NCBI RefSeq assembly: GCF_007859755.1
Contig: NZ_SJPF01000003.1
Span: 372,001-436,000, forward strand
Direction of reading: 5' to 3'
DNA length: 64,000 nt
Origin: Blastopirellula retiformator
GTDB lineage: Bacteria > Planctomycetota > Planctomycetia > Pirellulales > Pirellulaceae
Positions 1 through 64,000 of the stretch are shown one piece after another (the first letter of the stretch is position 1; the number at the start of each line of letters is the position of its first letter). The position numbers were made by a program, and so were the translations under genes. The notes beneath the pieces were generated by a model. It ran no database searches. It was not told where the DNA came from and worked only from the letters and a program-made list of their open reading frames with translations.

Positions 1-593
1 AACTCGTCTCGATGATAGCTAGAGTGTTCATGGGCAGGTATTGAGAAATTGGGGGCAAGTAGTATCGGCTCGTTCTTGCGTGATGGTTCACGCTCCTGCT
101 CCTGTAAATTACCGATTGCCCTTAAATGCAATTTGACCTCGTCGCTAAGTTCACCTGACTCATCCGCTTTTTCTAGGATGTTCAGCGCTTTGGTGATTTC
201 CGCCTGCTTCACGGTCCGCTTAGCAAGGGATCGAGCTTGAGCCGCTCTCCGGGATGCTTTCGTGAGTTGTAGTTGAACAAGAGGCGTTGGGGCAAAGACG
301 TTTGCGCCTTTTTTCCCATTGCAACTACGGCACGCAGGTAACCAGTTTTCATACGAGTTTAGTGAGAAGTCCAGGGAGAGCCCAAAGGCAGTTAGCGTCT
401 CCTCTAGTTTTGGACGGTCTAGGATGAGCGATTCAGGGATTATGTGATCGATTTCCATCGTTTTGAGGTCGATGGGTTTCGTGCACATGTAGCAGACTTC
501 CCCGTGCACTACGTAAACTGCGAAACGCTCAGCATTCGTAAATTTGTACTTCGCCAAGTCCGTAACTCCACGATCCCGCAGGGCACTCGCCAT
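1..593 (-). CDS. HNH endonuclease domain protein (3' end beyond the window)
   Basis: The frame opens at ATG 593 (a stop lies 9 nt upstream) and runs off the left edge, giving 197 visible residues. It shows the HNH zinc-finger layout: C34-x2-C37, then D49-H50 in the motif EIDHIIPESL, N83, and C88-x2-C91-N92 in CRSCNGKKG. These are the metal-binding cysteines and the catalytic beta-beta-alpha His/Asn of HNH nucleases. The tail after residue 100 is Lys/Arg/Gln-rich and probably helical. HNH proteins of this plain type occur as restriction, homing or general DNA-cutting enzymes, and nothing here decides among them. The next gene, on the same strand, is unrelated metabolism. The start has no strong ribosome site. 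Domain call is firm; biological role is unknown. Confidence 0.8.
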   Translation of the reverse strand, partial: MASALRDRGVTDLAKYKFTNAERFAVYVVHGEVCYMCTKPIDLKTMEIDHIIPESLILDRPKLEETLTAFGLSLDFSLNSYENWLPACRSCNGKKGANVFAPTPLVQLQLTKASRRAAQARSLAKRTVKQAEITKALNILEKADESGELSDEVKLHLRAIGNLQEQEREPSRKNEPILLAPNFSIPAHEHSSYHRDE

Positions 594-687
594 GCGGATT
601 TACACTCAGTCAATATTGGCGGGATCTGCATTGCAAGCACTGATGTTACATTGGTAGTGGAATAAATGCTCCTAGAACTTTGAACAG

Positions 688-3372
688 TTACACCAGCTTC
701 CGCGCCAGCACCGCATCGTCCGCCGTCTTGAAGTCGAGTTCAAACTTCCACTTGCGGAAGATCTCGATCATCCGGTTGTTATCAGGCGTCGTTTCGGCGA
801 CCATTTCTTTCATGCCCCAGTCTTTGCAGATCTTCAGGCTGTAGTTGGTCAGGATCGAGCCGAGCCCGCGGCCTTGATAGGCGTCCGAGACCAGCACGCC
901 GTAGTCGGCCTCGCGGCGGTCGGGGTCAGCGACCAGACGGGACGTGCCGATCAGTTTGCGCTGGCCGTTTTCGTTCAGTTCGGCGACCAGGGCCAGTTCG
1001 CGGTCATAGTCGATATAGCAAAAGCGAGACGCCATTTCGTGCGTCGTCTCTTTGAACAAGTAGCGGAAGCGGAACCAGATCGTTTGCTCCGAGCAGTTCT
1101 CGTGTAGATCGATCCAGAGCGGCTCGTCCTCCGGCTTGACCGCCCGCAGCAAGATCTCGGTTCCGTCGCTCAGGTAAGTCGTTCGGGTCAGCTCTTCCGG
1201 GTAAGGGCGAATCGCCAAGTGCGAGTAGGGCCGCGGCGGTTCGACGAAGGCGGAACGGTCGAGAATGATCCGGGCGTCGAGGGCGACGACGTCTTTGTCG
1301 GTCGCCAACAGCGGGTTGATATCGAGTTCTTTAATTTCGGGATAGTCGGCGACCAGGTACGAAATCCGCATCAGCGTTTCGATCAGCCGGTCGATGTTGA
1401 CTCCCTTACGGCCGCGATACCCTTCTAGCAGAGGCCAACTGCGGAGCGATTCCAGCATCCGCCGGGCCAGGCGTTCGTTGACCGGCGGCAGTTCGAGGGC
1501 GCTGTCGCGAAAGATCTCGGCCGCGATTCCGCCGGCGCCAACCATCAGCACTGTGCCGAAGACGTCGTCGCGCTTGGCGCCGACGATCAACTCGTGGGCG
1601 TTGGGCGCCGAGATCATCTTTTGGATCGTCACCCCTTCGATCATCGCATCGGGGCGTTTCTCTTTGGCGGTAGCGATCATCGTGTCGAAGGCGGCTTCGA
1701 CCTTTTCGGCGCTCGACAGGTTCAGCTTCACGCCGTCAACGTCGGTCTTGTGCGTGATCTGCGGCGAGAAGATTTTCATCACCACCGGATAGCCGATCCG
1801 CTGGGCCAACGTCACCGCGTCTTCCTTCGACCAGGCGACATACGGCTTGGTGACCGGAATCTCGTACGCTTCCAGCAGCGCCTTCGACGTGCTTTCCGAC
1901 AGGATCTCGCGTCCCTCGCTAAGGATCGTGTTGAAGACGGCCCGCAATTTTTGGCGATCAAGTGGAAACTTGACCGGCATGTCGCGAGGCGTTTCGTACA
2001 GCGTTTCCTGGTTGCGGGCATACGAAACGAGATGCATGAACGAGCGAACGGCCAACTCGGGCGAGGTGAAGGTCGGCACGCCATGCTCGTCGAGATGATT
2101 GACGGCGGCGCGGATCATTTCGCCACCCATCCAGACGCATAGGACCGGCTTGGGGCTCTTTTGCACGATCTTGACGACTTCGACGGCGGTTCCCATCGGA
2201 TCGGTCATCGCCTGCGGGGTCAAAATCACCAGCGCTGCGTCGACCGACTTGTCGGCCAGGGTCACTTTTAGCGCTTCAGCGTACCGCGTCGAGTCGGCGT
2301 CTCCTAGCACGTCGACCGGGTTATTGTGCGACCAGGCGGCGGGCAGAATGGCGGTCAGGCTCTCGATCGTCTCGGGCGCCAGTTTGGCCAATCGGCCATG
2401 CCGGTCGAGCAGCATGTCGGTCGCCATCACGCCAGGACCGCCGGCGTTGGTTACGATCGCCAAACGGTCGCCGGTCGGCAGCTTCTTACTGGCGAGCAGT
2501 TCGGCACAGATGAACATGTTGTCGCTGTCGAAGACGCGGACGACGCCGGCCCGCTTGAAGGCGGCTTCATACACGGCATCGACGCCGGCGAGCGCCCCGG
2601 TATGCGAAGCGGCGGCTTGGGCCGACTCGGCGAACCGTCCCGCCTTGTAGGCGATGATCGGCTTTTGCCGCGCGAACGCCCTGGCGGCCGACATGAACTC
2701 GCGCGAGTCGCTGATCGATTCGACGTACATGATGATCGAATCGGTATGGGGATCGTTCGCCATGTAGTCGATCAGGTCGCCGATCTGCACGTCGAGCATG
2801 TTGCCGACCGAGATAAAGTACGAAAACCCGATGTTCTTTTGCAGCGACCAGTCAAGCACCGACGTGCACAAGGCGCCGGACTGCGAGATGAATCCAACGC
2901 GACCCGGGAGTGGACTGCTAGCGGCGAAGCTGGCGTTTAGATTGACGGCGCTCGACATCACGCCCAGGCAGTTGGGGCCGATGATCCGCAGGCCGTCGTA
3001 TTTGGCGGCGGCCGCTGCGACCTGGCGTTCCAGTTCAATGCCGGCGGCGCCAGTTTCCCGAAATCCGGCCGAGATGATCACAACGCCGCGCGTTCCTTTG
3101 GCGCCGATCTCTTCGATCAGGGCCGGGACGCCGGCCGACGGGACGCAGATGACCGCTAAGTCTGGGGTTTCGGGCAGATCCGCGACGCTCGCGAATGCCG
3201 GCAACTCTTCGATCGTGTCGTACTTCGGATTGATCGGATAGATCTTGCCGGTGAAGCCGCCGCTGATCAGATTTTTCACGACGGTATTGCCGACGCTGCC
3301 TGCCTTGCGGCTGGCGCCGATCACGGTCACCGATTTGGGATGAAAAATCTTGGAGAGGTTTCGAATCGCCAT
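688..3372 (-). CDS. ADP-forming acetate/acyl-CoA synthetase fused to a GNAT acetyltransferase
   Basis: The 894-residue protein has, in order: a CoA-binding Rossmann domain (GASRKAGSVGNTVVKNL near residue 19), two succinyl-CoA-synthetase-like subdomains (GPNCLGVM, SQSGAL, SHTGALAG), an ATP-grasp domain (about 480-700) and a C-terminal GNAT domain (YQGRGLGSILTNYSLK near 845). This is the layout of Pat/PatZ protein lysine acetyltransferases and of the related ADP-forming acetyl-CoA synthetases. The motif SHTGALAG keeps a histidine at the position of the phosphorylated catalytic His of succinyl-CoA synthetase alpha. As I recall, PatZ proteins that act only as acetyltransferases have lost it, so this copy may still make acyl-CoA; that is inference. 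Cytoplasmic, apparently monocistronic. Confidence 0.9.
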   Translation of the reverse strand: MAIRNLSKIFHPKSVTVIGASRKAGSVGNTVVKNLISGGFTGKIYPINPKYDTIEELPAFASVADLPETPDLAVICVPSAGVPALIEEIGAKGTRGVVIISAGFRETGAAGIELERQVAAAAAKYDGLRIIGPNCLGVMSSAVNLNASFAASSPLPGRVGFISQSGALCTSVLDWSLQKNIGFSYFISVGNMLDVQIGDLIDYMANDPHTDSIIMYVESISDSREFMSAARAFARQKPIIAYKAGRFAESAQAAASHTGALAGVDAVYEAAFKRAGVVRVFDSDNMFICAELLASKKLPTGDRLAIVTNAGGPGVMATDMLLDRHGRLAKLAPETIESLTAILPAAWSHNNPVDVLGDADSTRYAEALKVTLADKSVDAALVILTPQAMTDPMGTAVEVVKIVQKSPKPVLCVWMGGEMIRAAVNHLDEHGVPTFTSPELAVRSFMHLVSYARNQETLYETPRDMPVKFPLDRQKLRAVFNTILSEGREILSESTSKALLEAYEIPVTKPYVAWSKEDAVTLAQRIGYPVVMKIFSPQITHKTDVDGVKLNLSSAEKVEAAFDTMIATAKEKRPDAMIEGVTIQKMISAPNAHELIVGAKRDDVFGTVLMVGAGGIAAEIFRDSALELPPVNERLARRMLESLRSWPLLEGYRGRKGVNIDRLIETLMRISYLVADYPEIKELDINPLLATDKDVVALDARIILDRSAFVEPPRPYSHLAIRPYPEELTRTTYLSDGTEILLRAVKPEDEPLWIDLHENCSEQTIWFRFRYLFKETTHEMASRFCYIDYDRELALVAELNENGQRKLIGTSRLVADPDRREADYGVLVSDAYQGRGLGSILTNYSLKICKDWGMKEMVAETTPDNNRMIEIFRKWKFELDFKTADDAVLARKLV

Positions 3373-3630
3373 GCCGCCTGGACCTCGTTTTTCCTACTGG
3401 AGGTTGGAGAGAGAATGGGGATGAACCGGGGCGCGTATTAAACTACTCGGATTGATCGGCGGTTGAAATATGCCGACAGGATGCGGACGGAGGCCATTGG
3501 CGGGATTCACGCTTGTTTTTCCGAGTGGTTCTTTTTCGACGGATCGCCGTAAAAGATCGATCTCCCTCGCTTTTTAAAAGAGAAATCGTCTAGTTTCGCT
3601 GACTACGACAAACGGCGAAGGGGTTTGCGA

Positions 3631-5475
3631 TTACGAACCTTTGAACAACGCTTCAATTTCGTCGGCCGACAATTCTCGATCGGCCGGTTCCGATTCGTCT
3701 TGTTCCGCGACTTCGGCCGTCGGCTCTGCGGTAGGTTCCGCTTGCGCGTCATCCGCGTCCGCTTCTGACGCCGCTTTGGCGGCAGGGGAATCGGCGGTCG
3801 GGAAGAGCGAATCGATCTCGTCGGCCGACAGTGCCTGGTCGGCCGGTTCCGCCGCCACTTGCGCAGCGACTTCCACCGCTGGCTCTTGGGTGGGCTTTTC
3901 CTCTGGTTCCGCTGCGGTGACGCTATCGGCTTTGCCTTTCACGTCGGCCGCTTCCGGCTCCGACGGGGTTGTCGGCGGGCTGGCGGCAGCGAACAACGAA
4001 GCGATCTCGTCGGCCGATAGTTCCTGGTCGGCGGGTTCCGCTTCCGCTGCTGGCGCTTGGGTGGGCTCTTCCTCTGGTTCCGCCGCAGCGATGCTATCGG
4101 CTTCGCCTTTCACGTCGGCCGCTTCCGGCTCCGACGGGGTTGTCGGCGGGCTGGCGGCAGCGAACAACGATGCGATCTCGTCGGCCGACAATTCCTGGTC
4201 GGCGGGTTCCGTTTCCGCTGCCGGCGCTTGGGTGGGCTCTTCCTCTGGTTCCGTTGCGGTGACGCTATCGGCTTTGCCTTTCACGTCGGCCGCTTCCTCT
4301 TCCGGCTCCGACGGGGTTGTCGGCGGACTGGCGGCAGCGAACAACGAAGCGATCTCATCGGCCGACAGTTCCTGGTCGGCGGGTTCCGTTTCCGCTTGCT
4401 CGGCGACTTCCGCTGCTGGCTCTTTGGGGGTCGGCTCTTCCGCAGTTGGGGTCGCGATGTCGCTCTTGGCATCGGCTTCGGTTGTCGGCGAACTGGTGGC
4501 GGAGAATAACGATGCGATCTCATCGGCCGACAGTTCCTGGTCGGCGGGTTCCGTTTCCGCTTGCTCGGCGACTTCCGGCGCAGGCTTTTTGGGGGTGGGC
4601 TCTTCCGCAGTTGGGATCGCGATGTCGCTCTTGGCATCGGCTTCGGGTGTCGGCGGACTGGCGGCGGAGAATAACGAAGCGATCTCGTCGGCCGACAGTT
4701 CTTCGTCCACTGGTTCCGATTCGCCTTGCTCGGCGACTTCCTGCGCCGGCGGCTCCGCAATTGGTTCTTCGGCGACCGGTTCTTCGGCAGATTCCGCCGC
4801 CGCGTCGGTCTTGGGTTCCGCTTCGGCAGCTGGTGCGTCGTCGGCGTCGAGTTGTCCGGCCGCTTTGAGCAGCGATTCGATTTCGTCGAGCGACTCGTCC
4901 AGGACGTCCCGCTCCATATCGGCGTCGCTGCCGCTGAGCAGTTGTTCCATGTCGTCGGTCATGAACGCGTCGTTATCGCCCGCTGGTTGGCTCGCGGCGG
5001 CGGCTGGATCGGCGTTGTCCGTTTCAGCGGCGAGAGATTCAGCGGGCGCCTCGTCGTCAGACGGAAGATCCGCTGCGGGGGTCTCGGCTTCTTGCTGAGC
5101 CTGCTTTTCCCGGGCCTGGCGTTTTTCTTCTTCAAGCCGTTTGGCGAGTTTGTCCGCTTCGATCTCTTCCAGGTGAGCCGCTTCGAGCCGATCTTGTTCT
5201 TCACCTTCGACCGGCTCTTCTTCCGGCAGCTCGTCGTCGAAATCGGCGGTCGGCTCATCGTCTGGATAGTCGTCGTCCACATCAGCCGCTTCCGCAGACT
5301 CGTCATCGACGTCGACCGCTGGGGGCGTTTCTTCGTCCAACATCTCGATCCGCACCACTTGCTGAATGCCGTCGCCAAAGATGCTCCACCAGGGGCGCGG
5401 ACCGTAGCCCAGCGCCACTGCGGCGGCGAAGCCGAGTACAAGATTCAGGACGGAAATGAGCGCAAATAGAAGCAA
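3631..5475 (-). CDS. Membrane-anchored acidic protein with repeated LSADEIxSLF peptides
   Basis: The likely start is TTG 5475, with GAGGA six to seven bases upstream. A single N-terminal hydrophobic helix (about residues 3-22) is followed by a very acidic, low-complexity region and a charged helical stretch (about 85-120, coiled-coil-like). The rest consists of about 57-residue repeats, each ending in LSADEIASLF or a close variant: seven clear copies and one weaker (DESLDEIESLL). The last copy, LSADEIEALF, is at the extreme C-terminus. The peptide resembles the N-terminal EIDALL-type peptide of flagellar FliM/FliN, but no flagellar gene is nearby. Function is unknown; a membrane-tethered multivalent binding scaffold is a guess. 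The repeats are also visible in DNA with a 171-bp period. Confidence 0.8.
   Translation of the reverse strand: MLLFALISVLNLVLGFAAAVALGYGPRPWWSIFGDGIQQVVRIEMLDEETPPAVDVDDESAEAADVDDDYPDDEPTADFDDELPEEEPVEGEEQDRLEAAHLEEIEADKLAKRLEEEKRQAREKQAQQEAETPAADLPSDDEAPAESLAAETDNADPAAAASQPAGDNDAFMTDDMEQLLSGSDADMERDVLDESLDEIESLLKAAGQLDADDAPAAEAEPKTDAAAESAEEPVAEEPIAEPPAQEVAEQGESEPVDEELSADEIASLFSAASPPTPEADAKSDIAIPTAEEPTPKKPAPEVAEQAETEPADQELSADEIASLFSATSSPTTEADAKSDIATPTAEEPTPKEPAAEVAEQAETEPADQELSADEIASLFAAASPPTTPSEPEEEAADVKGKADSVTATEPEEEPTQAPAAETEPADQELSADEIASLFAAASPPTTPSEPEAADVKGEADSIAAAEPEEEPTQAPAAEAEPADQELSADEIASLFAAASPPTTPSEPEAADVKGKADSVTAAEPEEKPTQEPAVEVAAQVAAEPADQALSADEIDSLFPTADSPAAKAASEADADDAQAEPTAEPTAEVAEQDESEPADRELSADEIEALFKGS
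3779..4700 (-). repeat. Tandem ~171-bp coding repeats inside the LSADEI protein gene
   Basis: The same stretch of DNA starts near 3950, 4121 and 4292, a 171-bp step (57 codons); the third copy carries a 6-bp insertion. Flanking copies (around 3800, 4470 and 4640) are more diverged. The near-identity of the central units suggests recent unequal recombination or slippage, so copy number may vary between strains or be mis-assembled. Confidence 0.8.
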
Positions 5476-5665
5476 CGGAAGTCCTCGGGACGGGCTTTCG
5501 ATTCGAGCCGTGGTTGGCAGGCTGCGAAAAAATATAGCTCGTTGGAATAGGGCATTCCGGGTTTGCGCAATACGGGAAGCCGTCTCCCCGCGGGTTTGGT
5601 GGAATCACGGTTTAAATGACCGGACCACGCCGTTAAGTCGGGATTTGCTGGCCAGATGACCCGTA

Positions 5666-7069
5666 TTATTGGCTTTGTCCGCGGACGACCATGCCTCCGT
5701 TTTGCCCCGCTGCGGCGCCGATCACGTGCTGCAGGAATTGGGGGGAAGGCCGGTTGGGGAGCGTGAACGCCTCGGGCTGGGAGGAGGGGTTCGACTTGGA
5801 GTGAAACAAGATCGTGATGTTCGCCTCGCCGCCATGTTGGCGAATGTACTCCAGCACCTCTCGTTCGGCCGGGGTCAGATCGCTGCTGCCGGTGATCATT
5901 CCGCTGCTGGCCAACGCGGCGGCTCCGGCGGCGGTCGACGGCATGTGGGCGGGCAGATTCGGCTGTGACCTGGGCAAATCAGGCATCGAGGGGGCGGCTC
6001 GATTGGGACTGGGCGAGCCTTGCGCCATTTGCGGCTGCGCGGCATTGCCGGTGAAGAGGTGAGCGATCTGCTTTTCCTCTAGCAGCGCGAAGATCGTCTT
6101 CAAGGCGGCGTAGTAGCCTTCGTCGTATTCGGGGTCGGCGGCGTTACAGACGCCGATCAGCTGGCCGGCGTCATTGAACAAGCCGCCGCCGCTGCGACCG
6201 TCGATCGGTGCGCCCGCCGCTTGTAGATTGTCGGGGCCCTGATAGCGATTGATGCTATTGATGCGGCTTTCGCGAATGGAAGCGTCCGCTCCCTTGTCGC
6301 AACCGACGGTAAACGCTTTTTCGCCGACGGTTACCGGCTGATTCGGAGTACGAACCGTGACCGCAGAGATCGGGAAGTTCGGCTTAAAGGTGAGCAGCGC
6401 GACGTCTCGGTCCAGGTCGTAAGTCAGCAACCGGCCGGCAATAGCGCTGGTAGCGCCAGGGGCGAATGATTCGACTTCAATTTGACCGTTGCCCTGCGAA
6501 TCGCGGAACAAATGGCCGCAGGTCAGCACCAGCGCTTCGCCATGATGCGAGTGAACCACGGTGCCGGTTCCGTACGAAAAGCCATTGGGGTCGATGACTC
6601 TCAAGCGGACCGTCGCGGCCAGCGCTTTTTGCCGAGCGGCCGACGAATTGCCGGAGGTCATCATCGGGCCCGGCGATTGCCCCCGTACGACCGGCGCCGC
6701 CGGCGATTGCATCGCCATGGCTTGTTGCGGCGCGGGATTGGTCGCCGCGGATGGTTGTTTCGGAAACATGGCGACCAGTTCGTCATAGCTGGTACGGCCT
6801 TCGGTTTGGGCGATGATCTTGCCCTGTTGGACCATGCGAAACGCGGGCAGTCCGCGGACGGCCAGACGCTGGGCCATGTCTGGATCCCGGGTTTGGTCAA
6901 TGATAACGACCGGGTAGCCGGCCGCTTGGAGCCGCTGAACGGTTGGTTTCATCTCGCGACAGTAGACGCACCAGTCGGCGGTGACGTAATACAGAACCGG
7001 CGATCGCGAATTATCGGCCGGGGCGGCGGTCAGCGCGACCGACAACATTAGCGCGGAGACTGCGTTCAT
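5666..7069 (-). CDS. Exported thioredoxin-like / trypsin-like serine protease fusion
   Basis: I start the gene at ATG 7069, which has GGAGGG seven bases upstream and opens a signal peptide (MNAVSALMLSVALTAAPA); a longer frame to 7276 lacks this. About residues 25-110 form a thioredoxin-like domain with the CxxC motif TADWCVYCREM. After a Pro/Ala-rich linker, a trypsin-like fold follows with His in LTCGHLF, Asp in DLDRDVALL and Ser in GRSGGGLF, the full catalytic triad. The C-terminal about 100 residues are low-complexity plus a short helical segment. Predicted to act outside the cytoplasmic membrane. The fusion suggests redox-linked proteolysis or folding control, which is inference. The gene stands alone. 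Confidence 0.85.
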   Translation of the reverse strand: MNAVSALMLSVALTAAPADNSRSPVLYYVTADWCVYCREMKPTVQRLQAAGYPVVIIDQTRDPDMAQRLAVRGLPAFRMVQQGKIIAQTEGRTSYDELVAMFPKQPSAATNPAPQQAMAMQSPAAPVVRGQSPGPMMTSGNSSAARQKALAATVRLRVIDPNGFSYGTGTVVHSHHGEALVLTCGHLFRDSQGNGQIEVESFAPGATSAIAGRLLTYDLDRDVALLTFKPNFPISAVTVRTPNQPVTVGEKAFTVGCDKGADASIRESRINSINRYQGPDNLQAAGAPIDGRSGGGLFNDAGQLIGVCNAADPEYDEGYYAALKTIFALLEEKQIAHLFTGNAAQPQMAQGSPSPNRAAPSMPDLPRSQPNLPAHMPSTAAGAAALASSGMITGSSDLTPAEREVLEYIRQHGGEANITILFHSKSNPSSQPEAFTLPNRPSPQFLQHVIGAAAGQNGGMVVRGQSQ

Positions 7070-7347
7070 CGCGTCCCTCCCTGGATCGTGGGGGCGAACA
7101 TAGACGCCCAGTGCGGTACCTAAACGGTGCGAACGTGATAGCATCCTTGCCTCGATCGTTCGCGAGGTCGGACCAATGTCGGCTTCCAGGGCGAGTCGGA
7201 CAAGGCCAATAGAAGGCTTTTTGGGGAAATCGCGGCGAATTGCCCAAGAATCCCTCAAGTAGAAGCGGCGATTCAACCGACGCCGGAGGCCGCGTTTCCC
7301 CGAGAAAGACCGAAAAATTCGTTATTTTTGGGGGAGTTTAAAAATGG

Positions 7348-7377
7348 GGGACAAACTGTTCCGAAAATAGCTACAAT
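7348..7377 (+). promoter_or_regulatory. Possible sigma70-type promoter for infC
   Basis: TACAAT at 7372-7377 is a good -10 element; GGGACA at 7348-7353, 18 bp upstream, is a partial -35 (four of six matches). It lies about 80 bp before the infC start. Sequence match only. Confidence 0.35.
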
Positions 7378-7400
7378 GCTAGACTTGTCAAACTTAGTGG

Positions 7401-7420
7401 CTGGGCCCCTGCCCAGCTTT
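7401..7420 (+). promoter_or_regulatory. Leader hairpin before infC
   Basis: CTGGGC-CCCT-GCCCAG forms a perfect 6-bp stem with a 4-nt loop followed by CTTTT. It sits between the putative promoter and the translation start, where an attenuator or a translational control hairpin would be. The T-run is short, so complete termination is unlikely. Confidence 0.4.
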
Positions 7421-7454
7421 TCCCGTTTCTATCCACGAAAAAGGATTAACTGCC

Positions 7455-7994
7455 ATCATAGATCGGAATTCACGGGATCGCGATCGTGACCGCGATCAAA
7501 CGCGCATTAACGAGAGAATTCGTAAGACTCCGGTGCGCGTCATTGATGAAGAAGGAGAACAGCTGGGGATCATTCCCACCGAAGACGCGCTCAGCCGCGC
7601 TCGCACTGCTGGTCTGGATCTAGTGGAAGTCGCCCCGATGGCGACTCCGCCGGTGTGCCGCATCATGGACTACGGCAAGTACAAGTACCAGCAAAACAAG
7701 AAACAACACAAATCGCACTCGCATCACGCGAAAACCAAGGAGATTCGCCTGCGTCCCAAGACCGGGAATCACGATATCGAATTCAAAGTGAAGCAGGCGA
7801 TTACTTTTTTGAAGCACAAAGACAAAGTTCAAGTCTCGATCCAGTTTCGCGGCCGCGAAATGGCCCACGTCGACGAAGGTCAGCGTGTGATGAATCAAGT
7901 GATCGAGTTGCTGGAGGAATACGGCAAGGTTGAATCAACCCCGAAGCAGATGGGACGTCGCATGATGTGCACCATCGCGCCCAAGGCGGGTTAG
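7455..7994 (+). CDS. infC: Translation initiation factor IF-3, with a non-AUG start
   Basis: The protein has both IF-3 domains: an N-domain beginning [22 protein letters not shown] and, after a Lys/His-rich linker, a C-domain ([42 protein letters not shown]). It binds the 30S subunit and polices start-codon choice. The frame is open from 7398 but has no ATG, GTG or TTG before GTG 7533, and starting there would lose the conserved NERIR segment. AAGGA at 7441-7445 points to ATC 7455 (9-nt spacing) or ATA 7458; ATT 7506 is possible but has no Shine-Dalgarno site. Non-AUG infC starts are known elsewhere (AUU in Escherichia coli) and let IF-3 repress its own synthesis. A strong terminator follows. 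Confidence 0.88.
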
Positions 7995-8062
7995 CGATCA
8001 CTTGATCGCGCGCCGGTTGGCGTATGACGACGCCAAACCTCCGAGCGCGAACAGCAAGCTTG

Positions 8063-8098
8063 AAAAACGCTTGGCAATGGCCCGCCAGGCGTTTTTTT
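8063..8098 (+). terminator. Rho-independent terminator after infC
   Basis: AAAAACGCTTGGC pairs with GCCAGGCGTTTTT (one G-T wobble) around a 7-nt loop, ending in a run of seven T. Confidence 0.85.
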
Positions 8099-8623
8099 AT
8101 GCGCGGCTCGCTTACGTGGGGAGTGGGGGATGTGTGGTCATGCGAACCAGAGGAAGCCGGTTTTGCGCCGTTCTACTTTCCCAATCGGAACAAATCGGAG
8201 TTTCTTCATCGATTTAACGGCAGGGAGTCCACTCCTGTGGGGGTGAAAGAAAAAAGATTTCTTGTCGCCTCGGTGACCCGTAAATCCCAGTACCGCCAGG
8301 CGCGATATCGAGGGTGGTTTCGCGAGAAAGCGGTGCAATCGCGCGAAATTTTGCCCTGCTTACAGCAAATAGCGACAAGTTGGCGAGCTGTGAAAGTTGG
8401 AAGAAAAAAACGGAAGTTTCCCGGATTTCTCGGGGATTGCGAACTATCATTTTTTCGGAACCACACGCTTGACACATCAAGCGTTCAAATCTTGAATTGA
8501 ACGATATAGGATCCGTTTGATCAGTGAAATCTGAGGGGCACGACCGGAACCTATGACGAGTCTCGTCGTTTAATATCCGCACACACGGAACAGTTCTTCC
8601 CTTCGCTTTCTTTTGGAGAGGCA
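8099..8623. other. Long intergenic region before the first DUF1559 gene
   Basis: Short open frames on both strands here show no family resemblance and I do not call them. The right part carries the palindrome described separately. Otherwise I see no RNA motif or repeat. Confidence 0.5.
8465..8497 (+). promoter_or_regulatory. Palindrome overlapping a TTGACA box upstream of DUF1559
   Basis: ACGCTTGA-caca-TCAAGCGT (8465-8484) is a perfect 8-bp inverted repeat, and its left arm contains TTGACA (8469-8474). A weak -10 (TTGAAT, 8492-8497) follows 17 bp later. This looks like a promoter with an operator over the -35 box; no regulator is identified. Confidence 0.35.
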
Positions 8624-9682
8624 ATGTCTATCGCTCAAGGTATGCGCCGTCGGGGTTTCACCCTCGTCGAACTTCTCGTCGTGATTGCCATCATCGGCGT
8701 ATTGATTGCTCTTTTGTTGCCGGCCGTGCAGCAAGCTCGTGAAGCTGCTCGTCGTATGACCTGCACCAACAACCTGAAACAGCTCGGTCTGGCCTGCCAC
8801 AACTACGCCGACACCTTCAAGACCTTCCCCAGCGGCGGCGTTGATCCTGTCGCTTTGGCAACTGCGACCGGCACCAACGGCGCTTGGAGCTGGAGTGCTC
8901 TGATTCTGCCGCAGATCGAACAAAACAACCTGTACGATGCGATGGGCGTTACCACGAACTCGGTCCTCACCGTGGCCTCCAACGCCACCTCAGGGACGAC
9001 TTTGGAAGGTCAGATTCAATCGGAAATCGGCGCCTTTCGTTGCCCCAGCGACACCGCTGGCGAATTGCCGACCTGCCGCACGGTCCGCGTCAACGGAACG
9101 ACCGGCACCTGCCCGACTGCCGGCACCAATCTCCGGGGCATCGCTGGCGTTCAAGCGAGCACCTCGAACTACATCGCCGTCGCTGGTCTTTTCAGCCCGC
9201 AGATGCGTAAAAACAATGGCGTGATGTACCCGAACAGCAAGACTGGCTTCCAGTCGATGACTGACGGTTCCAGCAACACCTTCCTGGTTGGCGAACGGGC
9301 TGAATACCAGGCCGCCGGCACCTGGATGGCCACCGGTTACATCCGTGGAACGAGCAACACCGCTTCCTATGTTGCCGACACCTCGGACGCGGCCAACTCG
9401 ATGGGTATGGTCAGCGTGGTCCCGAACTACAAAGTTCAGACCGCGACTTCCAGCATCTGGGCTGGTTTCAGCAGCACGCACCCGGGCGGCACGCAGTTTG
9501 TGCTGGGCGACGGCGCCGTGAAGTTCATCTCGGAAACGATCGCCTTCAACAACGGCGGCGCTACGCCGATCGACGGCAGCGGTGGTTTCAATGACTCGGT
9601 TGCCAATGGCACCCCCGCCGACTACGGCGTCTATCAGCGTCTCGGTATCCGCAACGACGGTCAGGTCGTCGGCGAATATTAA
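8624..9682 (+). CDS. DUF1559 pseudopilin-like protein (copy 1)
   Basis: The 352-residue protein opens with a type IV prepilin/pseudopilin signal: basic residues, then RRGFTLVELLVVIAIIGVLIALLLPAVQQ, cleaved after Gly with the next Phe methylated. DUF1559 follows (CTNNLKQLGLACHNY, then C-terminal HPGGTQFVLGDGAVKFIS), a family greatly expanded in Planctomycetes. GGAGAGG lies 5 nt before the ATG. It is probably exported and anchored or polymerised by type II secretion/pilus machinery; the exact role is unknown. It is closely related to the gene at 10127, and both are single-gene units with their own terminators. Confidence 0.93.
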   Translation: MSIAQGMRRRGFTLVELLVVIAIIGVLIALLLPAVQQAREAARRMTCTNNLKQLGLACHNYADTFKTFPSGGVDPVALATATGTNGAWSWSALILPQIEQNNLYDAMGVTTNSVLTVASNATSGTTLEGQIQSEIGAFRCPSDTAGELPTCRTVRVNGTTGTCPTAGTNLRGIAGVQASTSNYIAVAGLFSPQMRKNNGVMYPNSKTGFQSMTDGSSNTFLVGERAEYQAAGTWMATGYIRGTSNTASYVADTSDAANSMGMVSVVPNYKVQTATSSIWAGFSSTHPGGTQFVLGDGAVKFISETIAFNNGGATPIDGSGGFNDSVANGTPADYGVYQRLGIRNDGQVVGEY

Positions 9683-9736
9683 TCGACTTCGCCGTTTGGT
9701 GATGAACGGTTGATCTCGACAACATGACAAAACCAA

Positions 9737-9773
9737 AGCTCGCGAGCGTCTAAAAACGCTCGCGAGCTTTTTT
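9737..9773 (+). terminator. Terminator after DUF1559 copy 1
   Basis: AGCTCGCGAGCGT / ACGCTCGCGAGCT is a perfect 13-bp stem around a short A-rich loop, followed by T6. Confidence 0.9.
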
Positions 9774-9801
9774 CGTGGAAACTCGGCTCCTTGGGCCTTA
9801 G

Positions 9802-9950
9802 CTGCCTGTTGAAAAATGCCCTCGTGGCATTTTTCAACCTCGCCAGGCTCAGAGCATAGCTCTTCGCGGCTCGCAAAATAATGACTTACGTCGCTATTTT
9901 GGGATCGCATCCCTGCGATCCAGCAGCCCGTTGAGAAAATCAACGGACTG
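9802..9950 (+). repeat. Dispersed repeat family A, copy 1
   Basis: A 149-bp unit starting CTGCCTGTTGAAAAATGCC and ending AATCAACGGACTG. It contains three hairpins: GTTGAAAAATGCC/GGCATTTTTCAAC, a GGATCGCA/TGCGATCC stem, and CCGTTGA/TCAACGG with a GAAAA loop. Four more copies in the window share its orientation. Confidence 0.9.
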
Positions 9951-10126
9951 TTAGCGCAGGGCCGGAACGGTAGTTCGCCTTTCAAGGAATTCCGAAGAAT
10001 TGTGGTTCTCATGGGGTATTTTGATTGACCCGCTAGGTGGCCGCACTTTAGGCTGTGTTTGCTACCCGGTTACTAGAGATTGTATATCCGGAAATCACAA
10101 CTTCTTTCTTTCCATTGGGAGGGGCA

Positions 10127-11233
10127 ATGTCTATCGGTTTTTATCAGCGTCGTCGGGGATTTACGCTTGTTGAGCTGCTTGTGGTGATTGCGATCATCGG
10201 CGTTTTGATCGCACTGCTGCTGCCAGCCGTCCAGCAGGCCCGCGAAGCGGCGCGTCGCATTTCTTGCACAAACAATCTGAAGCAGCTTGGTATTGCTTGT
10301 CACACCTACGCCGACGCGTTCAAGGTGTTTCCTTCGGGGGCGGTCGATCCGGTGAACCGCACCTCGGACGCTGGTGTGGATAATGCTTGGAGTTGGAGCG
10401 CGTTGATCTTGCCGCAGATCGAGCAGGACAACCTGTACGACACGATGGGTGTGACATCGAACTCGCTCTCGATCGTTATTGACAACGCCAATCCAACGAC
10501 CCCCACGACGGCCAGCGTTGCGCTAAAGAATGCCATGCAGGCGAAGTTAGACGCCTTTCGCTGTCCCAGCGACACGGCCGGGACGCTCCCTTCGTGTCGC
10601 GTCGTCAAATACAACGGCGCGACAGGGACCTGCCCCGCGTCGGGAACGACCTTGCGAGGCATTACCGCCATGCAGGCCAGTACGACGAACTACGTCGCCT
10701 GCGCCGGCATCTTTGATACGCAGATGCGTGCCAACAACGGTGTGATGTACGCCCACAGCAAAACCGGGTTCCAGGGGATGACCGACGGCGCCAGCAATAC
10801 GTTTCTGGTGGGCGAGCGGGCCGAATACCAAGCGGTCGGCACGTGGATCGGTACCGGTTACGTTCGGGCTGGCGGCAATACGGCGACCTTTGTGACCGAG
10901 GAGTCGAGTTCGGCCAATTCGCTGGGAACAGTCGGCGTTCCGCCGAATTACAAACGTCAGGGGCAATCGGTCCCGGCAAGCGAGATCGCCTACAACACCT
11001 GGGCCGGCTTCAGCAGCAGTCATCCTGGCGGAACGCAGTTCGTGTTGGGGGACGGCGCCGTGAAGTTCATCTCCGAGACGATCGCCTTCAGCGTAGGTGC
11101 GACGGTCGTGTCGACGCCAATTAGTGGGTCTGGCACGTTTGACGGCTCGGTAACGTTGGGGACCGCCGCGCAGCTGGGGGTCTATCAGCGGCTGGGGATT
11201 CGCAACGATGGCCTAGTGATCGGCGAATATTAA
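10127..11233 (+). CDS. DUF1559 pseudopilin-like protein (copy 2)
   Basis: Start ATG 10127 is chosen because GGGAGGGG lies just upstream and the frame then begins MSIGFYQRRRGFTLVELL, a canonical prepilin signal; the open frame extends upstream to 10055 without support. The body matches copy 1 along its length (SCTNNLKQLGIACHTY, GDGAVKFISETIAF, GVYQRLGIRNDG), and even the stop context is the same. This is a tandem duplication separated by a family A repeat. Expected to be membrane-inserted by its N-terminal helix, with the body outside. Confidence 0.93.
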   Translation: MSIGFYQRRRGFTLVELLVVIAIIGVLIALLLPAVQQAREAARRISCTNNLKQLGIACHTYADAFKVFPSGAVDPVNRTSDAGVDNAWSWSALILPQIEQDNLYDTMGVTSNSLSIVIDNANPTTPTTASVALKNAMQAKLDAFRCPSDTAGTLPSCRVVKYNGATGTCPASGTTLRGITAMQASTTNYVACAGIFDTQMRANNGVMYAHSKTGFQGMTDGASNTFLVGERAEYQAVGTWIGTGYVRAGGNTATFVTEESSSANSLGTVGVPPNYKRQGQSVPASEIAYNTWAGFSSSHPGGTQFVLGDGAVKFISETIAFSVGATVVSTPISGSGTFDGSVTLGTAAQLGVYQRLGIRNDGLVIGEY

Positions 11234-11284
11234 TCGACTGGCTTGGCTCTGGTGGGGCCAAGTAAGAGCGAAAAACGGGAAATC

Positions 11285-11323
11285 AAGCTCGCGGGCGTCG
11301 TATGGCGCCGGCGAGCTTTTTTT
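11285..11323 (+). terminator. Terminator after DUF1559 copy 2
   Basis: AAGCTCGCGGGCG pairs with CGCCGGCGAGCTT (one mismatch), followed by T7. The stem sequence resembles the copy 1 terminator, so it was probably duplicated with the gene. Confidence 0.8.
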
Positions 11324-11542
11324 ACGTCGTCCTGGTCGGGGGTGGGCTTCGGGCCGGTTGCTTGGCGAAAAGGAGGCCCGACCGGGGCAAAATAGGAAGA
11401 ACGACGGCGAGACGACGCCTGGGTTAGTTGACCCTCTCCCTTGCCCGGCTTACAGTAGATTTGCACCTCTTCGGTCGTCAAACTTCTGCTGGCGACTGGC
11501 CGGAACTCCCGTTAACGCAACTATTTAACTCGAAAGTCGCCG

Positions 11543-12313
11543 ATGCTGGCTCATCGTGTGATTCCTTGTCTCGACGTCGATCGCGGTCGCGTCGTGAAAG
11601 GAACCAATTTCGTCAACCTGCGCGATGCCGGCGACCCGGTGCAAGTCGCCTCGCGCTACGAGCAGGAAGGCGCCGACGAATTGGTCTTTCTCGACATCTG
11701 CGCCAGCCACGAAGAGCGGGCGATCATGTTGGATGTCGTCCAGCGCACCGCCGAGCAAGTCTTCATGCCGCTGACCGTGGGCGGCGGGATTCGCACGATC
11801 GAGGACATTCGCGCCTTGCTTAACGCCGGCAGCGACAAGGTCTCGATCAACTCGGCTGCCTGTAAGAATCCCGAATTCGTTCGCGAAGCGTCGCGACGGT
11901 TTGGCAGCCAATGCATCGTGGTCAACATCGACCCCAAACGCGTGAAGAAAGAGAACGGGGACGAGGTCTGGGAAGTGCACATCAACGGCGGCCGCACGCC
12001 GACCGGTTTGGAAGCGGTCTCGTGGGCCAAAACGGTCGAGGAGCTGGGCGCCGGCGAGATCGTGCTGACCAGCATGGACTGCGACGGCTCGAAGGATGGT
12101 TACGACATCGACGTAACGCGAGCCGTTAGCCAAGCGGTGGCGATTCCGGTAGTCGCCAGCGGCGGCGCTGGGAAGCCGGAGCACTTGGCCGATGCGATTC
12201 AACTGGGGAAAGCGGCCGCCGCCTTGGCGGCCAGCATTTTTCATTTCGGCGAGTACTCGATTTCAGAAACAAAGCGAATCATGGCCGAGCGCGGAGTCGC
12301 CGTGCGGATCTAG
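11543..12313 (+). CDS. hisF: Imidazole glycerol phosphate synthase subunit HisF
   Basis: The 256-residue (beta/alpha)8 barrel is full length. HisF uses ammonia supplied by HisH to convert PRFAR into imidazole glycerol phosphate and AICAR in histidine synthesis. Seen motifs: the N-terminal [14 protein letters not shown] with the catalytic Asp, the phosphate-binding [21 protein letters not shown] with the second Asp region, and [13 protein letters not shown]. No other his gene is in the window, so histidine genes are scattered here. The product AICAR is also the substrate of PurH (19632-21197). Ribosome site is weak. Confidence 0.95.
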
Positions 12314-12336
12314 CGGACTAGTCGGAGAACGAACAG

Positions 12337-13482
12337 ATGACGGAAGCGGCTGAACTAAAAGAAAAGTACCTGAAGAAGAAGGTAGAGCTGGAAGTCGACA
12401 AGATCTTCCGGGCTTGCGTCAAGCTGGAAGGCTCCGACTTGCACATGAAAGTCGGGCGTCCGCCGATCGTTCGAATTAACGGTACGCTGCGCGAATTGAA
12501 CCGCGAGGCGATTGATGCGGAAGAAATGGTTCGTCTGCTGATCCCGCTGCTGGACGAACGGAATAAGAAAATCCTCGAAGAAAACGGAGGCGCCGACTTC
12601 GCGCATTCCATCGACGTCGATGGCGAGCGATGGCGTTTCCGCGTGAACATGCTGACGCAGCTGGGCAATCTCGGATTGGTCGCCCGTCGCATTAGCAACT
12701 GGATTCCGAACTTTGAAGGTTTGAATCTGCCGCCGGTGATGGAGTCGCTCTGCAAGTTCGACCAAGGGATGGTGCTGCTGGCGGGGGTGACCGGTTCTGG
12801 TAAGAGTACGACGATCGCGTCGATGCTCAATTGGATCAACCGCAACTACTCGAAGCATATTCTGACGCTTGAAGACCCGATCGAATTCGTCTACACCGAA
12901 GACAAGTGCCTGATTAATCAGCGCGAGATCGGTCAGGACGTGAAGAACTTTGAAATCGCGATGGGACACGCGGTTCGTGAAGATCCCGACATCATCCTCA
13001 TCGGCGAAATGCGTGATCAGGAAACGTTCCTCACGGCGATTCACGCGGCGGAAACGGGCCACTTGGTGTTCGGTACGATTCACGCGTCGAGCGCCCCGAG
13101 CACCATCGGTCGTATTCTCGACTTGTTCCCCGAAGAAATGCATGGTTCGATTCGTAGCGCCATCGCGTTTAACATGCGGGGCATCGTCGCCCAAAAGCTG
13201 CTCAAGTCGATCAAGCCGGGCGTCGGTCGCGTGCCGACGGTCGAGATCATGACGCTGAGCCCGATGGTTCAGAAGTTGATTTTGGAAGGGAAGGACAGCA
13301 AGCTGCCCGATGCGATCCGCGTCGGCAAGGACGACGGCATGCAAGATTTCACGATGAGTCTGAAGGCGCTGATCGACGAAGAGTTGATCGACCGCGAGAC
13401 TGCGTTCGCCGTCGCGCCGAATTTGGAAGCCTTGAAGATGTCGCTCAAGGGCATCAACGTTTCGCAACCTGGTATGGTCTAA
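12337..13482 (+). CDS. PilT-family type IV pilus / secretion ATPase
   Basis: The 381-residue protein has an N-terminal PAS-like domain (SDLHMKVGRPPIVRING) and a RecA-like ATPase core with Walker A GVTGSGKST (about residues 150-158), Asp-box LEDPIEFVY, Walker B IILIGEMRD (about 218-227) and His-box TIHASSAPSTIGRILD. PilT proteins form hexamers that power pilus retraction. Its stop overlaps the start of the next gene (TAATG), implying translational coupling to the degenerate GspE-like protein. No pilus assembly genes are next to it, though three pseudopilin-like DUF1559 proteins are encoded in the window. Whether it drives twitching or secretion cannot be read from sequence. Confidence 0.9.
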   Translation: MTEAAELKEKYLKKKVELEVDKIFRACVKLEGSDLHMKVGRPPIVRINGTLRELNREAIDAEEMVRLLIPLLDERNKKILEENGGADFAHSIDVDGERWRFRVNMLTQLGNLGLVARRISNWIPNFEGLNLPPVMESLCKFDQGMVLLAGVTGSGKSTTIASMLNWINRNYSKHILTLEDPIEFVYTEDKCLINQREIGQDVKNFEIAMGHAVREDPDIILIGEMRDQETFLTAIHAAETGHLVFGTIHASSAPSTIGRILDLFPEEMHGSIRSAIAFNMRGIVAQKLLKSIKPGVGRVPTVEIMTLSPMVQKLILEGKDSKLPDAIRVGKDDGMQDFTMSLKALIDEELIDRETAFAVAPNLEALKMSLKGINVSQPGMV

Positions 13483-15296
13483 TGCTGCGCATCTCTTCGC
13501 TGATTCTTATCGCGGTCGTCCTGGCGACCGTTTTAACCGGCCCGCTCTACCTGCACGCACAGGAAGGGGAAGCGGCGCCCGCCGCAGCCGAGCCTGCCGC
13601 GGCGCAGCCGGCGGCCCAAGCCTCGACGCCGGCGCCCAAGCCCGACGGATTGCGCGTCAACGAGCCGGGCGAGTACGGCTTCGTCAACCCGCTGTTTTTG
13701 CTGATGTACTGGGCGCTATTCCTGTGCTGGGTCTATTCCACCACCTGGATTAGCCAAGACACCGAAGTGTTGAAGTTGCCCCAGGCAAGGTGGGTCTCAT
13801 TGAACTTCTGGCCCTTCTTTCTGTTGTCCTGGGCGTTTGTCGCGCTGGTGCCGTTTTTTCTCGGCTTCCCCTTTGCGATCGCGCTGTATGCGGTGCCGTT
13901 GGGAATGTACGTCTCGAAGCGCAACGCGCTGGTCGACCCGCACCTGCGCGTCTTGACCCGCGATCATATTCGGTTCGTCATCTCGCGACTCAGCGGCGGT
14001 AAGATGGACGCCGAGCGGAAAGAGCCGTGGCAGATGGGCCCCCGCGTCGAGTTGATCGCGCAAGGCGCATCAGGCGAAACCAACAACGCCAATCTTTACA
14101 ACGCCCGCAAGGCGTCGGACGCCTACGTCTGGGTCAAAGAATTGGTCGCCGAAGTGCACGAGCGCCGCGCTAACAAGATCTTGATGGACTACGGCAAAGA
14201 TTCGGTGCAGATGAAGTACTTCATCGACGGCGTCTGGCATGCCGGCGAAGCCCGCGATCGCGAGTCGAGCGATCTGATGTTGGTGCTGATGAAGCTGATC
14301 GCCGCGCTCAAGCCGGAAGATCGTCGTTCTCGCCAGCAAGGAACTTTTGGCGCCAACTACGAGAACGCCAAGTACACCTGCAATATCTCCAGCCAAGGGG
14401 TTCCGACCGGTGAGCGAGTCCTGCTCGAGTTCTCCGGCAATGATCGGAAGCTGGCGACGCTGGTCGAGCTGGGGATGCGGGAGAAGCTGCTGGAAGACGT
14501 CAAAGAGGCGATGCTCGCTTCGCACGGGATGTTCATCTTTTCGGCGCGTCCCGAAGGCGGTCTGTCGACGCTTTTTTCGCTCGGTATCGGTTCGACCGAT
14601 CGGCTGGTTCGCGACTTCGCCGGGTTAGAGAAGACGACCAGCAAAGAGCCGGAGATCTTGAACGTCGGCCTGGTCGAGTACGATCCGGCGAAAGAGACGC
14701 AAGAGACTCACTTGCCCAGCCTACTGCGGAAGCAGCCCGACGTGCTCGTGTTTCGCGAAATTGACAACGCGGTAGCGATGGAAGTGCTGCTGGAAAGAGC
14801 GGAAGAAAAGAACCTGGTCTTTACGTCGACTCGCGCCAAGGAAGCGGTCGAAGCGATCTTGCGGGTGATGGCGATCGGCGCCGAGCCGAAGGCGTTCGCC
14901 AAAGCGATCAGCGCCTCGCTCAACATGCGGCTGTGCCGCCGGTTGTGCGACAAGTGCCGCGAGCCGTTTCAGCCGACGCCGCAAATGCTGCAGAAGCTGG
15001 GCATTCCGGCGGGACGCGTCGATACGCTCTACCGCGCCGGCAAGCCAGATCCGGAAGATCCGAAGTCGATCTGCACCAAGTGCGGCGGTATTGGCTACTA
15101 CGGCCGAGTCGGCATTTTCGAGTTTGTGAAAGTTGATGACCGCTTTCGCAAAGCGCTGATGAAGCAGCCACGACTAGAGACCTTGCGAGCCGCCGCCAAG
15201 CAGGCCGGCAATCGCACCATGCAGGAAGAAGGAATCTTGCTGGCGGTCAGCGGCGTGACGTCGCTGGAAGAAATTGGTCGCGCTCTTAAGGAATAA
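13482..15296 (+). CDS. Membrane-anchored GspE/PulE-like protein with degenerate ATPase motifs
   Basis: An N-terminal hydrophobic segment with Ala/Pro-rich spacer (1-55) is followed by two or three membrane helices (about 65-150) and then a GspE/PilB-like domain. The C-terminal zinc module is intact: CDKC near 490 and CTKCGGIGYYGRVGIFE near 531. The Walker A site is replaced by SARPEGGLSTLF (about 354-365), with no Gly-Lys-Ser/Thr; the Walker B-like segment PDVLVFREID (about 418-427) is also altered. True GspE/PilB proteins are soluble and keep these residues. This is probably a non-hydrolysing partner of the upstream PilT-like ATPase, tied to it by overlapping TAATG. Confidence in the family is high, in function low. 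Confidence 0.85.
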   Translation: MLRISSLILIAVVLATVLTGPLYLHAQEGEAAPAAAEPAAAQPAAQASTPAPKPDGLRVNEPGEYGFVNPLFLLMYWALFLCWVYSTTWISQDTEVLKLPQARWVSLNFWPFFLLSWAFVALVPFFLGFPFAIALYAVPLGMYVSKRNALVDPHLRVLTRDHIRFVISRLSGGKMDAERKEPWQMGPRVELIAQGASGETNNANLYNARKASDAYVWVKELVAEVHERRANKILMDYGKDSVQMKYFIDGVWHAGEARDRESSDLMLVLMKLIAALKPEDRRSRQQGTFGANYENAKYTCNISSQGVPTGERVLLEFSGNDRKLATLVELGMREKLLEDVKEAMLASHGMFIFSARPEGGLSTLFSLGIGSTDRLVRDFAGLEKTTSKEPEILNVGLVEYDPAKETQETHLPSLLRKQPDVLVFREIDNAVAMEVLLERAEEKNLVFTSTRAKEAVEAILRVMAIGAEPKAFAKAISASLNMRLCRRLCDKCREPFQPTPQMLQKLGIPAGRVDTLYRAGKPDPEDPKSICTKCGGIGYYGRVGIFEFVKVDDRFRKALMKQPRLETLRAAAKQAGNRTMQEEGILLAVSGVTSLEEIGRALKE

Positions 15297-15336
15297 AGAT
15301 TATCCAAAGCGAAACGCTTAGAAAGGCGATTGCGCC

Positions 15337-15924
15337 ATGAATATGAATTTGCTCATGCTGGGCTTGCTCGAATTGATCGTCTTTTCGCTGACGTTCAATC
15401 AAGGATTTTGGACGTGCGCGTTGATGATGTTCAATATCACGTTCGCCGGAGTGATGGCGTTCAATTACGCCGCGCCACTGGCGAACCTGCTGATCGGTAT
15501 GTATGAACCGCTCTACTACATGGCCGAGTTCATGTCCCTCTGGGTATTGTTCCTGATCTTTTTCGCGATCAGTCGGGCGGTTACCGACAAGCTGTCGCCG
15601 GTTCCGGTGCGGGTCGGCGGCGAGACGGGCGAGACCATTCTTAACTACGCGTTCAGCGTTTGGGTTTCGTGCATGTTCACCATCTGGGTCTGCTTTACCC
15701 TGGTTGTGGCGCCGATCGCGGCTGATGGCTTTCAAAGTATGATGTCGCCTGGCGCTGTTGCGCATACGGCCGCTTTTCGATTTGGTGGATGGTACGTTGC
15801 GGCGCCAGGGAAGTTGGGGATGGGGCTCTTGGGTAGACCGATCAGCATGACGGACTACATGAATTCGCGACTGGATCGTAGCAACGAGTTGAAAACCAAG
15901 AAGGGCGTGATGGATGTCCCCTAA
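15337..15924 (+). CDS. Four-helix integral membrane protein, unknown
   Basis: The 195-residue protein has about four hydrophobic helices (roughly 4-24, 28-50, 60-82, 104-128) and a polar C-terminal tail ending KKGVMDVP. The topology is reminiscent of CvpA-type proteins, but I see no diagnostic motif. It lies 40 nt after the GspE-like gene and before another membrane protein on the same strand, so it is probably part of the same transcription unit and may serve the same envelope machine. Confidence 0.75.
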   Translation: MNMNLLMLGLLELIVFSLTFNQGFWTCALMMFNITFAGVMAFNYAAPLANLLIGMYEPLYYMAEFMSLWVLFLIFFAISRAVTDKLSPVPVRVGGETGETILNYAFSVWVSCMFTIWVCFTLVVAPIAADGFQSMMSPGAVAHTAAFRFGGWYVAAPGKLGMGLLGRPISMTDYMNSRLDRSNELKTKKGVMDVP

Positions 15925-15959
15925 CGCCTCCTTATTCTTCGCCCTGTGTTGTTGATGCA

Positions 15960-16670
15960 ATGAACGAATTCTCCTCATCAGAACTCGCCGCCGGAAACGA
16001 AGATCTCGTCAATTATCGCGAGCCGAGCCGCATGGCGATCGCCGCCCTTGTGTTGGGCGTCGCTTCGGTGCTCGCGCTCTTGAACCAGATTTTCTGGTTT
16101 GTGCCGATCGTCGGCGTGATCGTCGCCCTGGTCGCGCTGCGCGGTATCAGCAAGAGCGATCATCTGACCGGCAAGGGAATCGCCACGCTTGGCTTGTTTC
16201 TCTCTGGCGTGCTGGGCGCTGTCGGAGTTGCGAATAGTTTGATCGTCACTCAGGCGATCGAGGCCAATGCGACGCAGTTCGCCGAAGCGTGGCTCGAGTT
16301 GGCGGCGGAGAACCCGCAAGAGGCGCACCAACTGACGATCTCGGCCGGAGGTCGCGTGCCGCTCGACGGCAATCTGAACGTCTACTACAGCGAGAATCCG
16401 AAAGCGCTCGAAGAATACGGCATATACATGGAGAACGCCGCCGTCCAGTGGCTGCGTGATCACAAAGAGCCGAAGCCGAGCGTTCAATTCCTGCGGGTGG
16501 CGCAGATTCGCTATGACGATGGACGCCCCTATGCGACCTGCGTTTTTACGGTGACCAGCGGCGAAGCCCATCGCGACATCGCCGTTGAACTGGGCCGACT
16601 GGCCGGCCGCAAAGATAGCGGCCACGACTATGAGTGGTATGTCTCGAACATCCACTTCGCTAACGATTAG
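15960..16670 (+). CDS. DUF4190-like membrane protein
   Basis: 236 residues. Two adjacent hydrophobic hairpins (about 25-75) carry the pattern AIAALVLGVASVLALLN...VPIVGVIVALVALRGI typical of DUF4190 domains. A third helix (about 78-98) is followed by a soluble domain of about 135 residues with no recognised motif. It is last in the unit beginning at 12337. Its stop codon TAG forms the first three bases of a family B repeat. Confidence 0.75.
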   Translation: MNEFSSSELAAGNEDLVNYREPSRMAIAALVLGVASVLALLNQIFWFVPIVGVIVALVALRGISKSDHLTGKGIATLGLFLSGVLGAVGVANSLIVTQAIEANATQFAEAWLELAAENPQEAHQLTISAGGRVPLDGNLNVYYSENPKALEEYGIYMENAAVQWLRDHKEPKPSVQFLRVAQIRYDDGRPYATCVFTVTSGEAHRDIAVELGRLAGRKDSGHDYEWYVSNIHFAND

Positions 16671-16782
16671 AGCGTTTTTCTGATCGCTGTAGCGTTTCTG
16701 GCGTTAGTGAGGCAAGCTGGTCAACGCCGACCAGCGCGGCCGCAACCAGCCAGAACGATACCGATGGAGGAAAACCGCTCTA
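16668..16782. repeat. Dispersed repeat family B, copy 1 (MITE-like)
   Basis: 115 bp with imperfect terminal inverted repeats: TAGAGCGTTTTTCT at the left and the complement of TAGAGCGGTTTTCC at the right; pairing continues inward (TAGCGTTTCTGGC against GTATCGTTCTGGC). It starts exactly at the stop codon of the upstream gene. It has a 10-bp internal insertion relative to the copy at 26172. Confidence 0.85.
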
Positions 16783-16801
16783 GTCGTCGGGCGGGCGCCG
16801 T

Positions 16802-17755
16802 TTAGCCAAGCGCCGTTTCGACCGCCGTCTTCATCTTCGCCAGGCCTTCTTTGGCGACGTCCAGCGGTTCTCGTTTCCAGTACTTGGCGTTGAACAGTTC
16901 CAGCGAAAACGCCCCGCGGAATCCGCCGTTGTACAGGTCTTGGATGATCTGCGTCAGCGGAGCGACGCCGTCGCCAGGGAAGACGCGGTAGCTGTCGTTG
17001 ATTTCGCTGCGGGGCGGATCGGCCGGATAGTCGTTCATGTGAAACACCGGCATCGCAGCGCCGTTGATCACGTTCAGGCCGTGGAAGTCGGAGCCCCCTT
17101 TGTAGATGTGATAGACGTCGGGCATGATGCACGACCGCGGGTGAGCCGCTTCGATCGCCACGCAGGCCACTTCCCCTAACCGGCTGAGGTTGGTCGAAAA
17201 GCCCCACAGTTCCAGCTCCGGCGTGATGCCGACTTCTTCTCCCACTTCGCAGAGCGCCCGGTAGCGTTCGGCCACCGTCAGCAGATCCAGCTTGGCGCCA
17301 TTGGTTGCGCCGGCCGGCGGAGCGGCGATTCGCGTTCCGCCGATCGCTTTGACCAGCAACATGTCGCGCCGCGCGTCTTCCAGCCCCTTCTTGCGGGCAG
17401 CTTCGTCGTCCACGATCCACTGGGCGAAGCCGATGGCGCTTTCGACCTGCATCCCGTGATCGGCGATCCGCTTGCGGAGATCTTCCAGGCTGCCGCCGGC
17501 TTCCTGGTACGCTGAGATCTTGTTGATCCAGGGCTCAACGCCGCTGTAGCCCGCCTTGGCGGCGATTTCGATCTCCTGATCGAGCGGCAATTTCTGACCG
17601 CGAATCGTCGACATGTTCAGGCAATAGCGGATGCCGTGCTTGTCGGCCTTCGGCGTTTCGGCGGCGCGACTGCTCGCCGCACCGCCCAGCCAGACGCCGG
17701 CGCCAGCCAGGCCAGCCAAACGAAGTGCGTCGCGTCGATCGAGGGGGTGAAACAT
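16802..17755 (-). CDS. Tat-exported sugar phosphate isomerase/epimerase-like TIM barrel
   Basis: Start ATG 17755 gives a Tat-type signal (RRDALRLAGLAGAGVWLGG, ending before about residue 33); the frame is open further to 17896 without a signal. The rest is a xylose-isomerase-like TIM barrel of about 280 residues (GYSGVEPWINKISAYQEAGG, GGTRIAAPP, PELELWGFSTNLSRLGEVACV, MPDVYHIYKGG, HMNDYPADPP), with Glu, Asp and His residues at the expected metal-site strands. Such exported barrels are numerous in Planctomycetes and probably process sugars or sugar acids from complex polysaccharides, but the substrate is unknown. Divergent from the terC gene. Confidence 0.85.
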   Translation of the reverse strand: MFHPLDRRDALRLAGLAGAGVWLGGAASSRAAETPKADKHGIRYCLNMSTIRGQKLPLDQEIEIAAKAGYSGVEPWINKISAYQEAGGSLEDLRKRIADHGMQVESAIGFAQWIVDDEAARKKGLEDARRDMLLVKAIGGTRIAAPPAGATNGAKLDLLTVAERYRALCEVGEEVGITPELELWGFSTNLSRLGEVACVAIEAAHPRSCIMPDVYHIYKGGSDFHGLNVINGAAMPVFHMNDYPADPPRSEINDSYRVFPGDGVAPLTQIIQDLYNGGFRGAFSLELFNAKYWKREPLDVAKEGLAKMKTAVETALG

Positions 17756-17960
17756 GGCAGGCGATTCCAAGGTGTGCGGGAAAAGAGGAAGTAGTTGATC
17801 TATTCTGAACCGCCGCCACGCAGATTTCAACGCGGGCGTTGCACGTATGCGCAGCATCGCGACTCGGCTATGATACTCGGCGGCGAGCGAGTCCAAGATC
17901 GCCTCCCGGACGACGAATACCCGCTGATACGCAACTTCGCCTCGATAGGATCACCGCTTG

Positions 17961-18770
17961 ATGGACGCTTGGATCGAAGCCCTGATCGCCCTGGTTACGC
18001 TGACGTCGCTCGAAATCGTCTTAGGGATCGATAACATCGTGTTCATCGCCATTATTTCAGGGCGATTGCCAGAGGAGCAGCGGCCCAAGGCCCGCAAGTT
18101 GGGACTGTTGGCGGCGCTAGTGATGCGGATCTTGCTATTGCTGACGATCTCGCTCGTGATGAAAGCGACGTTCCCGTTGTTCAGTTGGACCGATCTTGGG
18201 ATTCAGCTCAACTATCTGACCGAGCATGAAGAGCTGAATCACGTCTCGATCAAGGATTTGATTCTCTTCTTCGGCGGGTTGTTCTTGATCTGGAAGAGCG
18301 TTCGCGAGATTCATGAAAAGCTGGAGCACGAGCCGCACGAAGAGTCGGACGAGCCGAAAGCGGCGATTACCTTCAGCGGGGTGATCACGCAGATCGTGCT
18401 GCTCGATATCATCTTTTCGCTCGACTCGGTCATCACGGCGGTCGGGATGGTGAAAGGAGACATTGGAGGCGTCATCCCCGGCATCTACGTGATGATCGCG
18501 GCCGTGATTATCGCGGTCGGCGTGATGATCGCCTTCGCTAATCCGATCTCGAATTTTGTTGAGCGGCACCCGACGCTGAAGATGCTGGCCCTCAGCTTCT
18601 TAATCTTGATCGGCGTAATGCTGGTCGCCGAAGGAACCGGCGCCCACTTTGATAAGGGCTACGTCTACTTCGCGATGGCCTTCGCGCTGATCGTGGAGAT
18701 GCTCAACCTGCGGGTGAAAGCGGTGTCGAAGAAGAAAGCCGCGCTGAAGAAAGAAGCGGCCGAGCAGTAG
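17961..18770 (+). CDS. TerC family integral membrane protein
   Basis: 269 residues with about seven membrane helices. The TerC signature is clear: TSLEIVLGIDNIVFIAIISG with the conserved acidic pair, and the matching second half IVLLDIIFSLDSVITAVGM. TerC/Alx-type proteins are linked to tellurite resistance and to metal (manganese) export, including metallation of secreted enzymes; the specific substrate cannot be read here. ATG 17961 is preferred over the adjacent TTG 17958; AGGA lies 10 nt upstream. Standalone, followed by a perfect hairpin shared with trpC. Confidence 0.9.
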   Translation: MDAWIEALIALVTLTSLEIVLGIDNIVFIAIISGRLPEEQRPKARKLGLLAALVMRILLLLTISLVMKATFPLFSWTDLGIQLNYLTEHEELNHVSIKDLILFFGGLFLIWKSVREIHEKLEHEPHEESDEPKAAITFSGVITQIVLLDIIFSLDSVITAVGMVKGDIGGVIPGIYVMIAAVIIAVGVMIAFANPISNFVERHPTLKMLALSFLILIGVMLVAEGTGAHFDKGYVYFAMAFALIVEMLNLRVKAVSKKKAALKKEAAEQ

Positions 18771-18778
18771 GGGACCAT

Positions 18779-18813
18779 GGTTAGCCCCGACAGCGGAGCT
18801 GTCGCGGCTAACC
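18779..18813. repeat. Palindromic REP-like hairpin between terC and trpC (family C related)
   Basis: GGTTAGCC-CGACAGC-gga-GCTGTCG-GGCTAACC is nearly perfect over 35 bp. The GGTTAGCC head is the same as in the family C elements. Between convergent genes it could also stop transcription from both sides, though it lacks a T-run. Confidence 0.75.
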
Positions 18814-18823
18814 GGGGTGGGGG

Positions 18824-19609
18824 CTAGTTCGTCCCCAGCAGCGTCTTTACCGCCACTTCGATATCCTGCTGCCGCATCAGGCTCTCGCCGACCAAGATCG
18901 CGTTGACGCCGCCGCTGGCCAGCATCTGCACGTCGTCGTTGGTAAAGATTCCGCTTTCGCCGACCAGCAGTTTGTCGGCAGGGATTTGCTGGCGCAGACG
19001 AACCGTGTGGTGCAGGTCGACCTCAAAGGTCCGCAGGTCGCGGTTGTTGACGCCGATCAGTTTGGCGCCCGAGGCCAGCACGCGGGTGACGTTCTCCGGC
19101 TCGTACAGCTCGACCAGGGCGGTCATGCCCAGCTCGTGAGCGCCGTCGAGCAGCGTCTTCAGCGCTTCGTCATCCAGGCATTCCGCGATCAGCAAGACGG
19201 CGTCGGCGCCGGCGATGCGGGATGCGAGCAGTTGATACGGATCAAGGATGAAATCCTTCCGCAGGACCGGGATGTCGACGGCCTGGCGAATGTCGCGGAG
19301 ATAGTCGAGCGAGCCTTGAAAGTAGATTTCGTCGGTCAGGCAGCTGATGCAAGTCGCGCCGGCCGCTTGATAGGCGAGCGCGATTTCGACCGGGTTGAAG
19401 TCTTCGCGGATGAGCCCCTTCGAGGGACTCGCCTTTTTGACTTCGGCGATCAGTTTGATCGGGCCTTCCGCGGTCAACGCCGCAAAGAAGTCGCGCACCG
19501 GCGGCGCCTGGTCGAGCAGGCCGGTGAGCATCTCCTCTGGATATTGAGCCTTGGCGATGTCGATCTCTTCTCGTTTGGTCGCGACGATCTTTTCGAGGAT
19601 GGTCGACAC
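18824..19609 (-). CDS. trpC: Indole-3-glycerol-phosphate synthase
   Basis: 261 residues, GTG start. The TIM barrel closes the indole ring of tryptophan precursors from CdRP. Diagnostic segments: IAEVKKASPSKG with catalytic Lys, ISCLTDEIYFQGSLDYL, VLRKDFILDPYQL with the general-acid Lys, GVNNRDLRTFEVD, and LLVGESGIF. It is not fused to TrpF. It begins 22 nt after the purH stop on the same strand, so the two are probably co-transcribed; the pairing is unusual for tryptophan genes. Confidence 0.95.
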   Translation of the reverse strand: MSTILEKIVATKREEIDIAKAQYPEEMLTGLLDQAPPVRDFFAALTAEGPIKLIAEVKKASPSKGLIREDFNPVEIALAYQAAGATCISCLTDEIYFQGSLDYLRDIRQAVDIPVLRKDFILDPYQLLASRIAGADAVLLIAECLDDEALKTLLDGAHELGMTALVELYEPENVTRVLASGAKLIGVNNRDLRTFEVDLHHTVRLRQQIPADKLLVGESGIFTNDDVQMLASGGVNAILVGESLMRQQDIEVAVKTLLGTN

Positions 19610-19631
19610 GGCGTGGGATCCCTGTAGCGGC

Positions 19632-21197
19632 TTAGTGGCGGAAGTGACGGCGGCTGGTGAAGATCATCGGCAGGCCATGCTCGTTGCAGGCGTCGATCAC
19701 TTCCTGGTCACGCTTTGATCCGCCCGGCTGAATCAGCGCGGCGACGCCGGCTTTGGCGGCTTCGTGGATCGAGTCGGGGAACGGGAAGAACGCGTCGCTG
19801 GCCAGCACGCTGCCGGGGCCACGCTGGCCCGCCTTCTTGATCGCGATTTCGACCGAATCGACGCGGCTCATCTGGCCAGCGCCGGCGCCAACCAGCGCAC
19901 GATCCTTGCAGAGCACGATCGCGTTCGACTTCACAAAGCGACAGACCGCCCAGGCGAACTTCAATTCGGCCATCAGTTCGGACGCGACCTTGGCTTCGGT
20001 CACGACCGACCATTCCGCTTCCGGATCGTCGCCAATGTCGGTTCCTTGAACCAGCAGGCCCCCTTCAATCCAGCGAGTCTGGAAGGCGGGGCGATTGTCG
20101 GTAAATTCGCCCACCTGCATCAGGCGGACGTTCGCCTTCCATTTCGGCTTGGTGGTCAAGATCTCGACCGCTTCGGCCGAAAAGCTGGGGGCGGCGATCG
20201 CTTCGACAAACAGGCCCGGCGTGGCGAGATACTCGGCCGCCGCCGCATCGACCGGTTGGTTGAAGCCCAGCACGCTGCCGAACGCACTGACCGGATCCCC
20301 TTCCATCGCTTTGCGGCATGCGTCGGCGATATTGTCGCTCGAGGCGGCGCCGCACGGGTTGTTGTGTTTTACCACGCTGACGCCGCAGTCGGGCAAACCG
20401 CGGGCGATCGCCAGGGCGCTGTCGAGGTCGAGCAGGTTGTTGTATGACAGCTCTTTGCCGTTCAGCTTGCGGGCCGTCACCAGGTTGGCGCCGACTTCTC
20501 GCGGGTTGCTGTAGACCGCCGCTTGTTGGTGCGGGTTCTCGCCGTAACGCAAAATCTCTTCCCGCTTCAGCGAGAGATTCATCGTCGCGGGGAACGCTTC
20601 CGGAGCCAGCTGCGAGGCGAAGTAATCCGAGATCGCCCGGTCATAGGCGGCGGTATGCGAGAACGCTTCGGCGGCAAGCTTCTGGCGAAGCTCGAACGTC
20701 GTGCTGCCGTTTTCGTCGATTTGCGCCAGGATCTCGGCGTATTGCTCCGGACGCGAGGCGATCGCCGTGAACGCATGGTTCTTGGCCGCCGCTCGGACTA
20801 GGCTCGGCCCGCCGATGTCGATCTGTTCGATCGCTTCGGCCATCGTGACGCCCGACTTGGCGATGGTCGCCTCGAACGGGTAGAGATTCACCACGACCAG
20901 CGGAAAGGCTTCGATCCGGTGTTGGTCGATGGCCCGCATGTCGTCGTCGCGATCGTGTCGGCACAGGATGCCGCCGAAGATTTTCGGGTGGAGGGTCTTC
21001 AGGCGACCATCCATCATTTCCGGAAATCCGGTGTATTCGGAAACGTCGCGGACGGCGATTCCTTCCGCGTCGAGATGGTTACGGGTGCCGCCGGTCGAGT
21101 AGATCGTAACGCCGTGGGCAGTCAGGCCCCGGGCGAAATCGACCAGCCCCAGCTTGTTGCTGACGCTGATAATGGCGTTCTTGATCGGAGGATTCAA
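19632..21197 (-). CDS. purH: Bifunctional AICAR transformylase / IMP cyclohydrolase PurH
   Basis: Last two steps of purine synthesis: formyl transfer to AICAR and ring closure to IMP. The N-terminal MGS-like cyclohydrolase domain begins KNAIISVSNKLGLVDFARGL and holds STGGT and GRLKTLHPKIFGG. The transformylase part has VVKHNNPCGAAS, GAGQMSRVDSVEIA and SDAFFPFPDSIHEAA. I choose TTG 21197 (GGGAG 10 nt upstream), which puts the N-terminus at the family position; a TTG at 21239 would add 14 unsupported residues. No ATG is available. The transformylase substrate AICAR is a by-product of HisF, also encoded in the window. Confidence 0.95.
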   Translation of the reverse strand: MNPPIKNAIISVSNKLGLVDFARGLTAHGVTIYSTGGTRNHLDAEGIAVRDVSEYTGFPEMMDGRLKTLHPKIFGGILCRHDRDDDMRAIDQHRIEAFPLVVVNLYPFEATIAKSGVTMAEAIEQIDIGGPSLVRAAAKNHAFTAIASRPEQYAEILAQIDENGSTTFELRQKLAAEAFSHTAAYDRAISDYFASQLAPEAFPATMNLSLKREEILRYGENPHQQAAVYSNPREVGANLVTARKLNGKELSYNNLLDLDSALAIARGLPDCGVSVVKHNNPCGAASSDNIADACRKAMEGDPVSAFGSVLGFNQPVDAAAAEYLATPGLFVEAIAAPSFSAEAVEILTTKPKWKANVRLMQVGEFTDNRPAFQTRWIEGGLLVQGTDIGDDPEAEWSVVTEAKVASELMAELKFAWAVCRFVKSNAIVLCKDRALVGAGAGQMSRVDSVEIAIKKAGQRGPGSVLASDAFFPFPDSIHEAAKAGVAALIQPGGSKRDQEVIDACNEHGLPMIFTSRRHFRH

Positions 21198-21337
21198 CGT
21201 TCCAGAGCTCCCTGCTCGATTACGGAAGAGGTATACCAATTCGCCTTTTTACGGCCTTGCCCGGTCTAGGGTCAACCACCCGATGCTAGCGATCGAGGGG
21301 GACAAAAAAACTGCGATTTTTCTGAAGCGAATTTTCC

Positions 21338-21367
21338 TTGGTCAAGCGAAACGATATTTGTTAGAAT
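21338..21367 (+). promoter_or_regulatory. Candidate promoter for the LamG/DUF1553 gene
   Basis: TTGGTC (21338-21343) and TAGAAT (21362-21367) are separated by 18 bp, 79 bp upstream of the ATG, in an otherwise A/T-richer intergenic region. Confidence 0.45.
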
Positions 21368-21445
21368 TGAGATCCATCGCCAATACGGTGATGCCCACCT
21401 TTACCACCCGCCTAAGTCCCGAATCTGACCATCAAGGCAGGAATT

Positions 21446-24400
21446 ATGCCGTTTAGAAGCTGTTTCTCCCTCCTTGTGACTGCCGTTTGCATCCTAGCTT
21501 TAGGATCCACCGATAGTCGGGGAGCGACCTACCGAGAGCTGATTGAGACCGACAGCCCGGTTTTGTATCTGTCATTCGACGCCGACGATTTGGCGAAGAT
21601 TCAGAACGAAGCGCCGCAAGGGCCGAAATTTTCGGCTGCCGAACATGGTCCGGTCAAGCTGACCCTGGGCGCCGCCGCGCCCCAGTATCCGCTGTTTGAC
21701 GTCGACAACCGAGCGCTCGAGTTGCCGAAGACGCCCGCGCGGATGGTGATCGATGATCCAGGCGCCGAGAGCCCGCTCGACTTCGCCGCCGGCGACCCAA
21801 TCACGATCGAAGCGTGGGTCTCTCCGCAGCATCGCGCCGGCAGCTATATCTATATCATTGGCAAGGGGCGGACCCATCGCGCCGGTTTTTCGCCCGACAA
21901 TCAAAACTGGTCGCTGCGTCTGTGCGGCAATAGCTCGGTTGGCATCAGTTTCTTGTATCGCGACGCCGACAACGCCAATTATCACCGCTGGGACAGCGAG
22001 CAGGTGATTGCCGTCGGCGATGGTTGGCATCATGTCGCCGTGACGTATGTCTTTGGCGAGAAGGGTTCGCTCAAGGGTTTCATCGACGGCAAGCCGGTCA
22101 AAGGCAAATGGGACATGGGCGGCGACACCGGCGCCGCGCCGATGGTCGACGACGATCAGGTTTGGATCGGTTCGGCGATGGGCGGTTCGCCTGGCAGCAC
22201 GTTCCATGGCCAGATTGACGAAGTCGCGCTCTACCGCAGCGTCCTCTCGAACGAAGCGATCAAGAAGCGTTTCCGCTACGAGGCGCCGAAGCCGACCTTC
22301 GACGTGACGCAACTGCCAGCGGATGCCGTTCGCGTCGAGTTGTACGAAGGGGTGCCGAATCGCAAGTCGTGGGACTTCCGCCAGCCTCGTTTCATCGAAG
22401 CGTATGAGATTCCGGCCTTCGCCTTCCTCGACGCTCGCCAAAAGTACAACGGCAACGGCGTTCGCATCGACCGCCCCAATCCGTATCTGTTGCGTGCGGC
22501 TGGTCGCGTGACGCTGCCCAAAGGCGAGCATCGGATGTTGACCCGCTCGCGGAACTCGGCCCGCGTCTACATCGACGGCGAACTGCAGGTTACCACGCCG
22601 TTTCACAACATCAGCAGTTCGGCCCACGGTTCGGTGGTCGATCCGGATCGTTCGCTGGCCCCCAACATTCGCCCGCTGCAGCGTGGCGATCAAGAGAAAG
22701 TGATCACGATCGAAGGTGACGGCCAAGAGCATATCGTCGCGTTCGAGATGATCGTTGGCGGCGGCAATCGTCGTCAGACGTTTGGCGAATCGTCGGTCAG
22801 CATCGCCACGCCGGAAGGAGACTTCCATCTCCTCTCGCCGCGGGATGAGTTTCAGATCGCGATCACCGATGAGACCTGGCTGCCGTTCGCCGCGGATCAG
22901 CGTCAAATGTACCGCGATCTCGATTTTCGTCGCCGCGCCGAGATCGACGAAGCGCGACCCTACTGGGAAAAACGTCACACCTACGCGAAAAAATATGTGG
23001 CCGGGCTCGAGCCGGTCGAAGTTCCTTCGGTCGCTGAATTGGCCGATCCGTATCAACAAACCGCGAAGATCGACATCGATCGCTTCTTGAACGTGCAGCT
23101 GGCCGACGCTGGCGAAGAGCCGACGGCGCCGATCAGCGACCTCGCATTTTTACGGCGGTTGTCGCTGGACGTCATCGGTCAGATTCCGACGCCCGAACTG
23201 ATCGCTCAATACCAGAAGCAGCCTGCCGGCGAGCGCCGCACCTGGGCGATTAATCGTCTGCTGGCTGACCAAGGCTGGGCTGATCACTGGGTGGGATATT
23301 GGCAAGACGCGCTGGCCGAAAACCCGAATCTGGTGAATCCGACGCTCAACAACACCGGCCCGTTCCGCTGGTACCTGTACGAAGCGTTCCTCGACAACAA
23401 GCCGTTCGATCGCATGGTGACCGAACTGGTGATGATGGAAGGGAGCACGCGTTTGGGCGGGGCGGCTGGTTTCGGCATCGCTTCGCAAAATGACTCGCCG
23501 ATGGCGGCCAAGGCGTTTGTGCTTGGTCAGGCGTTCCTCGGCGTGCAGATGAAGTGCGCCCGCTGCCATGACGCGCCGTATCACGATATCGCTCAGGCCG
23601 ACCTGTTCGGCATGGGGGCGATGCTCAATCGGAGCCAGATTTCGGTTCCCAAGTCGAGCACCGTGCCCGGCGGCGGTCGTGAAGGAATCGTCAAGTCAAT
23701 GCTAAAGCCGGGGCAGAAGATCACGCCCCATTGGGCCTTCGAGCAACTGACGGCCGATCCCGACGACGCTTACTTGAATGACGCCGACGATTCGCGCGAG
23801 CAATTGGCGCTGTTGATGACCGCGCCCGAAAACTCTCGCTTCGCCCAGGTGATCGTCAACCGCGTCTGGAAGCGGCTGATGGGAGTCGGCTTTGTCGAGA
23901 TGGTCGACGACTGGGAAACCGCCGATCCGAGCCACCCAGAACTGTTGGAATATCTGGCCCGCGACTTTGTCGCCAATGGCTACGACTTGAAGCATCTGGC
24001 GCGACAGATCGTCTCGTCCGACGCCTATCAGCGGACTTCGATCGAGCCGTCGCCGTTTGGCTTCGATTTCGCCGGTCCGGCGACTCGCCGGATGACGGCC
24101 GAGCAGATCGTCGACTCGTTGTTCGTCGCCTGTGAGAAGCCGCTCGACGCAGGCCCGCTGAACATCGACCTCGACGGCTCGCGATCTAGCAGCAATTCGA
24201 CCGACTTCGGCGTCCCGACTCGCGCCTGGGAGTTCATTTCGCTCTCCAACGAGCGCGATCGTCCGAGTCTGGCCAAGCCGTTCGCGGCGCCGTTTGTGGC
24301 GACGATGGAATCGTTCGGTTGGACCGGCGCTCGCCAAAATCCGATCGCCCAGCGTGAGAAAGAGCCGAACGTGTTGCAGCCGGCGATTTTGGCCAACGGT

Positions 24401-24802
24401 GAATTGGGCGAACGTTTTACGCGTCTCAGCGACGATAGCGTCTTTACCGAGATGGCCCTGGAAGACGTCAAGCTGGATGATCTAACGCGTCGCCTGTTCA
24501 TGCGAGTGCTAACCCGCGAGCCGGACGCCGAAGAATTGGCGATCTTCCGCGAGCTCCTCTCGCCGGGCTACGAATCCCGTCGCGTTGACGCTCTGATCGT
24601 CAAGCGTCCGCCGTTGCCGCGCGGGCTGGTCTCGTGGACCAACCACTTGGATCCTCGCGCCAACGAAATCGTCGTCGAACTGGAGCACGTCGTGCGGAAA
24701 GGCGATTTGCCGACGCAGCGACTGACTCCTGAGTGGCGAACTCGGATGGAAGACGCGCTCTGGGCGCTGTTGAATACGCCGGAATTCGTCTTCGTCCCGT
24801 AA
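21446..24802 (+). CDS. LamG + DUF1549/DUF1553 exported planctomycete protein
   Basis: 1,118 residues. A signal peptide (1-27) leads to a LamG/concanavalin-like domain (about 95-275; [29 protein letters not shown]). Then comes a region of unknown fold, DUF1549 (about 530-730; [46 protein letters not shown]) and DUF1553 (about 790-1110; [31 protein letters not shown]). The CxxCH in the DUF1549 segment could bind haem but the family's chemistry is not established. In Planctomycetes this gene is nearly always followed by a DUF1501 gene, as here, 55 nt downstream. Presumed role: periplasmic or surface handling of polysaccharides. Confidence 0.93.
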
Positions 24803-24857
24803 CACGCCGCTGACCCCATTTGCAATTCACCAAAGATCAAAACAAGGACGCCTGCTA

Positions 24858-26174
24858 ATGTCCATTCCCAATACCAATCGACGTAATTTCCTGAAGCAAT
24901 CGGCCGCCGCGGCTGGCGCCCTGGCGATGGCTGGCGGCGTTCCGCTGTTGGCCAATGAAGGCGAACATGCTCATCCCGCCGTGCCGATGGGCAAGGCCGA
25001 GCATTGCATCATGGTCTGGCTCGGCGGTGGCGCCGCCCAGATCGATACCTGGGACCCGAAGGCCAAAGGAGACGCCAAGGCCAAGAAGGCTGGCGCCTAC
25101 TACGACGCGATCGATACCGCGGTCCCCGGTCTGCAGGTCTGCGAACATCTGAAGCGTTGTGCGCCGCTGATGGAACGCTTTAACCCGGTGCGGACCGTCA
25201 ATCACCATGTGATTGACGAGCACGCAGCGGCGACCAACTTCATGCACACCGGTCGCGACACCTCCGGAACGATCGTCTATCCGTCGATCGGTTCGGTCGT
25301 CGCGCATCAGCGCGGCGCCGCCAGCGACATCGCCCCGGCTTATATGCTGATCGGTTATCCGAACGTTACCCGCGGTCCTGGCTTTTTTGGCTCCGCCGCC
25401 GGTTACGTTTATCTGACCGATACGGCGCAAGGCCCCAGCGGTCTGGCTCGCATGCCGCACATCTCCGACAGCCGCGCGGCGCGTCGCGAGAACGTGCTCG
25501 AGAAACTCCGCAGCCGCTATCTGACCAAGGCCGAAGAGAAGAAGCTGGTCGCCGACTACGCCGAAGCGGGTCAGGCGGCGCTGCGGCTCTCGGGGCCCGA
25601 GTTCATGAAGGCGTTCGAGCTGGAGAACGAACCGGACGCGCTGCGTAACAAGTATGGCGGCGAGTTTGGTCAGCGCTGTCTGTTGTCGCGCCGGCTGGTT
25701 GAACGGGGCGTCCGCTTTATCGAAGTCTCACACAACCTGAACTTCGTCAACGGCACCGGTTGGGATACGCACAACGAAGGTCAGTTGAACCAGCATCTGC
25801 TGATTCAGGAACTGGACGGTGCGATTTCGACGCTGGTGACCGACCTGGAAGAAAAGAAGCTGCTCGACAAGACGCTGATCGTCATCTCCAGCGAGTTCGG
25901 CCGCCCGGCCCAGTTCGATGGCGGCGGCGGTCGCGGTCACCACGGCGGCGCCTTTACGGTCGTCTTGGCTGGCGGCGGTTTGCAAACCGGCAAAGCGATC
26001 GGCGTGACCGACCACCTGGCGATGAAGATCGAAGATCGTCCCGTTTCGGTCCCCGATATGTTTGCGACGATCTACCAGACGCTCGGCATCAATCCGTACG
26101 AAGAACTGTACGCCGGCGATCGCCCAGTGCCGATCACCGACGGCGGAACTCCGATTGCCGAGCTGTTCAGCTAG
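24858..26174 (+). CDS. DUF1501 Tat-exported protein
   Basis: 438 residues with a Tat signal ([21 protein letters not shown]). The body has the sulfatase/alkaline-phosphatase-like DUF1501 pattern: [36 protein letters not shown], and [24 protein letters not shown] near the C-terminus. The conserved Asp/His residues fit a metal-dependent hydrolase fold, but no activity is established for the family. Second gene of the DUF1553-DUF1501 pair. The stop codon TAG is the first three bases of family B repeat copy 2. Confidence 0.93.
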
Positions 26175-26276
26175 AGCGTTTTTCTGATATCTGTAGCGTT
26201 TCTGGCGTTGGTGAGGCAAGCTGGTCAAGGCGGCCGCAACCAGCCAGAACGATACCGATGGAGGAAAACCGCTCTA
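26172..26276. repeat. Dispersed repeat family B, copy 2
   Basis: 105 bp, highly similar to 16668-16782 apart from a 10-bp deletion and a few substitutions. Same terminal inverted repeats, again starting exactly at the stop codon of the preceding gene. Confidence 0.85.
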
Positions 26277-26327
26277 ACGCGATCGCCAATACACGCAAAC
26301 TACATCGCCGCCTCCGCGAAGCTATAG

Positions 26328-26476
26328 CTGCCTGTTGAAAAATGCCCTCGTGGCATTTTCCAACCTCGCCAGGCTCAGAGCGTAGCTCTTCACGGCTCGC
26401 AAAATAACGACTTACGTCGCTATTTTGTGATCGCATTCATGCGATCACACAGTCCGTCGAGAAAATCAACGGGCTG
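26328..26476 (+). repeat. Dispersed repeat family A, copy 2
   Basis: 149 bp, the most diverged copy (TGTGATCGCATTCATGCGATCACA stem instead of GGGATCGCATCCCTGCGATCC, with both arms changed together). Lies 51 bp after family B copy 2. Confidence 0.9.
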
Positions 26477-26747
26477 ATGGTTCTCGCCGGCGGCGTTTTT
26501 TCTGCGCTTTCGGCGGATTTCGGATCGCGAGCCCCTTTTTTCACATGAACGGGTTCGAAAATTTGCGGGAATCGCGTCAGGGATTTCCCTATTACCAAAA
26601 GTTATCGCAGACATAGCGCGTTAGGCACTTGTCGGATGGGTCTGCGCCCCGTCATGATAGTAGAACCTATCCAACAGCCTATCCAGTCTCGTCCATGGCG
26701 AGAAGGTTCCGGCGTACAGCACAAATTCGGACACGGAGACACGAACG
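26477..26747. other. Intergenic region upstream of peroxiredoxin
   Basis: No gene seen. It probably carries the peroxiredoxin promoter (TTGTCG near 26630 is a possible -35), but no convincing -10 or regulator site was found. Confidence 0.4.
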
Positions 26748-27341
26748 ATGAGCGTATTGGTCACGAAAGAAGCCCCTGATTTCAAAGCCACCGCGGTGAC
26801 CGAGACCGGCGAATTCAAAGAAGTCAGCCTGTCGGACTACAAAGGCAAGTACGTCCTGCTCTTCTTCTATCCGCTCGACTTCACCTTCGTCTGCCCGACC
26901 GAAATCATTGCGTTCTCGGATCGCATTGAAGACTTCAAGGCGCTGGGCGTGCAGGTCTTGGGTTGCTCGATCGACAGCCACTTCTCGCACCTGGCTTGGC
27001 GCAACACGCCTCGTGGCGAAGGCGGTATCGGCGACATCCAGTACCCGCTGGTCGCTGACCTCGACAAGAGCATCGCCACCAAGTACGACGTCTTGCTGCC
27101 GGGCGGCATCTCGCTTCGCGGTCTGTTCCTGATCGACAAAGACGGCGTCGTCCGTCACCAGGTGGTCAACGACCTGCCGCTGGGTCGTAGCGTCGACGAA
27201 GCTCTCCGCATGGTCAAAGCCCTGCAGTTCTTCGAGACCAACGGCGAAGTTTGCCCTGCTAACTGGAAGGAAGGGGCTCGCACGATCAAACCGACCCCGA
27301 CCGATTCGAAAGAATTTTTCGGCGCCGAATACGCCGGCTAG
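26748..27341 (+). CDS. 2-Cys peroxiredoxin (AhpC/Tsa type)
   Basis: 197 residues. Reduces hydrogen peroxide and organic peroxides in the cytoplasm. The peroxidatic Cys lies in [14 protein letters not shown] (about residue 50) with the conserved Thr/Arg environment; the resolving Cys is in NGEVCPANW (about 168), so it is a typical 2-Cys enzyme. No AhpF or thioredoxin reductase is next to it. It carries its own terminator and is followed by a di-haem peroxidase gene, a second peroxide-removing enzyme predicted to act outside the cytoplasm. Confidence 0.95.
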
Positions 27342-27403
27342 ATCGGTTGCGCGGCCTCGCCCGCACTCGATCCGACGTATCGGTCAAGGATGAACCACGA
27401 AAG

Positions 27404-27435
27404 AGGCGTCGGCATTTGCTCCGACGCCTTTTTTT
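27404..27435 (+). terminator. Terminator after peroxiredoxin
   Basis: AGGCGTCGG / CCGACGCCT stem with a short loop, followed by T7. Confidence 0.88.
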
Positions 27436-27520
27436 ACCTATATCCCATTAGCGAGATCTCGCAGGGGATATGTCTCCATTCCTTCCCCACCTTTCCTCTC
27501 TCGTTCTGCTAGGAGAACTG

Positions 27521-28759
27521 ATGAAACGCCAACTATCGGGCGCGCTAGCGATTGCTGCCATCGCTTGTACGACCTGTCTGTTCGCCGACGAGCCAGCCGC
27601 TAAATCGAACAACGTCACCCTGGGCGATCCGTCGCTGACCGCCGGCATCCCAGGCGAAGGTCCGCTGGAAATCGCCGAGCTGAAGAAATGGCTCGCCGAT
27701 CCCGCCAACCGCGAAACGCTGGAAGTCGAATTGCCCTACGGCATCGCCGCCCAGGCCGGCAACATCACCGGGATCGACAAGAACCCGATGACCCGCGCCA
27801 AGATCGAGCTCGGCCGCCAACTCTACTTCGACAAGCGCCTCTCGGTCGATCAAACGATCAGCTGCGCCGATTGTCATCATCCCAACAGCGGCTGGGCGAA
27901 AGAAACGCAGTTCGGCGTCGGCATTCTAGGGCAGCAAGGCAATCGTAACTCGCCGGTCAGTTTTAACCGCATCCTAAGCGGTCCGCAGTTTTGGGACGGT
28001 CGGGCGGCGACGCTCGAAGACCAGGCGGTCGGACCGATCGCAAACCCGATCGAAATGGGTTTCACGCATGACGCCTGCATTCTCTGCCTGAAAGAGATCC
28101 CGGGCTACGTGCTGCAGTTCAAAGAGATCTTTGGCGACGAAGAGATCACGATCGACGAAGTCGGTAAGGCGATCGCCACGTTTGAGCGTGCCATCGTCAC
28201 CGGTCCGGCGCCGTACGACTACTACGAAGTGCAGCGGACGTTCGAGAACCAACTGGGCGACGACATCGAATACCTGGAAGAAGACGATCCCGATCTGTAC
28301 AAGAAGTACACCGCCGCCGTTGATGGGGCGAAGGAAATGTCGGAATCGGCTCGCCGTGGTCGTGAGATCTTCTTCAGCGAAAAAGGAAAGTGCACCGCCT
28401 GTCACGCTGGCGCCAACTTCACCGACGAGTTGTACCACAACCTCGGCGTCGGCATGGAGGTTGAGAAGCCGGATCTGGGACGCTACGAAGTGACCAAGGA
28501 AGAAAAGGACAAGGGCGCCTTCAAGACCCCGACCCTGCGTAACATCGCTCAGACCGGCCCGTACATGCATGACGGCAGCCAAAAGACGCTGATGGAAGTG
28601 GTCGAGTGGTACGCCAAGGGAGGCCACCCCAATCCGTACCTGAGCGACAAGGTCAAAAAGCTAGACCTGACCGAGCAGGACAAGAAAGACCTGGTCGCCT
28701 TCATGGAATCGCTGACCGGCGAGTTCCCCGCCGTTGAGACGGAACGCTTGCCGAAGTAG
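27521..28759 (+). CDS. Di-haem cytochrome c peroxidase (CcpA/MauG family)
   Basis: Start ATG 27521 is chosen for AGGAG six bases upstream and for the signal peptide MKRQLSGALAIAAIACTTCLFA. About 412 residues with two CxxCH haem sites, CADCHHP (about 118) and CTACHAG (about 293), in the usual two-domain order. The family reduces periplasmic hydrogen peroxide with electrons from small cytochromes, or oxidises protein partners (MauG). The C-terminal KTPTLRNIAQTGPYMHDGSQ segment is typical. Transcribed separately from the peroxiredoxin. Confidence 0.92.
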   Translation: MKRQLSGALAIAAIACTTCLFADEPAAKSNNVTLGDPSLTAGIPGEGPLEIAELKKWLADPANRETLEVELPYGIAAQAGNITGIDKNPMTRAKIELGRQLYFDKRLSVDQTISCADCHHPNSGWAKETQFGVGILGQQGNRNSPVSFNRILSGPQFWDGRAATLEDQAVGPIANPIEMGFTHDACILCLKEIPGYVLQFKEIFGDEEITIDEVGKAIATFERAIVTGPAPYDYYEVQRTFENQLGDDIEYLEEDDPDLYKKYTAAVDGAKEMSESARRGREIFFSEKGKCTACHAGANFTDELYHNLGVGMEVEKPDLGRYEVTKEEKDKGAFKTPTLRNIAQTGPYMHDGSQKTLMEVVEWYAKGGHPNPYLSDKVKKLDLTEQDKKDLVAFMESLTGEFPAVETERLPK

Positions 28760-28781
28760 TTCTTGGCCTCGCAAGTAAACG

Positions 28782-28815
28782 AAAAAGCCCGCTCACCAAG
28801 AGCGGGCTTTTTTTG
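28782..28815 (+). terminator. Terminator after the cytochrome c peroxidase gene
   Basis: AAAAAGCCCGCTC / GAGCGGGCTTTTT around ACCAA, ending in T7. Confidence 0.92.
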
Positions 28816-29098
28816 CGCTTCGGGCTACTATTCGCGGGTTCGGCTTCCTTCCCAAGTTTTTTTCTCTCTTGCCTCGAACCTTTTCGGCGCTACGTCGTCT
28901 ACCTTTGCATACCGCTTGTGCCATGTCTGCCAGCGGGCGAGTGATAGCGACCACCAACCTTTTGCGAGAAAACCTTTCCGCCATGACGTTTTTGCCGCGA
29001 CAACACGAAGGTAACGCGACCTCAGGCTGCTGCCTGATGCGATCGTTGTATCTCGATTTTCGCTCTCGACGCGGGTGACTTGCGCGGATGTTCTGCAC
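28816..29098. other. Intergenic region upstream of the tRNA array
   Basis: No gene seen; overlapping short frames on both strands do not look coding. It should hold the array promoter, but I found no clear -35/-10 pair and no sigma54 GG-N10-GC box. Confidence 0.45.
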
Positions 29099-29134
29099 AA
29101 GCCCGGGTCGACTATCGACGCCGGGCTTTTTTTG
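29099..29134 (+). terminator. Terminator-like hairpin just before the tRNA array
   Basis: AAGCCCGG (with GTCG) pairs with (CG)CCGGGCTT, followed by T7. It lies only 9 nt before tRNA-Phe. With no gene between here and the previous terminator, it may end a short leader transcript or insulate the array. Confidence 0.75.
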
Positions 29135-29143
29135 TGCATCTAC

Positions 29144-29215
29144 GGACGAGTAGCTGAGACGGAGTAGCGTCTGGCTGAAAACCAGAAGACGGAGATTCGA
29201 GCGCTCCCTCGTCCA
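29144..29215 (+). tRNA. tRNA-Phe (GAA)
   Basis: Acceptor GGACGAG/CTCGTCC, anticodon arm TCTGG-CTGAAAA-CCAGA giving GAA, T-loop TTCGAGC. The D-stem is only about 3 bp and the T-stem has one mismatch. CCA is not encoded. First gene of the array. Confidence 0.85.
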
Positions 29216-29232
29216 CTATCAGGAGACGGATG

Positions 29233-29523
29233 ATGAACAGTCAACCTTTGTTTCAACAAGCGATCGCCGCCTGCTTCGAAATTCCCAGTCGGCCGGCGAT
29301 CCGCTCGGCTCGGATCCGCTTCCGGGGCGGCGCTTCGCAGCGCTACGCCGTGGTGCTGGGACCGCAGGAAGCGGACGAGCCGCAGCGTTTACAGTTTCGC
29401 GGCGGCCAAGAGTTGGAGGTCGACCTGCGACCCAGCGGCGTTGGCCAAGACGCCTATGAACTGCGACTCGGAGGCGGTCGCCGGGCTTTGGAAGTCTCGG
29501 CCGACTACTTCGACGTGATTTAG
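29233..29523 (+). CDS. 96-residue protein inside the tRNA array, unknown
   Basis: Begins ATG 29233 (or the adjacent ATG 29230) with AGGAG a few bases upstream and ends TAG. The sequence is rich in Arg, Gly and Leu with short alternating hydrophobic stretches (RYAVVLGPQ, LQFRGGQELEVDL, ALEVSADYFDVI), suggesting a small beta-rich domain; there is no signal peptide and no known motif. It starts 18 nt after tRNA-Phe and ends 115 nt before tRNA-Gln, all on one strand, so it is probably on the array transcript. Good ribosome site and high-GC third positions argue it is real. I do not recognise a family. Confidence 0.7.
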   Translation: MNSQPLFQQAIAACFEIPSRPAIRSARIRFRGGASQRYAVVLGPQEADEPQRLQFRGGQELEVDLRPSGVGQDAYELRLGGGRRALEVSADYFDVI

Positions 29524-29532
29524 CGACTTGAG

Positions 29533-29577
29533 GCGGCGCGCTCCCAGTGGGTGGGAACAAGCGAGGGAGCGCGCCGC
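29533..29577 (+). other. Strong hairpin after the 96-aa gene
   Basis: GCGGCGCGCTCCC pairs perfectly with GGGAGCGCGCCGC (13 bp) around 19 nt; a second hairpin CCGAAAC-gac-GTTTCGG follows at 29583-29599. No T-run follows, so a processing or RNA-stability element is as likely as a terminator. Confidence 0.6.
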
Positions 29578-29638
29578 AACGTCCGAAACGACGTTTCGGC
29601 CACTTTGATCTTTGACAATTCGGCTAGTGATTGCTGTT

Positions 29639-29711
29639 GCGAGAGGTTCGCTGTTGGTAGTGATGCCTGACTTTGAATCAGGTTGCCGCTGGTTCGATTC
29701 CAGCTCTCGCA
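29639..29711 (+). tRNA. tRNA-Gln (TTG)
   Basis: Acceptor GCGAGAG/CTCTCGC, D-arm TCGC...GTGA, anticodon arm CCTGA-CTTTGAA-TCAGG giving TTG, T-arm CTGG-TTCGATT-CCAG. Well-formed, 73 nt, CCA not encoded. TTGACA lies 22 bp upstream. Confidence 0.9.
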
Positions 29712-29763
29712 GCCTTGTTGGGCTACGATGGTCCGGTTTGTCGCTCGCCCTACAAACGAAAAT

Positions 29764-29838
29764 GCACCTGTGGAACAGTCCGGAATGTTCGCCGCCCTGT
29801 CACGGCGGAGGTCGCGGGTTCAAATCCCGTCTGGTGCG
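29764..29838 (+). tRNA. tRNA-Asp (GTC)
   Basis: Anticodon arm CCGCC-CTGTCAC-GGCGG giving GTC; D-stem GAAC/GTTC; T-arm GCGGG-TTCAAAT-CCCGT; discriminator G as usual for Asp. The acceptor GCACCTG/CTGGTGC has one T-T mismatch at pair 6. Confidence 0.88.
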
Positions 29839-29887
29839 CTTAAGAATTCGCGGTAACAAGTTGCCGCGGTTCTCGCTTCCCATTTTC

Positions 29888-29965
29888 GGCACGGTACGCA
29901 AATCTTGGCAAAGCGGCGAAGCTCAGACCTTCGTGACTTTGTGAGTTCGAGTCTCACTCGTGCCA
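29888..29965 (+). tRNA. tRNA-Leu (CAG), lacking the long variable arm
   Basis: Acceptor GGCACGG/TCGTGCC (one G-T), D-arm CGC...GCG with GG in the loop, anticodon arm CGAAG-CTCAGAC-CTTCG giving CAG, T-arm GTGAG-TTCGAGT-CTCAC, discriminator A. Between anticodon and T stems there are only 7 nt (TGACTTT), whereas leucine tRNAs normally have a long paired variable arm. Confidence 0.8.
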
Positions 29966-29976
29966 CTATCCACTAC

Positions 29977-30058
29977 GCGTCGGCTGGGCATTGGCGAGCC
30001 CAAGTGGCTGTAAACCACTCGTTTTCGAACTTTGGCGGTTCAATTCCGTCCCGACACA
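29977..30058 (+). tRNA. tRNA-Tyr (GTA)
   Basis: Anticodon arm AGTGG-CTGTAAA-CCACT giving GTA; D-stem GGGC/GCCC; a 14-nt variable region as expected for bacterial tRNA-Tyr; T-loop TTCAATT. Acceptor GCGTCGG/CCGACAC has one mismatch. Confidence 0.85.
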
Positions 30059-30091
30059 CTCGACTCCCCTTGCTCTACCTTGATGCTCACT

Positions 30092-30158
30092 GCGGACGAG
30101 CCGGAGCTCGACGAAGCCTCATAAGCTTCGGGCAGCGGGTTCGACTCCCGCGTCCGCT
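30092..30158 (+). tRNA. tRNA-Met (CAT), with a shortened D-arm
   Basis: GCGGACG/CGTCCGC perfect end pairing, anticodon arm GAAGC-CTCATAA-GCTTC giving CAT, T-arm GCGGG-TTCGACT-CCCGC. Only about 13 nt remain for the D-arm, and there are no three G-C pairs in the anticodon stem, so it is not an initiator. A CAT anticodon could also be a lysidine-modified Ile tRNA. Confidence 0.72.
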
Positions 30159-30181
30159 ATTTGAGAATGACGAATGTCTAA

Positions 30182-30330
30182 CTGCCTGTTGAAAAATGCC
30201 CTCGTGGCATTTTCCAACCTCGCCAGGCTCAGAGCATAGCTCTTCGCGGCTCGCAAAATAACAACTTACGTCGCTATTTTGGGATCGCATCCCTGCGATC
30301 CAGCAGCCCGTTGAGAAAATCAACGGACTG
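30182..30330 (+). repeat. Dispersed repeat family A, copy 3 (inside the tRNA array)
   Basis: 149 bp, nearly identical to copy 1 at 9802-9950. It splits the array into a first block of six tRNAs and a second block of four. Confidence 0.92.
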
Positions 30331-30339
30331 CCAATGCTG

Positions 30340-30362
30340 AAACGCAAGACCGAATTGCGTTT
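30340..30362 (+). other. Hairpin after repeat A copy 3
   Basis: AAACGCAA-gaccgaa-TTGCGTTT is a perfect 8-bp stem followed by TCTT. Could be a weak terminator or part of a small RNA; the following ~120 nt to the next tRNA hold no gene. Confidence 0.45.
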
Positions 30363-30481
30363 TCTTAGCGATCAAACCGCGATTCTTGGGTTCGCTCCAA
30401 TATTCAAGCTGGGGCGGCGAACAACCATCGAAAGCTACAGAACAACAATAGACATTGGTCATTAGGCATTTCTTCTCTCTC

Positions 30482-30554
30482 GGCTTGCGAGTGTGCCGGA
30501 TTCGCACGCAACCTTGCGAAGGTTGTAGGCCAGGTTCGATTCCTGGGTGAGCCG
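30482..30554 (+). tRNA. tRNA-Arg (GCG)
   Basis: Acceptor GGCTTGC/GTGAGCC (two wobbles), D-arm GTGT...GCAC, anticodon arm CAACC-TTGCGAA-GGTTG giving GCG, T-arm CCAGG-TTCGATT-CCTGG. Bacteria normally read CGU/CGC/CGA with an ACG (inosine) tRNA; a GCG tRNA is rare. Confidence 0.85.
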
Positions 30555-30561
30555 CTTTTTT

Positions 30562-30634
30562 AACGTCGTCGCTGTTGGACAGCCGGCCGTCTGCAAAACG
30601 GCTCGCACGTCGGGTTCGATTCCCGCCGACGTTT
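30562..30634 (+). tRNA. tRNA-Cys (GCA)
   Basis: Acceptor AACGTCG/CGACGTT perfect; D-arm GCTG-TTGGA-CAGC; anticodon arm GCCGT-CTGCAAA-ACGGC giving GCA; discriminator T, the known Cys identity base. The acceptor starting with A is unusual. Lies 7 nt after tRNA-Arg. Confidence 0.85.
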
Positions 30635-30739
30635 TTTTGATGCAAGCATCGAGAGACGCAATACTCCGGCGGCGCTTGGGCCTCTTGTTCAGATTGGTCA
30701 AAAGCGTTCCGCGAAAACGGGTTCGACGGTTGCGTTTCT

Positions 30740-30813
30740 CTTGTGGTCGTCCAAAGGTAGGACGTCGGTTTTGAGGACCGAATGTATGGGTTCGATTCCC
30801 ATCCACTGCACCA
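30740..30813 (+). tRNA. tRNA-like gene, anticodon TGA (Ser-like), degenerate
   Basis: D-arm GTCC-AAAGGTA-GGAC, anticodon arm TCGGT-TTTGAGG-ACCGA giving TGA, T-arm ATGGG-TTCGATT-CCCAT, and an encoded CCA. The acceptor stem pairs poorly (two mismatches) and the variable region is only 4 nt, whereas serine tRNAs need a long arm. Probably not a normal serine acceptor. Confidence 0.55.
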
Positions 30814-30839
30814 GGAAATGCCCAATGGCATTTCCACCA

Positions 30840-30912
30840 TTACCGTTAGCTCAATGGGTAGAGCACCAGACGATTAATCTGGCTGTAGCAAGTTCGAATC
30901 TTGCACGGTTAA
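30840..30912 (+). tRNA. tRNA-like gene, anticodon ATT (Asn-like), odd anticodon loop
   Basis: D-arm GCTC-AATGGGTA-GAGC, T-arm GCAAG-TTCGAAT-CTTGC and acceptor TTACCGT/ACGGTTA (one mismatch) are good. The anticodon loop is CGATTAA: G replaces the nearly invariant T33 and the anticodon reads ATT, where bacterial tRNA-Asn has CTGTTAA. Confidence 0.7.
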
Positions 30913-31346
30913 CCACCGCCTGAAGGGATGCGACGATCGCACGATCAGTCGTCGACGCGGCGTCTTGTCGGTCAACGCAACTACGCTTTTTGGCTTCGGC
31001 CACTTGGCGGAGATGCCGAGAATGACACTCGCTTTGTCGGCGGCCCCATCGGTTTGCGGCTTTGCGGGACGAACGGTCCGCATCGATACTGCGTGTTGCC
31101 GACCTCTACGGCAAGCGCGTCTGGTTCTTCTTGCGAGAAGAGCGGGCGCTCTCTAAGTGGAAAGACGCTTGACGCTCGCGATGCGCACCGACGATCCCCC
31201 GCGGCAAAAGATGGGATCGCAGCGGACGCTTGCATCCTGGATGGCATTTTTCGTACACGCACAATCACGGCCGAATTGCTTTTTCGTTTTCAACCTTTTT
31301 GTGGAGATTGCTTCCGATGCGTTAACAGACGAGCGGAGCAGGAGAG
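30913..31346. other. Spacer between the tRNA array and the slipin gene
   Basis: No complete gene. One plus-strand frame (31026-31172, ending TGA) translates to a plausible segment, RVADLYGKRVWFFLREERAL, but has no ATG/GTG start and could be a gene remnant or chance. No further tRNA was recognised. GGAG motifs near 31335-31344 serve the slipin start. Confidence 0.45.
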
Positions 31347-32462
31347 ATGACGACGATGATGTTTAACCAGCTAATTCAAATCCAAACGTACGAAGCGGGC
31401 CTGCACTTTGTCGACGGCGAATTCGTCGGCGTGCTCGCTCCGGGGCGTCATCGCTTGTGGAGCGTCTTCCGCAAGCAAACGGTCGATATCGTCTCGCGGC
31501 GCGATCCGTGGCTGCGTCACGACAAGCTCGACGTGATTGCTCGCAGCGGTTTGCTGGGCGATCAGGCCGTGGTCGTCGACCTGACCGAGCACGAGCGGGC
31601 CATCGTGATGATCGACGGCCGTTTCGACCGGATCCTGAAGCCGGGCCTGTACGTCTACTGGAACGGTCAGCGCAAGGTCGAGATCGAGCGGTACGACGCG
31701 CAAGACGTTCGTCTGCAGCGTAACCACCTGTCGCGCATCGCCCGCGAGTCACTGGTTCGCGCGGCGCTCGACGTCTGCGAAGTGCAGCGGTTCCACCGCG
31801 GCGTGCTGTTTTACGACGGCAAGTACGTCGAGACGCTCGACCCAGGCGTTTACGCGTTCTGGCGCGAGACGGTCGACGCCCGCGTCGTCGAGATCGACCT
31901 GCGCGAGCAGACGCTTGACGTCGCCGGTCAAGAGATCATGACGGCCGACAAGGTGACGCTGCGGCTGAACCTGGTCGCGACCTACCGCGTGGTCGATCCG
32001 CTAAAGGCGGCGGCCGCAACGCTCGACGTGGCGCAGGCCTTGTACCGCGAGACGCAGCTCGCCGCTCGGGCGGTGATCGGCGCTCGCGAACTGGAGGTCT
32101 TCTTGTCGGAGAAGGAAAACGTCGCCGACGAGATTGCCGCGATCGCTCGTCGCCGGGCTGAAACGCTTGGTCTAGAGTTGATCACGGTGGGCGTACGCGA
32201 TGTGATCTTGCCTGGCGAGATGAAGGACCTGCTGAACAAGGTGACGCAGGCCAAGAAGGCGGCGGAGGCGAACCTGATCTTCCGGCGGGAAGAGACGGCC
32301 GCGATGCGCAGCCAGGCGAACACCGCACGGCTATTGGCCGATAATCCCACGCTAATGCGACTGCGTGAGCTGGAGGTCTTGGAGAAGATCGCCGCTGAGG
32401 GCAAGCTGAACGTGGTGGTTGGCGAGCGCGGCTTGGCCGATCGGATCGTGAACCTGTTGTAG
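31347..32462 (+). CDS. Slipin / SPFH (band 7) protein with three DG-PG-W modules
   Basis: 371 residues, ATG 31347 with GGAG 8 nt upstream (in-frame ATGs at 31356 and 31359 are possible). Three similar modules precede the SPFH core: GLHFVDGEFVGVLAPGRHRLW (about 16), AIVMIDGRFDRILKPGLYVYW (about 88) and GVLFYDGKYVETLDPGVYAFW (about 152). The SPFH domain follows (IDLREQTLDVAGQEIMTADKVTLRLNL and a long charged helix with VTQAKKAAEANLIFRREETAAMRSQ). Unlike stomatin or classical slipins there is no N-terminal hairpin anchor. Proteins of this type assemble into membrane-associated rings; as I recall, related slipins occur in bacterial Rtc RNA-repair operons. Here it follows a tRNA array on the same strand. 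Confidence 0.88.
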   Translation: MTTMMFNQLIQIQTYEAGLHFVDGEFVGVLAPGRHRLWSVFRKQTVDIVSRRDPWLRHDKLDVIARSGLLGDQAVVVDLTEHERAIVMIDGRFDRILKPGLYVYWNGQRKVEIERYDAQDVRLQRNHLSRIARESLVRAALDVCEVQRFHRGVLFYDGKYVETLDPGVYAFWRETVDARVVEIDLREQTLDVAGQEIMTADKVTLRLNLVATYRVVDPLKAAAATLDVAQALYRETQLAARAVIGARELEVFLSEKENVADEIAAIARRRAETLGLELITVGVRDVILPGEMKDLLNKVTQAKKAAEANLIFRREETAAMRSQANTARLLADNPTLMRLRELEVLEKIAAEGKLNVVVGERGLADRIVNLL

Positions 32463-32467
32463 CAACT

Positions 32468-32503
32468 GGGCGCCTGGAAGTTTCTGCTTTCGGGCGCCCT
32501 TTT
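32468..32503 (+). terminator. Terminator after slipin
   Basis: GGGCGCC pairs with GGCGCCC around a 17-nt loop, followed by T4. Confidence 0.65.
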
Positions 32504-32599
32504 CCGTTTCTTGCTTCCACCTGACGTGAAGCGAGGCATCGGGTAAATTTGGAAGTGTGCAATGGCCCCTCCCAGATTGTTTCGCAATGGCGCCCTGAT

Positions 32600-32998
32600 A
32601 TGCCCACCTTAATGATTGTGCTCCGCCGTGAGATTCCCGATGTGCTGCCGTATGTGCATGGCGAAGCGCTGACCGAGCGCGAACACGAAATGACGCAAAT
32701 CGCGGAGACGCTCGGTGTGACGGCGTTGTCCGCTTTCTTTGGACAGGGCGCTGACGAGACCGATTTCTTTTTGGATGACGAAGAGGAGTTGGGGGAGGAG
32801 TTCGATCTGCCGGCTGAAGTTTGGTTTGCCCCGGCCGATGGATTGACGACGATCGCTGCTCTATTGGAACACCTCGCCGCTAAGCCCGACTGCGTTGCCG
32901 ATAGTCACAAGATTTCGCTGGAATTGCGAGAGTGGCAATCGCTGCTGCAGACGGCGCAGCGGCACCGGGTGAAATGGCACGTCGGCGTCGACTTCTAG
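32600..32998 (+). CDS. Hypothetical acidic protein, 132 residues
   Basis: ATG 32600 chosen over an upstream in-frame ATG (32549) because the protein then starts with a hydrophobic strand, MPTLMIVLRREIP. Strongly acidic middle (FFLDDEEELGEEFDLPAEVWF). No signal peptide, no known motif. Single gene; unlikely to share a transcript with slipin because of the intervening terminator. Confidence 0.65.
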   Translation: MPTLMIVLRREIPDVLPYVHGEALTEREHEMTQIAETLGVTALSAFFGQGADETDFFLDDEEELGEEFDLPAEVWFAPADGLTTIAALLEHLAAKPDCVADSHKISLELREWQSLLQTAQRHRVKWHVGVDF

Positions 32999-33217
32999 TG
33001 TCGCAACGTTGCGTGAAGTTCGCAAAGACGAACCGATCGTTTGAGAAACCCAAGCGAAATCAGCGCAAACCTCGGCCCATTAACGAAGAAGTCGCGATAA
33101 ACCTCGTTGAGAATCAGCTATCTGGCTGGGAAGCGAGACGTAGAATAAAGGGATAGGCGGCGGAAAGCTGGCCGCCTGCCTGCCGAAGTATTCCCCCCCG
33201 CCTCGATAAGAAACGTC

Positions 33218-35053
33218 ATGTTGCCAGTCAAGTCTCTCGCCGGTTGCTGCCTGCTCGTTCTCACTTTCGCGTCGCTAGTCGCGGCCGAAGATCTCACTCC
33301 CCAACAAGAGATCGACCAGCTCGTTCCCCAGGCGATGAAAATCCTGCAGCAGTGGGAGCAAACCGATCCGGTCGCTGGAGATCGCAAACTGCACGTCGTC
33401 TACTGGACTCCCAATGATCGCGAGCCGGCGCCTCGTTACCGCGAACGCCTGTCGGAGATCTTGCTGAACATTCAAAACTTCTACGCCACGGAAATGTCGC
33501 GGTTTGGTTTTGGGCCGCGGACGATTCAGCTCGACTTGGCGGAAGACGGCCTGGTCAACCTACACGTCGTCACCGGCGAAGGACCGTACAAGCAGTACGA
33601 CACGCCCGATGGTCGCCGCATTCGCCAAGAGTGCATCCCGACGCTGCGAGAGGCCGGCATCAATCCTGACGAAGAGACGATCGTCATCTTCTGCAATATG
33701 TCGAACTGGGACCCCGAAAAGCGAACCATTCGCCAGAACAGTCCCTACTATGCCGGCGGCAGTCCGACCGGCGGCAACGCCTGGCAAGTCGATTCGCCGA
33801 TTCTCGAGTTGTCGTCGCTGGCCAACAAAGGGGACAACGTCCGCGATGGCCAGTATGGCGACATCTCGCTGGGTAAGTACAACTCGATCTTCATTGGCGG
33901 CGTTTGCCACGAACTGGGACACTCGCTCGGCCTGCCCCATTGCAAGGAACGCCCCGACCAGAAAGAAGCGTTCGGTACGGCGCTGATGGGGTCGGGCAAT
34001 CGCAGCTACGGCGATGATCTGCGGGGCGAAGGTCGCGGTACGTTTCTGACGCTGGCTCATGGGCTGAAGTTGGCGTCGCACCCGCAGTTCTCCGGTTCGA
34101 TCAAAGGTCTTAGCTCCAAGAGCGACGCCCAAGTAGAGATCCTGGATGTGGAAGAAGTGGACGGCGCCGTGCAGTTGACCGGCCGCGTCACCGCCAACCC
34201 GCCCACCTATGCTGTGCTGGGGTATCTCGATCCGGACGGACATAGCAACTACGACGCCAACACGGCGGTTGCTGTGCCCAACGAAGCGGGCGAGTTCACT
34301 TTGCGCTATCGTCCGCTGACGCCCAATTTTCAGGGGCGGATACGGATCGACGTGTGTCAGGTCAATGGCGCCGCGACGACCTACGCCGGCGATAATTCGC
34401 GGTGGGGATTCGACCTGACGACCGATAGCAACGCCAAGCCGCAATTGAAGACGATTCGTCAAAAGCTGAAACTGCTGCCGCTGATCGAAGCGGTGAAGTC
34501 GAAAGACGAGAAGCGCATCGCCGAGCTACGCGAACAGCTAGCGGCTGCGGACGACAAGCTGGTTGCCGAAGTCGCCAAACGCTTGTCGGCGCCCAGTAAA
34601 GCGAAGCGTCCCTATATTTCGCCGCTGTACGTGCCGAAGGAAGTGACCGAAGTTCCGCTTTCCGATTGTCAGCCCGAAACGGCGCATGTCGGGTATGGCC
34701 GCGTGGCCTACGATCACGTTCCCGGCGATCAGATGTTGATGGAAGCTCGCGGTCGGATTTTCCCCCACGGCATCTGGGCTCATGCTCCGGCGCAGCACAC
34801 CTACGACCTGGGCGGCGCTTGGGATAACTTCTCCGGCACGGTAGGACTGGCCGGAACCGACGGTTCGGTCGTCTTTGTGATCAACGCGGATGGAAAAGAG
34901 CTCTATCGTAGTCCCAAAATCGAGGCGGGCCGGTTGCACGACTTTTGGGTCGAAGTGACCGACGCCGCTCGATTGGAACTGGTCGTCGAAGATGGCGGCG
35001 ACGGCAATACCCGCGACTGGGCGATGTGGTTGGAACCGGTGTTGGGGCGGTAG
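33218..35053 (+). CDS. Exported metzincin-type metalloprotease with C-terminal NPCBM domain
   Basis: 611 residues. Signal peptide (MLPVKSLAGCCLLVLTFASLVAA), then a peptidase domain with HELGHSLGLPH (about 231-241), the HExxHxxGxxH zinc site of metzincins. A beta-sandwich segment follows (about 300-400), a helical linker, and a C-terminal NPCBM-type carbohydrate-binding module (about 465-611; HVGYGRVAYD, FPHGIWAHAPAQHTYDLGG). NPCBM modules occur on secreted glycosidases and in many planctomycete proteins. Likely acts on glycoproteins or at polysaccharide surfaces, which is inference. The following spacer holds an inverted repeat, then a convergent gene. Confidence 0.88.
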   Translation: MLPVKSLAGCCLLVLTFASLVAAEDLTPQQEIDQLVPQAMKILQQWEQTDPVAGDRKLHVVYWTPNDREPAPRYRERLSEILLNIQNFYATEMSRFGFGPRTIQLDLAEDGLVNLHVVTGEGPYKQYDTPDGRRIRQECIPTLREAGINPDEETIVIFCNMSNWDPEKRTIRQNSPYYAGGSPTGGNAWQVDSPILELSSLANKGDNVRDGQYGDISLGKYNSIFIGGVCHELGHSLGLPHCKERPDQKEAFGTALMGSGNRSYGDDLRGEGRGTFLTLAHGLKLASHPQFSGSIKGLSSKSDAQVEILDVEEVDGAVQLTGRVTANPPTYAVLGYLDPDGHSNYDANTAVAVPNEAGEFTLRYRPLTPNFQGRIRIDVCQVNGAATTYAGDNSRWGFDLTTDSNAKPQLKTIRQKLKLLPLIEAVKSKDEKRIAELREQLAAADDKLVAEVAKRLSAPSKAKRPYISPLYVPKEVTEVPLSDCQPETAHVGYGRVAYDHVPGDQMLMEARGRIFPHGIWAHAPAQHTYDLGGAWDNFSGTVGLAGTDGSVVFVINADGKELYRSPKIEAGRLHDFWVEVTDAARLELVVEDGGDGNTRDWAMWLEPVLGR

Positions 35054-35070
35054 CGGATTGGGGCCGCATT

Positions 35071-35190
35071 TGTAGGGTGGGTGGAGCAAGCGCGCACCGG
35101 CCGTTTCCATTGATGGAGCGCAAGTCGCTTGCGCAACCCACCTTCTTCTTGCGACCGCATTGTTGGGTTTCGCTGCGCTGCACCCAACCT
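35071..35190. repeat. Inverted-repeat element between convergent genes
   Basis: GTAGGGTGGGT at the left faces ACCCAACCTAC at the right (one mismatch), with inner pairs such as GCGCAA...TTGCGC. About 120 bp of folded, non-coding sequence that looks like a small mobile repeat. Only one copy is in this window. Confidence 0.6.
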
Positions 35191-35208
35191 ACGAAGCGCC
35201 TGGCGAAC

Positions 35209-38200
35209 TTAGTTCGCCGCCGCTTCCGCTTTCTCGAACTCGTAGTAGTTCCACGCGGGGCGATAGTCTGCGGTCAGTTCGTTTTGCATCAGGATATCGC
35301 GGACGATCGAGATCGGGGCGAAGTTCTGCCGCATGATCGCGTCGTGGAACTGCTTGTCGGTCATCTCGCCCGAGTCGACCAGTTGGCGGTGCAGCGAACG
35401 AAGCTGCAGGCCGCCTAGCATGTAGCCTGCCTGGTAGAGCGGCGGATAGCTGGTTCCGACCGACCGGCGAACTTCGGCGGCGGCGTTGGCCGGCTCAAAG
35501 CCGACGCGGGCCACCAGCAGATCGACGCATTGCTGCGGCGTCAACTTGCCCAGGTGAAAGCCGAGCGAAAAGGTGATCCGGGCACAACGATGCGAACGCC
35601 ACACCAGAAAGCCGATTCGGTCTTCCGGCGACTTCGGGAAATCCTTGTCATACAACAGCATTTCCCAGTACAGCGCCCAACCTTCGAGCCAGAACGGCGT
35701 GCGGAACAGCTCGCGATGGCTGCGATGCCGATTGTTCATGAACCCCTGCATGTGATGTCCAGGGATCAGCTCGTGATGAACGGTCGCGCGAGCGAACGGA
35801 ATGTTGTTGCCGCGGAGGCTTTGCAGCTTGTCTTTGTGCGTCATCGTGTCGGTCGGAAACGAGACGCTGATCACTTCGCCGCCAGTGAAGAACGGATTCA
35901 CCAGCTGCCGCTCCGGCGTCATCATCTGCATCCGCCAGGTCTCTTCGGCCAGCGGCGGAATCGACATCAGTTCGTGCTCTTTCAGAAAGGCGATCGCTTC
36001 GTCGGAGAGCATCTTGATCAGTTGCGGCTGCTCGCCGGGGGCGACATGCATCCGCTTGACCTTCTCAACCGCCGCTTGCCAATCGTCGCCGCAGCCCATC
36101 TCCCGCGACGCTTTCAAGATCTCGGCCCGACACCACGCATATTCCTGCTCGGCGATTTCCATCAGCTGTTCCGGCGTGTACGGAATCATTTCGTGCTGCA
36201 GTTCCAGCAACAGACGCTCGCGGCCCACCGGCGTGCCCTTGATGCCGCTTTCGTCGGTGCTCTCCGAACCAATCGTGTCAGCGCCGCGAGCCTTGAGCTC
36301 GGCCAGCTGGATCTGGTAATCGAGTTCGTTCCGAAGCAAGACGTAGTCGAACTGATCGTCCTTTGATAGCGAGTCGAAGTCGTACTGGTCGAGCAAATCG
36401 CGCCACGCGGCGTAAATCTCGGCCCAGTCGCTGTCGCTCCGCTGCTGCTCGCGACGGCGGCCCCAGCGCGAAATATCTTGGCGATAAACGCGAATCGCCG
36501 CTTCCAACTTGCCGACCGGCGGCGAAACAAGCGGCTCTAGCGCCGGCGCGTCACTGGCCGCAGGGGCAGCGGTGATCAACGTCTGCAGCGCCGCGTCGTC
36601 TAGCGGTTTGACTTCGGGGCGGCGAGCGCGTTCTCCTTTTTTCGGCTCTGGCGTCGTCGATTTCAGCAGCGCGACGTAGGCGGTCAGTTTCGCTTCGGCG
36701 TCGGCCATCGGCTGTTTCACCCACCAAGTGAACAGCGGGTCGTAACCATCGTAAAAGCGATACCACTCTTGTAGCGCCTTCTGCAAACGATCGGCACGCC
36801 GGGCGGCGGCGCCCAGTTGCTCTAGATCATAGGAAGCGATTTCCGGAGCGGTCTGCTGGTGGACCGCGGCGGTTTGCTCGGCGATTTTTACGACGTCAGC
36901 GGCCGCCTGCTGCGGATCGATCTTGGCGAACTCTTGCCGAGCTTCGACCATCGGGATGATCGTTTCGGCGAAGGGAAAGAACTGGGCTAGTTCAGTCGAC
37001 TCTGTTTGGTCCTGAGCGACTTCGGCCAAGCGATCGACGACCTCCTGACGTAAGCCTGCCAGCAGCTCTTGTTCCGGCGAGGTCAGCGATTCTGCGTCAT
37101 ACGCATCAAGCTTTTTCACCCAATCGCAATAGAAGCCGAGCATCCGCTGCTGGCGAGCGGGCGACTCGCGTAGCGTGTAGCGTCGTCCCAGACTTCCTTG
37201 ATCGGCGTTGAAGCGTTCGCGGAGACGAATCACCCGATTGCCGGCCGCTTCGATCCGGCTTTGATCGATCGTGTAACCGGGATTAGGCTCTTTGGCGTCG
37301 GCCTTTGGGCCGCTTGGTTCCTTGTTCATCAAATGTTCGACGAAAAAATCATTGCGACGGCGACGTCCATAGGTTCCGCCAGCCGAATGCCCGACGCCTG
37401 GCATGACCAGCAGGTCAAAATCTTTGTCGGCTTTGATCAGTGCGTCGGCGAAGCGGAGCGTCGACTCGGGCGGAACATTGTTGTCCATCTCGCCGACGAT
37501 CAGCATCAAGGCGCCTCCCAATTTGGCGGCGTTGTCGATGTTCGAGCACTCGGAATAGTGGGGACCAACCGGATAGCCCATCCATTGCTCATTCCACGAA
37601 GCTTTGTCCATCCGGTTGTCATGGCAGCCGCACGAAGCGACGGCCGCCTTGTAAAAGTCGGGATGGAACAACACCGCCGCGGCGGCGTTCTGTCCACCGG
37701 CCGAGGTGCCGTAGATGCCGACCCGCGAAACGTCGAGGCCAGGGTCTTTCTCCGCCGCCGCTTTCATCCAGGCGATGCGATCCGGGAAGCCGGCGTCTTT
37801 CAGGTTCTGGAAGCAGACGTCATGAAACGCTTTCGAGCGGCCGGTGGTTCCCATGCCGTCGAGCTTCACCACCACAAAGCCCAGATCGTGTAGATCGCGG
37901 TAATAGTTGTTGGCGTTGAATTTCTTCGGCGTGTGGAAGTTGTGCGGTCCGGCGTAGATATCCTCGATGATCGGGTACTTCTTGCTGGGATCGTAATCGC
38001 GGGGGCGATAGATGTTGCCCCAGATATCGGTCTTACCGTCACGTCCCTTGGCGACGAAATGCTCCGGCAAACGAAAGCCTGCTTTGACGAGCTCCGAGAT
38101 GTCCGCTGCTTCCAAGGGGCAAACTAGCGTGCCGTCGCTGGTGCGACGGAGTTCGGTCTTGGGCGCCATGTCGACGCGCGAGTAGCGATCGATCAAATAC

Positions 38201-39813
38201 TTGCCGGTCGGCGAATATTCAACTTCATGCGTCCCGTCTCCTTCGGTGAGGATCGTCAGATCGCTGCCGTCGAAATTGACGCGGCAGTAATGGACGAAGT
38301 ACGGATCTTGCCCCTCATGAATGCCGCCGGCATGAAACCAGATTTGGCGCTTCTCTTCGTCGATCCGATCGATGCCGCGCACGACCCACGCGCCTTGGGT
38401 GATCTGGTTTTTTAGCTCACCGGTCTTAGCGTCGTGAAGGTAGAGGTGACGCCAGCCATCTTCTTCCGAGCAATAGATGAATTCGTCATCGCCGAGCCAC
38501 GTGATTTGACGGAGGCCTTGTCCCTCGGTATGGATCGTCCAGATGAACGTTTCCGATTTCTCGTCGATCAGATTGCGGACCGCTCCGGTCTGCAGGTTGA
38601 TTTCGACCAGGCGAAATCGTTGGTGTCCGCGATCGACCTGTTCATAGGTCGCCGTTTCGCCGCGGATGCGGAAACGCGGCATGCCGAAGTCGACGACATC
38701 GGCGTCGCAGGCGATTTCGGCCTGCTTGGCGACGTCGAATAGATGAATGTCGAAGGCGTCAAACTTGTCGCCGGGCAGCGCGTAGCGACTGGTGTGCAGT
38801 TTTGCGCGGCCTCCTTCCTTGGGAGAGGATTCGATGCGATAGACTTCACCACGGTCGCCGGGCGTCGTCTTCAGCGCGATCAGCGTTTGCGAGTCGGGCG
38901 ACCATTGCAACTGACCATAGCTCGACTTCGCGTCGCCATCGGTGGTCAGCGTCGTCTCGTCGCCGCTTTCGACGTTTTTGAGCACGACGTTGTTATCGCG
39001 AATCTGGACCGTCCACTTGCCGTCGGGCGAGCGATCACGCGGCGTCCGCGGACCACGACCGGGCCCGCCGCGCCGGCGACGCGGACCAGGTTCGACAGGG
39101 TTGGAGTTGTCGATCGTAGCGAAGTCGGACCGCGCGGTTGCGCGGAACACGATGACCACGTCGCCGCTGGCGGTCCGGGCTTCCCAGACATGATTGACGA
39201 ACGTGTGTTGCTTCCGCTGCTCTCCGGGGCCAAGCTTGCCATACGACGCCGGTCGTCCCGACGAATTGATCCAGCTCAGCTCGACCGGCTCTTCCAGACG
39301 ATTGCGAAAGGTGATCGTCGTTTCGGTTTGCGAACCTCCACTCGGCAGACGCCGCGGTAGACGTTCCATTTCTAGTTCGGCTGCTAGTTGGTCTGGCTTG
39401 GACTGCGTCAGTTCGTAAGAGGTCAGATCGCAGCTCCACGAGTCGTCTCCGACTTGGAAGAAGACCTGCTGACCATCGTCCCGAAACGAGAGGCGCCGGA
39501 TCGGCAGGGCGTCCGCTTTCGCGTCTTTGACGCCAGCTGCGGTGAGGGCGGCGGCCAGCTTGGCGTGATCAAACGCCGGGCGGCGCTCCCCTTTTTCGGC
39601 GTCGATCAGGATGTACTCGGCCTTGCCGCCAGGCAGGTCGTTCTTGTACCAGCAGAAGGCGTCATCGGCGAACCAGTGGGGACGGATCTCCATCTTGTAA
39701 GCGGTCGGACGTTGAGCCAGCGACGTCGCGACCATCAACAGCAAACATCCGACGGCCGCGATCCGCAGTCTTCCAGAAAAGGGCATCCACACGCTCCTAG
39801 GCATATACTTCAA
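35209..39813 (-). CDS. Fusion of S9 prolyl-oligopeptidase and DUF885 peptidase, exported
   Basis: 1,534 residues with an N-terminal signal (about 10-33). First half: a DPP IV-like beta-propeller and S9 catalytic domain with Ser in YGTSAGGQNA (about 700), Asp in GEMDNNVPPES and His in GVGHSAGG. Second half (about 860-1534): DUF885, ending in a zinc-protease-like HHELIPGHHMQGF (about residue 1350) and VGFEPANAAAEVRRSVG. DUF885 proteins are usually separate secreted peptidases of about 600 residues. Joining two proteases in one exported chain suggests sequential peptide trimming. The reading frame is continuous. Confidence 0.9.
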   Translation of the reverse strand: MKYMPRSVWMPFSGRLRIAAVGCLLLMVATSLAQRPTAYKMEIRPHWFADDAFCWYKNDLPGGKAEYILIDAEKGERRPAFDHAKLAAALTAAGVKDAKADALPIRRLSFRDDGQQVFFQVGDDSWSCDLTSYELTQSKPDQLAAELEMERLPRRLPSGGSQTETTITFRNRLEEPVELSWINSSGRPASYGKLGPGEQRKQHTFVNHVWEARTASGDVVIVFRATARSDFATIDNSNPVEPGPRRRRGGPGRGPRTPRDRSPDGKWTVQIRDNNVVLKNVESGDETTLTTDGDAKSSYGQLQWSPDSQTLIALKTTPGDRGEVYRIESSPKEGGRAKLHTSRYALPGDKFDAFDIHLFDVAKQAEIACDADVVDFGMPRFRIRGETATYEQVDRGHQRFRLVEINLQTGAVRNLIDEKSETFIWTIHTEGQGLRQITWLGDDEFIYCSEEDGWRHLYLHDAKTGELKNQITQGAWVVRGIDRIDEEKRQIWFHAGGIHEGQDPYFVHYCRVNFDGSDLTILTEGDGTHEVEYSPTGKYLIDRYSRVDMAPKTELRRTSDGTLVCPLEAADISELVKAGFRLPEHFVAKGRDGKTDIWGNIYRPRDYDPSKKYPIIEDIYAGPHNFHTPKKFNANNYYRDLHDLGFVVVKLDGMGTTGRSKAFHDVCFQNLKDAGFPDRIAWMKAAAEKDPGLDVSRVGIYGTSAGGQNAAAAVLFHPDFYKAAVASCGCHDNRMDKASWNEQWMGYPVGPHYSECSNIDNAAKLGGALMLIVGEMDNNVPPESTLRFADALIKADKDFDLLVMPGVGHSAGGTYGRRRRNDFFVEHLMNKEPSGPKADAKEPNPGYTIDQSRIEAAGNRVIRLRERFNADQGSLGRRYTLRESPARQQRMLGFYCDWVKKLDAYDAESLTSPEQELLAGLRQEVVDRLAEVAQDQTESTELAQFFPFAETIIPMVEARQEFAKIDPQQAAADVVKIAEQTAAVHQQTAPEIASYDLEQLGAAARRADRLQKALQEWYRFYDGYDPLFTWWVKQPMADAEAKLTAYVALLKSTTPEPKKGERARRPEVKPLDDAALQTLITAAPAASDAPALEPLVSPPVGKLEAAIRVYRQDISRWGRRREQQRSDSDWAEIYAAWRDLLDQYDFDSLSKDDQFDYVLLRNELDYQIQLAELKARGADTIGSESTDESGIKGTPVGRERLLLELQHEMIPYTPEQLMEIAEQEYAWCRAEILKASREMGCGDDWQAAVEKVKRMHVAPGEQPQLIKMLSDEAIAFLKEHELMSIPPLAEETWRMQMMTPERQLVNPFFTGGEVISVSFPTDTMTHKDKLQSLRGNNIPFARATVHHELIPGHHMQGFMNNRHRSHRELFRTPFWLEGWALYWEMLLYDKDFPKSPEDRIGFLVWRSHRCARITFSLGFHLGKLTPQQCVDLLVARVGFEPANAAAEVRRSVGTSYPPLYQAGYMLGGLQLRSLHRQLVDSGEMTDKQFHDAIMRQNFAPISIVRDILMQNELTADYRPAWNYYEFEKAEAAAN

Positions 39814-40110
39814 GTGCTGGAAGACGAACGTCTACCAACGCGGGGGGGCAGTTCATCAGGGGCGGATTCTAGGCTAAATCCATCTATCAATCATGGCACG
39901 AGGCCATGCTTTTGTACACAACTTCTTGCCAAAAAGAACTAGAAACAGTGTTACCCGTTTGTCAAAGATTTTCCCGTTTTTGAGCCTCTTTGTCGACTAT
40001 TGCAAGCCGTTGACGGTTACCCGCGAAGAGCGGGGCGGGTGACGTGGATCGGCAGGACGGCGTTCTTCACCTTCGCTAGTTCCTCGGCGAAATCGAGCAA
40101 ACTTGCCAAG

Positions 40111-42381
40111 CTAGCGAGGGCTTTTCAGTGGAAGCGAGACCTCGTTGCTAACCACCTCGCCGCTTTCCTTTTCGCTGCGCGCGATCAGTTTGACGTCGGC
40201 TAAGGCATCGGCCGTCATGCCGGCAGGCAGCTTGATTTCGATCACGTAATCGCTCTTGTCGGCGGGAACTTCCACTTCGGCGGCCGTTGCGCCGACCGGC
40301 AAACCTTCCAGTGTGATCTTGGCGACTCCTTGAAAGCCTGCGGAGCGAACCAGCTTGCCTTGAACGCGGTAGACCGATTCGCCGGCAAGTTGCAGAAAGA
40401 TCGGTGATGATAAGGAGAATCGCTGGGCCGTGGTGGTCGCCGTCGCCACCACCTGTTTCTTGTCATCTGCCAACAACTCGGCGGCGATCGCCAAATCCCA
40501 ACTGCGATCGGCCAGGTCCTGCGGCGCCGCAATCGTGACGACAGCGTCGGTTTGATCGGCCGGGATGACGACTTCCTCGGCCAAGCGCAACATGCGGTCA
40601 ACGTCATTGACCTTAATCTTCTTTTTCGCGTCCTTGGGATCGGCGACTTCCTTTTGCGGCGCGATCTGCGTCGTCAGCAGCTTCAAGCGAACCGGTCCTT
40701 TGGCGCCTTCGCTGCGGACAATCTGCACATTGGCGTGGATCGTCTTGCCGAGCGACAGCTTGTCGCTGGAATAGTCGCTAGTCAGCGCCACACGCAGCTT
40801 GGGCTGAGCGATGACGCCAAGTCCGATTTTCACCTGCTCGTTTGTGACATAGCCTTTGTCGCTGGTTTGCGCAAGTACATGGCGGACGACATCGCGGTCG
40901 CCAATCTTGGCGCTGCCGATCAGCCGAGCGACGGCGAACTTGCCAGGCGCTGCGGCGGTGACCGAGAGAAGCGTTGAGGTGGCGCCTGGGGGAATGGTGG
41001 CGCCTGCGAGGTCAAACCCGCCGGCTTCGCCATCCCAGGTAAGTTCAATCGGCCCGCCATAGCCGCGGCGCTGGACGTGGATCGGAATGGTCAGCACGCC
41101 TCCGGCGGGGACGTTCCAGAGGTTGGCGTCGGCAGAGAGCGTAAAATTGCCGACCGACAGCGGCGTCACTTCGATCCGGTAGACGAACTCTGGGCCATAG
41201 CGTCCCTGCAAGTCGCGAAGTGCAATGACCAGCTTGTTGACGTCGGCCGGAACGTCAACGGTCAGCCCGGGGTCGGCGGTGGCGGCCTGATCGTCGCTCG
41301 AGCCAAGTCCGCCACCTTGCGACTTGTGAACCTCAAGCACGCCGTCGGTCGGCGCGCCCAACCTTTGGGCCAACACTTCGACGCGGTACTTCTTGCCCGG
41401 CTCGACCGGCACGACGTACTCGTCGCGCTCTCGCTCGCCACTGAAGCGTCCATTAATGGAAACCGGCGCCGCAGGCGTTTCGATGCGCTCGCCTGGCTTC
41501 TGCCGCTGTTCGACAAACTCGGCCGATTGACTGACCAACAAACGTGGCGCGACGCCTGTGAAATGGGACGCAGCGATTTTGGGCGATGTGGTAGGGGCGA
41601 AGCTGGTCGCCCTGCCGCTGGTGAGCTGCTGGCTATCCAGGTTGGTAAAGATTGGCTGCACGTAGCCGCTTGCCTTACGGGCGACTCCCAAGGGATAGGC
41701 CAAATCGGCATAGCGCAAGTCGCCGACTTTCAGCCGAAAGTAGCCGGGGTTCCCTCCCTTGTAGAGCGCGTCTTGCAGTTGTATGACGTATTGCCCGTCG
41801 TGGGGCAGCACGAAGTCGAGTCGGGCGTCGCCGTTGATCGAATCGTGTTGCGGTGAGAAAGCGACTTGAACGCCGCGATCATCAAGCAAGCGAATCACCG
41901 GCCGCAATTTGCTGTCGAGCCGCCGCGATTCGACGTCGACGACGAGTCGTTCGCCTTGTTTACCGGCCAGCGTCGTTTTAAGCAGTTGAGCGCCAGCCAG
42001 GTTGCCGGTCATCGCGGTCGGCCGCTGATCGATCTGCTCGGCGAACGTCGCTTGCGGCAAGTCGTCGACGCCGATCTTCACCGGGGCCGAGATCCCAGCG
42101 TCGCTGGCAATCCGCAGCGTCTGGATGCCCGGCGAAACGTCAGCCGGCAGGGTGACGTCAAACGTCAGCTTGTCCGCTTTGGCGTCGCCGACCAGCTTCG
42201 CAGTACCGCCGGCGGGCAGCAACAGCTGCGGCTGCGGCGCTAGACTCGAGCCTGCGATGGTGACGCGGGTGACGCCGCCGATCTGGAGTCCCCGCGGCGT
42301 GATGTTGCGGATCGTCGGTGCGCTCCAAGCGAGCGTGGCGGACAGCGTGAAGACGAGCGAAAGCGTGGCGGCGCGCAGCAT
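40111..42381 (-). CDS. Exported PPC/beta-sandwich-rich protein
   Basis: 756 residues. Signal peptide MLRAATLSLVFTLSATLAWS, then an IPT/TIG-like domain (ITPRGLQIGGVTRVTIAGSSL), a pre-peptidase C-terminal (PPC)-like domain (about 130-230; GERLVVDVESRRLDSKLRPVI), and further Ig-like segments. No catalytic motif. In Planctomycetes such proteins usually accompany DUF1549/DUF1553 genes; here the nearest such gene is 15 kb away. Presumed cell-surface binding or structural role. Confidence 0.8.
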   Translation of the reverse strand: MLRAATLSLVFTLSATLAWSAPTIRNITPRGLQIGGVTRVTIAGSSLAPQPQLLLPAGGTAKLVGDAKADKLTFDVTLPADVSPGIQTLRIASDAGISAPVKIGVDDLPQATFAEQIDQRPTAMTGNLAGAQLLKTTLAGKQGERLVVDVESRRLDSKLRPVIRLLDDRGVQVAFSPQHDSINGDARLDFVLPHDGQYVIQLQDALYKGGNPGYFRLKVGDLRYADLAYPLGVARKASGYVQPIFTNLDSQQLTSGRATSFAPTTSPKIAASHFTGVAPRLLVSQSAEFVEQRQKPGERIETPAAPVSINGRFSGERERDEYVVPVEPGKKYRVEVLAQRLGAPTDGVLEVHKSQGGGLGSSDDQAATADPGLTVDVPADVNKLVIALRDLQGRYGPEFVYRIEVTPLSVGNFTLSADANLWNVPAGGVLTIPIHVQRRGYGGPIELTWDGEAGGFDLAGATIPPGATSTLLSVTAAAPGKFAVARLIGSAKIGDRDVVRHVLAQTSDKGYVTNEQVKIGLGVIAQPKLRVALTSDYSSDKLSLGKTIHANVQIVRSEGAKGPVRLKLLTTQIAPQKEVADPKDAKKKIKVNDVDRMLRLAEEVVIPADQTDAVVTIAAPQDLADRSWDLAIAAELLADDKKQVVATATTTAQRFSLSSPIFLQLAGESVYRVQGKLVRSAGFQGVAKITLEGLPVGATAAEVEVPADKSDYVIEIKLPAGMTADALADVKLIARSEKESGEVVSNEVSLPLKSPR

Positions 42382-42434
42382 GGCGGAAGCTCTCTAGCAG
42401 AAGACCAAGACAGGCGGGCGAGTGAGGTGGGCGC

Positions 42435-42467
42435 AAAAAAAGGACGCCGGGGATTATCCCGACGTCC
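42435..42467 (-). terminator. Terminator after the DPF-repeat gene
   Basis: On the minus strand, GGACGTCGGG pairs with CCCGGCGTCC (one wobble/mismatch) followed by T7, 50 nt past the stop of the 42518-44242 gene. Confidence 0.85.
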
Positions 42468-42517
42468 AGTATTTTAGACGATTTGGCGCCTTGAGTCCCG
42501 CAAATTATGGCGAGGGC

Positions 42518-44242
42518 TTATTTGGCGAAAGGATCGGCGAACGGGTCCGAATCATCGGTCGCCGGGGCGGCCGGTTTCTCATCGGAGTCGGTCGCTTCCT
42601 TGACGCTGGCGTTCTCACTGTCGGCGACTTCGTCTTCGGGCTGTTCCATCTCGGTGGTCGCCGGGGTGACGGCCGGGCCGAAGTTATCTTCCTGCGGGGC
42701 GCCGGTGCCGAATGGATCGTTGATCACCGGTTGCGCCGGGGGCGAAACGAGCGCCGGTTCGACGGTCGGCGTCGGCTTCAGCGAGGCCGGAGTCGCGAAC
42801 GGATCGTCACTGGCCGCCGGAGCCGGTTTCATCGCCGAAGGAGCGGTCCGCGGCGCCGGAGCGGCAAACGGATCGTCCGAGGGAGTCATCGGAGCGGTCG
42901 GCTTGGTCGGCGTCATCGGCTTGGCCGGAGCCGCAAAGGGATCGGCGAACGGATCATCCGAAGCCGGGGTCGCCGGCTTGGTCGGAGTCATCGGAGCGCC
43001 GAAAGGATCATCCGAGGACGGAGCAGCCGGCTGGGTCGGAGTCATGGGCGTCATCGGGGCGGCAAACGGATCATCTGCAGCCGGAGTGGCCGGTTTGGTC
43101 GGAGTCATCGGACCGCCGAAGGGATCGGTGCTGTCGACCGGGGTTGGCTCAATGGCGGCCGGCTCGGTCGTTTGCGGCGGGTTCGACCCAGCGGCAAACG
43201 GATCATCGGTCGCCGGAGCGGCCGGAGCCGATTCCATGGCGGGTTCGGTCGGCGCGGCGAAGGGGTCGTCCTTCAGCGGCAGCGGAGCGCCCAGGGCGTC
43301 TTCGCCTGCTTTCGGGGCGTCGGTCACGGGGGCGGCGAACGGATCAGCCGCCGGCGTCGCTTTCATGTCGGCGCCAGCGCCATTGCCGAAGGGATCGGTG
43401 CTGTCGACCGGGGCTGGCTCAATGGCGGCAGGTTCGGTCGTTTGCGGCGGGTTCGACCCAGCGGCGAACGGATCATCGGTCGCCGGAGCGGCCGGAGCCG
43501 ATTCCATGGCGGGTTCGGTCGGCGCGGCGAAGGGGTCGGCGGCCGGAGTCGCTGGCGTCGCCGGAGCGCCAAACGGATCGCTGCTGGCCGGGGCCGGAGT
43601 GGTCGGAGTCGCAGGGGCGCCAAACGGGTTGTCCTCACCCATGGGCGGGCTGGTCATTTCTGGTTCGACCGGGGCCGGCGAGCCGGGTTCGATCGCTTCG
43701 CCGCCGCCGAACGGATCGGTCGGGTCCGAAGCTTTCGGCTCGATCGGTAAATTGGCGCTCGCTTTGGCGGCGCCGCTACCACGGAGGACATCCTCTTCGG
43801 CCGCTTTCCGCATTTCGTACCGTTGGCGTTCCCAAGCTTTCTGAGCCATGAACTGCTCAACGCGAATCTTCTGGCGATAGTCTTCCAGCTTCAGTCGGGC
43901 TTCGCCTTGAACGCGCTCCAGCGACTTGCCGACGTTGTACGAGCGATCGGCGCTCAGTTCGAGCTTGGCGCCTTCGGCAAAGTCGAGTTCGGCCTGTTCG
44001 GGACGGCCCATGTTCCACAGTGCGAGCCCGCGATAGTAATAGGCGCGGGGATCTTTCGACCCTTGCTCGATGGCGGTCGACAACGTCGTAAACGCGTCCG
44101 ACATTTGACCGCGATTGTATTGATGAACCCCGTGGCCATAGAGCTCGACGACGACCGGTTCTTGAGCCGAACTCACGCACGGGGTTCCGAACCACAGCAG
44201 TGCGGCGACGGCTGACGCCGAGACAACGTTCCTCGTCATCAA
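42518..44242 (-). CDS. Exported TPR-like protein with about 19 DPF motifs
   Basis: 574 residues. Signal peptide (about 1-26), then a TPR-like region (about 30-110; GHGVHQYNRGQMSDAFTTLS, DPRAYYYRGLALWNMGRPEQ), a charged helix, and a 380-residue Pro/Ala-rich disordered tail with about 19 DPF motifs and one NPF, mostly as DDPFAAP or DPFGAP, ending DPFADPFAK. DPF/NPF are short binding motifs in eukaryotic endocytic adaptors; whether that is relevant is unknown. Parts of the tail are recently duplicated at DNA level. Confidence 0.85.
   Translation of the reverse strand: MMTRNVVSASAVAALLWFGTPCVSSAQEPVVVELYGHGVHQYNRGQMSDAFTTLSTAIEQGSKDPRAYYYRGLALWNMGRPEQAELDFAEGAKLELSADRSYNVGKSLERVQGEARLKLEDYRQKIRVEQFMAQKAWERQRYEMRKAAEEDVLRGSGAAKASANLPIEPKASDPTDPFGGGEAIEPGSPAPVEPEMTSPPMGEDNPFGAPATPTTPAPASSDPFGAPATPATPAADPFAAPTEPAMESAPAAPATDDPFAAGSNPPQTTEPAAIEPAPVDSTDPFGNGAGADMKATPAADPFAAPVTDAPKAGEDALGAPLPLKDDPFAAPTEPAMESAPAAPATDDPFAAGSNPPQTTEPAAIEPTPVDSTDPFGGPMTPTKPATPAADDPFAAPMTPMTPTQPAAPSSDDPFGAPMTPTKPATPASDDPFADPFAAPAKPMTPTKPTAPMTPSDDPFAAPAPRTAPSAMKPAPAASDDPFATPASLKPTPTVEPALVSPPAQPVINDPFGTGAPQEDNFGPAVTPATTEMEQPEDEVADSENASVKEATDSDEKPAAPATDDSDPFADPFAK
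43115..43268 (-). repeat. 154-bp direct repeat, unit 1 of 2
   Basis: Matches 43385-43538 with only a handful of substitutions; the two copies are 270 bp apart inside the DPF-motif gene, an in-frame segmental duplication. Confidence 0.85.
43385..43538 (-). repeat. 154-bp direct repeat, unit 2 of 2
   Basis: Partner of 43115-43268. Recombination between the copies would delete an in-frame 270 bp (90 residues). Confidence 0.85.
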
Positions 44243-44975
44243 AGGAATCTCCCTACAGATTCAAAGCGGAGCAGTGGATGTGACATGTCAGACAAGCGAA
44301 AAGTTGGACCAAGTTGTTGGCGGCCCGGAGGTTGGAAGTGGAACTCATCCTGAGAAAAAAGTCACCCAAAAGCGGACTTTAGCGATCCATTGCACCGCAG
44401 GGAAAACGCGGCAACTTCCAGCCAATATCGTAGTTGCGCCAGATGGCCAACACAAGCAAACGCCCCGACTAAGACAAAATCGCCGCCAGAACCCGCCAAT
44501 CGGGGCATGCTGACCGCTACGACGCATCCAAGCTGGGGGATGTTTTGGGGGGAAAAGCGGAAAGTGGAGAGCGGAAAGTGGACTTGGGACCTGGCCAAAC
44601 ATGGGACCCGGGACCGTCCTCTTTTTTCTTCCGCCACAGACCGGGCGGAGTGATGCGATCTGGGGAGACTTCACTCTTCAGACGCTACCTGGCAATCGAC
44701 CAAAGATTGCGTGCGCTTTATCAAGCAAAAGAAGCGCGTAGCTGCGGGGATTCGGAAGTTGCCGGATCCCGGCCTATTTCGGATCGACCTTGTCCCGCGA
44801 AAGAAAGCGGAGCGGCGGGAGTTTTCCATATTTCCCGAGCGAGCCAATAAGCACCATTGCTTCCACGTCCTCTGCCGTAAACTGCCCGGTGATAATGCCG
44901 CGGTCGCCAATCGTGGACCGCGCGTTTGCTTGCGGACATATTCCCTCGGCTCGCGCCTCGGGTTAGTTTTGACTT
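44243..44975. other. 733-bp intergenic region, no gene called
   Basis: Short frames on both strands lack ribosome sites and family resemblance. A local direct repeat (AGCGGAAAGTGGA twice near 44553-44582) and G/A-rich composition stand out. It should contain the promoter of the DPF-repeat gene on the minus strand. Confidence 0.45.
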
Positions 44976-47900
44976 CTACGAAAAGACTTCCTTCTCGTGA
45001 TAAGTGCCGCGGGGAGTGAGGCCTTTCTTTTCGGCTCGGATCCGTAGATCTTCTCCTTCGCCGCGCAGTGCGTAGAGCGCCTGGCCGGGGCTGACGAATT
45101 GGTTCCAATACTTTTCGTAGATCTCGGCGACTTCTTTCTTTTTTGCCAGCGCGGTTGGCACTGCGTGCAGCATGACCATCTCGTCTTGTTTTTGTTCGAG
45201 ATATTGGCCCAGGAACTCGGGCAGCAGTTTCGACCAGAACGTCGGCCGCGAGAAGCGGAGCTTGCGGGGGATTACGTACCGCGGGCGATGCAGGGGACCG
45301 AGCGCCTCGCGCAGCGAAACGGCGAACAGTTGGCTATCTTCTTCCGACGCGTTTTCCAAAAACATCCGGACATAGCCGCCGGCTCGCGATTTGACGTGGG
45401 GGCGAGCCGAGCGGGCGATCTGTTTCGTTTCGGCCAGGGCAGACAGAATCGCGGTGCCGATGCTCATCACCAGCGAGTCGTCGCTCCAGACTTCCCCTTT
45501 CGATTTGAACGGAGGGAAGCCGCCGTTTTCGCGTTCTTCGCGATCGAGCTTCACTTCCAGCGTCGATCGCGGCTCGCCATGATACGGCTCGCCGATCTTC
45601 CAATGTTCACGCGCCGTCGGCCGCATGGCAGCGCGGGCCAGCATATCGCCATTGAGCAGGCGGATCGAATCTTCCAATAGCTCGGGCCGCAGGTTGGTCA
45701 GCGCCGCGTGAACGTGACCGACCCCTTTTTCGATCTCGCCGTCGTCGGTGACGCCAAAAATGTTGTCATGTTTCTTACGGAAGCGGGCGTAGTCGTCCAG
45801 GCCCTTGCTAAACTCCGGCGCGATGCAGACGACGTCCCAGTTGTTGGCGACCTTTTCTGGTACGGTCGGATCGAGCCGGAACGATCGCCCGCGGAGCTGA
45901 CGAACGGACATGCTGGTCGTGACGGTCGTCAGGTCGATCAAGACGTTGATCTTGTTGGCGTCCCAACCTTCGCCCAACAGGCCCCGCGTGCCGACCAGGC
46001 AGCGGGCGACTCCTTGCTGAAATAGCTCGGTGATCATTTCAATGTAAACCCGCGGCGACCAGTCGGCGCCTTGACCGCGGACGACGCAAAAACCTTTCTC
46101 TTCGCCGTAGTCGAGTTTGACCTGAAAGCCTTCTTTCTGCAGCCAGTTGTGCGCCACGTGATCGAACCGCGCCTGCAGGTCGTCATCGATCAAGACGCTT
46201 GATCCGGTTACCAGGATCGGCTGCAAACGGTCGGTTTGTTCGTCGGAGAGTAAGGTGCGAAACGCAGCGACGGCGCCTCCCGCTTCATCGTCGAGCAAGT
46301 CGGCGGTTTCCGGCATGGCGGCGGCCGTTTTCTCGTAGTCGGCGACGACGATGGCCCGGATCGAATCGCCGAGCGTTTTCATCTCGGCATGCAAGATCGG
46401 AATCACCGCTTGCGCTTTGGCACGCGAATAGGCCAGCACGCGACCGACCGGCGAAGCGCAGGCCTGCGAACCGGTTTCGGTGATTTGCACTCCCAGCATC
46501 CGCAGCCGGGCGATGACGTCGCGGCCGAGCTTGTGGTCTTCTTCGTTGGGAGACCGCCGCAGGGCGTGGCGGACATAGCGATCCAGAACCGGCACCAGAA
46601 TCGCCATCTCGGGCGCTTCGGCCGTCGGGTCCCACTGCGCCGGCGGCACGTCAGGCGGCAGCGCCCGATCTCGCATCTGTAGAAAGATTCGGGCCGCTAG
46701 CGCGAACTCGGGATCGCGACGCTCAAACGCCGACCAGGTGTTGAACGTCTGCGCCGCATGCTTTCGCTCGGCCAGGCTGTTGAAGAGCCACGTCGGCAAC
46801 GGAGCGACCCGCGGCGCGTTCGGAATCGTGTCCGCTTCTACGGTCGGTTCCGCCACCGGATCGGTGACAACGGTCGGCTCTTCGTCGGGCTCTTCCGAGT
46901 AGGCCGCTTCGGACGAACCAATTACCTGTAGGTCGGACAGATCGAGCAGCGTGATCGGCGCCTCGACCTCTCCCTCGCTGGCGATCGGCGGATTTGGCTT
47001 CGCTGGCTCGGCTGGTTGCGCGGCAGCGAGCGGAGCGTCTCCATGGCGAGCAACGCAGGCGAGGTCAACGATCTCATGCAGCAGATCATCGGCGCTGGCG
47101 ACATACCGCAGTTCAGCTTCACTGGGACGGACGAAGTAAGCCAAGTCTTGATAGGGCGCCAGGAAGCCATCTTTGACGACCGCCGGAACCGGAACGTCGT
47201 AGTCGATCGGGCCGAAGAAGGTGGTATACCGCTCGAAGTCTTGCGGCGATTTGTTGTCGACATCGGGCGGAGTCGCCGTCAGGCCAAGGATCACCGGATC
47301 GTTGAACATCGCCGCGGCGTCGGCCAATACGCGTCCCCAATGGCCGACCAGATGATGGCATTCGTCGAGGATGATCAGCCCGATCTGTTGCGTTTTCAAA
47401 CGATCGAGGGTCGCCAGCGACGAGCGATGGAGCATCTCCAGCGTTTCGCCTCGCTGGCTGGCTTCGTCCCGGATCGCTTTGCGGTAAGCCGAGAGACGTC
47501 GGTCGTAGTAGTCGCGATTGTGCTTTTTCAGATCGCGGATCCAGATGCGGGCCTCATCGGGATCGCGAGCCGCATCTTTCTCGATCAATCGATTTTGCCA
47601 AAGGTCGAAGGCGGCGTCGTCGAGTCCGTCGTCGCCACGCCGCGGCAAGGTGACCGATTGGTAGGTCAGCGAGGTGAGCAGGCCGGGCGTCTGTGGATCG
47701 GTGCTGGCCAGTTCGCCGGCGGGGGGCGTCCGATCAAACAGGTCGGTCCGCGCCGCCCATTGCATTTGAATGGCCGAGTTGGGAGAGAGGACCAGTGCTG
47801 GCCGCTGCACGCATTCGGCCCACAGATAGAGGCCCAGGACCGTTTTGCCGGAACCGGGGGGGGCGACCACATACAACTGGCGCTCGCCGGCGTCGAGGCT

Positions 47901-47984
47901 TTTGCGGGCGATGTCGACCGCATCGTGCTGGGAAGGGCGCAATTTTCCGCGAAAGCGAACTTGCGGGAACGGTTCGTGGGCCAT
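44976..47984 (-). CDS. SF2 DEAD/DEAH-box helicase, 1,002 residues
   Basis: The N-terminal half has Walker A VVAPPGSGKTVLGLYLW (about 37-53), motif II ILDECHHLVG (about 205) and motif III-like LGLTATPPD (about 233). After an acidic insertion (about 325-390) the second RecA domain carries VGTRGLLGEGWDANKINVLID and VRQLRGRSFRLDP (motifs V-VI). The last 300 residues are a domain I do not recognise. The type resembles restriction-like or phage-type helicases of the ResIII group. No methylase or nuclease gene is next to it, so a defence role is not supported by context. Confidence 0.85.
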   Translation of the reverse strand: MAHEPFPQVRFRGKLRPSQHDAVDIARKSLDAGERQLYVVAPPGSGKTVLGLYLWAECVQRPALVLSPNSAIQMQWAARTDLFDRTPPAGELASTDPQTPGLLTSLTYQSVTLPRRGDDGLDDAAFDLWQNRLIEKDAARDPDEARIWIRDLKKHNRDYYDRRLSAYRKAIRDEASQRGETLEMLHRSSLATLDRLKTQQIGLIILDECHHLVGHWGRVLADAAAMFNDPVILGLTATPPDVDNKSPQDFERYTTFFGPIDYDVPVPAVVKDGFLAPYQDLAYFVRPSEAELRYVASADDLLHEIVDLACVARHGDAPLAAAQPAEPAKPNPPIASEGEVEAPITLLDLSDLQVIGSSEAAYSEEPDEEPTVVTDPVAEPTVEADTIPNAPRVAPLPTWLFNSLAERKHAAQTFNTWSAFERRDPEFALAARIFLQMRDRALPPDVPPAQWDPTAEAPEMAILVPVLDRYVRHALRRSPNEEDHKLGRDVIARLRMLGVQITETGSQACASPVGRVLAYSRAKAQAVIPILHAEMKTLGDSIRAIVVADYEKTAAAMPETADLLDDEAGGAVAAFRTLLSDEQTDRLQPILVTGSSVLIDDDLQARFDHVAHNWLQKEGFQVKLDYGEEKGFCVVRGQGADWSPRVYIEMITELFQQGVARCLVGTRGLLGEGWDANKINVLIDLTTVTTSMSVRQLRGRSFRLDPTVPEKVANNWDVVCIAPEFSKGLDDYARFRKKHDNIFGVTDDGEIEKGVGHVHAALTNLRPELLEDSIRLLNGDMLARAAMRPTAREHWKIGEPYHGEPRSTLEVKLDREERENGGFPPFKSKGEVWSDDSLVMSIGTAILSALAETKQIARSARPHVKSRAGGYVRMFLENASEEDSQLFAVSLREALGPLHRPRYVIPRKLRFSRPTFWSKLLPEFLGQYLEQKQDEMVMLHAVPTALAKKKEVAEIYEKYWNQFVSPGQALYALRGEGEDLRIRAEKKGLTPRGTYHEKEVFS

Positions 47985-48282
47985 CGACCAGGATCTCGAA
48001 GTGGGAAACGTTGGGGACTGGCTTTCCGTGTGGCTCGAAACAGGCCAAGAAAAATTCTGGGGCGAATCAGAGGCAAATTCTACGACAAGTCATGCGAAGA
48101 AGCTCAATGAGTTATTTTTTTGTTTCGCTTTTCGCCCGGCGACCCATTTAGAAGTACTTTCCGGAGGTTCGCGAACTGGGCTTCCGCCCACTACAATTGT
48201 ATCTGTCACGCTTGCGGTTGGAGACGACCCCAGCCAAGCAGGCGTCTCCTTCCAGTTTATCCGCAGAGAGGATTCCCGCCGC

Positions 48283-49335
48283 ATGTCTTCACCGACTCGA
48301 CGTCAATTTCTTCAATCGACTGCCGCTGCTGCTACAGTTGCGGCGACTCCGCTGTTCCTGCGTGCCGAAAACAAGTCGGGATCGAACCCGCTGCGCGTCG
48401 GTTCGGGCGAATACGTTTACGAGTGCCAACATTACTGGGGCGAGCTTCCCAGCAGCATTCAATGGGGGGCGACGCACGATGTGGCGATCGACAAGAGCGG
48501 CCTCATCTATATCACCCATCAAAACGGCGGTCCGACGGTGATGGACGCGATCGTCGTGTTCGACGCCGATGGCAAGTATGTCCGTTCGTTCGGCAGAGAA
48601 TTCCACGGCGGCGGTCATGGCCTCGACCTGCGTGCCGAAGACGGCCAGGAATTCCTTTTCCTGAGCGACGTGCGGAACCACCAGATCGCCAAGCTTGATC
48701 TAAATGGCGAAGTTGTCTGGAAGAAGGGTTTTCCGGAAGCGGCCGGCAAGTACGACAACCCGGGCAAGTACACCCCAACTAATATCGCCCTGGCGCCGGA
48801 TGGCGGTTTTTATGTCGGCGACGGTTATGGCCAAAGCTATGTGCATCAGTACGACGCCGACGCCAACTGGGTACGCAGCTTTGGCGGCCGCGGCGCGAAG
48901 CCGGGTCTGCTGAATTGCCCGCACGGTCTGTACGTCGATACGCGACCAGGCCGCGAGCCTTCGCTGTGCGTGACCGATCGCGCCAACAATCGCCTACAGT
49001 ACTTCACGCTCGATGGCGAGCATCTCGGCTACGTCGACAACCTGGTCTACCCGTCGTCGCTCGACGTGCGGGGCGAAGTCTTGCTGGTCGGCGAACTCGA
49101 TTCGCGGCTGACGCTGCTCGACAAAGACAACAAGGTCATTACTTACTTGGATGACGACGCCGAGTGGCGGGACAAGGTGAACGCCAATGGTCGCCGCATT
49201 CGCTCGCAACGCGACAAGTGGGTCGACGGCAAGTTCGTTCACCCGCACGGCGCCACGTTTGACGCGGATGGCAACATCTACCTGGCCGAATGGGTCGTCG
49301 GCGGGCGAGTCTCGCTGCTGAAGAAGGTGGGCTAA
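48283..49335 (+). CDS. Tat-exported NHL-repeat beta-propeller protein
   Basis: ATG 48283 (AGAGAGGA upstream) gives the Tat signal RRQFLQSTAAAATVAATPLF. About 350 residues of NHL-like repeats follow: DVAIDKSGLIYITHQ, GHGLDLRAEDGQEFLFLSD, NIALAPDGGFYVGDGYG, PHGLYVDTRPGREPSLCVTD, HPHGATFDADGNIYLAEW, the pattern of a six-bladed propeller as in peptidylglycine lyase-like and SMP-30-like proteins. No enzyme activity can be assigned. The frame is open further upstream (to 47845), overlapping the divergent helicase gene, but that part is not supported. Confidence 0.85.
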   Translation: MSSPTRRQFLQSTAAAATVAATPLFLRAENKSGSNPLRVGSGEYVYECQHYWGELPSSIQWGATHDVAIDKSGLIYITHQNGGPTVMDAIVVFDADGKYVRSFGREFHGGGHGLDLRAEDGQEFLFLSDVRNHQIAKLDLNGEVVWKKGFPEAAGKYDNPGKYTPTNIALAPDGGFYVGDGYGQSYVHQYDADANWVRSFGGRGAKPGLLNCPHGLYVDTRPGREPSLCVTDRANNRLQYFTLDGEHLGYVDNLVYPSSLDVRGEVLLVGELDSRLTLLDKDNKVITYLDDDAEWRDKVNANGRRIRSQRDKWVDGKFVHPHGATFDADGNIYLAEWVVGGRVSLLKKVG

Positions 49336-49362
49336 AACGTCGCTCACAACTCGAAACCACGC

Positions 49363-49397
49363 AAACGGCGCCAATCCAGATTGGCGCCGTTTTTTTG
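49363..49397 (+). terminator. Terminator after the NHL gene
   Basis: AAACGGCGCCAATC / GATTGGCGCCGTTT perfect 14-bp stem around CA, followed by more T. Confidence 0.92.
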
Positions 49398-49458
49398 TAG
49401 GGCAGGCCGTGCCTGCCGTTGGAGACCGTGTGCATTCGGCAGGCACGGCCTGCCCTAC
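49397..49458. repeat. 62-bp perfect inverted repeat
   Basis: GTAGGGCAGGCCGTGCCTGCC (49397-49417) is the exact reverse complement of 49438-49458; the 20-nt loop is unique. Looks like a small palindromic repeat element lying against the terminator and just left of family A copy 4. Confidence 0.9.
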
Positions 49459-49467
49459 TTTGACTAG

Positions 49468-49615
49468 CTGCCTGCTGAAAAATGCCCTCGTGGCATTTTC
49501 AACCTCGCCAGGCTCAGAGCATAGCTCTTCGCGGCTCGCAAAATAACGACTTACGTCGTTATTTTGGGATCGCATCCGTGCGATCACGCAGTCCGTCGAG
49601 AAAATCAACGGACTG
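49468..49615 (+). repeat. Dispersed repeat family A, copy 4
   Basis: 148 bp, starts CTGCCTGCTGAAAAATGCC, ends AATCAACGGACTG; one base shorter in the first hairpin than copy 1. Confidence 0.92.
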
Positions 49616-49832
49616 CTAGAGCGACATCCGGTTGCGCGGAACCGGCGGGATCGTCGGCCTGGATAACCGCTACAACCCGCCTAAACGAAAATCTATCAAC
49701 TTTTCTGCATTGTTCGCCGACTTCCGCCGCCGCTTTGACATACGTTTCAGATAACGGTCAGTTTTCGCTGGCGTCGCAAGAGACGCACCTTGTCCTGTTC
49801 GATCCTTTCACCTTTTCTGAGACGCACGTCGC

Positions 49833-50309
49833 ATGCCTTCAGTACGTAAAGTACGACCTGCGGATCGTCGCGGCGCGACGATCGTCGAAACCGCCATGGT
49901 GTTGCCGGTATTTTTCCTGTTCGTATTCGCGATCATGGAATTCGGCCACGCGACGATGGTATCGAATGTGATGAAGAATTCCTGCCGAAACGCGGCGCGC
50001 TGGGGGGCGGCAAGCGGAGCGACGACCGAAGAAGTAACCAACTACGCTCGCAATCAGATGAAGTCGGCGGTCAACTCCGATCGAGTAACCATCCAGGTGA
50101 AAGACGCGAGCTTTTTTGACGATGGCGGCGATCTGCCTGCCGACAACGATGACTGGGCCTCTCTGCCTGACATCGAACTCTCTGACGCTGAATCGCGACA
50201 GATGTTTCTGGTTCGCGCTACCGTACGCTATGGCGACGTAACGATCATCCCGCAGCCTTGGCTCGCCGACGTAGTACTGGGCGGCCAATCGATCACGCGG
50301 CACGAATAG
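49833..50309 (+). CDS. TadE-like pilus assembly / secretion protein (1)
   Basis: 158 residues. Basic N-terminus, then RRGATIVETAMVLPVFFLFVFAIMEFG, the TadE signature: a single anchoring helix beginning with Gly and a conserved Glu. The remaining about 110 residues lie outside the membrane. First of three genes of the same kind with short spacers (50-55 nt). Confidence 0.88.
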   Translation: MPSVRKVRPADRRGATIVETAMVLPVFFLFVFAIMEFGHATMVSNVMKNSCRNAARWGAASGATTEEVTNYARNQMKSAVNSDRVTIQVKDASFFDDGGDLPADNDDWASLPDIELSDAESRQMFLVRATVRYGDVTIIPQPWLADVVLGGQSITRHE

Positions 50310-50359
50310 CCGCACGATCCGTCGTCGCCACCAGCGCCCGCTTTTCTCAGGAGAGTCCG

Positions 50360-50839
50360 ATGCCACGCCACAATCGAAAACGAGTCGAAACCCGCCGCGG
50401 AACGGCAACTGTCGAGTTCGCCGTTGTCGCGCCGCTGTTTTTGCTGCTGACGCTCGGCTTGCTGCAAGGGAGCAAGTTGTTCGACTCGCATTCGGTGATG
50501 GCGCAAGCCGCTCGCGATGGAGCTCGGTTGGGGGCGATGGATCGCGCCGATTGGGTTTCGCAAGGCATCAATTCGAACGACAAGATCAAGCAAGATGTGC
50601 GTAATACGTTGGCGGCGGCCGGATTTGATCCTGAAGACGTCGACGTCTTTATTGAGTTTCCCGGCGAACCTGGCAATGACTTCGACCTGGACGACCCGGC
50701 CAACGATTTCGAGCTGTTTGAGCTGCGAATCGAGGTGCCGCTGAATCCGCTGGTCGAAACGCACAACGACAACGAAAACCAACTCAAGATGGTGAGCAAG
50801 GTCGTATTTCGCAATAGCAAGAGCACGATCGTACAGTGA
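50360..50839 (+). CDS. TadE-like pilus assembly / secretion protein (2)
   Basis: Start ATG 50360 has AGGAGAG upstream; 159 residues. RRGTATVEFAVVAPLFLLLTLGLLQGS matches the TadE pattern, followed by QAARDGARLGA, also typical. Partner of the preceding gene; both may be minor pilins or pseudopilins needed with TadG. Confidence 0.88.
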   Translation: MPRHNRKRVETRRGTATVEFAVVAPLFLLLTLGLLQGSKLFDSHSVMAQAARDGARLGAMDRADWVSQGINSNDKIKQDVRNTLAAAGFDPEDVDVFIEFPGEPGNDFDLDDPANDFELFELRIEVPLNPLVETHNDNENQLKMVSKVVFRNSKSTIVQ

Positions 50840-50894
50840 TCGCGCCGCCAATACGTCCTTTGTATATACCTGATTCTGAGAGGAGAGTTTCGCC

Positions 50895-52760
50895 ATGCCA
50901 AGTTTCGCATCAATGGGGAGAAATCGCCGAGCGGCTCGTAAGGGCGTGTTCGTCGTGCTGGCCGCCGTCGTGATGGTCATGCTGTTTGGGTTCATTTCGT
51001 TCGGGATCGACACCGGTCTGATTTCGCTCGAACAATCGAAAATGCAAAACGGCGTAGACGCCGCGGCGCTGGCCGCCTCGCAGGAGATCACTTCGGCGGT
51101 CGCACAAGCCGGCGACGAGGGGAGCGATCCCAACTCGATTTCGATCTTCTACGCCAAACAGATGGCGGTCGACGTGGCCGCGGCGAACGGCGTTTATCTA
51201 AACCCCGACCGCGACATCGTCTTCGGCAAACGCTCGTTTGATCCCGACAGCGGCGAATGGAATTACAACTGGAACGAAGGGCCCTACAACGTAGTAAAGG
51301 TCGAGGCGCATCGCGATCAAGAAAACCTGTCGGCGCCTGACGGCCGCGTGCCGCTGGCGTTTGGCTGGGCGGTCGGCGTTCCTTCGGTGCCGCTGGTCAC
51401 TTCGGCGACCAGCTTTGTCGAAGCCCGCGACATGGTGGTGGTGCTCGACTTCTCCGGCTCGATGAACGACGACAGCCAGTTCAAAGCGATCGACCGCCTA
51501 GGCGTCGACTCGGTGACCGACAACCTGGCCGATATTTTCACCTCGATGAATCCCAACGCTGGCAACTTGCCGGTCGATCCCACTTATCTGACGGTGGTGG
51601 GGGCTCCGCCGACGAAAGGTTGCATGCCGCAAATTCAGGTCACCTTTAAAGGGACCGAGATCTACGTCGAATCGAGCAAGGACCTGTCGAACGTCGTCGT
51701 GCAGTTCAGCAACGGCAGCAAGTACAAGTTCGACAATCTGAACCAAGGTCGGACTGGCACGTTTAGCTATTACAACCGCGTCATCACCCGCTGCTGGGTC
51801 AAGTCGGGCTGCAACGACAGCGGCGAAGGCCGGGGCTATGGCGAACGGTTTGACGACACCAACGAGGCAGTGCGTGTGGCCTTCGGACTGGACGACGTTC
51901 CGTATCCGTACGCTTCGGGCAGTTGGAACGACTACATCAACTACTGCCGCAACGATCGCGACGTGCGCGATGCCGGCTATCGCAACATGTATGGCGGCGT
52001 CACGCTGGCCAACTACTGGCTCGCGAAGCGATACAACTCGTGGAAGACGCAGGACCTGTGGAAGGCGCCGCACTATCCGTTCCATGCGGTGAAGAACGGC
52101 TTTTCGCTCTTCCTGACCTTTTTGGACGACCTCGACTTTGGAGACGAAGTCGGTATCGTCTCGTACGACGAATCGTCGCGCGTTGAGCATACGCTGAATG
52201 AGCATGGCGAATACGCGACCCTGGGCGGCAACAACATCAGCGACGACTACGACACGCTCGACCTGATCCAGCGGCATAAACAAGCTGGCCACTACGGCTC
52301 TTATACCGGCATGGGATACGGCGTGAACGAAGCGAGTCAGTTGCTGACCGATCACGCGCGGCATGGGGCCCGCCCAACGATGGTGCTGATGACCGACGGC
52401 CAGGCGAACCGCTATCCCGGCGGATGGAGCTTGCCGTACGGCTGGGACTGGGCCGACTATACCGACATGGACGGAGACGGCGTCGCCGACTACTCGACCA
52501 ACGATCGATCGAAGCAGTACGCCTTTTACGAAGCGATCCAGGCTCATAAGAAAGATGTGACGATTCACACGATGAGCGTCGGCCTGGGCGCTGACCGCGG
52601 CTTGATGACGGCGATCGCCTTCGCTTGCGGCGGCATTCATATTGCGGTTCCTGGCGGCGCCACCGTCGCCGAGATGGAATCGCAACTCCTCGATGCGTTT
52701 GCACAGATTGCGGCCAAGGTCCCGCCACCGCAATTGGTCTACGAGATCGAGACGAACTAG
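50895..52760 (+). CDS. TadG-like protein with von Willebrand factor A domain
   Basis: 621 residues. N-terminal anchor RRAARKGVFVVLAAVVMVMLFGFISFGIDTG and the TadG segment QSKMQNGVDAAALAASQEI, then a VWA domain with the metal-ion site DFSGSMNDD (about residue 184) and VVVLD before it. A long insertion (about 210-380) splits the VWA fold before DEVGIVSYDESS, the Thr-containing PTMVLMTDGQANRYPGG, and the terminal helix. VWA-TadG proteins are surface or pilus-linked adhesion proteins. The Tad ATPase and secretin genes are not in the window. Confidence 0.88.
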   Translation: MPSFASMGRNRRAARKGVFVVLAAVVMVMLFGFISFGIDTGLISLEQSKMQNGVDAAALAASQEITSAVAQAGDEGSDPNSISIFYAKQMAVDVAAANGVYLNPDRDIVFGKRSFDPDSGEWNYNWNEGPYNVVKVEAHRDQENLSAPDGRVPLAFGWAVGVPSVPLVTSATSFVEARDMVVVLDFSGSMNDDSQFKAIDRLGVDSVTDNLADIFTSMNPNAGNLPVDPTYLTVVGAPPTKGCMPQIQVTFKGTEIYVESSKDLSNVVVQFSNGSKYKFDNLNQGRTGTFSYYNRVITRCWVKSGCNDSGEGRGYGERFDDTNEAVRVAFGLDDVPYPYASGSWNDYINYCRNDRDVRDAGYRNMYGGVTLANYWLAKRYNSWKTQDLWKAPHYPFHAVKNGFSLFLTFLDDLDFGDEVGIVSYDESSRVEHTLNEHGEYATLGGNNISDDYDTLDLIQRHKQAGHYGSYTGMGYGVNEASQLLTDHARHGARPTMVLMTDGQANRYPGGWSLPYGWDWADYTDMDGDGVADYSTNDRSKQYAFYEAIQAHKKDVTIHTMSVGLGADRGLMTAIAFACGGIHIAVPGGATVAEMESQLLDAFAQIAAKVPPPQLVYEIETN

Positions 52761-52882
52761 CGTGAGACGTGTCCTGCCGGATGGTCGGCGGCGGCTTCGG
52801 TCGTCGTCGACCATCCTCCCCAGGAGACCGGCTCCAGAGTGAAGAATTGCAACCTTTCTGTGTGTGTTGCCCGTTGCTGGCG

Positions 52883-52916
52883 AAGGCCGTCCTGTCCTGA
52901 GGACGGCCTTTGTCTT
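52883..52916 (+). terminator. Terminator after the TadG-like gene
   Basis: AAGGCCGTCC / GGACGGCCTT 10-bp stem around TGTCCTGA; T-rich tail TTGTCTTTCTT. Confidence 0.8.
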
Positions 52917-53003
52917 TCTTGACCCTGGGCGACGGTGAAAACGTTGCTTGCAGCGGCTAAACTAGGAGGACGCCCTCCAGTTCAAGTTTCTAACCTCAGG
53001 TTG

Positions 53004-53618
53004 ATGATGCTCGTTCGTTTTCTCAGTTTGATTGCGGTTGGCTGCTGCGTTTCGCTCGTGGCGGCCGGTGAGTACAACCCGGTGAAAAGCGTTGGCGACA
53101 AAGCGCCGGCCTGGAATGATCTGCCAGGCGTCGATGGCAAAGAGCATTCGCTGACCGATCTCGCGGCGAAGGATGTGGTGGTCGTCGCGTTTACCTGCAA
53201 CACCTGTCCTTATGCGGTTGACTACGAACAGCGCCTGAAGCAACTGGGCCAAAAGTACGCCGCCGCTGATAGCCGAGTCGCCGTGGTGGCGATCAATTGC
53301 AATCGCACGGAAGAGGACTCGCTTGATGCGATGAAGGACCGCGCGAAAGAGCGGAATTTTGCGTTCGCCTACCTTTCCGATCTCTCGCAAGAGAGCGGCA
53401 AGCAGTTTGGCGCGACGCGGACGCCCGAGTTCTTTGTGCTGAACAAGCGGCGTGAAATAGTTTATATGGGCGCCCTCGACGACTCGACCGACGTCGACAA
53501 AGCGAAAACCAACTACGTGCAACTGGCGATCGACGCCGCATTGAAAGGTGAGCTTCCCGAGAAGACCGAGACGATCCCGATCGGTTGCAACATCCGCTAC
53601 AAACGATCGCGTCGCTAG
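53004..53618 (+). CDS. Exported thioredoxin-like (redoxin) protein
   Basis: Start ATG 53004 (or adjacent 53007) gives the signal peptide MLVRFLSLIAVGCCVSLVAA. The 180-residue redoxin domain has VVAFTCNTCPYAVDYEQRL (CxxC) and FGATRTPEFFVLNK with the cis-Pro loop, as in AhpC/TSA-like or thioredoxin-like proteins of planctomycetes. Probably a periplasmic disulfide reductase or peroxide-linked enzyme; the electron donor is unknown. Followed 56 nt later by the ThuA-domain gene on the same strand. Confidence 0.85.
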   Translation: MMLVRFLSLIAVGCCVSLVAAGEYNPVKSVGDKAPAWNDLPGVDGKEHSLTDLAAKDVVVVAFTCNTCPYAVDYEQRLKQLGQKYAAADSRVAVVAINCNRTEEDSLDAMKDRAKERNFAFAYLSDLSQESGKQFGATRTPEFFVLNKRREIVYMGALDDSTDVDKAKTNYVQLAIDAALKGELPEKTETIPIGCNIRYKRSRR

Positions 53619-53674
53619 TCGACGCGGGCCTGCCTGCTATCCTCCCTCTACCTTTGCACTTTGGAGCTTCTCTC

Positions 53675-54550
53675 ATGCGGACTCTTGCTACGCTGCTTTG
53701 CTTGTTCACGTTCGCGGCCACAGGCCTGGCGGATGACGCCAAGCTAAAGGCGTTGATTGTCGACGGGCAAAACAATCATGGCGTCTGGCCAAAGACGACC
53801 CAGATGATGAAAGCGAATCTGATCGACACCGGGCTCTTCACCGTCGACGTCACCACGACCGAGCCGAAGTCGACCGCCGGGTTCGCGCCAGAGTTTAAGA
53901 ACTACGACGTTGTGATCAGCAACTACAACGGACAACCGTGGCCGAAAGAGACGCAAGCGGCGTTCGTCGACTACGTGAAAAGCGGCGGCGGGTTCGTCGT
54001 CGTCCATGCGGCGAACAACGCCTTCGGCAACTGGCCCGAGTACAACCAGATGATTGGTCTGGGGGGCTGGGGCGGACGCAACGAGAAGTCAGGCCCCTAC
54101 GTCTACTTTGACCACGAGGACAAACTGGTCCGCAATACCGACAAAGGGAGCGGCGGTCATCATGGCGCGCAGCATCCGTTTCAGATCGTTGTGCGCGACG
54201 CCGAACATCCGGTCACCAAGGGAATGCCGAAGGCCTGGATGCACACCAAGGATGAACTCTACGACTTGCTCCGCGGGCCGGGCGAAAACATGGACATCCT
54301 GGCGACCGCGTACGCCGATCCCGAGACCGGGGGGAGCGGCCGACATGAACCGATGCTGATGACGATCGAATACGGAAATGGCCGCGTCTTCCACACGCCG
54401 ATGGGGCACGCCGACTACTCGATGGAGTGCGCCGGATTTATCACCACGCTCTGCCGCGGGGCCGAGTGGGCAGCGACCGGCAAGGTGACGCAGCCGATTC
54501 CGAGCGACTTTCCGACCGCCGACAAGGAAAGCAAACGGACGGCGAAATAG
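53675..54550 (+). CDS. Exported ThuA-domain protein
   Basis: ATG 53675, GGAG nine bases upstream; 291 residues. Signal peptide MRTLATLLCLFTFAATGLA, then a ThuA (trehalose utilisation, class I glutamine amidotransferase-like) fold: LKALIVDGQNNHGVWPKTT, GGGFVVVHAANNAF, PMGHADYSMECAGF. Family members are found near polysaccharide-use genes; no catalytic Cys-His pair like that of amidotransferases is evident. Ends with a strong terminator. Confidence 0.88.
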   Translation: MRTLATLLCLFTFAATGLADDAKLKALIVDGQNNHGVWPKTTQMMKANLIDTGLFTVDVTTTEPKSTAGFAPEFKNYDVVISNYNGQPWPKETQAAFVDYVKSGGGFVVVHAANNAFGNWPEYNQMIGLGGWGGRNEKSGPYVYFDHEDKLVRNTDKGSGGHHGAQHPFQIVVRDAEHPVTKGMPKAWMHTKDELYDLLRGPGENMDILATAYADPETGGSGRHEPMLMTIEYGNGRVFHTPMGHADYSMECAGFITTLCRGAEWAATGKVTQPIPSDFPTADKESKRTAK

Positions 54551-54579
54551 AGAAGATCGCAACCATTCTCATCCCCCCT

Positions 54580-54616
54580 AAAACGGGCGCCGGGCAATTC
54601 GGCGCCCGTTTTTTTG
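54580..54616 (+). terminator. Terminator after the ThuA gene
   Basis: AAAACGGGCGCC / GGCGCCCGTTTT with a 9-nt loop, ending in T7. Confidence 0.92.
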
Positions 54617-54759
54617 TGTCCAAACCTCGCACGAACGAGGTATTTCTGGAAAAATTATGATTTATTGATGTTTTTGACTTTCCGCGATCGATCCGAGTCA
54701 CAATAATTTTCGCGAATCCTTTTCTTTTTGCGATCATATCTCATCCCGTAGGTTCGATT

Positions 54760-55635
54760 ATGGAAAAAAGAAACGCTTTTACGCTCGTAGAGCTGTTGGT
54801 GGTTATCGCCATCATCGGCGTCTTGATCGCCCTGCTCTTGCCCGCGGTCCAGCAAGCCCGCGAAGCGGCCCGTCGGATGTCGTGCACCAACAATATCAAA
54901 CAGCTTGTGTTGGCTTTGCATAACTACGAGTCGTCATTCAAGGTCTTCCCGACTGGACGACTAGGTTGCGACGGGGCCTGCAGCCCGCAGAATGGTCCCG
55001 CCACCAGTGGGTTTGTGCTGCTGCTGCCGCAGTTGGAACAGGGGAACCTGTACGAGCAATTCGCTCCCTACGGCCCCAACAACAGCTTCCCCGGTAGCCT
55101 GCCGTCGAGCGTCTTGTCGCAGCGGCCCGACGCCTTCGTTTGCCCCAGTTCGATCATGGAACCGACCGTCACGCTCAGCAGCAAAGACTGGGCGACCTCC
55201 AGCTACGCGTTTTGCTCGGGGCACTACGGTCCGGACCAGGGGATCGGGTCGAGAGTGAAATGGCTGAACAGCGGCATGTTCGTCTATCGCGATGCTAAGA
55301 AGATCGCCGATGCGACCGATGGCCTATCGAATGTTTTCGTCATCGGCGAAGTGGTCGACGGACACGATTCGCGCGGCCGCAATCGTTGGGCGAGCGCCGG
55401 GCGATTGGAAGATTCGCTCCGTTCGACTCGTAACCCGGTCAATACCTATCCCGGTCAAGGCGAAACGACCAGCCCGTACGGCACGCCGCTGAACGCCGCG
55501 TTCGCCAGTCGTCACCCTGGCGGCGGCAACTTTGGCTTCGGCGACGGTTCGGTCGCGTTCATCCCGGAAACGATCAATCTGACCGTGTATCGCAATCTGG
55601 GACGTCGCGACTCGGGCGTGCCCAAATCGTGGTAA
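54760..55635 (+). CDS. DUF1559 pseudopilin-like protein (copy 3)
   Basis: 291 residues, prepilin signal KRNAFTLVELLVVIAIIGVLIALLLPAVQQ then CTNNIKQLVLALHNYESSFK, and C-terminal SRHPGGGNFGFGDGSVAFI. Shorter and more diverged than copies 1 and 2; unlike them it is followed closely (20 nt) by a lipoprotein gene, the commonest planctomycete arrangement for this family. Confidence 0.92.
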   Translation: MEKRNAFTLVELLVVIAIIGVLIALLLPAVQQAREAARRMSCTNNIKQLVLALHNYESSFKVFPTGRLGCDGACSPQNGPATSGFVLLLPQLEQGNLYEQFAPYGPNNSFPGSLPSSVLSQRPDAFVCPSSIMEPTVTLSSKDWATSSYAFCSGHYGPDQGIGSRVKWLNSGMFVYRDAKKIADATDGLSNVFVIGEVVDGHDSRGRNRWASAGRLEDSLRSTRNPVNTYPGQGETTSPYGTPLNAAFASRHPGGGNFGFGDGSVAFIPETINLTVYRNLGRRDSGVPKSW

Positions 55636-55655
55636 GTAAGCAGGGAGAACGATCG

Positions 55656-56120
55656 ATGTTGCGAATCATCATGGCGGCCGCGCTGTTGCTTGCCGCGGTC
55701 GCGGCGATCGGTTGCGGCGGTCGCACCGAAAAGATTGTGCCGGTCACCGGTACGATCATGATTGACGGAGAACCGATGAGGGCGGGCGTCGACGGTTTCG
55801 TCACGCTCGCTCCCCCAGCAGGCCGACCAGCGATCGGCAAGATCGACGGCGAAACAGGCCGCTTTACTTTGACTAGCTATGAAGACGGCGATGGCGCCCT
55901 GGTCGGTACGCACGAAGTGAGCGTGACGGTCAACGCCATCGGCCGTGGCGGAAATCCGACGTCGCTGATTCCAGAGAAATACCAGGATCTGGGAACCTCG
56001 GGCTTGCGAGCTAAGGTCGATGGCCCGACCGACTCGCTGCAGATCGACCTGGAAGGCCCGCTCAAGTCGAACGTGAATGCGGTCGATCCGCGAACGCTGG
56101 GGGATGACCCAGGTTTCTAA
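55656..56120 (+). CDS. Lipoprotein with carboxypeptidase-regulatory-like domain
   Basis: 154 residues from ATG 55656 (GGGAG upstream). Lipoprotein signal MLRIIMAAALLLAAVAAIGCGG with the lipobox Cys at 21. The rest is a beta-sandwich: PVTGTIMIDGEPM, GFVTLAPPAGRPAIG, GRFTLTSYEDGDGALVGTHEVSV, as in small transthyretin/CarboxypepD-reg-like lipoproteins that accompany DUF1559 genes. Co-transcribed with the preceding gene. Confidence 0.85.
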   Translation: MLRIIMAAALLLAAVAAIGCGGRTEKIVPVTGTIMIDGEPMRAGVDGFVTLAPPAGRPAIGKIDGETGRFTLTSYEDGDGALVGTHEVSVTVNAIGRGGNPTSLIPEKYQDLGTSGLRAKVDGPTDSLQIDLEGPLKSNVNAVDPRTLGDDPGF

Positions 56121-56137
56121 GCAAACCAACCGCCCCC

Positions 56138-56320
56138 GGTTAGCCCCGACAGCTCTGCTGTCGGGGCCGAGATCGTCGGCAGGAAGCATCCATCCGAGGA
56201 GGGCGTTACAGCGGAAGCTCCCTAGATCGATCAAAGTCGCCAGCCCCCATGTGCAACTGGCCGGGCGTTGATGCTTCCTGCGGCTGCGCCGCCCCGATAG
56301 CGAGAGCTATCGCGGCTAGC
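56138..56320. repeat. Family C element (paired REP-like units), copy 1
   Basis: Left unit 56138-56190: GGTTAGCC head, a hairpin with CCGACAGC/GCTGTCGG, a second stem, and tail GGAAGCATC. Right unit 56270-56320 is inverted: tail GATGCTTCC, second stem, hairpin with CGATAGC/GCTATCG. The units face each other around an 80-bp centre. Family A copy 5 begins where this ends. Confidence 0.85.
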
Positions 56321-56468
56321 TGCCTGTTGAAAAATGCCATCGTGGCATTTTCCAACCTCGCCAAGCTCAGAGCGTAGCTCTTCGCGGCTCGCAAAATAAC
56401 GACTTACGTCGCTATTTTGGGATCGCATCCGTGCGATCACGCAGTCCGTCGAGAAAATCAACGGACTG
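56320..56468 (+). repeat. Dispersed repeat family A, copy 5
   Basis: 149 bp, abutting the family C element and ending 14 bp from the stop codon of the convergent TPR gene. Confidence 0.92.
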
Positions 56469-56482
56469 GTAACCATCGATAA

Positions 56483-58966
56483 CTACTTCAGCGATCGGCT
56501 CAGCTGCTGGAATTTTTGCTTCCAGGTCGGGCCGCCCAGATCGGGATAGAGCGTTTGCAGGTAGAGCAGCAGCTTGCCGGCCTCTTCGGTTTCTCCGAGG
56601 GAGATTTGCAGGCGAGCCGTTTCGTACTTGGCCTGGTACCAGCGATCCGATTGCGGCTGGCTCATTCGAGCGCCGATCGTACGCCAAATGCCAAGCGATT
56701 CGCGGCGCTCGGCGGCGGTTCCATCTTTCGCCAGTAATTCGGCTAGCGCCACTTGCAGCGGAACTTCCTTTGGCTTCGCGGCTGCGGCGGCGCGCATCTC
56801 GGTCAGGGCCGCGTTGCGATCCCCCGCCGCGGCGAGCGCCTCGGCCTCAAATTTCTGCAGTCGCGATTGCTGGGCCGCAGAGAGTTGAGCGGCGCGCGGT
56901 TTGAGTTCGCTGATCGCCTGCAATTGAAGCCGGGCCAGCTTCGCCCCGGCATTGCCGCCGGCCGTTTGGCCGATCTGCCGCAGTGCGGTAATCATCTGGA
57001 AAAGCTTCTCGGGCTCGCCGCCGCTAACGTCGTCCAGCGCCGCGGTCGCCCCTTGCTGATCGCCGCCGCCTGCCAAAGCGACCACTAACAGCGATTGCAT
57101 GCGACTTCGCCAATCGGCCGGCGCGTCGGGATCGGCCTGGAGGGCGAGACGAATCGTCGTTTGCGCCGCCGGATAGCCATCGGTGGTGTAGAAGAGGAGC
57201 AGCTCGGCGAGCGCTTCGGCGGCGGTTCGGCGCGCTTCGGGCGATGGCGACGTCAGGGCGTAACTTTCCAGGAACTGCCGCGCCTTGGTGATGTCGCGCG
57301 GCAAGACTTCCCCCTCTTGCGCGTTCTTGGCGAACTGGTCACGCAGCGCTGCCAGCGCCAAAGTCGCCGCATCATTCGCCTTGGCGAAAGAGGGCGGGAT
57401 CGGCAACAGCGCGTCAAACGCTTCTCGAGGATGACCGGCGGCCAACTGATATTGGGCGAGCCAGATGCGGGCCGTGTTGGTAGCGTCGCCCGTTGGCCAG
57501 CGGATCAGCTGTTCGCGCAGCTGCGCGGCGTAGGTTTCGCTCTCAAGCTTCGGATCAGCACGCATTGCGAGCGACTGGTAGTAAGCGGCGGTCAGGTGCG
57601 TCTGATCGGCGCCCTCCTGCGACGGAAAAAGATTGGCGAGTTGGCGCAGTCGCTTGGACGCTTCGGCATAACGCTGCAGCTTGGCCAAGACGGCGGCCGA
57701 AGTTTGCCGCAGCTGAAACTCTTGCGCCGCATCTTTCTCCTCCGCCGCGGCGGCGGCCGCCCGGTCATAAGTGGCGATGGCGTCTTCGTATTGTTGGCGG
57801 CGGAAGTAACCATCGGCGGTTCGCTTCAGCAGGTCGATATCTTTGGTGCCGGCCGACTGCGCGTTCTGCGTCAGGACTAGTTCCGCTCGACGCGACCAGT
57901 ACGGACCGTAAAGCTGTTCCAGATCGCGAATCACCGCCGACGCTTGAGCCTGCCACTTTTGTCCGTCGGCGTCGCCACTTACAGCGGCCGCTTGCCAGAG
58001 GGCGACGTAGGTCTGGAAATAGGCGAAGTCGAGCTCCGGCGAGGTGATCCCCTGCAGCGTGCGGCCCTGCGAGATCAGCTTCTTCGCAACATCGAGTTGC
58101 CCTGCGTCGATCGCCAACAAGATCTGTTCCGCTTTCGCTTTCAGCAGCACCATAGGGGGCGGCGAATCAGCGGCCAGCAGCTTGATGGCCTGGTCGGCTT
58201 CGCCATATTTTTCGAGCAGTCGCAGCGCGCGGATCTCCGCCAGACGGCTGGGCCAGGTGACCGGCGACTTGTCTCCGAGTTTCGTCAGCGGATCGAGCGC
58301 CTTCAGCGCCATCGTCAGCGAGTTGATGCGATCGAGACTCTCAGGCGGGTAGGTGAGGGCCTGGTTTTCGAAGGCGCGGGCCAGTTCAAACTGCAGGTTC
58401 CGCGACAGGCCGGTCAGCTCTTCGGCCGACAGACCTGGTTCGCCGCGGGCCATTTCGGCGGCGATGCCAAGTCGTTTCGCTTCGGCGACCAGGCCTTCCA
58501 ACTGGGCGATCGACCGACGCAGCAGTATCTGCGTTTGCTCGACCGGCTCGGCGCCGGGAGCACCCAGTTGCGACTCTTGGCGGATTTGTTCGGCGTGGGC
58601 GAGATTGGCGAGAGCGGCTTGCGCGTCGACCAACACTTGACGCGGATCGCCGGCAAACTGCCGGGCGAACTCTGGCGGCACGCGCTCGGCGGCGTCCCAC
58701 CACCGCTGACGCTCGCCGGTGGGCGAATTGAGAGCATGGGCGGCGAACGTGCGAATCAACTCGCCCGCCAGGATCGCCCGCTGCGCCGGATCTTGATTCT
58801 GGGCGACCAACTGCTGGGCCGCGTATCGCTCGGCCAGGTCAAACAATTGCCGATCACGCAGGCCCGAGATCATCCGGACGTCGGTCGACTCTACGCCGAG
58901 AGCGACATTGGCGCACAGCAGCAGCGTCAGACCAAGCAGCAGGCGAATTGTCCGTTTGTCACCCAT
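56483..58966 (-). CDS. Exported TPR-rich protein, last gene of the ExbB/ExbD operon
   Basis: 827 residues. Signal peptide about 1-24, then helical tandem repeats of TPR character (YFRRQQYEDAIATYDRAAAAAAEEK, YAEASKRLRQLANLF and others) to the C-terminus. No catalytic motif. Lies 9 nt after the second ExbD gene; it may gather partners of the ExbB/ExbD complex outside the membrane. Confidence 0.85.
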   Translation of the reverse strand: MGDKRTIRLLLGLTLLLCANVALGVESTDVRMISGLRDRQLFDLAERYAAQQLVAQNQDPAQRAILAGELIRTFAAHALNSPTGERQRWWDAAERVPPEFARQFAGDPRQVLVDAQAALANLAHAEQIRQESQLGAPGAEPVEQTQILLRRSIAQLEGLVAEAKRLGIAAEMARGEPGLSAEELTGLSRNLQFELARAFENQALTYPPESLDRINSLTMALKALDPLTKLGDKSPVTWPSRLAEIRALRLLEKYGEADQAIKLLAADSPPPMVLLKAKAEQILLAIDAGQLDVAKKLISQGRTLQGITSPELDFAYFQTYVALWQAAAVSGDADGQKWQAQASAVIRDLEQLYGPYWSRRAELVLTQNAQSAGTKDIDLLKRTADGYFRRQQYEDAIATYDRAAAAAAEEKDAAQEFQLRQTSAAVLAKLQRYAEASKRLRQLANLFPSQEGADQTHLTAAYYQSLAMRADPKLESETYAAQLREQLIRWPTGDATNTARIWLAQYQLAAGHPREAFDALLPIPPSFAKANDAATLALAALRDQFAKNAQEGEVLPRDITKARQFLESYALTSPSPEARRTAAEALAELLLFYTTDGYPAAQTTIRLALQADPDAPADWRSRMQSLLVVALAGGGDQQGATAALDDVSGGEPEKLFQMITALRQIGQTAGGNAGAKLARLQLQAISELKPRAAQLSAAQQSRLQKFEAEALAAAGDRNAALTEMRAAAAAKPKEVPLQVALAELLAKDGTAAERRESLGIWRTIGARMSQPQSDRWYQAKYETARLQISLGETEEAGKLLLYLQTLYPDLGGPTWKQKFQQLSRSLK

Positions 58967-58975
58967 CTCGATCGG

Positions 58976-59422
58976 TCAGCTCTTCGCGTCGACGGCAAAT
59001 TTAATGTCTTGAAAGTTGAGTTCGCGGGCCAGGTCATAGATGTCAATAACGTCACCCACGCCGACGGCGCCATCGGCATCGATCACCAGCGGCACGTCGT
59101 TTTTGATCGTGGCCAGCACCTGCATTAGCTGCCGTACCTCGGCCAATTGGAAACGGGGCTGATCGTTCACTTTCCAGACCAGGCGATCGTTTTCGACCTG
59201 CAGGCGAACGACGACTTGCTCGAAGTCGGCCATCTCGGGCGGCGGCTGCACCTGGGCGCCGGTTCCCATGGGCGGCGTGATCGAACTGGGGAGCGAATAC
59301 TCAACAACCTGAAAACTGGCGGTCCACAGGAAGAAAACGAGCAGCAGAAAGACGACGTCGATCATCGGCGTCATCGCAATCTGCAGGCTTTGGCGATCGA
59401 TGTAAGGAGAAACGCGGCGCAT
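58976..59422 (-). CDS. ExbD/TolR-family protein (2)
   Basis: 148 residues. One N-terminal helix with the functional Asp, MTPMIDVVFLLLVFFLWT (Asp near 22), then an outer domain with NDVPLVIDADGAVGVGDVIDIYDL. Its start overlaps the stop of the first ExbD gene (TAATG). With ExbB it forms a proton-driven motor. Confidence 0.9.
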   Translation of the reverse strand: MRRVSPYIDRQSLQIAMTPMIDVVFLLLVFFLWTASFQVVEYSLPSSITPPMGTGAQVQPPPEMADFEQVVVRLQVENDRLVWKVNDQPRFQLAEVRQLMQVLATIKNDVPLVIDADGAVGVGDVIDIYDLARELNFQDIKFAVDAKS

Positions 59423-59850
59423 TAGCGGGCATCCTCCTGCCGGATCACGGCGAAGTTGACGTTCCAGACGCCTGCTTCGGCGGCGGCCAACATGATTGGT
59501 TTGACGTATTCGTACGGCACGTTGCGATCGCAGCGGATGCGAACTTCCAGGTCGTCGCCTGATTGCCCGCGCTGAAACTCCAGCCGGCGGCCGATCTCTT
59601 CCAGGCTGACCGCTTTGCCGGCCAGCAAGATGCGGCCGTCACGCTCGACGTTGACCACCACGCGAGGACTTTGATCGTCGACGATCTCGGTTCCCGTTTC
59701 GGCAGTCGGCAGCGGCAGCGGCAACTGACTTTCTTGCTTCGCCAAATGGCTGGAAACGAGAAAGAAGATGATCAGCAGAAACACGACGTCGATCATCGGC
59801 GTCATGTTGAAGTCGAATTGTCCCGGCCGGAGGTTGGCGTGGACTTTCAT
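59422..59850 (-). CDS. ExbD/TolR-family protein (1)
   Basis: 142 residues with MTPMIDVVFLLIIFFLVSS (Asp near 21) and an ExbD outer domain (LEVRIRCDRNVPYEYVKPIMLAA). Start overlaps the ExbB stop (ATGA). Two consecutive ExbD genes are common in planctomycetes and probably form a heterodimer. Confidence 0.9.
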   Translation of the reverse strand: MKVHANLRPGQFDFNMTPMIDVVFLLIIFFLVSSHLAKQESQLPLPLPTAETGTEIVDDQSPRVVVNVERDGRILLAGKAVSLEEIGRRLEFQRGQSGDDLEVRIRCDRNVPYEYVKPIMLAAAEAGVWNVNFAVIRQEDAR

Positions 59851-60695
59851 CCGTTGCGGCCTCCCGAAGGCGCGGCCGCCGCCTGACGGCGCCGCCGCTT
59901 GAGCGGGGTGAAGACTTGCTGCGCTTCATAGGCGCATTCGGCGACCAGTTCATCGACCCAGTTGCGGAAGACGGCGAAGGCGCCCAACGACGGAATCGCG
60001 ACCAGCAACCCCCCGACCGTCGTGACCAGCGCCTGGTAAATGCCTTCCGCCAGATCGGCAGCGCCAGCGGCTCCTTGCGTACTGGCGACTTGCTGGAAGG
60101 CGAAAATCATCCCGGTCACGGTACCGAGCAGGCCGACCATCGGGGCGATGTTGCCGATCACCGAGAGATACTCGATCTTGCGGAACAGGCGAGCCGATTG
60201 CTCGGCGACCGAATCTTCGAGCGCTTTCTCAACGCCGCTCCAACCGCTGTCGAGTTCGGCAATGCCGCTGAGCAAGACGAACGAAAGGAAGCTGGGATTG
60301 GCGTGACAGATTTTCTCCGCCTCTTTGACGTTGCCGGCGGCAAGCAGATCGCGGACTTCGTCGCCCACGCCGGGGGGCGAAAGCTCTTTGTGACGAATCG
60401 CCATCGCATGCTCAAACACCAGGTAAGCGGCGGTCAGCGACAGCGCTAACAGCAGCAGCATGATCAAGTTGCCGACGATCCCGCCGGAGAGCAGGATGTC
60501 GAGAAAGCCGGTCTCCGGGGGCGGCTCGACTGGCGCCGCTTGGATCGGCGCAACCGGCGTCGTACCTGTCGGCGCGGCGGGGCTCTGCGCGAGCAGCAGG
60601 TTCGCCTGCGAGCCTTGGCCGGAGGTCAGCCAATAACCGCCGCCAGTTATCGCAATCGCTACGGACCAGATCAGGATGCGGGTCATGTTCGCCAA
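59847..60695 (-). CDS. MotA/TolQ/ExbB proton channel family protein
   Basis: 282 residues from TTG 60695 (GGAG six bases upstream; ATG 60686 is the alternative). Signal-like first helix, a Pro/Ala-rich linker, then three membrane helices: LIMLLLLALSLTAAYLVFEHA, IGNIAPMVGLLGTVTGMIFAFQ and GIYQALVTTVGGLLVAIPSLGAFAVF, the ExbB/TolQ core. Uses proton flow to drive ExbD. The extra N-terminal helix and linker are typical of planctomycete and other diverged copies. Confidence 0.9.
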   Translation of the reverse strand: MANMTRILIWSVAIAITGGGYWLTSGQGSQANLLLAQSPAAPTGTTPVAPIQAAPVEPPPETGFLDILLSGGIVGNLIMLLLLALSLTAAYLVFEHAMAIRHKELSPPGVGDEVRDLLAAGNVKEAEKICHANPSFLSFVLLSGIAELDSGWSGVEKALEDSVAEQSARLFRKIEYLSVIGNIAPMVGLLGTVTGMIFAFQQVASTQGAAGAADLAEGIYQALVTTVGGLLVAIPSLGAFAVFRNWVDELVAECAYEAQQVFTPLKRRRRQAAAAPSGGRNG

Positions 60696-60705
60696 GTTCG
60701 TCTCC

Positions 60706-61722
60706 TTACGGCGAGGCGCCGCCAGCTTGTTCCAAACGTGACGAGGCTTCGCGCCCGATCACGCCAGCGGCGGGATAGTCGGTGATGATTTCGCGATAAA
60801 GACGCTTCGCCGCAGCGGGGCGTCCCATGAGTTCGAGTTGTTTACCGGCCCGCAGCAGCGCTTCGGCCGCCAGCGGTCGGTCGATGTTATCGAGGATCGG
60901 AATTCGCAGGTACTCGATCGTCGCTTGCTCATGCTGATCGTCGCGGGCAAGTGCGTCGCCCAGCAACAGACGCGGCCCGCTTTGCACGTTGGCCGGCAAC
61001 TGTTCGATCTGCTTGCGCCGTGCGGCGGTCTTGTCAGCGTCGCGAGCAGGCGGTTCGGTTCGCCACAGTTGCATCTCCGCCAGCAGTGCGAGTTCGGCCG
61101 GGGCGGCAGACTTCAGGCGTTCTAAGGCGGCGATTGCTTTCGTGCGTTCGGCGGCGCTCAGCAGAAAACTGGCGCCCATGAGTTGTGCATAGGGAGAGTC
61201 GGTCTTCTCGAGCCACGCGATCGCCGCACGATGCAGATTGACGTCGGGCTCTCCGGTCTTCCAGGCCAGCGGCATTGCGTCGAGGTACGGCGTATAAGGG
61301 TCGGAGGCGACCAACGCGAGAAACGCTTCGCCAGCGGCGTCATTGCGGCCCAGGTTTCGCCGGCAGCGGGCGGTCTCGGCGATCAGCATGCGTTTGACCC
61401 AGCCGCGCGGTTCGGCGCGGTACGCCTGTTGAAAGGCGATTTCGGCCTCGGCAAATTTCTCTTGGGCGAACAAGGCTTGGGCCGCGCGCATCGCCTCGGG
61501 CCACTCTGACTCGACGCTCGCCACTTTCGCCGCGGGGATCTCGATCGAGCGACCGCTTAGCGTCGTCATCTTCAAGGTTTGGCCGGTGTAGTCGTCGATC
61601 TGGCCGACGTAGACCTCCGGAGTTCGGGAGTCAGCGCTCGACCGCAAATAGACGCGATCTTCCGCGACCGCAACGCTACTCATTAGAAGCAGCGCGAACA
61701 GACTGAGGCGTAGCGAGTTCAA
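60706..61722 (-). CDS. Exported TPR-like protein in the ExbB/ExbD operon
   Basis: 338 residues, TTG start overlapping the stop of the upstream VWA gene. Signal peptide about 1-20, a short SH3-like segment (YVGQIDDYTGQTLKMTTLSG), then helical repeats (FAEAEIAFQQAYRAEPRGW). No catalytic motif. The TTG and overlap indicate translational coupling. Confidence 0.8.
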   Translation of the reverse strand: MNSLRLSLFALLLMSSVAVAEDRVYLRSSADSRTPEVYVGQIDDYTGQTLKMTTLSGRSIEIPAAKVASVESEWPEAMRAAQALFAQEKFAEAEIAFQQAYRAEPRGWVKRMLIAETARCRRNLGRNDAAGEAFLALVASDPYTPYLDAMPLAWKTGEPDVNLHRAAIAWLEKTDSPYAQLMGASFLLSAAERTKAIAALERLKSAAPAELALLAEMQLWRTEPPARDADKTAARRKQIEQLPANVQSGPRLLLGDALARDDQHEQATIEYLRIPILDNIDRPLAAEALLRAGKQLELMGRPAAAKRLYREIITDYPAAGVIGREASSRLEQAGGASP

Positions 61723-62705
61723 CGGCGCGGCCTCAGTTTCGAGGTGTCGACGTAGACGTGTTGTCCGCCGTTTTCTTCGGCCAGGCGAACCAGGAAGTTG
61801 CGTCGTCCATCCCAGGGGCCCACGCCGAACTCGATCGTGTTAATCACGGCGCTGCGGTTGCGGCGACGAATGTCGGCCATCTCTTGCTCGGAAGGGGCGC
61901 CGTCGGCGTCGGTCAAAAAGAAGAGGACGTCGGGATTCATCGCCAGCGCCATGTGGAGCGCTTTCAGGTGATCGGTACCGCCGGTCGCGGCGATGCTGCC
62001 GACAAACTGTTGGGCCAGCGCTTTGCCTTGATCGTCGGCGAACATCAACCGCGGCGTGCCGCCGAGCGGATTGAAAACACGCGGCTCTTCGTTGTAGAAG
62101 ATGATCTGAAACTGGTGCAGCTTGTCGAGATCGCGGAGGCTGGCCAGCAGTTCGCTTTTGGCGGCGGCCAAGGGACGACCGGCCGAATTGCCCATGCTGC
62201 CAGAGCGATCGAAGACGTAGGCGAAGCGACTGCCGGTTCCCTCGATGCCAAAGACCCGCGTCGTGCCGGCGCCATCAAGGCCCGCTTTGCCGCCACCGCC
62301 GCCGGTCAAACCGCTCGCGCCCGGCAGACCGGACATTTCGGAGGCGGCGGCGTCGCTGGCGTCGCCGGTCGGCAAAAAGCCGGCCATGTCGAGCGGCGGC
62401 TGATCGACCGAGGGCAGGCTCTCGGAAAGCGAAGAGTCAGCGGTCGACGCGGCGCTCTCCCCTGATTCGCTATCATCGGCGTCGCCGTCGACATATTCGG
62501 TCCGGCCTTCCGATCGCTCGGCCAGCACAATGCCGCCGCTGCGACTTGGTTCGCTCGCGGCGCCCCGGGGCGTGGTGCGGATGGTGATCGCCAACACCAC
62601 GATGATCGTCACATGGACCAGCATCGACATCGCCCAAGCCGGCATCGCAAAACGGCGGGGCGCTTTGTCGGTTTCAGCCTCCGGCGGATGGACAGGCGTG
62701 ATCAT
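61719..62705 (-). CDS. Membrane-anchored VWA protein, first gene of the ExbB/ExbD operon
   Basis: 328 residues. A cytoplasmic N-terminus, one helix (about 25-46, MSMLVHVTIIVVLAITIR), an acidic Gly/Ser-rich spacer, and a VWA domain with the metal site YVFDRSGSMGNS (about 163) and DVLFFLTDADGAP. The single N-terminal helix followed by a low-complexity spacer resembles TonB layout. Likely the output of the ExbB/ExbD motor, which is inference. Confidence 0.85.
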   Translation of the reverse strand: MITPVHPPEAETDKAPRRFAMPAWAMSMLVHVTIIVVLAITIRTTPRGAASEPSRSGGIVLAERSEGRTEYVDGDADDSESGESAASTADSSLSESLPSVDQPPLDMAGFLPTGDASDAAASEMSGLPGASGLTGGGGGKAGLDGAGTTRVFGIEGTGSRFAYVFDRSGSMGNSAGRPLAAAKSELLASLRDLDKLHQFQIIFYNEEPRVFNPLGGTPRLMFADDQGKALAQQFVGSIAATGGTDHLKALHMALAMNPDVLFFLTDADGAPSEQEMADIRRRNRSAVINTIEFGVGPWDGRRNFLVRLAEENGGQHVYVDTSKLRPRR

Positions 62706-63008
62706 CGGGTGGTCGTAAGTAGTTGGGACGAAAAGGAGAAACGCGATTTCAGCGCGCGGATTCTAGAGGGACGCTTTCTGTGGGTCAACGTTGGATAAAC
62801 CGTCGCCGCCGCTAGCGGGGACCGCGGGCAGCTCTCTATTATGCCCCGTTTTCGTGTTTTTGGGGGCAATATTGGTTGCCGGACGCTGGCAGCGGGCAAC
62901 GCCGACCGCTGGGCATCCTCCCCCAAGCGGACATTTTCCCTATAATTGAAGGATTATCACTGTCCCTATTTTCCCCACTGGGAAAGTGGCCGTTTGAGGA
63001 GACGTCCG
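62706..63008. other. Divergent intergenic region (ExbB/ExbD operon and def)
   Basis: Carries promoters for both directions in principle; no convincing boxes were picked out. CCCCGTTTTCGTGTTTTTGGGGGC near 62840 is locally unusual. GAGGAG at 62997-63002 is the def ribosome site. Confidence 0.45.
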
Positions 63009-63593
63009 TTGCCGCTTGAAGTCGTTCACTACCCGCACCCCACGCTTCGTTACAAATCGAAACCGGTCAAACGGGTCGACGCCGATCTGCGCAAGATCGT
63101 CGATGAGATGTTCGAGCTGATGTACGAGAATCGCGGTATCGGCCTGGCCGCCAATCAGGTCGACCTGCCGATTCGCCTGTTCATCATCAATCTGTCGGGG
63201 ACGAAGGGAGAAGGGGAAGAACTGGTCTTCATCAACCCAGTCATCTCGCGGCCGAAAGGGAACGCGGAAGAAGAGGAAGGTTGTTTGAGCCTGCCGCAGG
63301 TCTACGGCCCGGTCAAACGCCCGGCCGAAATCCAACTCGACTCGTACAACTTGCAGGGGCAACTCTTCAGCAAGCGCATCGACGGCATGCTGGCCCGCGT
63401 GGTGCAGCACGAAACCGACCACCTGGACGGCATCATGTTCTTCGATCGGATGCAACCGGCGCCGCTACAAGAGATCGCCTACGACATTGAAGAGTTCGTG
63501 ATCGACTACAAGAGCCGCAAAGATGTAGGCGGCTTGCCGAGCGACGAGGAAATCGCGGAACGCCGGCAGCAGTATGAAGAGACGTATTGCTAG
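63009..63593 (+). CDS. def: Peptide deformylase
   Basis: Removes the formyl group from new proteins. TTG 63009 is chosen: GAGGAG lies 7 nt upstream and the protein then begins (M)PLEVVHYPHPTLRYKSKPV as in the family. The three metal-site motifs are present: GIGLAANQ, EGCLSLP (metal Cys) and QHETDHLDG (HExxH). 194 residues; C-terminal extension of about 25 residues, slightly acidic. The open frame extends to 62946 without a matching start signal. Confidence 0.95.
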   Translation: MPLEVVHYPHPTLRYKSKPVKRVDADLRKIVDEMFELMYENRGIGLAANQVDLPIRLFIINLSGTKGEGEELVFINPVISRPKGNAEEEEGCLSLPQVYGPVKRPAEIQLDSYNLQGQLFSKRIDGMLARVVQHETDHLDGIMFFDRMQPAPLQEIAYDIEEFVIDYKSRKDVGGLPSDEEIAERRQQYEETYC

Positions 63594-63604
63594 GCGCCCT
63601 ATAA

Positions 63605-63789
63605 GGTTAGCCCTGAAAGCTCTCGCTTTCAGGGCGGCGCAGCCGCAAGAGGCATCAAAGCCCGATTGGAAGTTGTAGGAGGCAGGCGACGTCGATTAGG
63701 CTAGAGAGCAGCCGATGGCAATCATGCCTCGGACGGATGCCTCTTGGCGACGATGTCGCCCCAGATAGCGAGAGCTATCTGGGCTAACC
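63605..63789. repeat. Family C element (paired REP-like units), copy 2, beside the transposase gene
   Basis: Left unit 63605-63656: GGTTAGCC, perfect hairpin CCCTGAAAGC-tctc-GCTTTCAGGG, second stem GCGGC-GCA-GCCGC, tail AAGAGGCATC. Right unit 63736-63789 is its inverted equivalent with CCAGATAGC/GCTATCTGG. The stems differ from each other and from copy 1 but stay paired. Ends 25 bp before the transposase start. Confidence 0.88.
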
Positions 63790-63814
63790 TTTTAATTCCA
63801 ATGCGAAGAAGACC

Positions 63815-64000
63815 ATGGCACATCGTCGCCGAATTGCTGACGATGAACGGTTCTGCCACTTTCTTACCTTTGGCTGCGACGCACGTCGCAATTTGCTCGA
63901 ACTTGAGCAGCCATGTCGCATCTTGTTGGGCCAGCTAAACGCGCAACTTCTCAAATATTCGGCAAAGTGCGTCGGCTATGTGATCATGCCGAATCATGTT
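63815..64000 (+). CDS. REP-associated tyrosine (Y1/HUH) transposase, 3' truncated by the window
   Basis: ATG 63815, 62 residues visible, cut by the right edge. CHFLTFGCDARRNLLE, then GQLNAQLLKYSAKCVGYV and the edge motif IMPNHV, which in this family continues to the metal-binding His-x-His (MPNHVHLL) of single-strand transposases. The catalytic tyrosine lies beyond the window. Family C hairpin repeats directly precede it, as REP elements flank RAYT genes in other bacteria. Confidence 0.85.
   Translation, partial: MAHRRRIADDERFCHFLTFGCDARRNLLELEQPCRILLGQLNAQLLKYSAKCVGYVIMPNHV

Follow-up and report, generated by a model that had tools for sequence, protein, structure and literature searches.

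A tRNA-like RNA and its slipin gene, joined to an array of extra tRNAs in planctomycetes

The question addressed here is why tRNA mimics and slipins occur among RNA-repair genes. In Salmonella, the operon rsr-yrlBA-rtcBA encodes the tRNA-like noncoding RNA YrlA together with rtcB and rtcA, under RtcR and sigma-54 (described in parts of PMC7790460 and PMC9879122). Some of the loci that we describe below resemble this arrangement. They differ from the Salmonella operon in that a slipin stands in place of Rsr/Ro60 and the RNA spans about 600 nt; the genus studied here differs further by carrying tRNA arrays and no RtcR.

A second similar system is found in Anabaena PCC 7120, where a stress-induced trn array, rtcB and the slipin alr0740 belong to one TrcR regulon (PMC10272220). 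As in our genome, a supernumerary tRNA array is connected to rtcB and a slipin, but the Anabaena array lies on a plasmid and slipin and rtcB lie elsewhere (PMC10272220). Large ornate bacterial RNAs are known as well: GOLLD and ROOL often occur near tRNA islands, and tRNAs sometimes lie within the GOLLD linker, although their setting is phage or prophage (PMC12286853, in part). Finally, a 2016 paper noted 'degenerate tRNA gene clusters' in planctomycetes, which are probably the same kind of arrays as those reported here (PMC4807772, in part). That paper reads them as partly degraded and possibly dispensable; the part of it used here mentions neither a slipin nor a structured RNA.

An array of supernumerary tRNAs

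Our window, the whole analysed stretch of 64,000 nucleotides from Blastopirellula retiformator, contains ten tRNA-type genes on one strand, as the preliminary description had claimed. ARAGORN called nine of them in the whole window, all on the plus strand at 29144-30915, and found no further tRNA. It missed the tenth, a Met-like gene (CAT, short D arm, about 30091-30160), which matches the tRNA clan weakly (28.2 bits, L043:246-311); Met(CAT) genes with a comparably short body are called in the arrays of relatives. Eight of the ten identities first proposed stand: in addition to the Met-like gene these are tRNA-Phe(GAA) (29144-29216, Rfam tRNA 56.2 bits), Gln(TTG) (29638-29714), Asp(GTC) (29764-29839, Rfam 56 bits), Leu(CAG) (29888-29966), Tyr(GTA) (29977-30059), Arg(GCG) (30482-30555) and Cys(GCA) (30562-30634). 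The Ser-like and Asn-like genes instead belong to a larger RNA, as its tRNA-like modules. Cys is likewise the final tRNA ahead of that RNA in several relatives. The Rfam gathering threshold is passed by four of the ten genes in a scan of the window and by six in a scan of the whole genome. Hence several are weak under a general tRNA model.

A terminator-like hairpin with a T-run, a possible attenuator, lies 10 nt 5' of the first array tRNA (29100-29133, plus strand). By eye, such a leader hairpin precedes 12 of 13 array starts (the window, L073, L074, L075, L077, L090, L126, L136, L147, L156, L001 and L203), six of which come from one genus and are thus not independent. It is absent in L091, and L135 was unusable for reading. 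An automatic terminator scan did not list the site at 29100-29133 and reported two terminator-like sites, compared to 4.3 in shuffled sequences. The leader also contains a candidate antiterminator, GCGCTTGTGAC, which by eye could pair with the 5' strand of the terminator.

The small gene within the array, taken for a 96-residue protein gene at the outset, is real. Its frame (29233-29523, plus strand) is open in three same-genus genomes, where the substitutions relative to the window number 4/3/23, 12/13/27 and 11/13/31 at codon positions 1/2/3. Conservation is at the level of the genus, and a Pfam search of the product with E up to 0.01 gave nothing.

The array is extra to a complete tRNA set. 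Canonical copies elsewhere in the genome, a check suggested early on, do exist: without the arrays, 47 housekeeping tRNAs (from 38 genome stretches) cover all 20 amino acids. A second array lies on another contig and is followed within about 10 kb by genes for an RNA ligase, a Ro60-like protein and RtcB, with rtcB at about 9 kb. The gene that had been reported missing from the window is located on a different contig. Together the two arrays cover every amino acid except Ser, 19 of 20 in all, and they look like the split remnant of the 20- to 39-gene arrays of related genera. Within any one array the calls reach 19 amino acids at most (L126, which lacks Tyr).

Are these tRNAs usable? The determinants for charging were counted in the 337 of 488 array tRNAs left after an acceptor filter. 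The Ala identity pair G3:U70 is found in 15 of 16 array Ala tRNAs, compared to 4 of 321 other array tRNAs, and C73 in all 13 array His tRNAs. U33 is missing in 41 of 351 array tRNAs. Because charging signals are kept, the array tRNAs are probably chargeable and usable rather than decoys. Of the two roles first suggested, a reserve set fits the conserved determinants, while a decoy role is unsupported for the array tRNAs.

A duller explanation, already raised as a decaying duplicate set, is that a horizontally acquired tRNA cluster is decaying by chance beside a slipin gene with a long 5' leader. The 2016 report of degenerate clusters (PMC4807772, in part) would fit, as would the poor scores of several array tRNAs. 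Decay is also visible within the genus: the second array is almost lost in two of three other genomes, with two to three called tRNAs left and no such array elsewhere in a whole-genome search, and the first array is short in all four same-genus genomes. However, the charging determinants are kept and the adjoining RNA covaries. Moreover, 9 of 52 loci have an array of at least 20 tRNAs upstream of the slipin and on its strand, whereas none of 57 loci has one downstream. We consider chance decay quite unlikely.

A structured RNA between array and slipin

Between the array and the slipin gene lies a structured RNA of about 600 nt (30636-31258, plus strand, ends approximate), supported by matches to our covariance model R1, by minimum free energy (MFE) and by comparison with relatives. 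R1 matches at 30624-30816 (72.3 bits) and at 30835-30904, and the MFE z-score is -3.83 (20 shuffles). The 5' domain (30651-30742) is a long hairpin with the conserved elements CCGGCGGCGC ... GTTCCG ... CGGGTTC, supported by covariation in relatives. It is followed by an extra tRNA-like module (30740-30813), called as Ser(TGA) by ARAGORN and without a long variable arm, which by eye is present in four same-genus loci with a different loop in each. The main tRNA-like module (30840-30912; ARAGORN, Rfam scan and relatives) is called as Asn(ATT) and has a G at position 33. The 3' domain (30913-31255) was drawn from relatives. All of these parts are on the plus strand.

Across 20 loci, 98.4% of the cells in the proposed helices are paired, and 56 cells are double-changed compared to 16.8 in shuffles (0 of 500 as high). 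A long-range helix in the 3' domain, tested in relatives only, is paired in 145 of 190 cells, compared to 122.6 in re-pairings (0 of 1000 as high). This test used 38 of 69 loci, with sites located by fuzzy search (an earlier regular expression reached 18 of 69), and 72 registers were tried, the top three being one helix.

The main module has D, T and anticodon-type arms, yet it differs from a working tRNA. Its anticodon loop comes in 61 distinct versions among 69 loci. U33 is present in 35 of 61 seven-base module loops versus 310 of 351 array tRNAs. Acceptor pairs 1-3 form in 27, 28 and 31 of 69 loci, where about 26 are expected by chance. The loop is not wholly free, since position 37 is a purine in 59 of 61 cases. 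As a group, the Asn-like element and its counterparts thus do not keep the seven-pair acceptor stem, U33 and stable anticodon of a functional tRNA; judged by sequence, the module is a tRNA mimic and not a working tRNA.

The RNA is apparently undescribed. Searches of Rfam 15 with nine loci (E up to 1) returned nothing but tRNA-type matches. Rfam includes GOLLD and ROOL models, neither of which matched in this search. No description of a slipin-linked tRNA-like RNA was found in the open-licence PMC literature, where wider queries covered the best matches only.

We also considered whether this could be a giant Y RNA relative of the bacterial YrlA type, with Ro60/Rsr as partner. The three arms of the module agree with this, and YrlA likewise has a tRNA-like domain, sits in an rtc operon and has been proposed to inhibit an anticodon nuclease competitively (PMC7790460, in part). 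A Ro60-like gene also follows the second array of our genome. Against a Y RNA, no Y RNA family is among the Rfam matches of the nine loci at E up to 1, although Rfam 15 may not hold a YrlA model. Furthermore, Ro/TROVE proteins do not track the slipin: they were found in 12 of 39 genomes with the slipin and in 19 of the 80 that lack it (Fisher p 0.5). Of 12 genomes searched whole, 3 have such a protein, none of them among the four non-planctomycetes. These counts may miss some proteins, as the model matches Ro proteins only in part. The co-occurrence and, more tentatively, the Rfam matches disfavour a Y RNA, an identity that we now regard as very doubtful.

The slipin and its neighbours

The gene after the array, described from the start as SPFH/slipin, holds up: the product of 31347-32462 (plus strand) matches Pfam Band_7 with E 1.1e-31, and all 22 members of the slipin family examined have this domain. 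An AlphaFold2 model (pLDDT 86) predicts two extra N-terminal beta repeats (an internal repeat), an SPFH domain and a long C-terminal helix; no membrane segment was seen by eye. In Foldseek the full model matches stomatin (E 1.7e-16) and a vault protein (E 7e-11). The SPFH domain and long helix are common to stomatin/slipin and the major vault protein, but the extra beta repeats before the SPFH domain are not. Searched by itself, the N-terminal part has no counterpart among solved structures at E<=0.001. A vault-like shell is not claimed: no Pfam vault family is among the matches of the 22 members, and no vault is among the best 50 matches listed for the N-terminal part. A mobile carrier was rejected as well. 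On the phage side there is one weak match (25% identity over 42% of the query). On plasmids 259 records match, nine of them across the greater part of the query; the ten listed lie on replicons of 0.33-4.8 Mb.

Whether array and slipin stay together in relatives was an early question, and the slipin link is kept far beyond the genus. Starting from the slipin, the RNA lies upstream in 69 of 80 named loci, and 7 of the 11 exceptions are truncated. Of these 69, 59 score above 70 bits and the other ten rest partly on position. The end of the RNA model lies a median of 445 nt from the slipin. Starting from the RNA, a search of 294 genomes of the phylum with the RNA model alone gave 24 loci of at least 70 bits, all outside the window's family. 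In 22 of them a slipin homologue in the same orientation follows within 1.5 kb; of the remaining two, one (L206) has its slipin at 2.9 kb and one (L109) has none. Six lower-scoring loci (66.8-68.1 bits, one cut off) have no slipin. Among 52 loci with at least 5 kb upstream, 26 have no same-strand tRNA there, so half of the loci lack an array. The element tied tightest to the slipin is the structured RNA with its tRNA-like module, not the array.

Such tight linkage would also be expected if the RNA acted in cis only, as the leader of the slipin mRNA, with the module as a processing or folding signal (an RNase P/Z cut or a shield of the 5' end) and nothing acting in trans. A free anticodon loop would fit a signal for processing, and no terminator is conserved between RNA and slipin (7 of 69 loci versus 2.5 expected). 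Yet in three Desulfobacterota loci (L187, L190 and L197) rtcB lies between RNA and slipin, and the gap is wide in others (1.5-2.7 kb in L142, L152, L179 and L200, and the 2.9 kb of L206). In addition, a length of about 600 nt and a covarying long-range helix seem excessive for a leader. We hold a pure leader to be rather unlikely.

Slipins had at first been linked to Rtc operons, and in other phyla this family bears it out. In all seven Desulfobacterota loci rtcB lies within about 5 kb. RtcR was confirmed in all four loci tested, three of them from Desulfobacterota, and RtcA in two. Gene order varies: two Desulfobacterota loci have the RNA followed by slipin-rtcA-rtcB, facing rtcR, and in L191 RtcR comes after the slipin. 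In L176, L180 and L181 rtcB/rtcA and rtcR lie beside the unit. Four of the 69 loci, each from Desulfobacterota, have a sigma-54-like site at the 5' edge of the RNA, where 0.25 are expected under the stricter, GC-enforcing rule used for this count; L180 passed the looser rule only. RNA and slipin among RNA-repair genes in other phyla hint at a shared stress-repair unit.

Elsewhere the genes lie apart. None of the seven Acidobacteria loci has rtcB nearby, and for 14 of the less fragmented genomes in the window's family the coordinates place slipin and rtcB on separate contigs or no closer than 170 kb. The arrays and RNA of the window showed no sigma-54-like site, even with the looser rule (GC not enforced). 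RtcR was found in 0 of 4 genomes of the genus, including the window's own, and hence Rtc regulation is not simply transferable to it. RtcB is present in 39 of 39 genomes with the slipin and 67 of 80 without (Fisher p 0.005), a hint only, as phylogeny is ignored.

A possible role in RNA repair

We propose that the tRNA-mimic RNA works with the slipin in RNA repair or translation stress, and that in planctomycetes the pair is joined to a reserve tRNA set. We give this reading a probability of about one half. The unit would have two parts: a short array of supernumerary, probably chargeable tRNAs, and a more widely conserved pair of the RNA of about 600 nt, with weak outer acceptor stem and changing loop, and the SPFH slipin that follows it. 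Synteny ties the second part to Rtc genes. Its anatomy, conservation, covariation, linkage, charging signals and the sigma-54-like sites of four loci are observed, whereas its expression, its action in trans, its binding partners and its benefit are inferred. RNA or translation damage would switch it on. The mimic, neither charged nor read, would bind proteins that handle tRNAs, such as the damaging nuclease or modification and repair enzymes. A slipin oligomer may hold or localise the resulting complex, and in planctomycetes the attached array would refill the tRNA pool.

More tentatively, and with odds against it, the RNA could represent a new class of large RNAs in at least four phyla. Members would be tRNA mimics with a species-specific loop that act in trans with an SPFH/slipin shell, either baiting or sensing the nucleases that cut tRNAs or serving as a scaffold for tRNA repair. 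In planctomycetes they would be coupled to a reserve set that is chargeable and nearly complete, with calls for up to 19 of 20 amino acids in a single array. If this is true, the ever-changing anticodon loop would reflect an arms race with anticodon nucleases.

A large conserved RNA before a slipin in several phyla, with a loop that changes at nearly every locus, makes the question testable. For an RNA matched in nine loci by nothing in Rfam 15 except tRNA models, a seed model is now at hand. For the planctomycete tRNA clusters, the reading shifts from 'degenerate' to probably chargeable reserve sets.

A structured RNA upstream of slipin

Between array 1, the tRNA genes starting at 29144, and the slipin gene (31347–32462, plus strand) lies a structured RNA of about 600 nt (about 30636–31258). 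From a hairpin domain at its 5' end it runs through a tRNA-like module and small hairpins to a 3' domain. By eye, the pattern of about 600 nt is found 5' of slipin in 26 of 30 family loci. Of the other four, L047 and L060 are cut off, and L065 and L070 have no RNA beside slipin; in L065 the RNA lies 2.7 kb off, as seen in L092 and L152.

The 5' domain and the tRNA-like module covary across 20 loci. From these same loci we built a covariance model (the RNA model) and ran it on 294 genomes of the phylum, only four of them from the window's family. The model also matches ordinary tRNAs, at up to about 68 bits. Hence, only higher scores, or position, count as evidence. At least 70 bits are reached by 24 loci, every one outside the window's family, and 23 of these have a same-strand slipin homologue downstream, no more than 1.5 kb away in 22 and 2.9 kb away in one; the exception is L109. 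None of the six loci scoring 66.8–68.1 bits has such a downstream slipin homologue, L122 among them being cut off.

The preliminary description linked slipin to the tRNA array; in relatives the tighter link is to the structured RNA: 69 of 80 slipin loci, some of them records also used in building the model, have a same-strand match upstream, 59 above 70 bits. Seven of the 11 loci without a match have less than 460 nt upstream; the remaining ones are L151, L162, L174 and L199, the last with a weak 42-bit match. Matches that exceed 70 bits belong to Planctomycetota, Desulfobacterota, Acidobacteriota and one Krumholzibacteriia record (names from record titles). For Verrucomicrobia, Photobacterium and Burkholderia the support is purely positional. 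The Rhodopirellula solitaria genome carries two RNA-slipin units (L132, L137) with differing loop and stem letters. A tandem pair of modules was seen by eye in L155, L177 and L181, as in the window's genus.

Judged from its sequence, the tRNA-like module is not a decoding tRNA. There are 61 distinct anticodon loops among 69 loci, and eight loops are not seven bases long. The 61 seven-base loops hold 27 anticodons, with U33 in 35 and a purine at 37 retained in 59. Across four same-genus species the loop varies and the module body is nearly constant. Acceptor pairs 1 to 7 are formed in 27, 28, 31, 39, 56, 63 and 66 of 69 loci; 15 of these 69 loci encode CCA.

The slipin gene call stands, since a Band_7 domain is present. 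The AlphaFold2 model (pLDDT 86) has beta repeats at 6–50, 74–117 and 141–184 with an internal repeat in sequence, an SPFH domain and a long helix. Its best structural match is stomatin.

The tRNA arrays

ARAGORN recovers the described one-strand array as nine tRNA-type genes on the plus strand (29144–30915) and calls none in the rest of the window. A Met-like gene (about 30091–30160) is a weak match. Between it and Arg, a hairpin-rich stretch without clear genes (30166–30481) splits the array. By eye, 12 of 13 array starts have a terminator-like leader ahead of them. Changes by codon position in the 96-codon gene, compared with three relatives, number 4/3/23, 12/13/27 and 11/13/31, a pattern indicating that selection acts on the protein.

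The array tRNAs are indeed extra copies: in the window's genome (6.2 Mb), 47 tRNAs outside the arrays span all 20 amino acids. Array 2, on a different contig, holds Glu, Pro, Ile, Lys, Thr, Gly, Asn, Trp, Ala, Val and three Leu tRNAs, with His 5 kb further; an RNA ligase (PF09414), a Ro60-like gene and rtcB lie 3' of it. Leaving the Ser-like and Asn-like elements out of the count, both arrays together cover 19 of 20 amino acids. The missing one, Ser, is found in array 2 of G018, a same-genus genome that retains this array. Near rtcB, two tRNAs are called in Blastopirellula marina DSM 3645, of the same genus, and three in G080, another same-genus genome; a whole-genome search found no arrays elsewhere in these two. 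Whole-genome tRNA matches number 51, 53 and 65 in B. marina, G080 and the window's genome.

In the array 2 region (L001), an 89-codon frame within the array (8665–8931) shows 72% identity in G018. A FloA-like (flotillin) gene follows on the opposite strand (9280–10401), thus placing a second SPFH-class protein beside array 2.

Slipin matches at E≤0.001 occur in 58 of 119 family genomes, strong ones (E<1e-100) in 39. We fetched 30 family loci and extended 20. Omitting tRNAs within 700 nt of slipin, 34, 36, 20 and 23 tRNAs precede it in G048, G105, G068 and G019; some extended loci, for example L079 and L084, have no tRNA ahead of slipin. Among the 80 named slipin loci, at least ten same-strand tRNAs lie upstream in 10 of the 52 whose upstream flank is 5 kb or longer, compared to 0 of 57 downstream; 26 of the 52 have none upstream. 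The largest array, in L126, comprises 39 tRNAs that cover 19 amino acids; no tRNA was called for Tyr. An RNA ligase in its region (L126:7088–7855) is 61% identical to the ligase downstream of array 2.

Our sample of 488 different tRNAs from 24 array loci comprises all that were called, including a few embedded modules and neighbours. A filter on acceptor pairs 1 and 2, at the positions assigned by ARAGORN, left 337, of which 306 form all seven pairs. G3:U70 is present in 15 of 16 Ala tRNAs but in 4 of the remaining 321. At position 73, C is found in 13 of 13 His tRNAs, and the base largely matches housekeeping tRNAs elsewhere (mixed in Arg, Glu and Gln). These identity features argue for selection on charging, although the absence of U33 from 41 of 351 array tRNAs counts against it.

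RNA-repair genes and regulation

The suggested proximity of slipin to Rtc genes is seen outside the window: rtcB lies within about 5 kb on the same strand in 7 of 7 Desulfobacterota loci, and also in L181, L195, L199 and L202. In L187, L190 and L197 it is placed between the structured RNA and slipin. Four loci (L176, L180, L181, L191) have a confirmed RtcR, and two of them (L176, L180) also a confirmed RtcA; other frames were named by eye. In L176, L180 and L181, rtcR faces the structured RNA, followed by slipin, rtcA and rtcB. In L191, rtcR comes after slipin and adjoins rtcB. A gene resembling a CCA-adding enzyme or poly(A) polymerase (by eye) lies between slipin and rtcR there (L191:11187–12530).

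Sigma-54-like sites occur 6–23 nt before the RNA model start in L176, L187, L191 and L197. In the window's genus, RtcR was not found, and no sigma-54-like site was found at either the arrays or the structured RNA. Hence, regulation there probably differs from that of RtcR loci. By eye, rtcR and slipin diverge in a Citrobacter record, which also shows a sigma-54-like site and what looks like the remnant of a T arm.

In Adhaeretor mobilis (L135:2–3016), the tRNA array is preceded by a Ro60-like gene and by a distant paralogue of RtcB. In five genomes (G013, G055, G075, G086, G111), a TROVE/Ro60-like gene has another Band-7 gene about 5 kb away; the encoded protein differs from the window's slipin and is distant from it, with 33–34% identity over part of its length.

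A putative tRNA mimic paired with slipin

By analogy, the nearest functional analogue of the structured RNA would be YrlA of Salmonella. Hughes and colleagues suggest that the tRNA-like domain of YrlA may inhibit an anticodon nuclease (PMC7790460). The best-supported reading of these sequences is that a putative tRNA-mimic RNA and slipin form a unit tied to RNA repair through synteny, and that in planctomycetes this pair often comes at the end of a set of reserve tRNAs.
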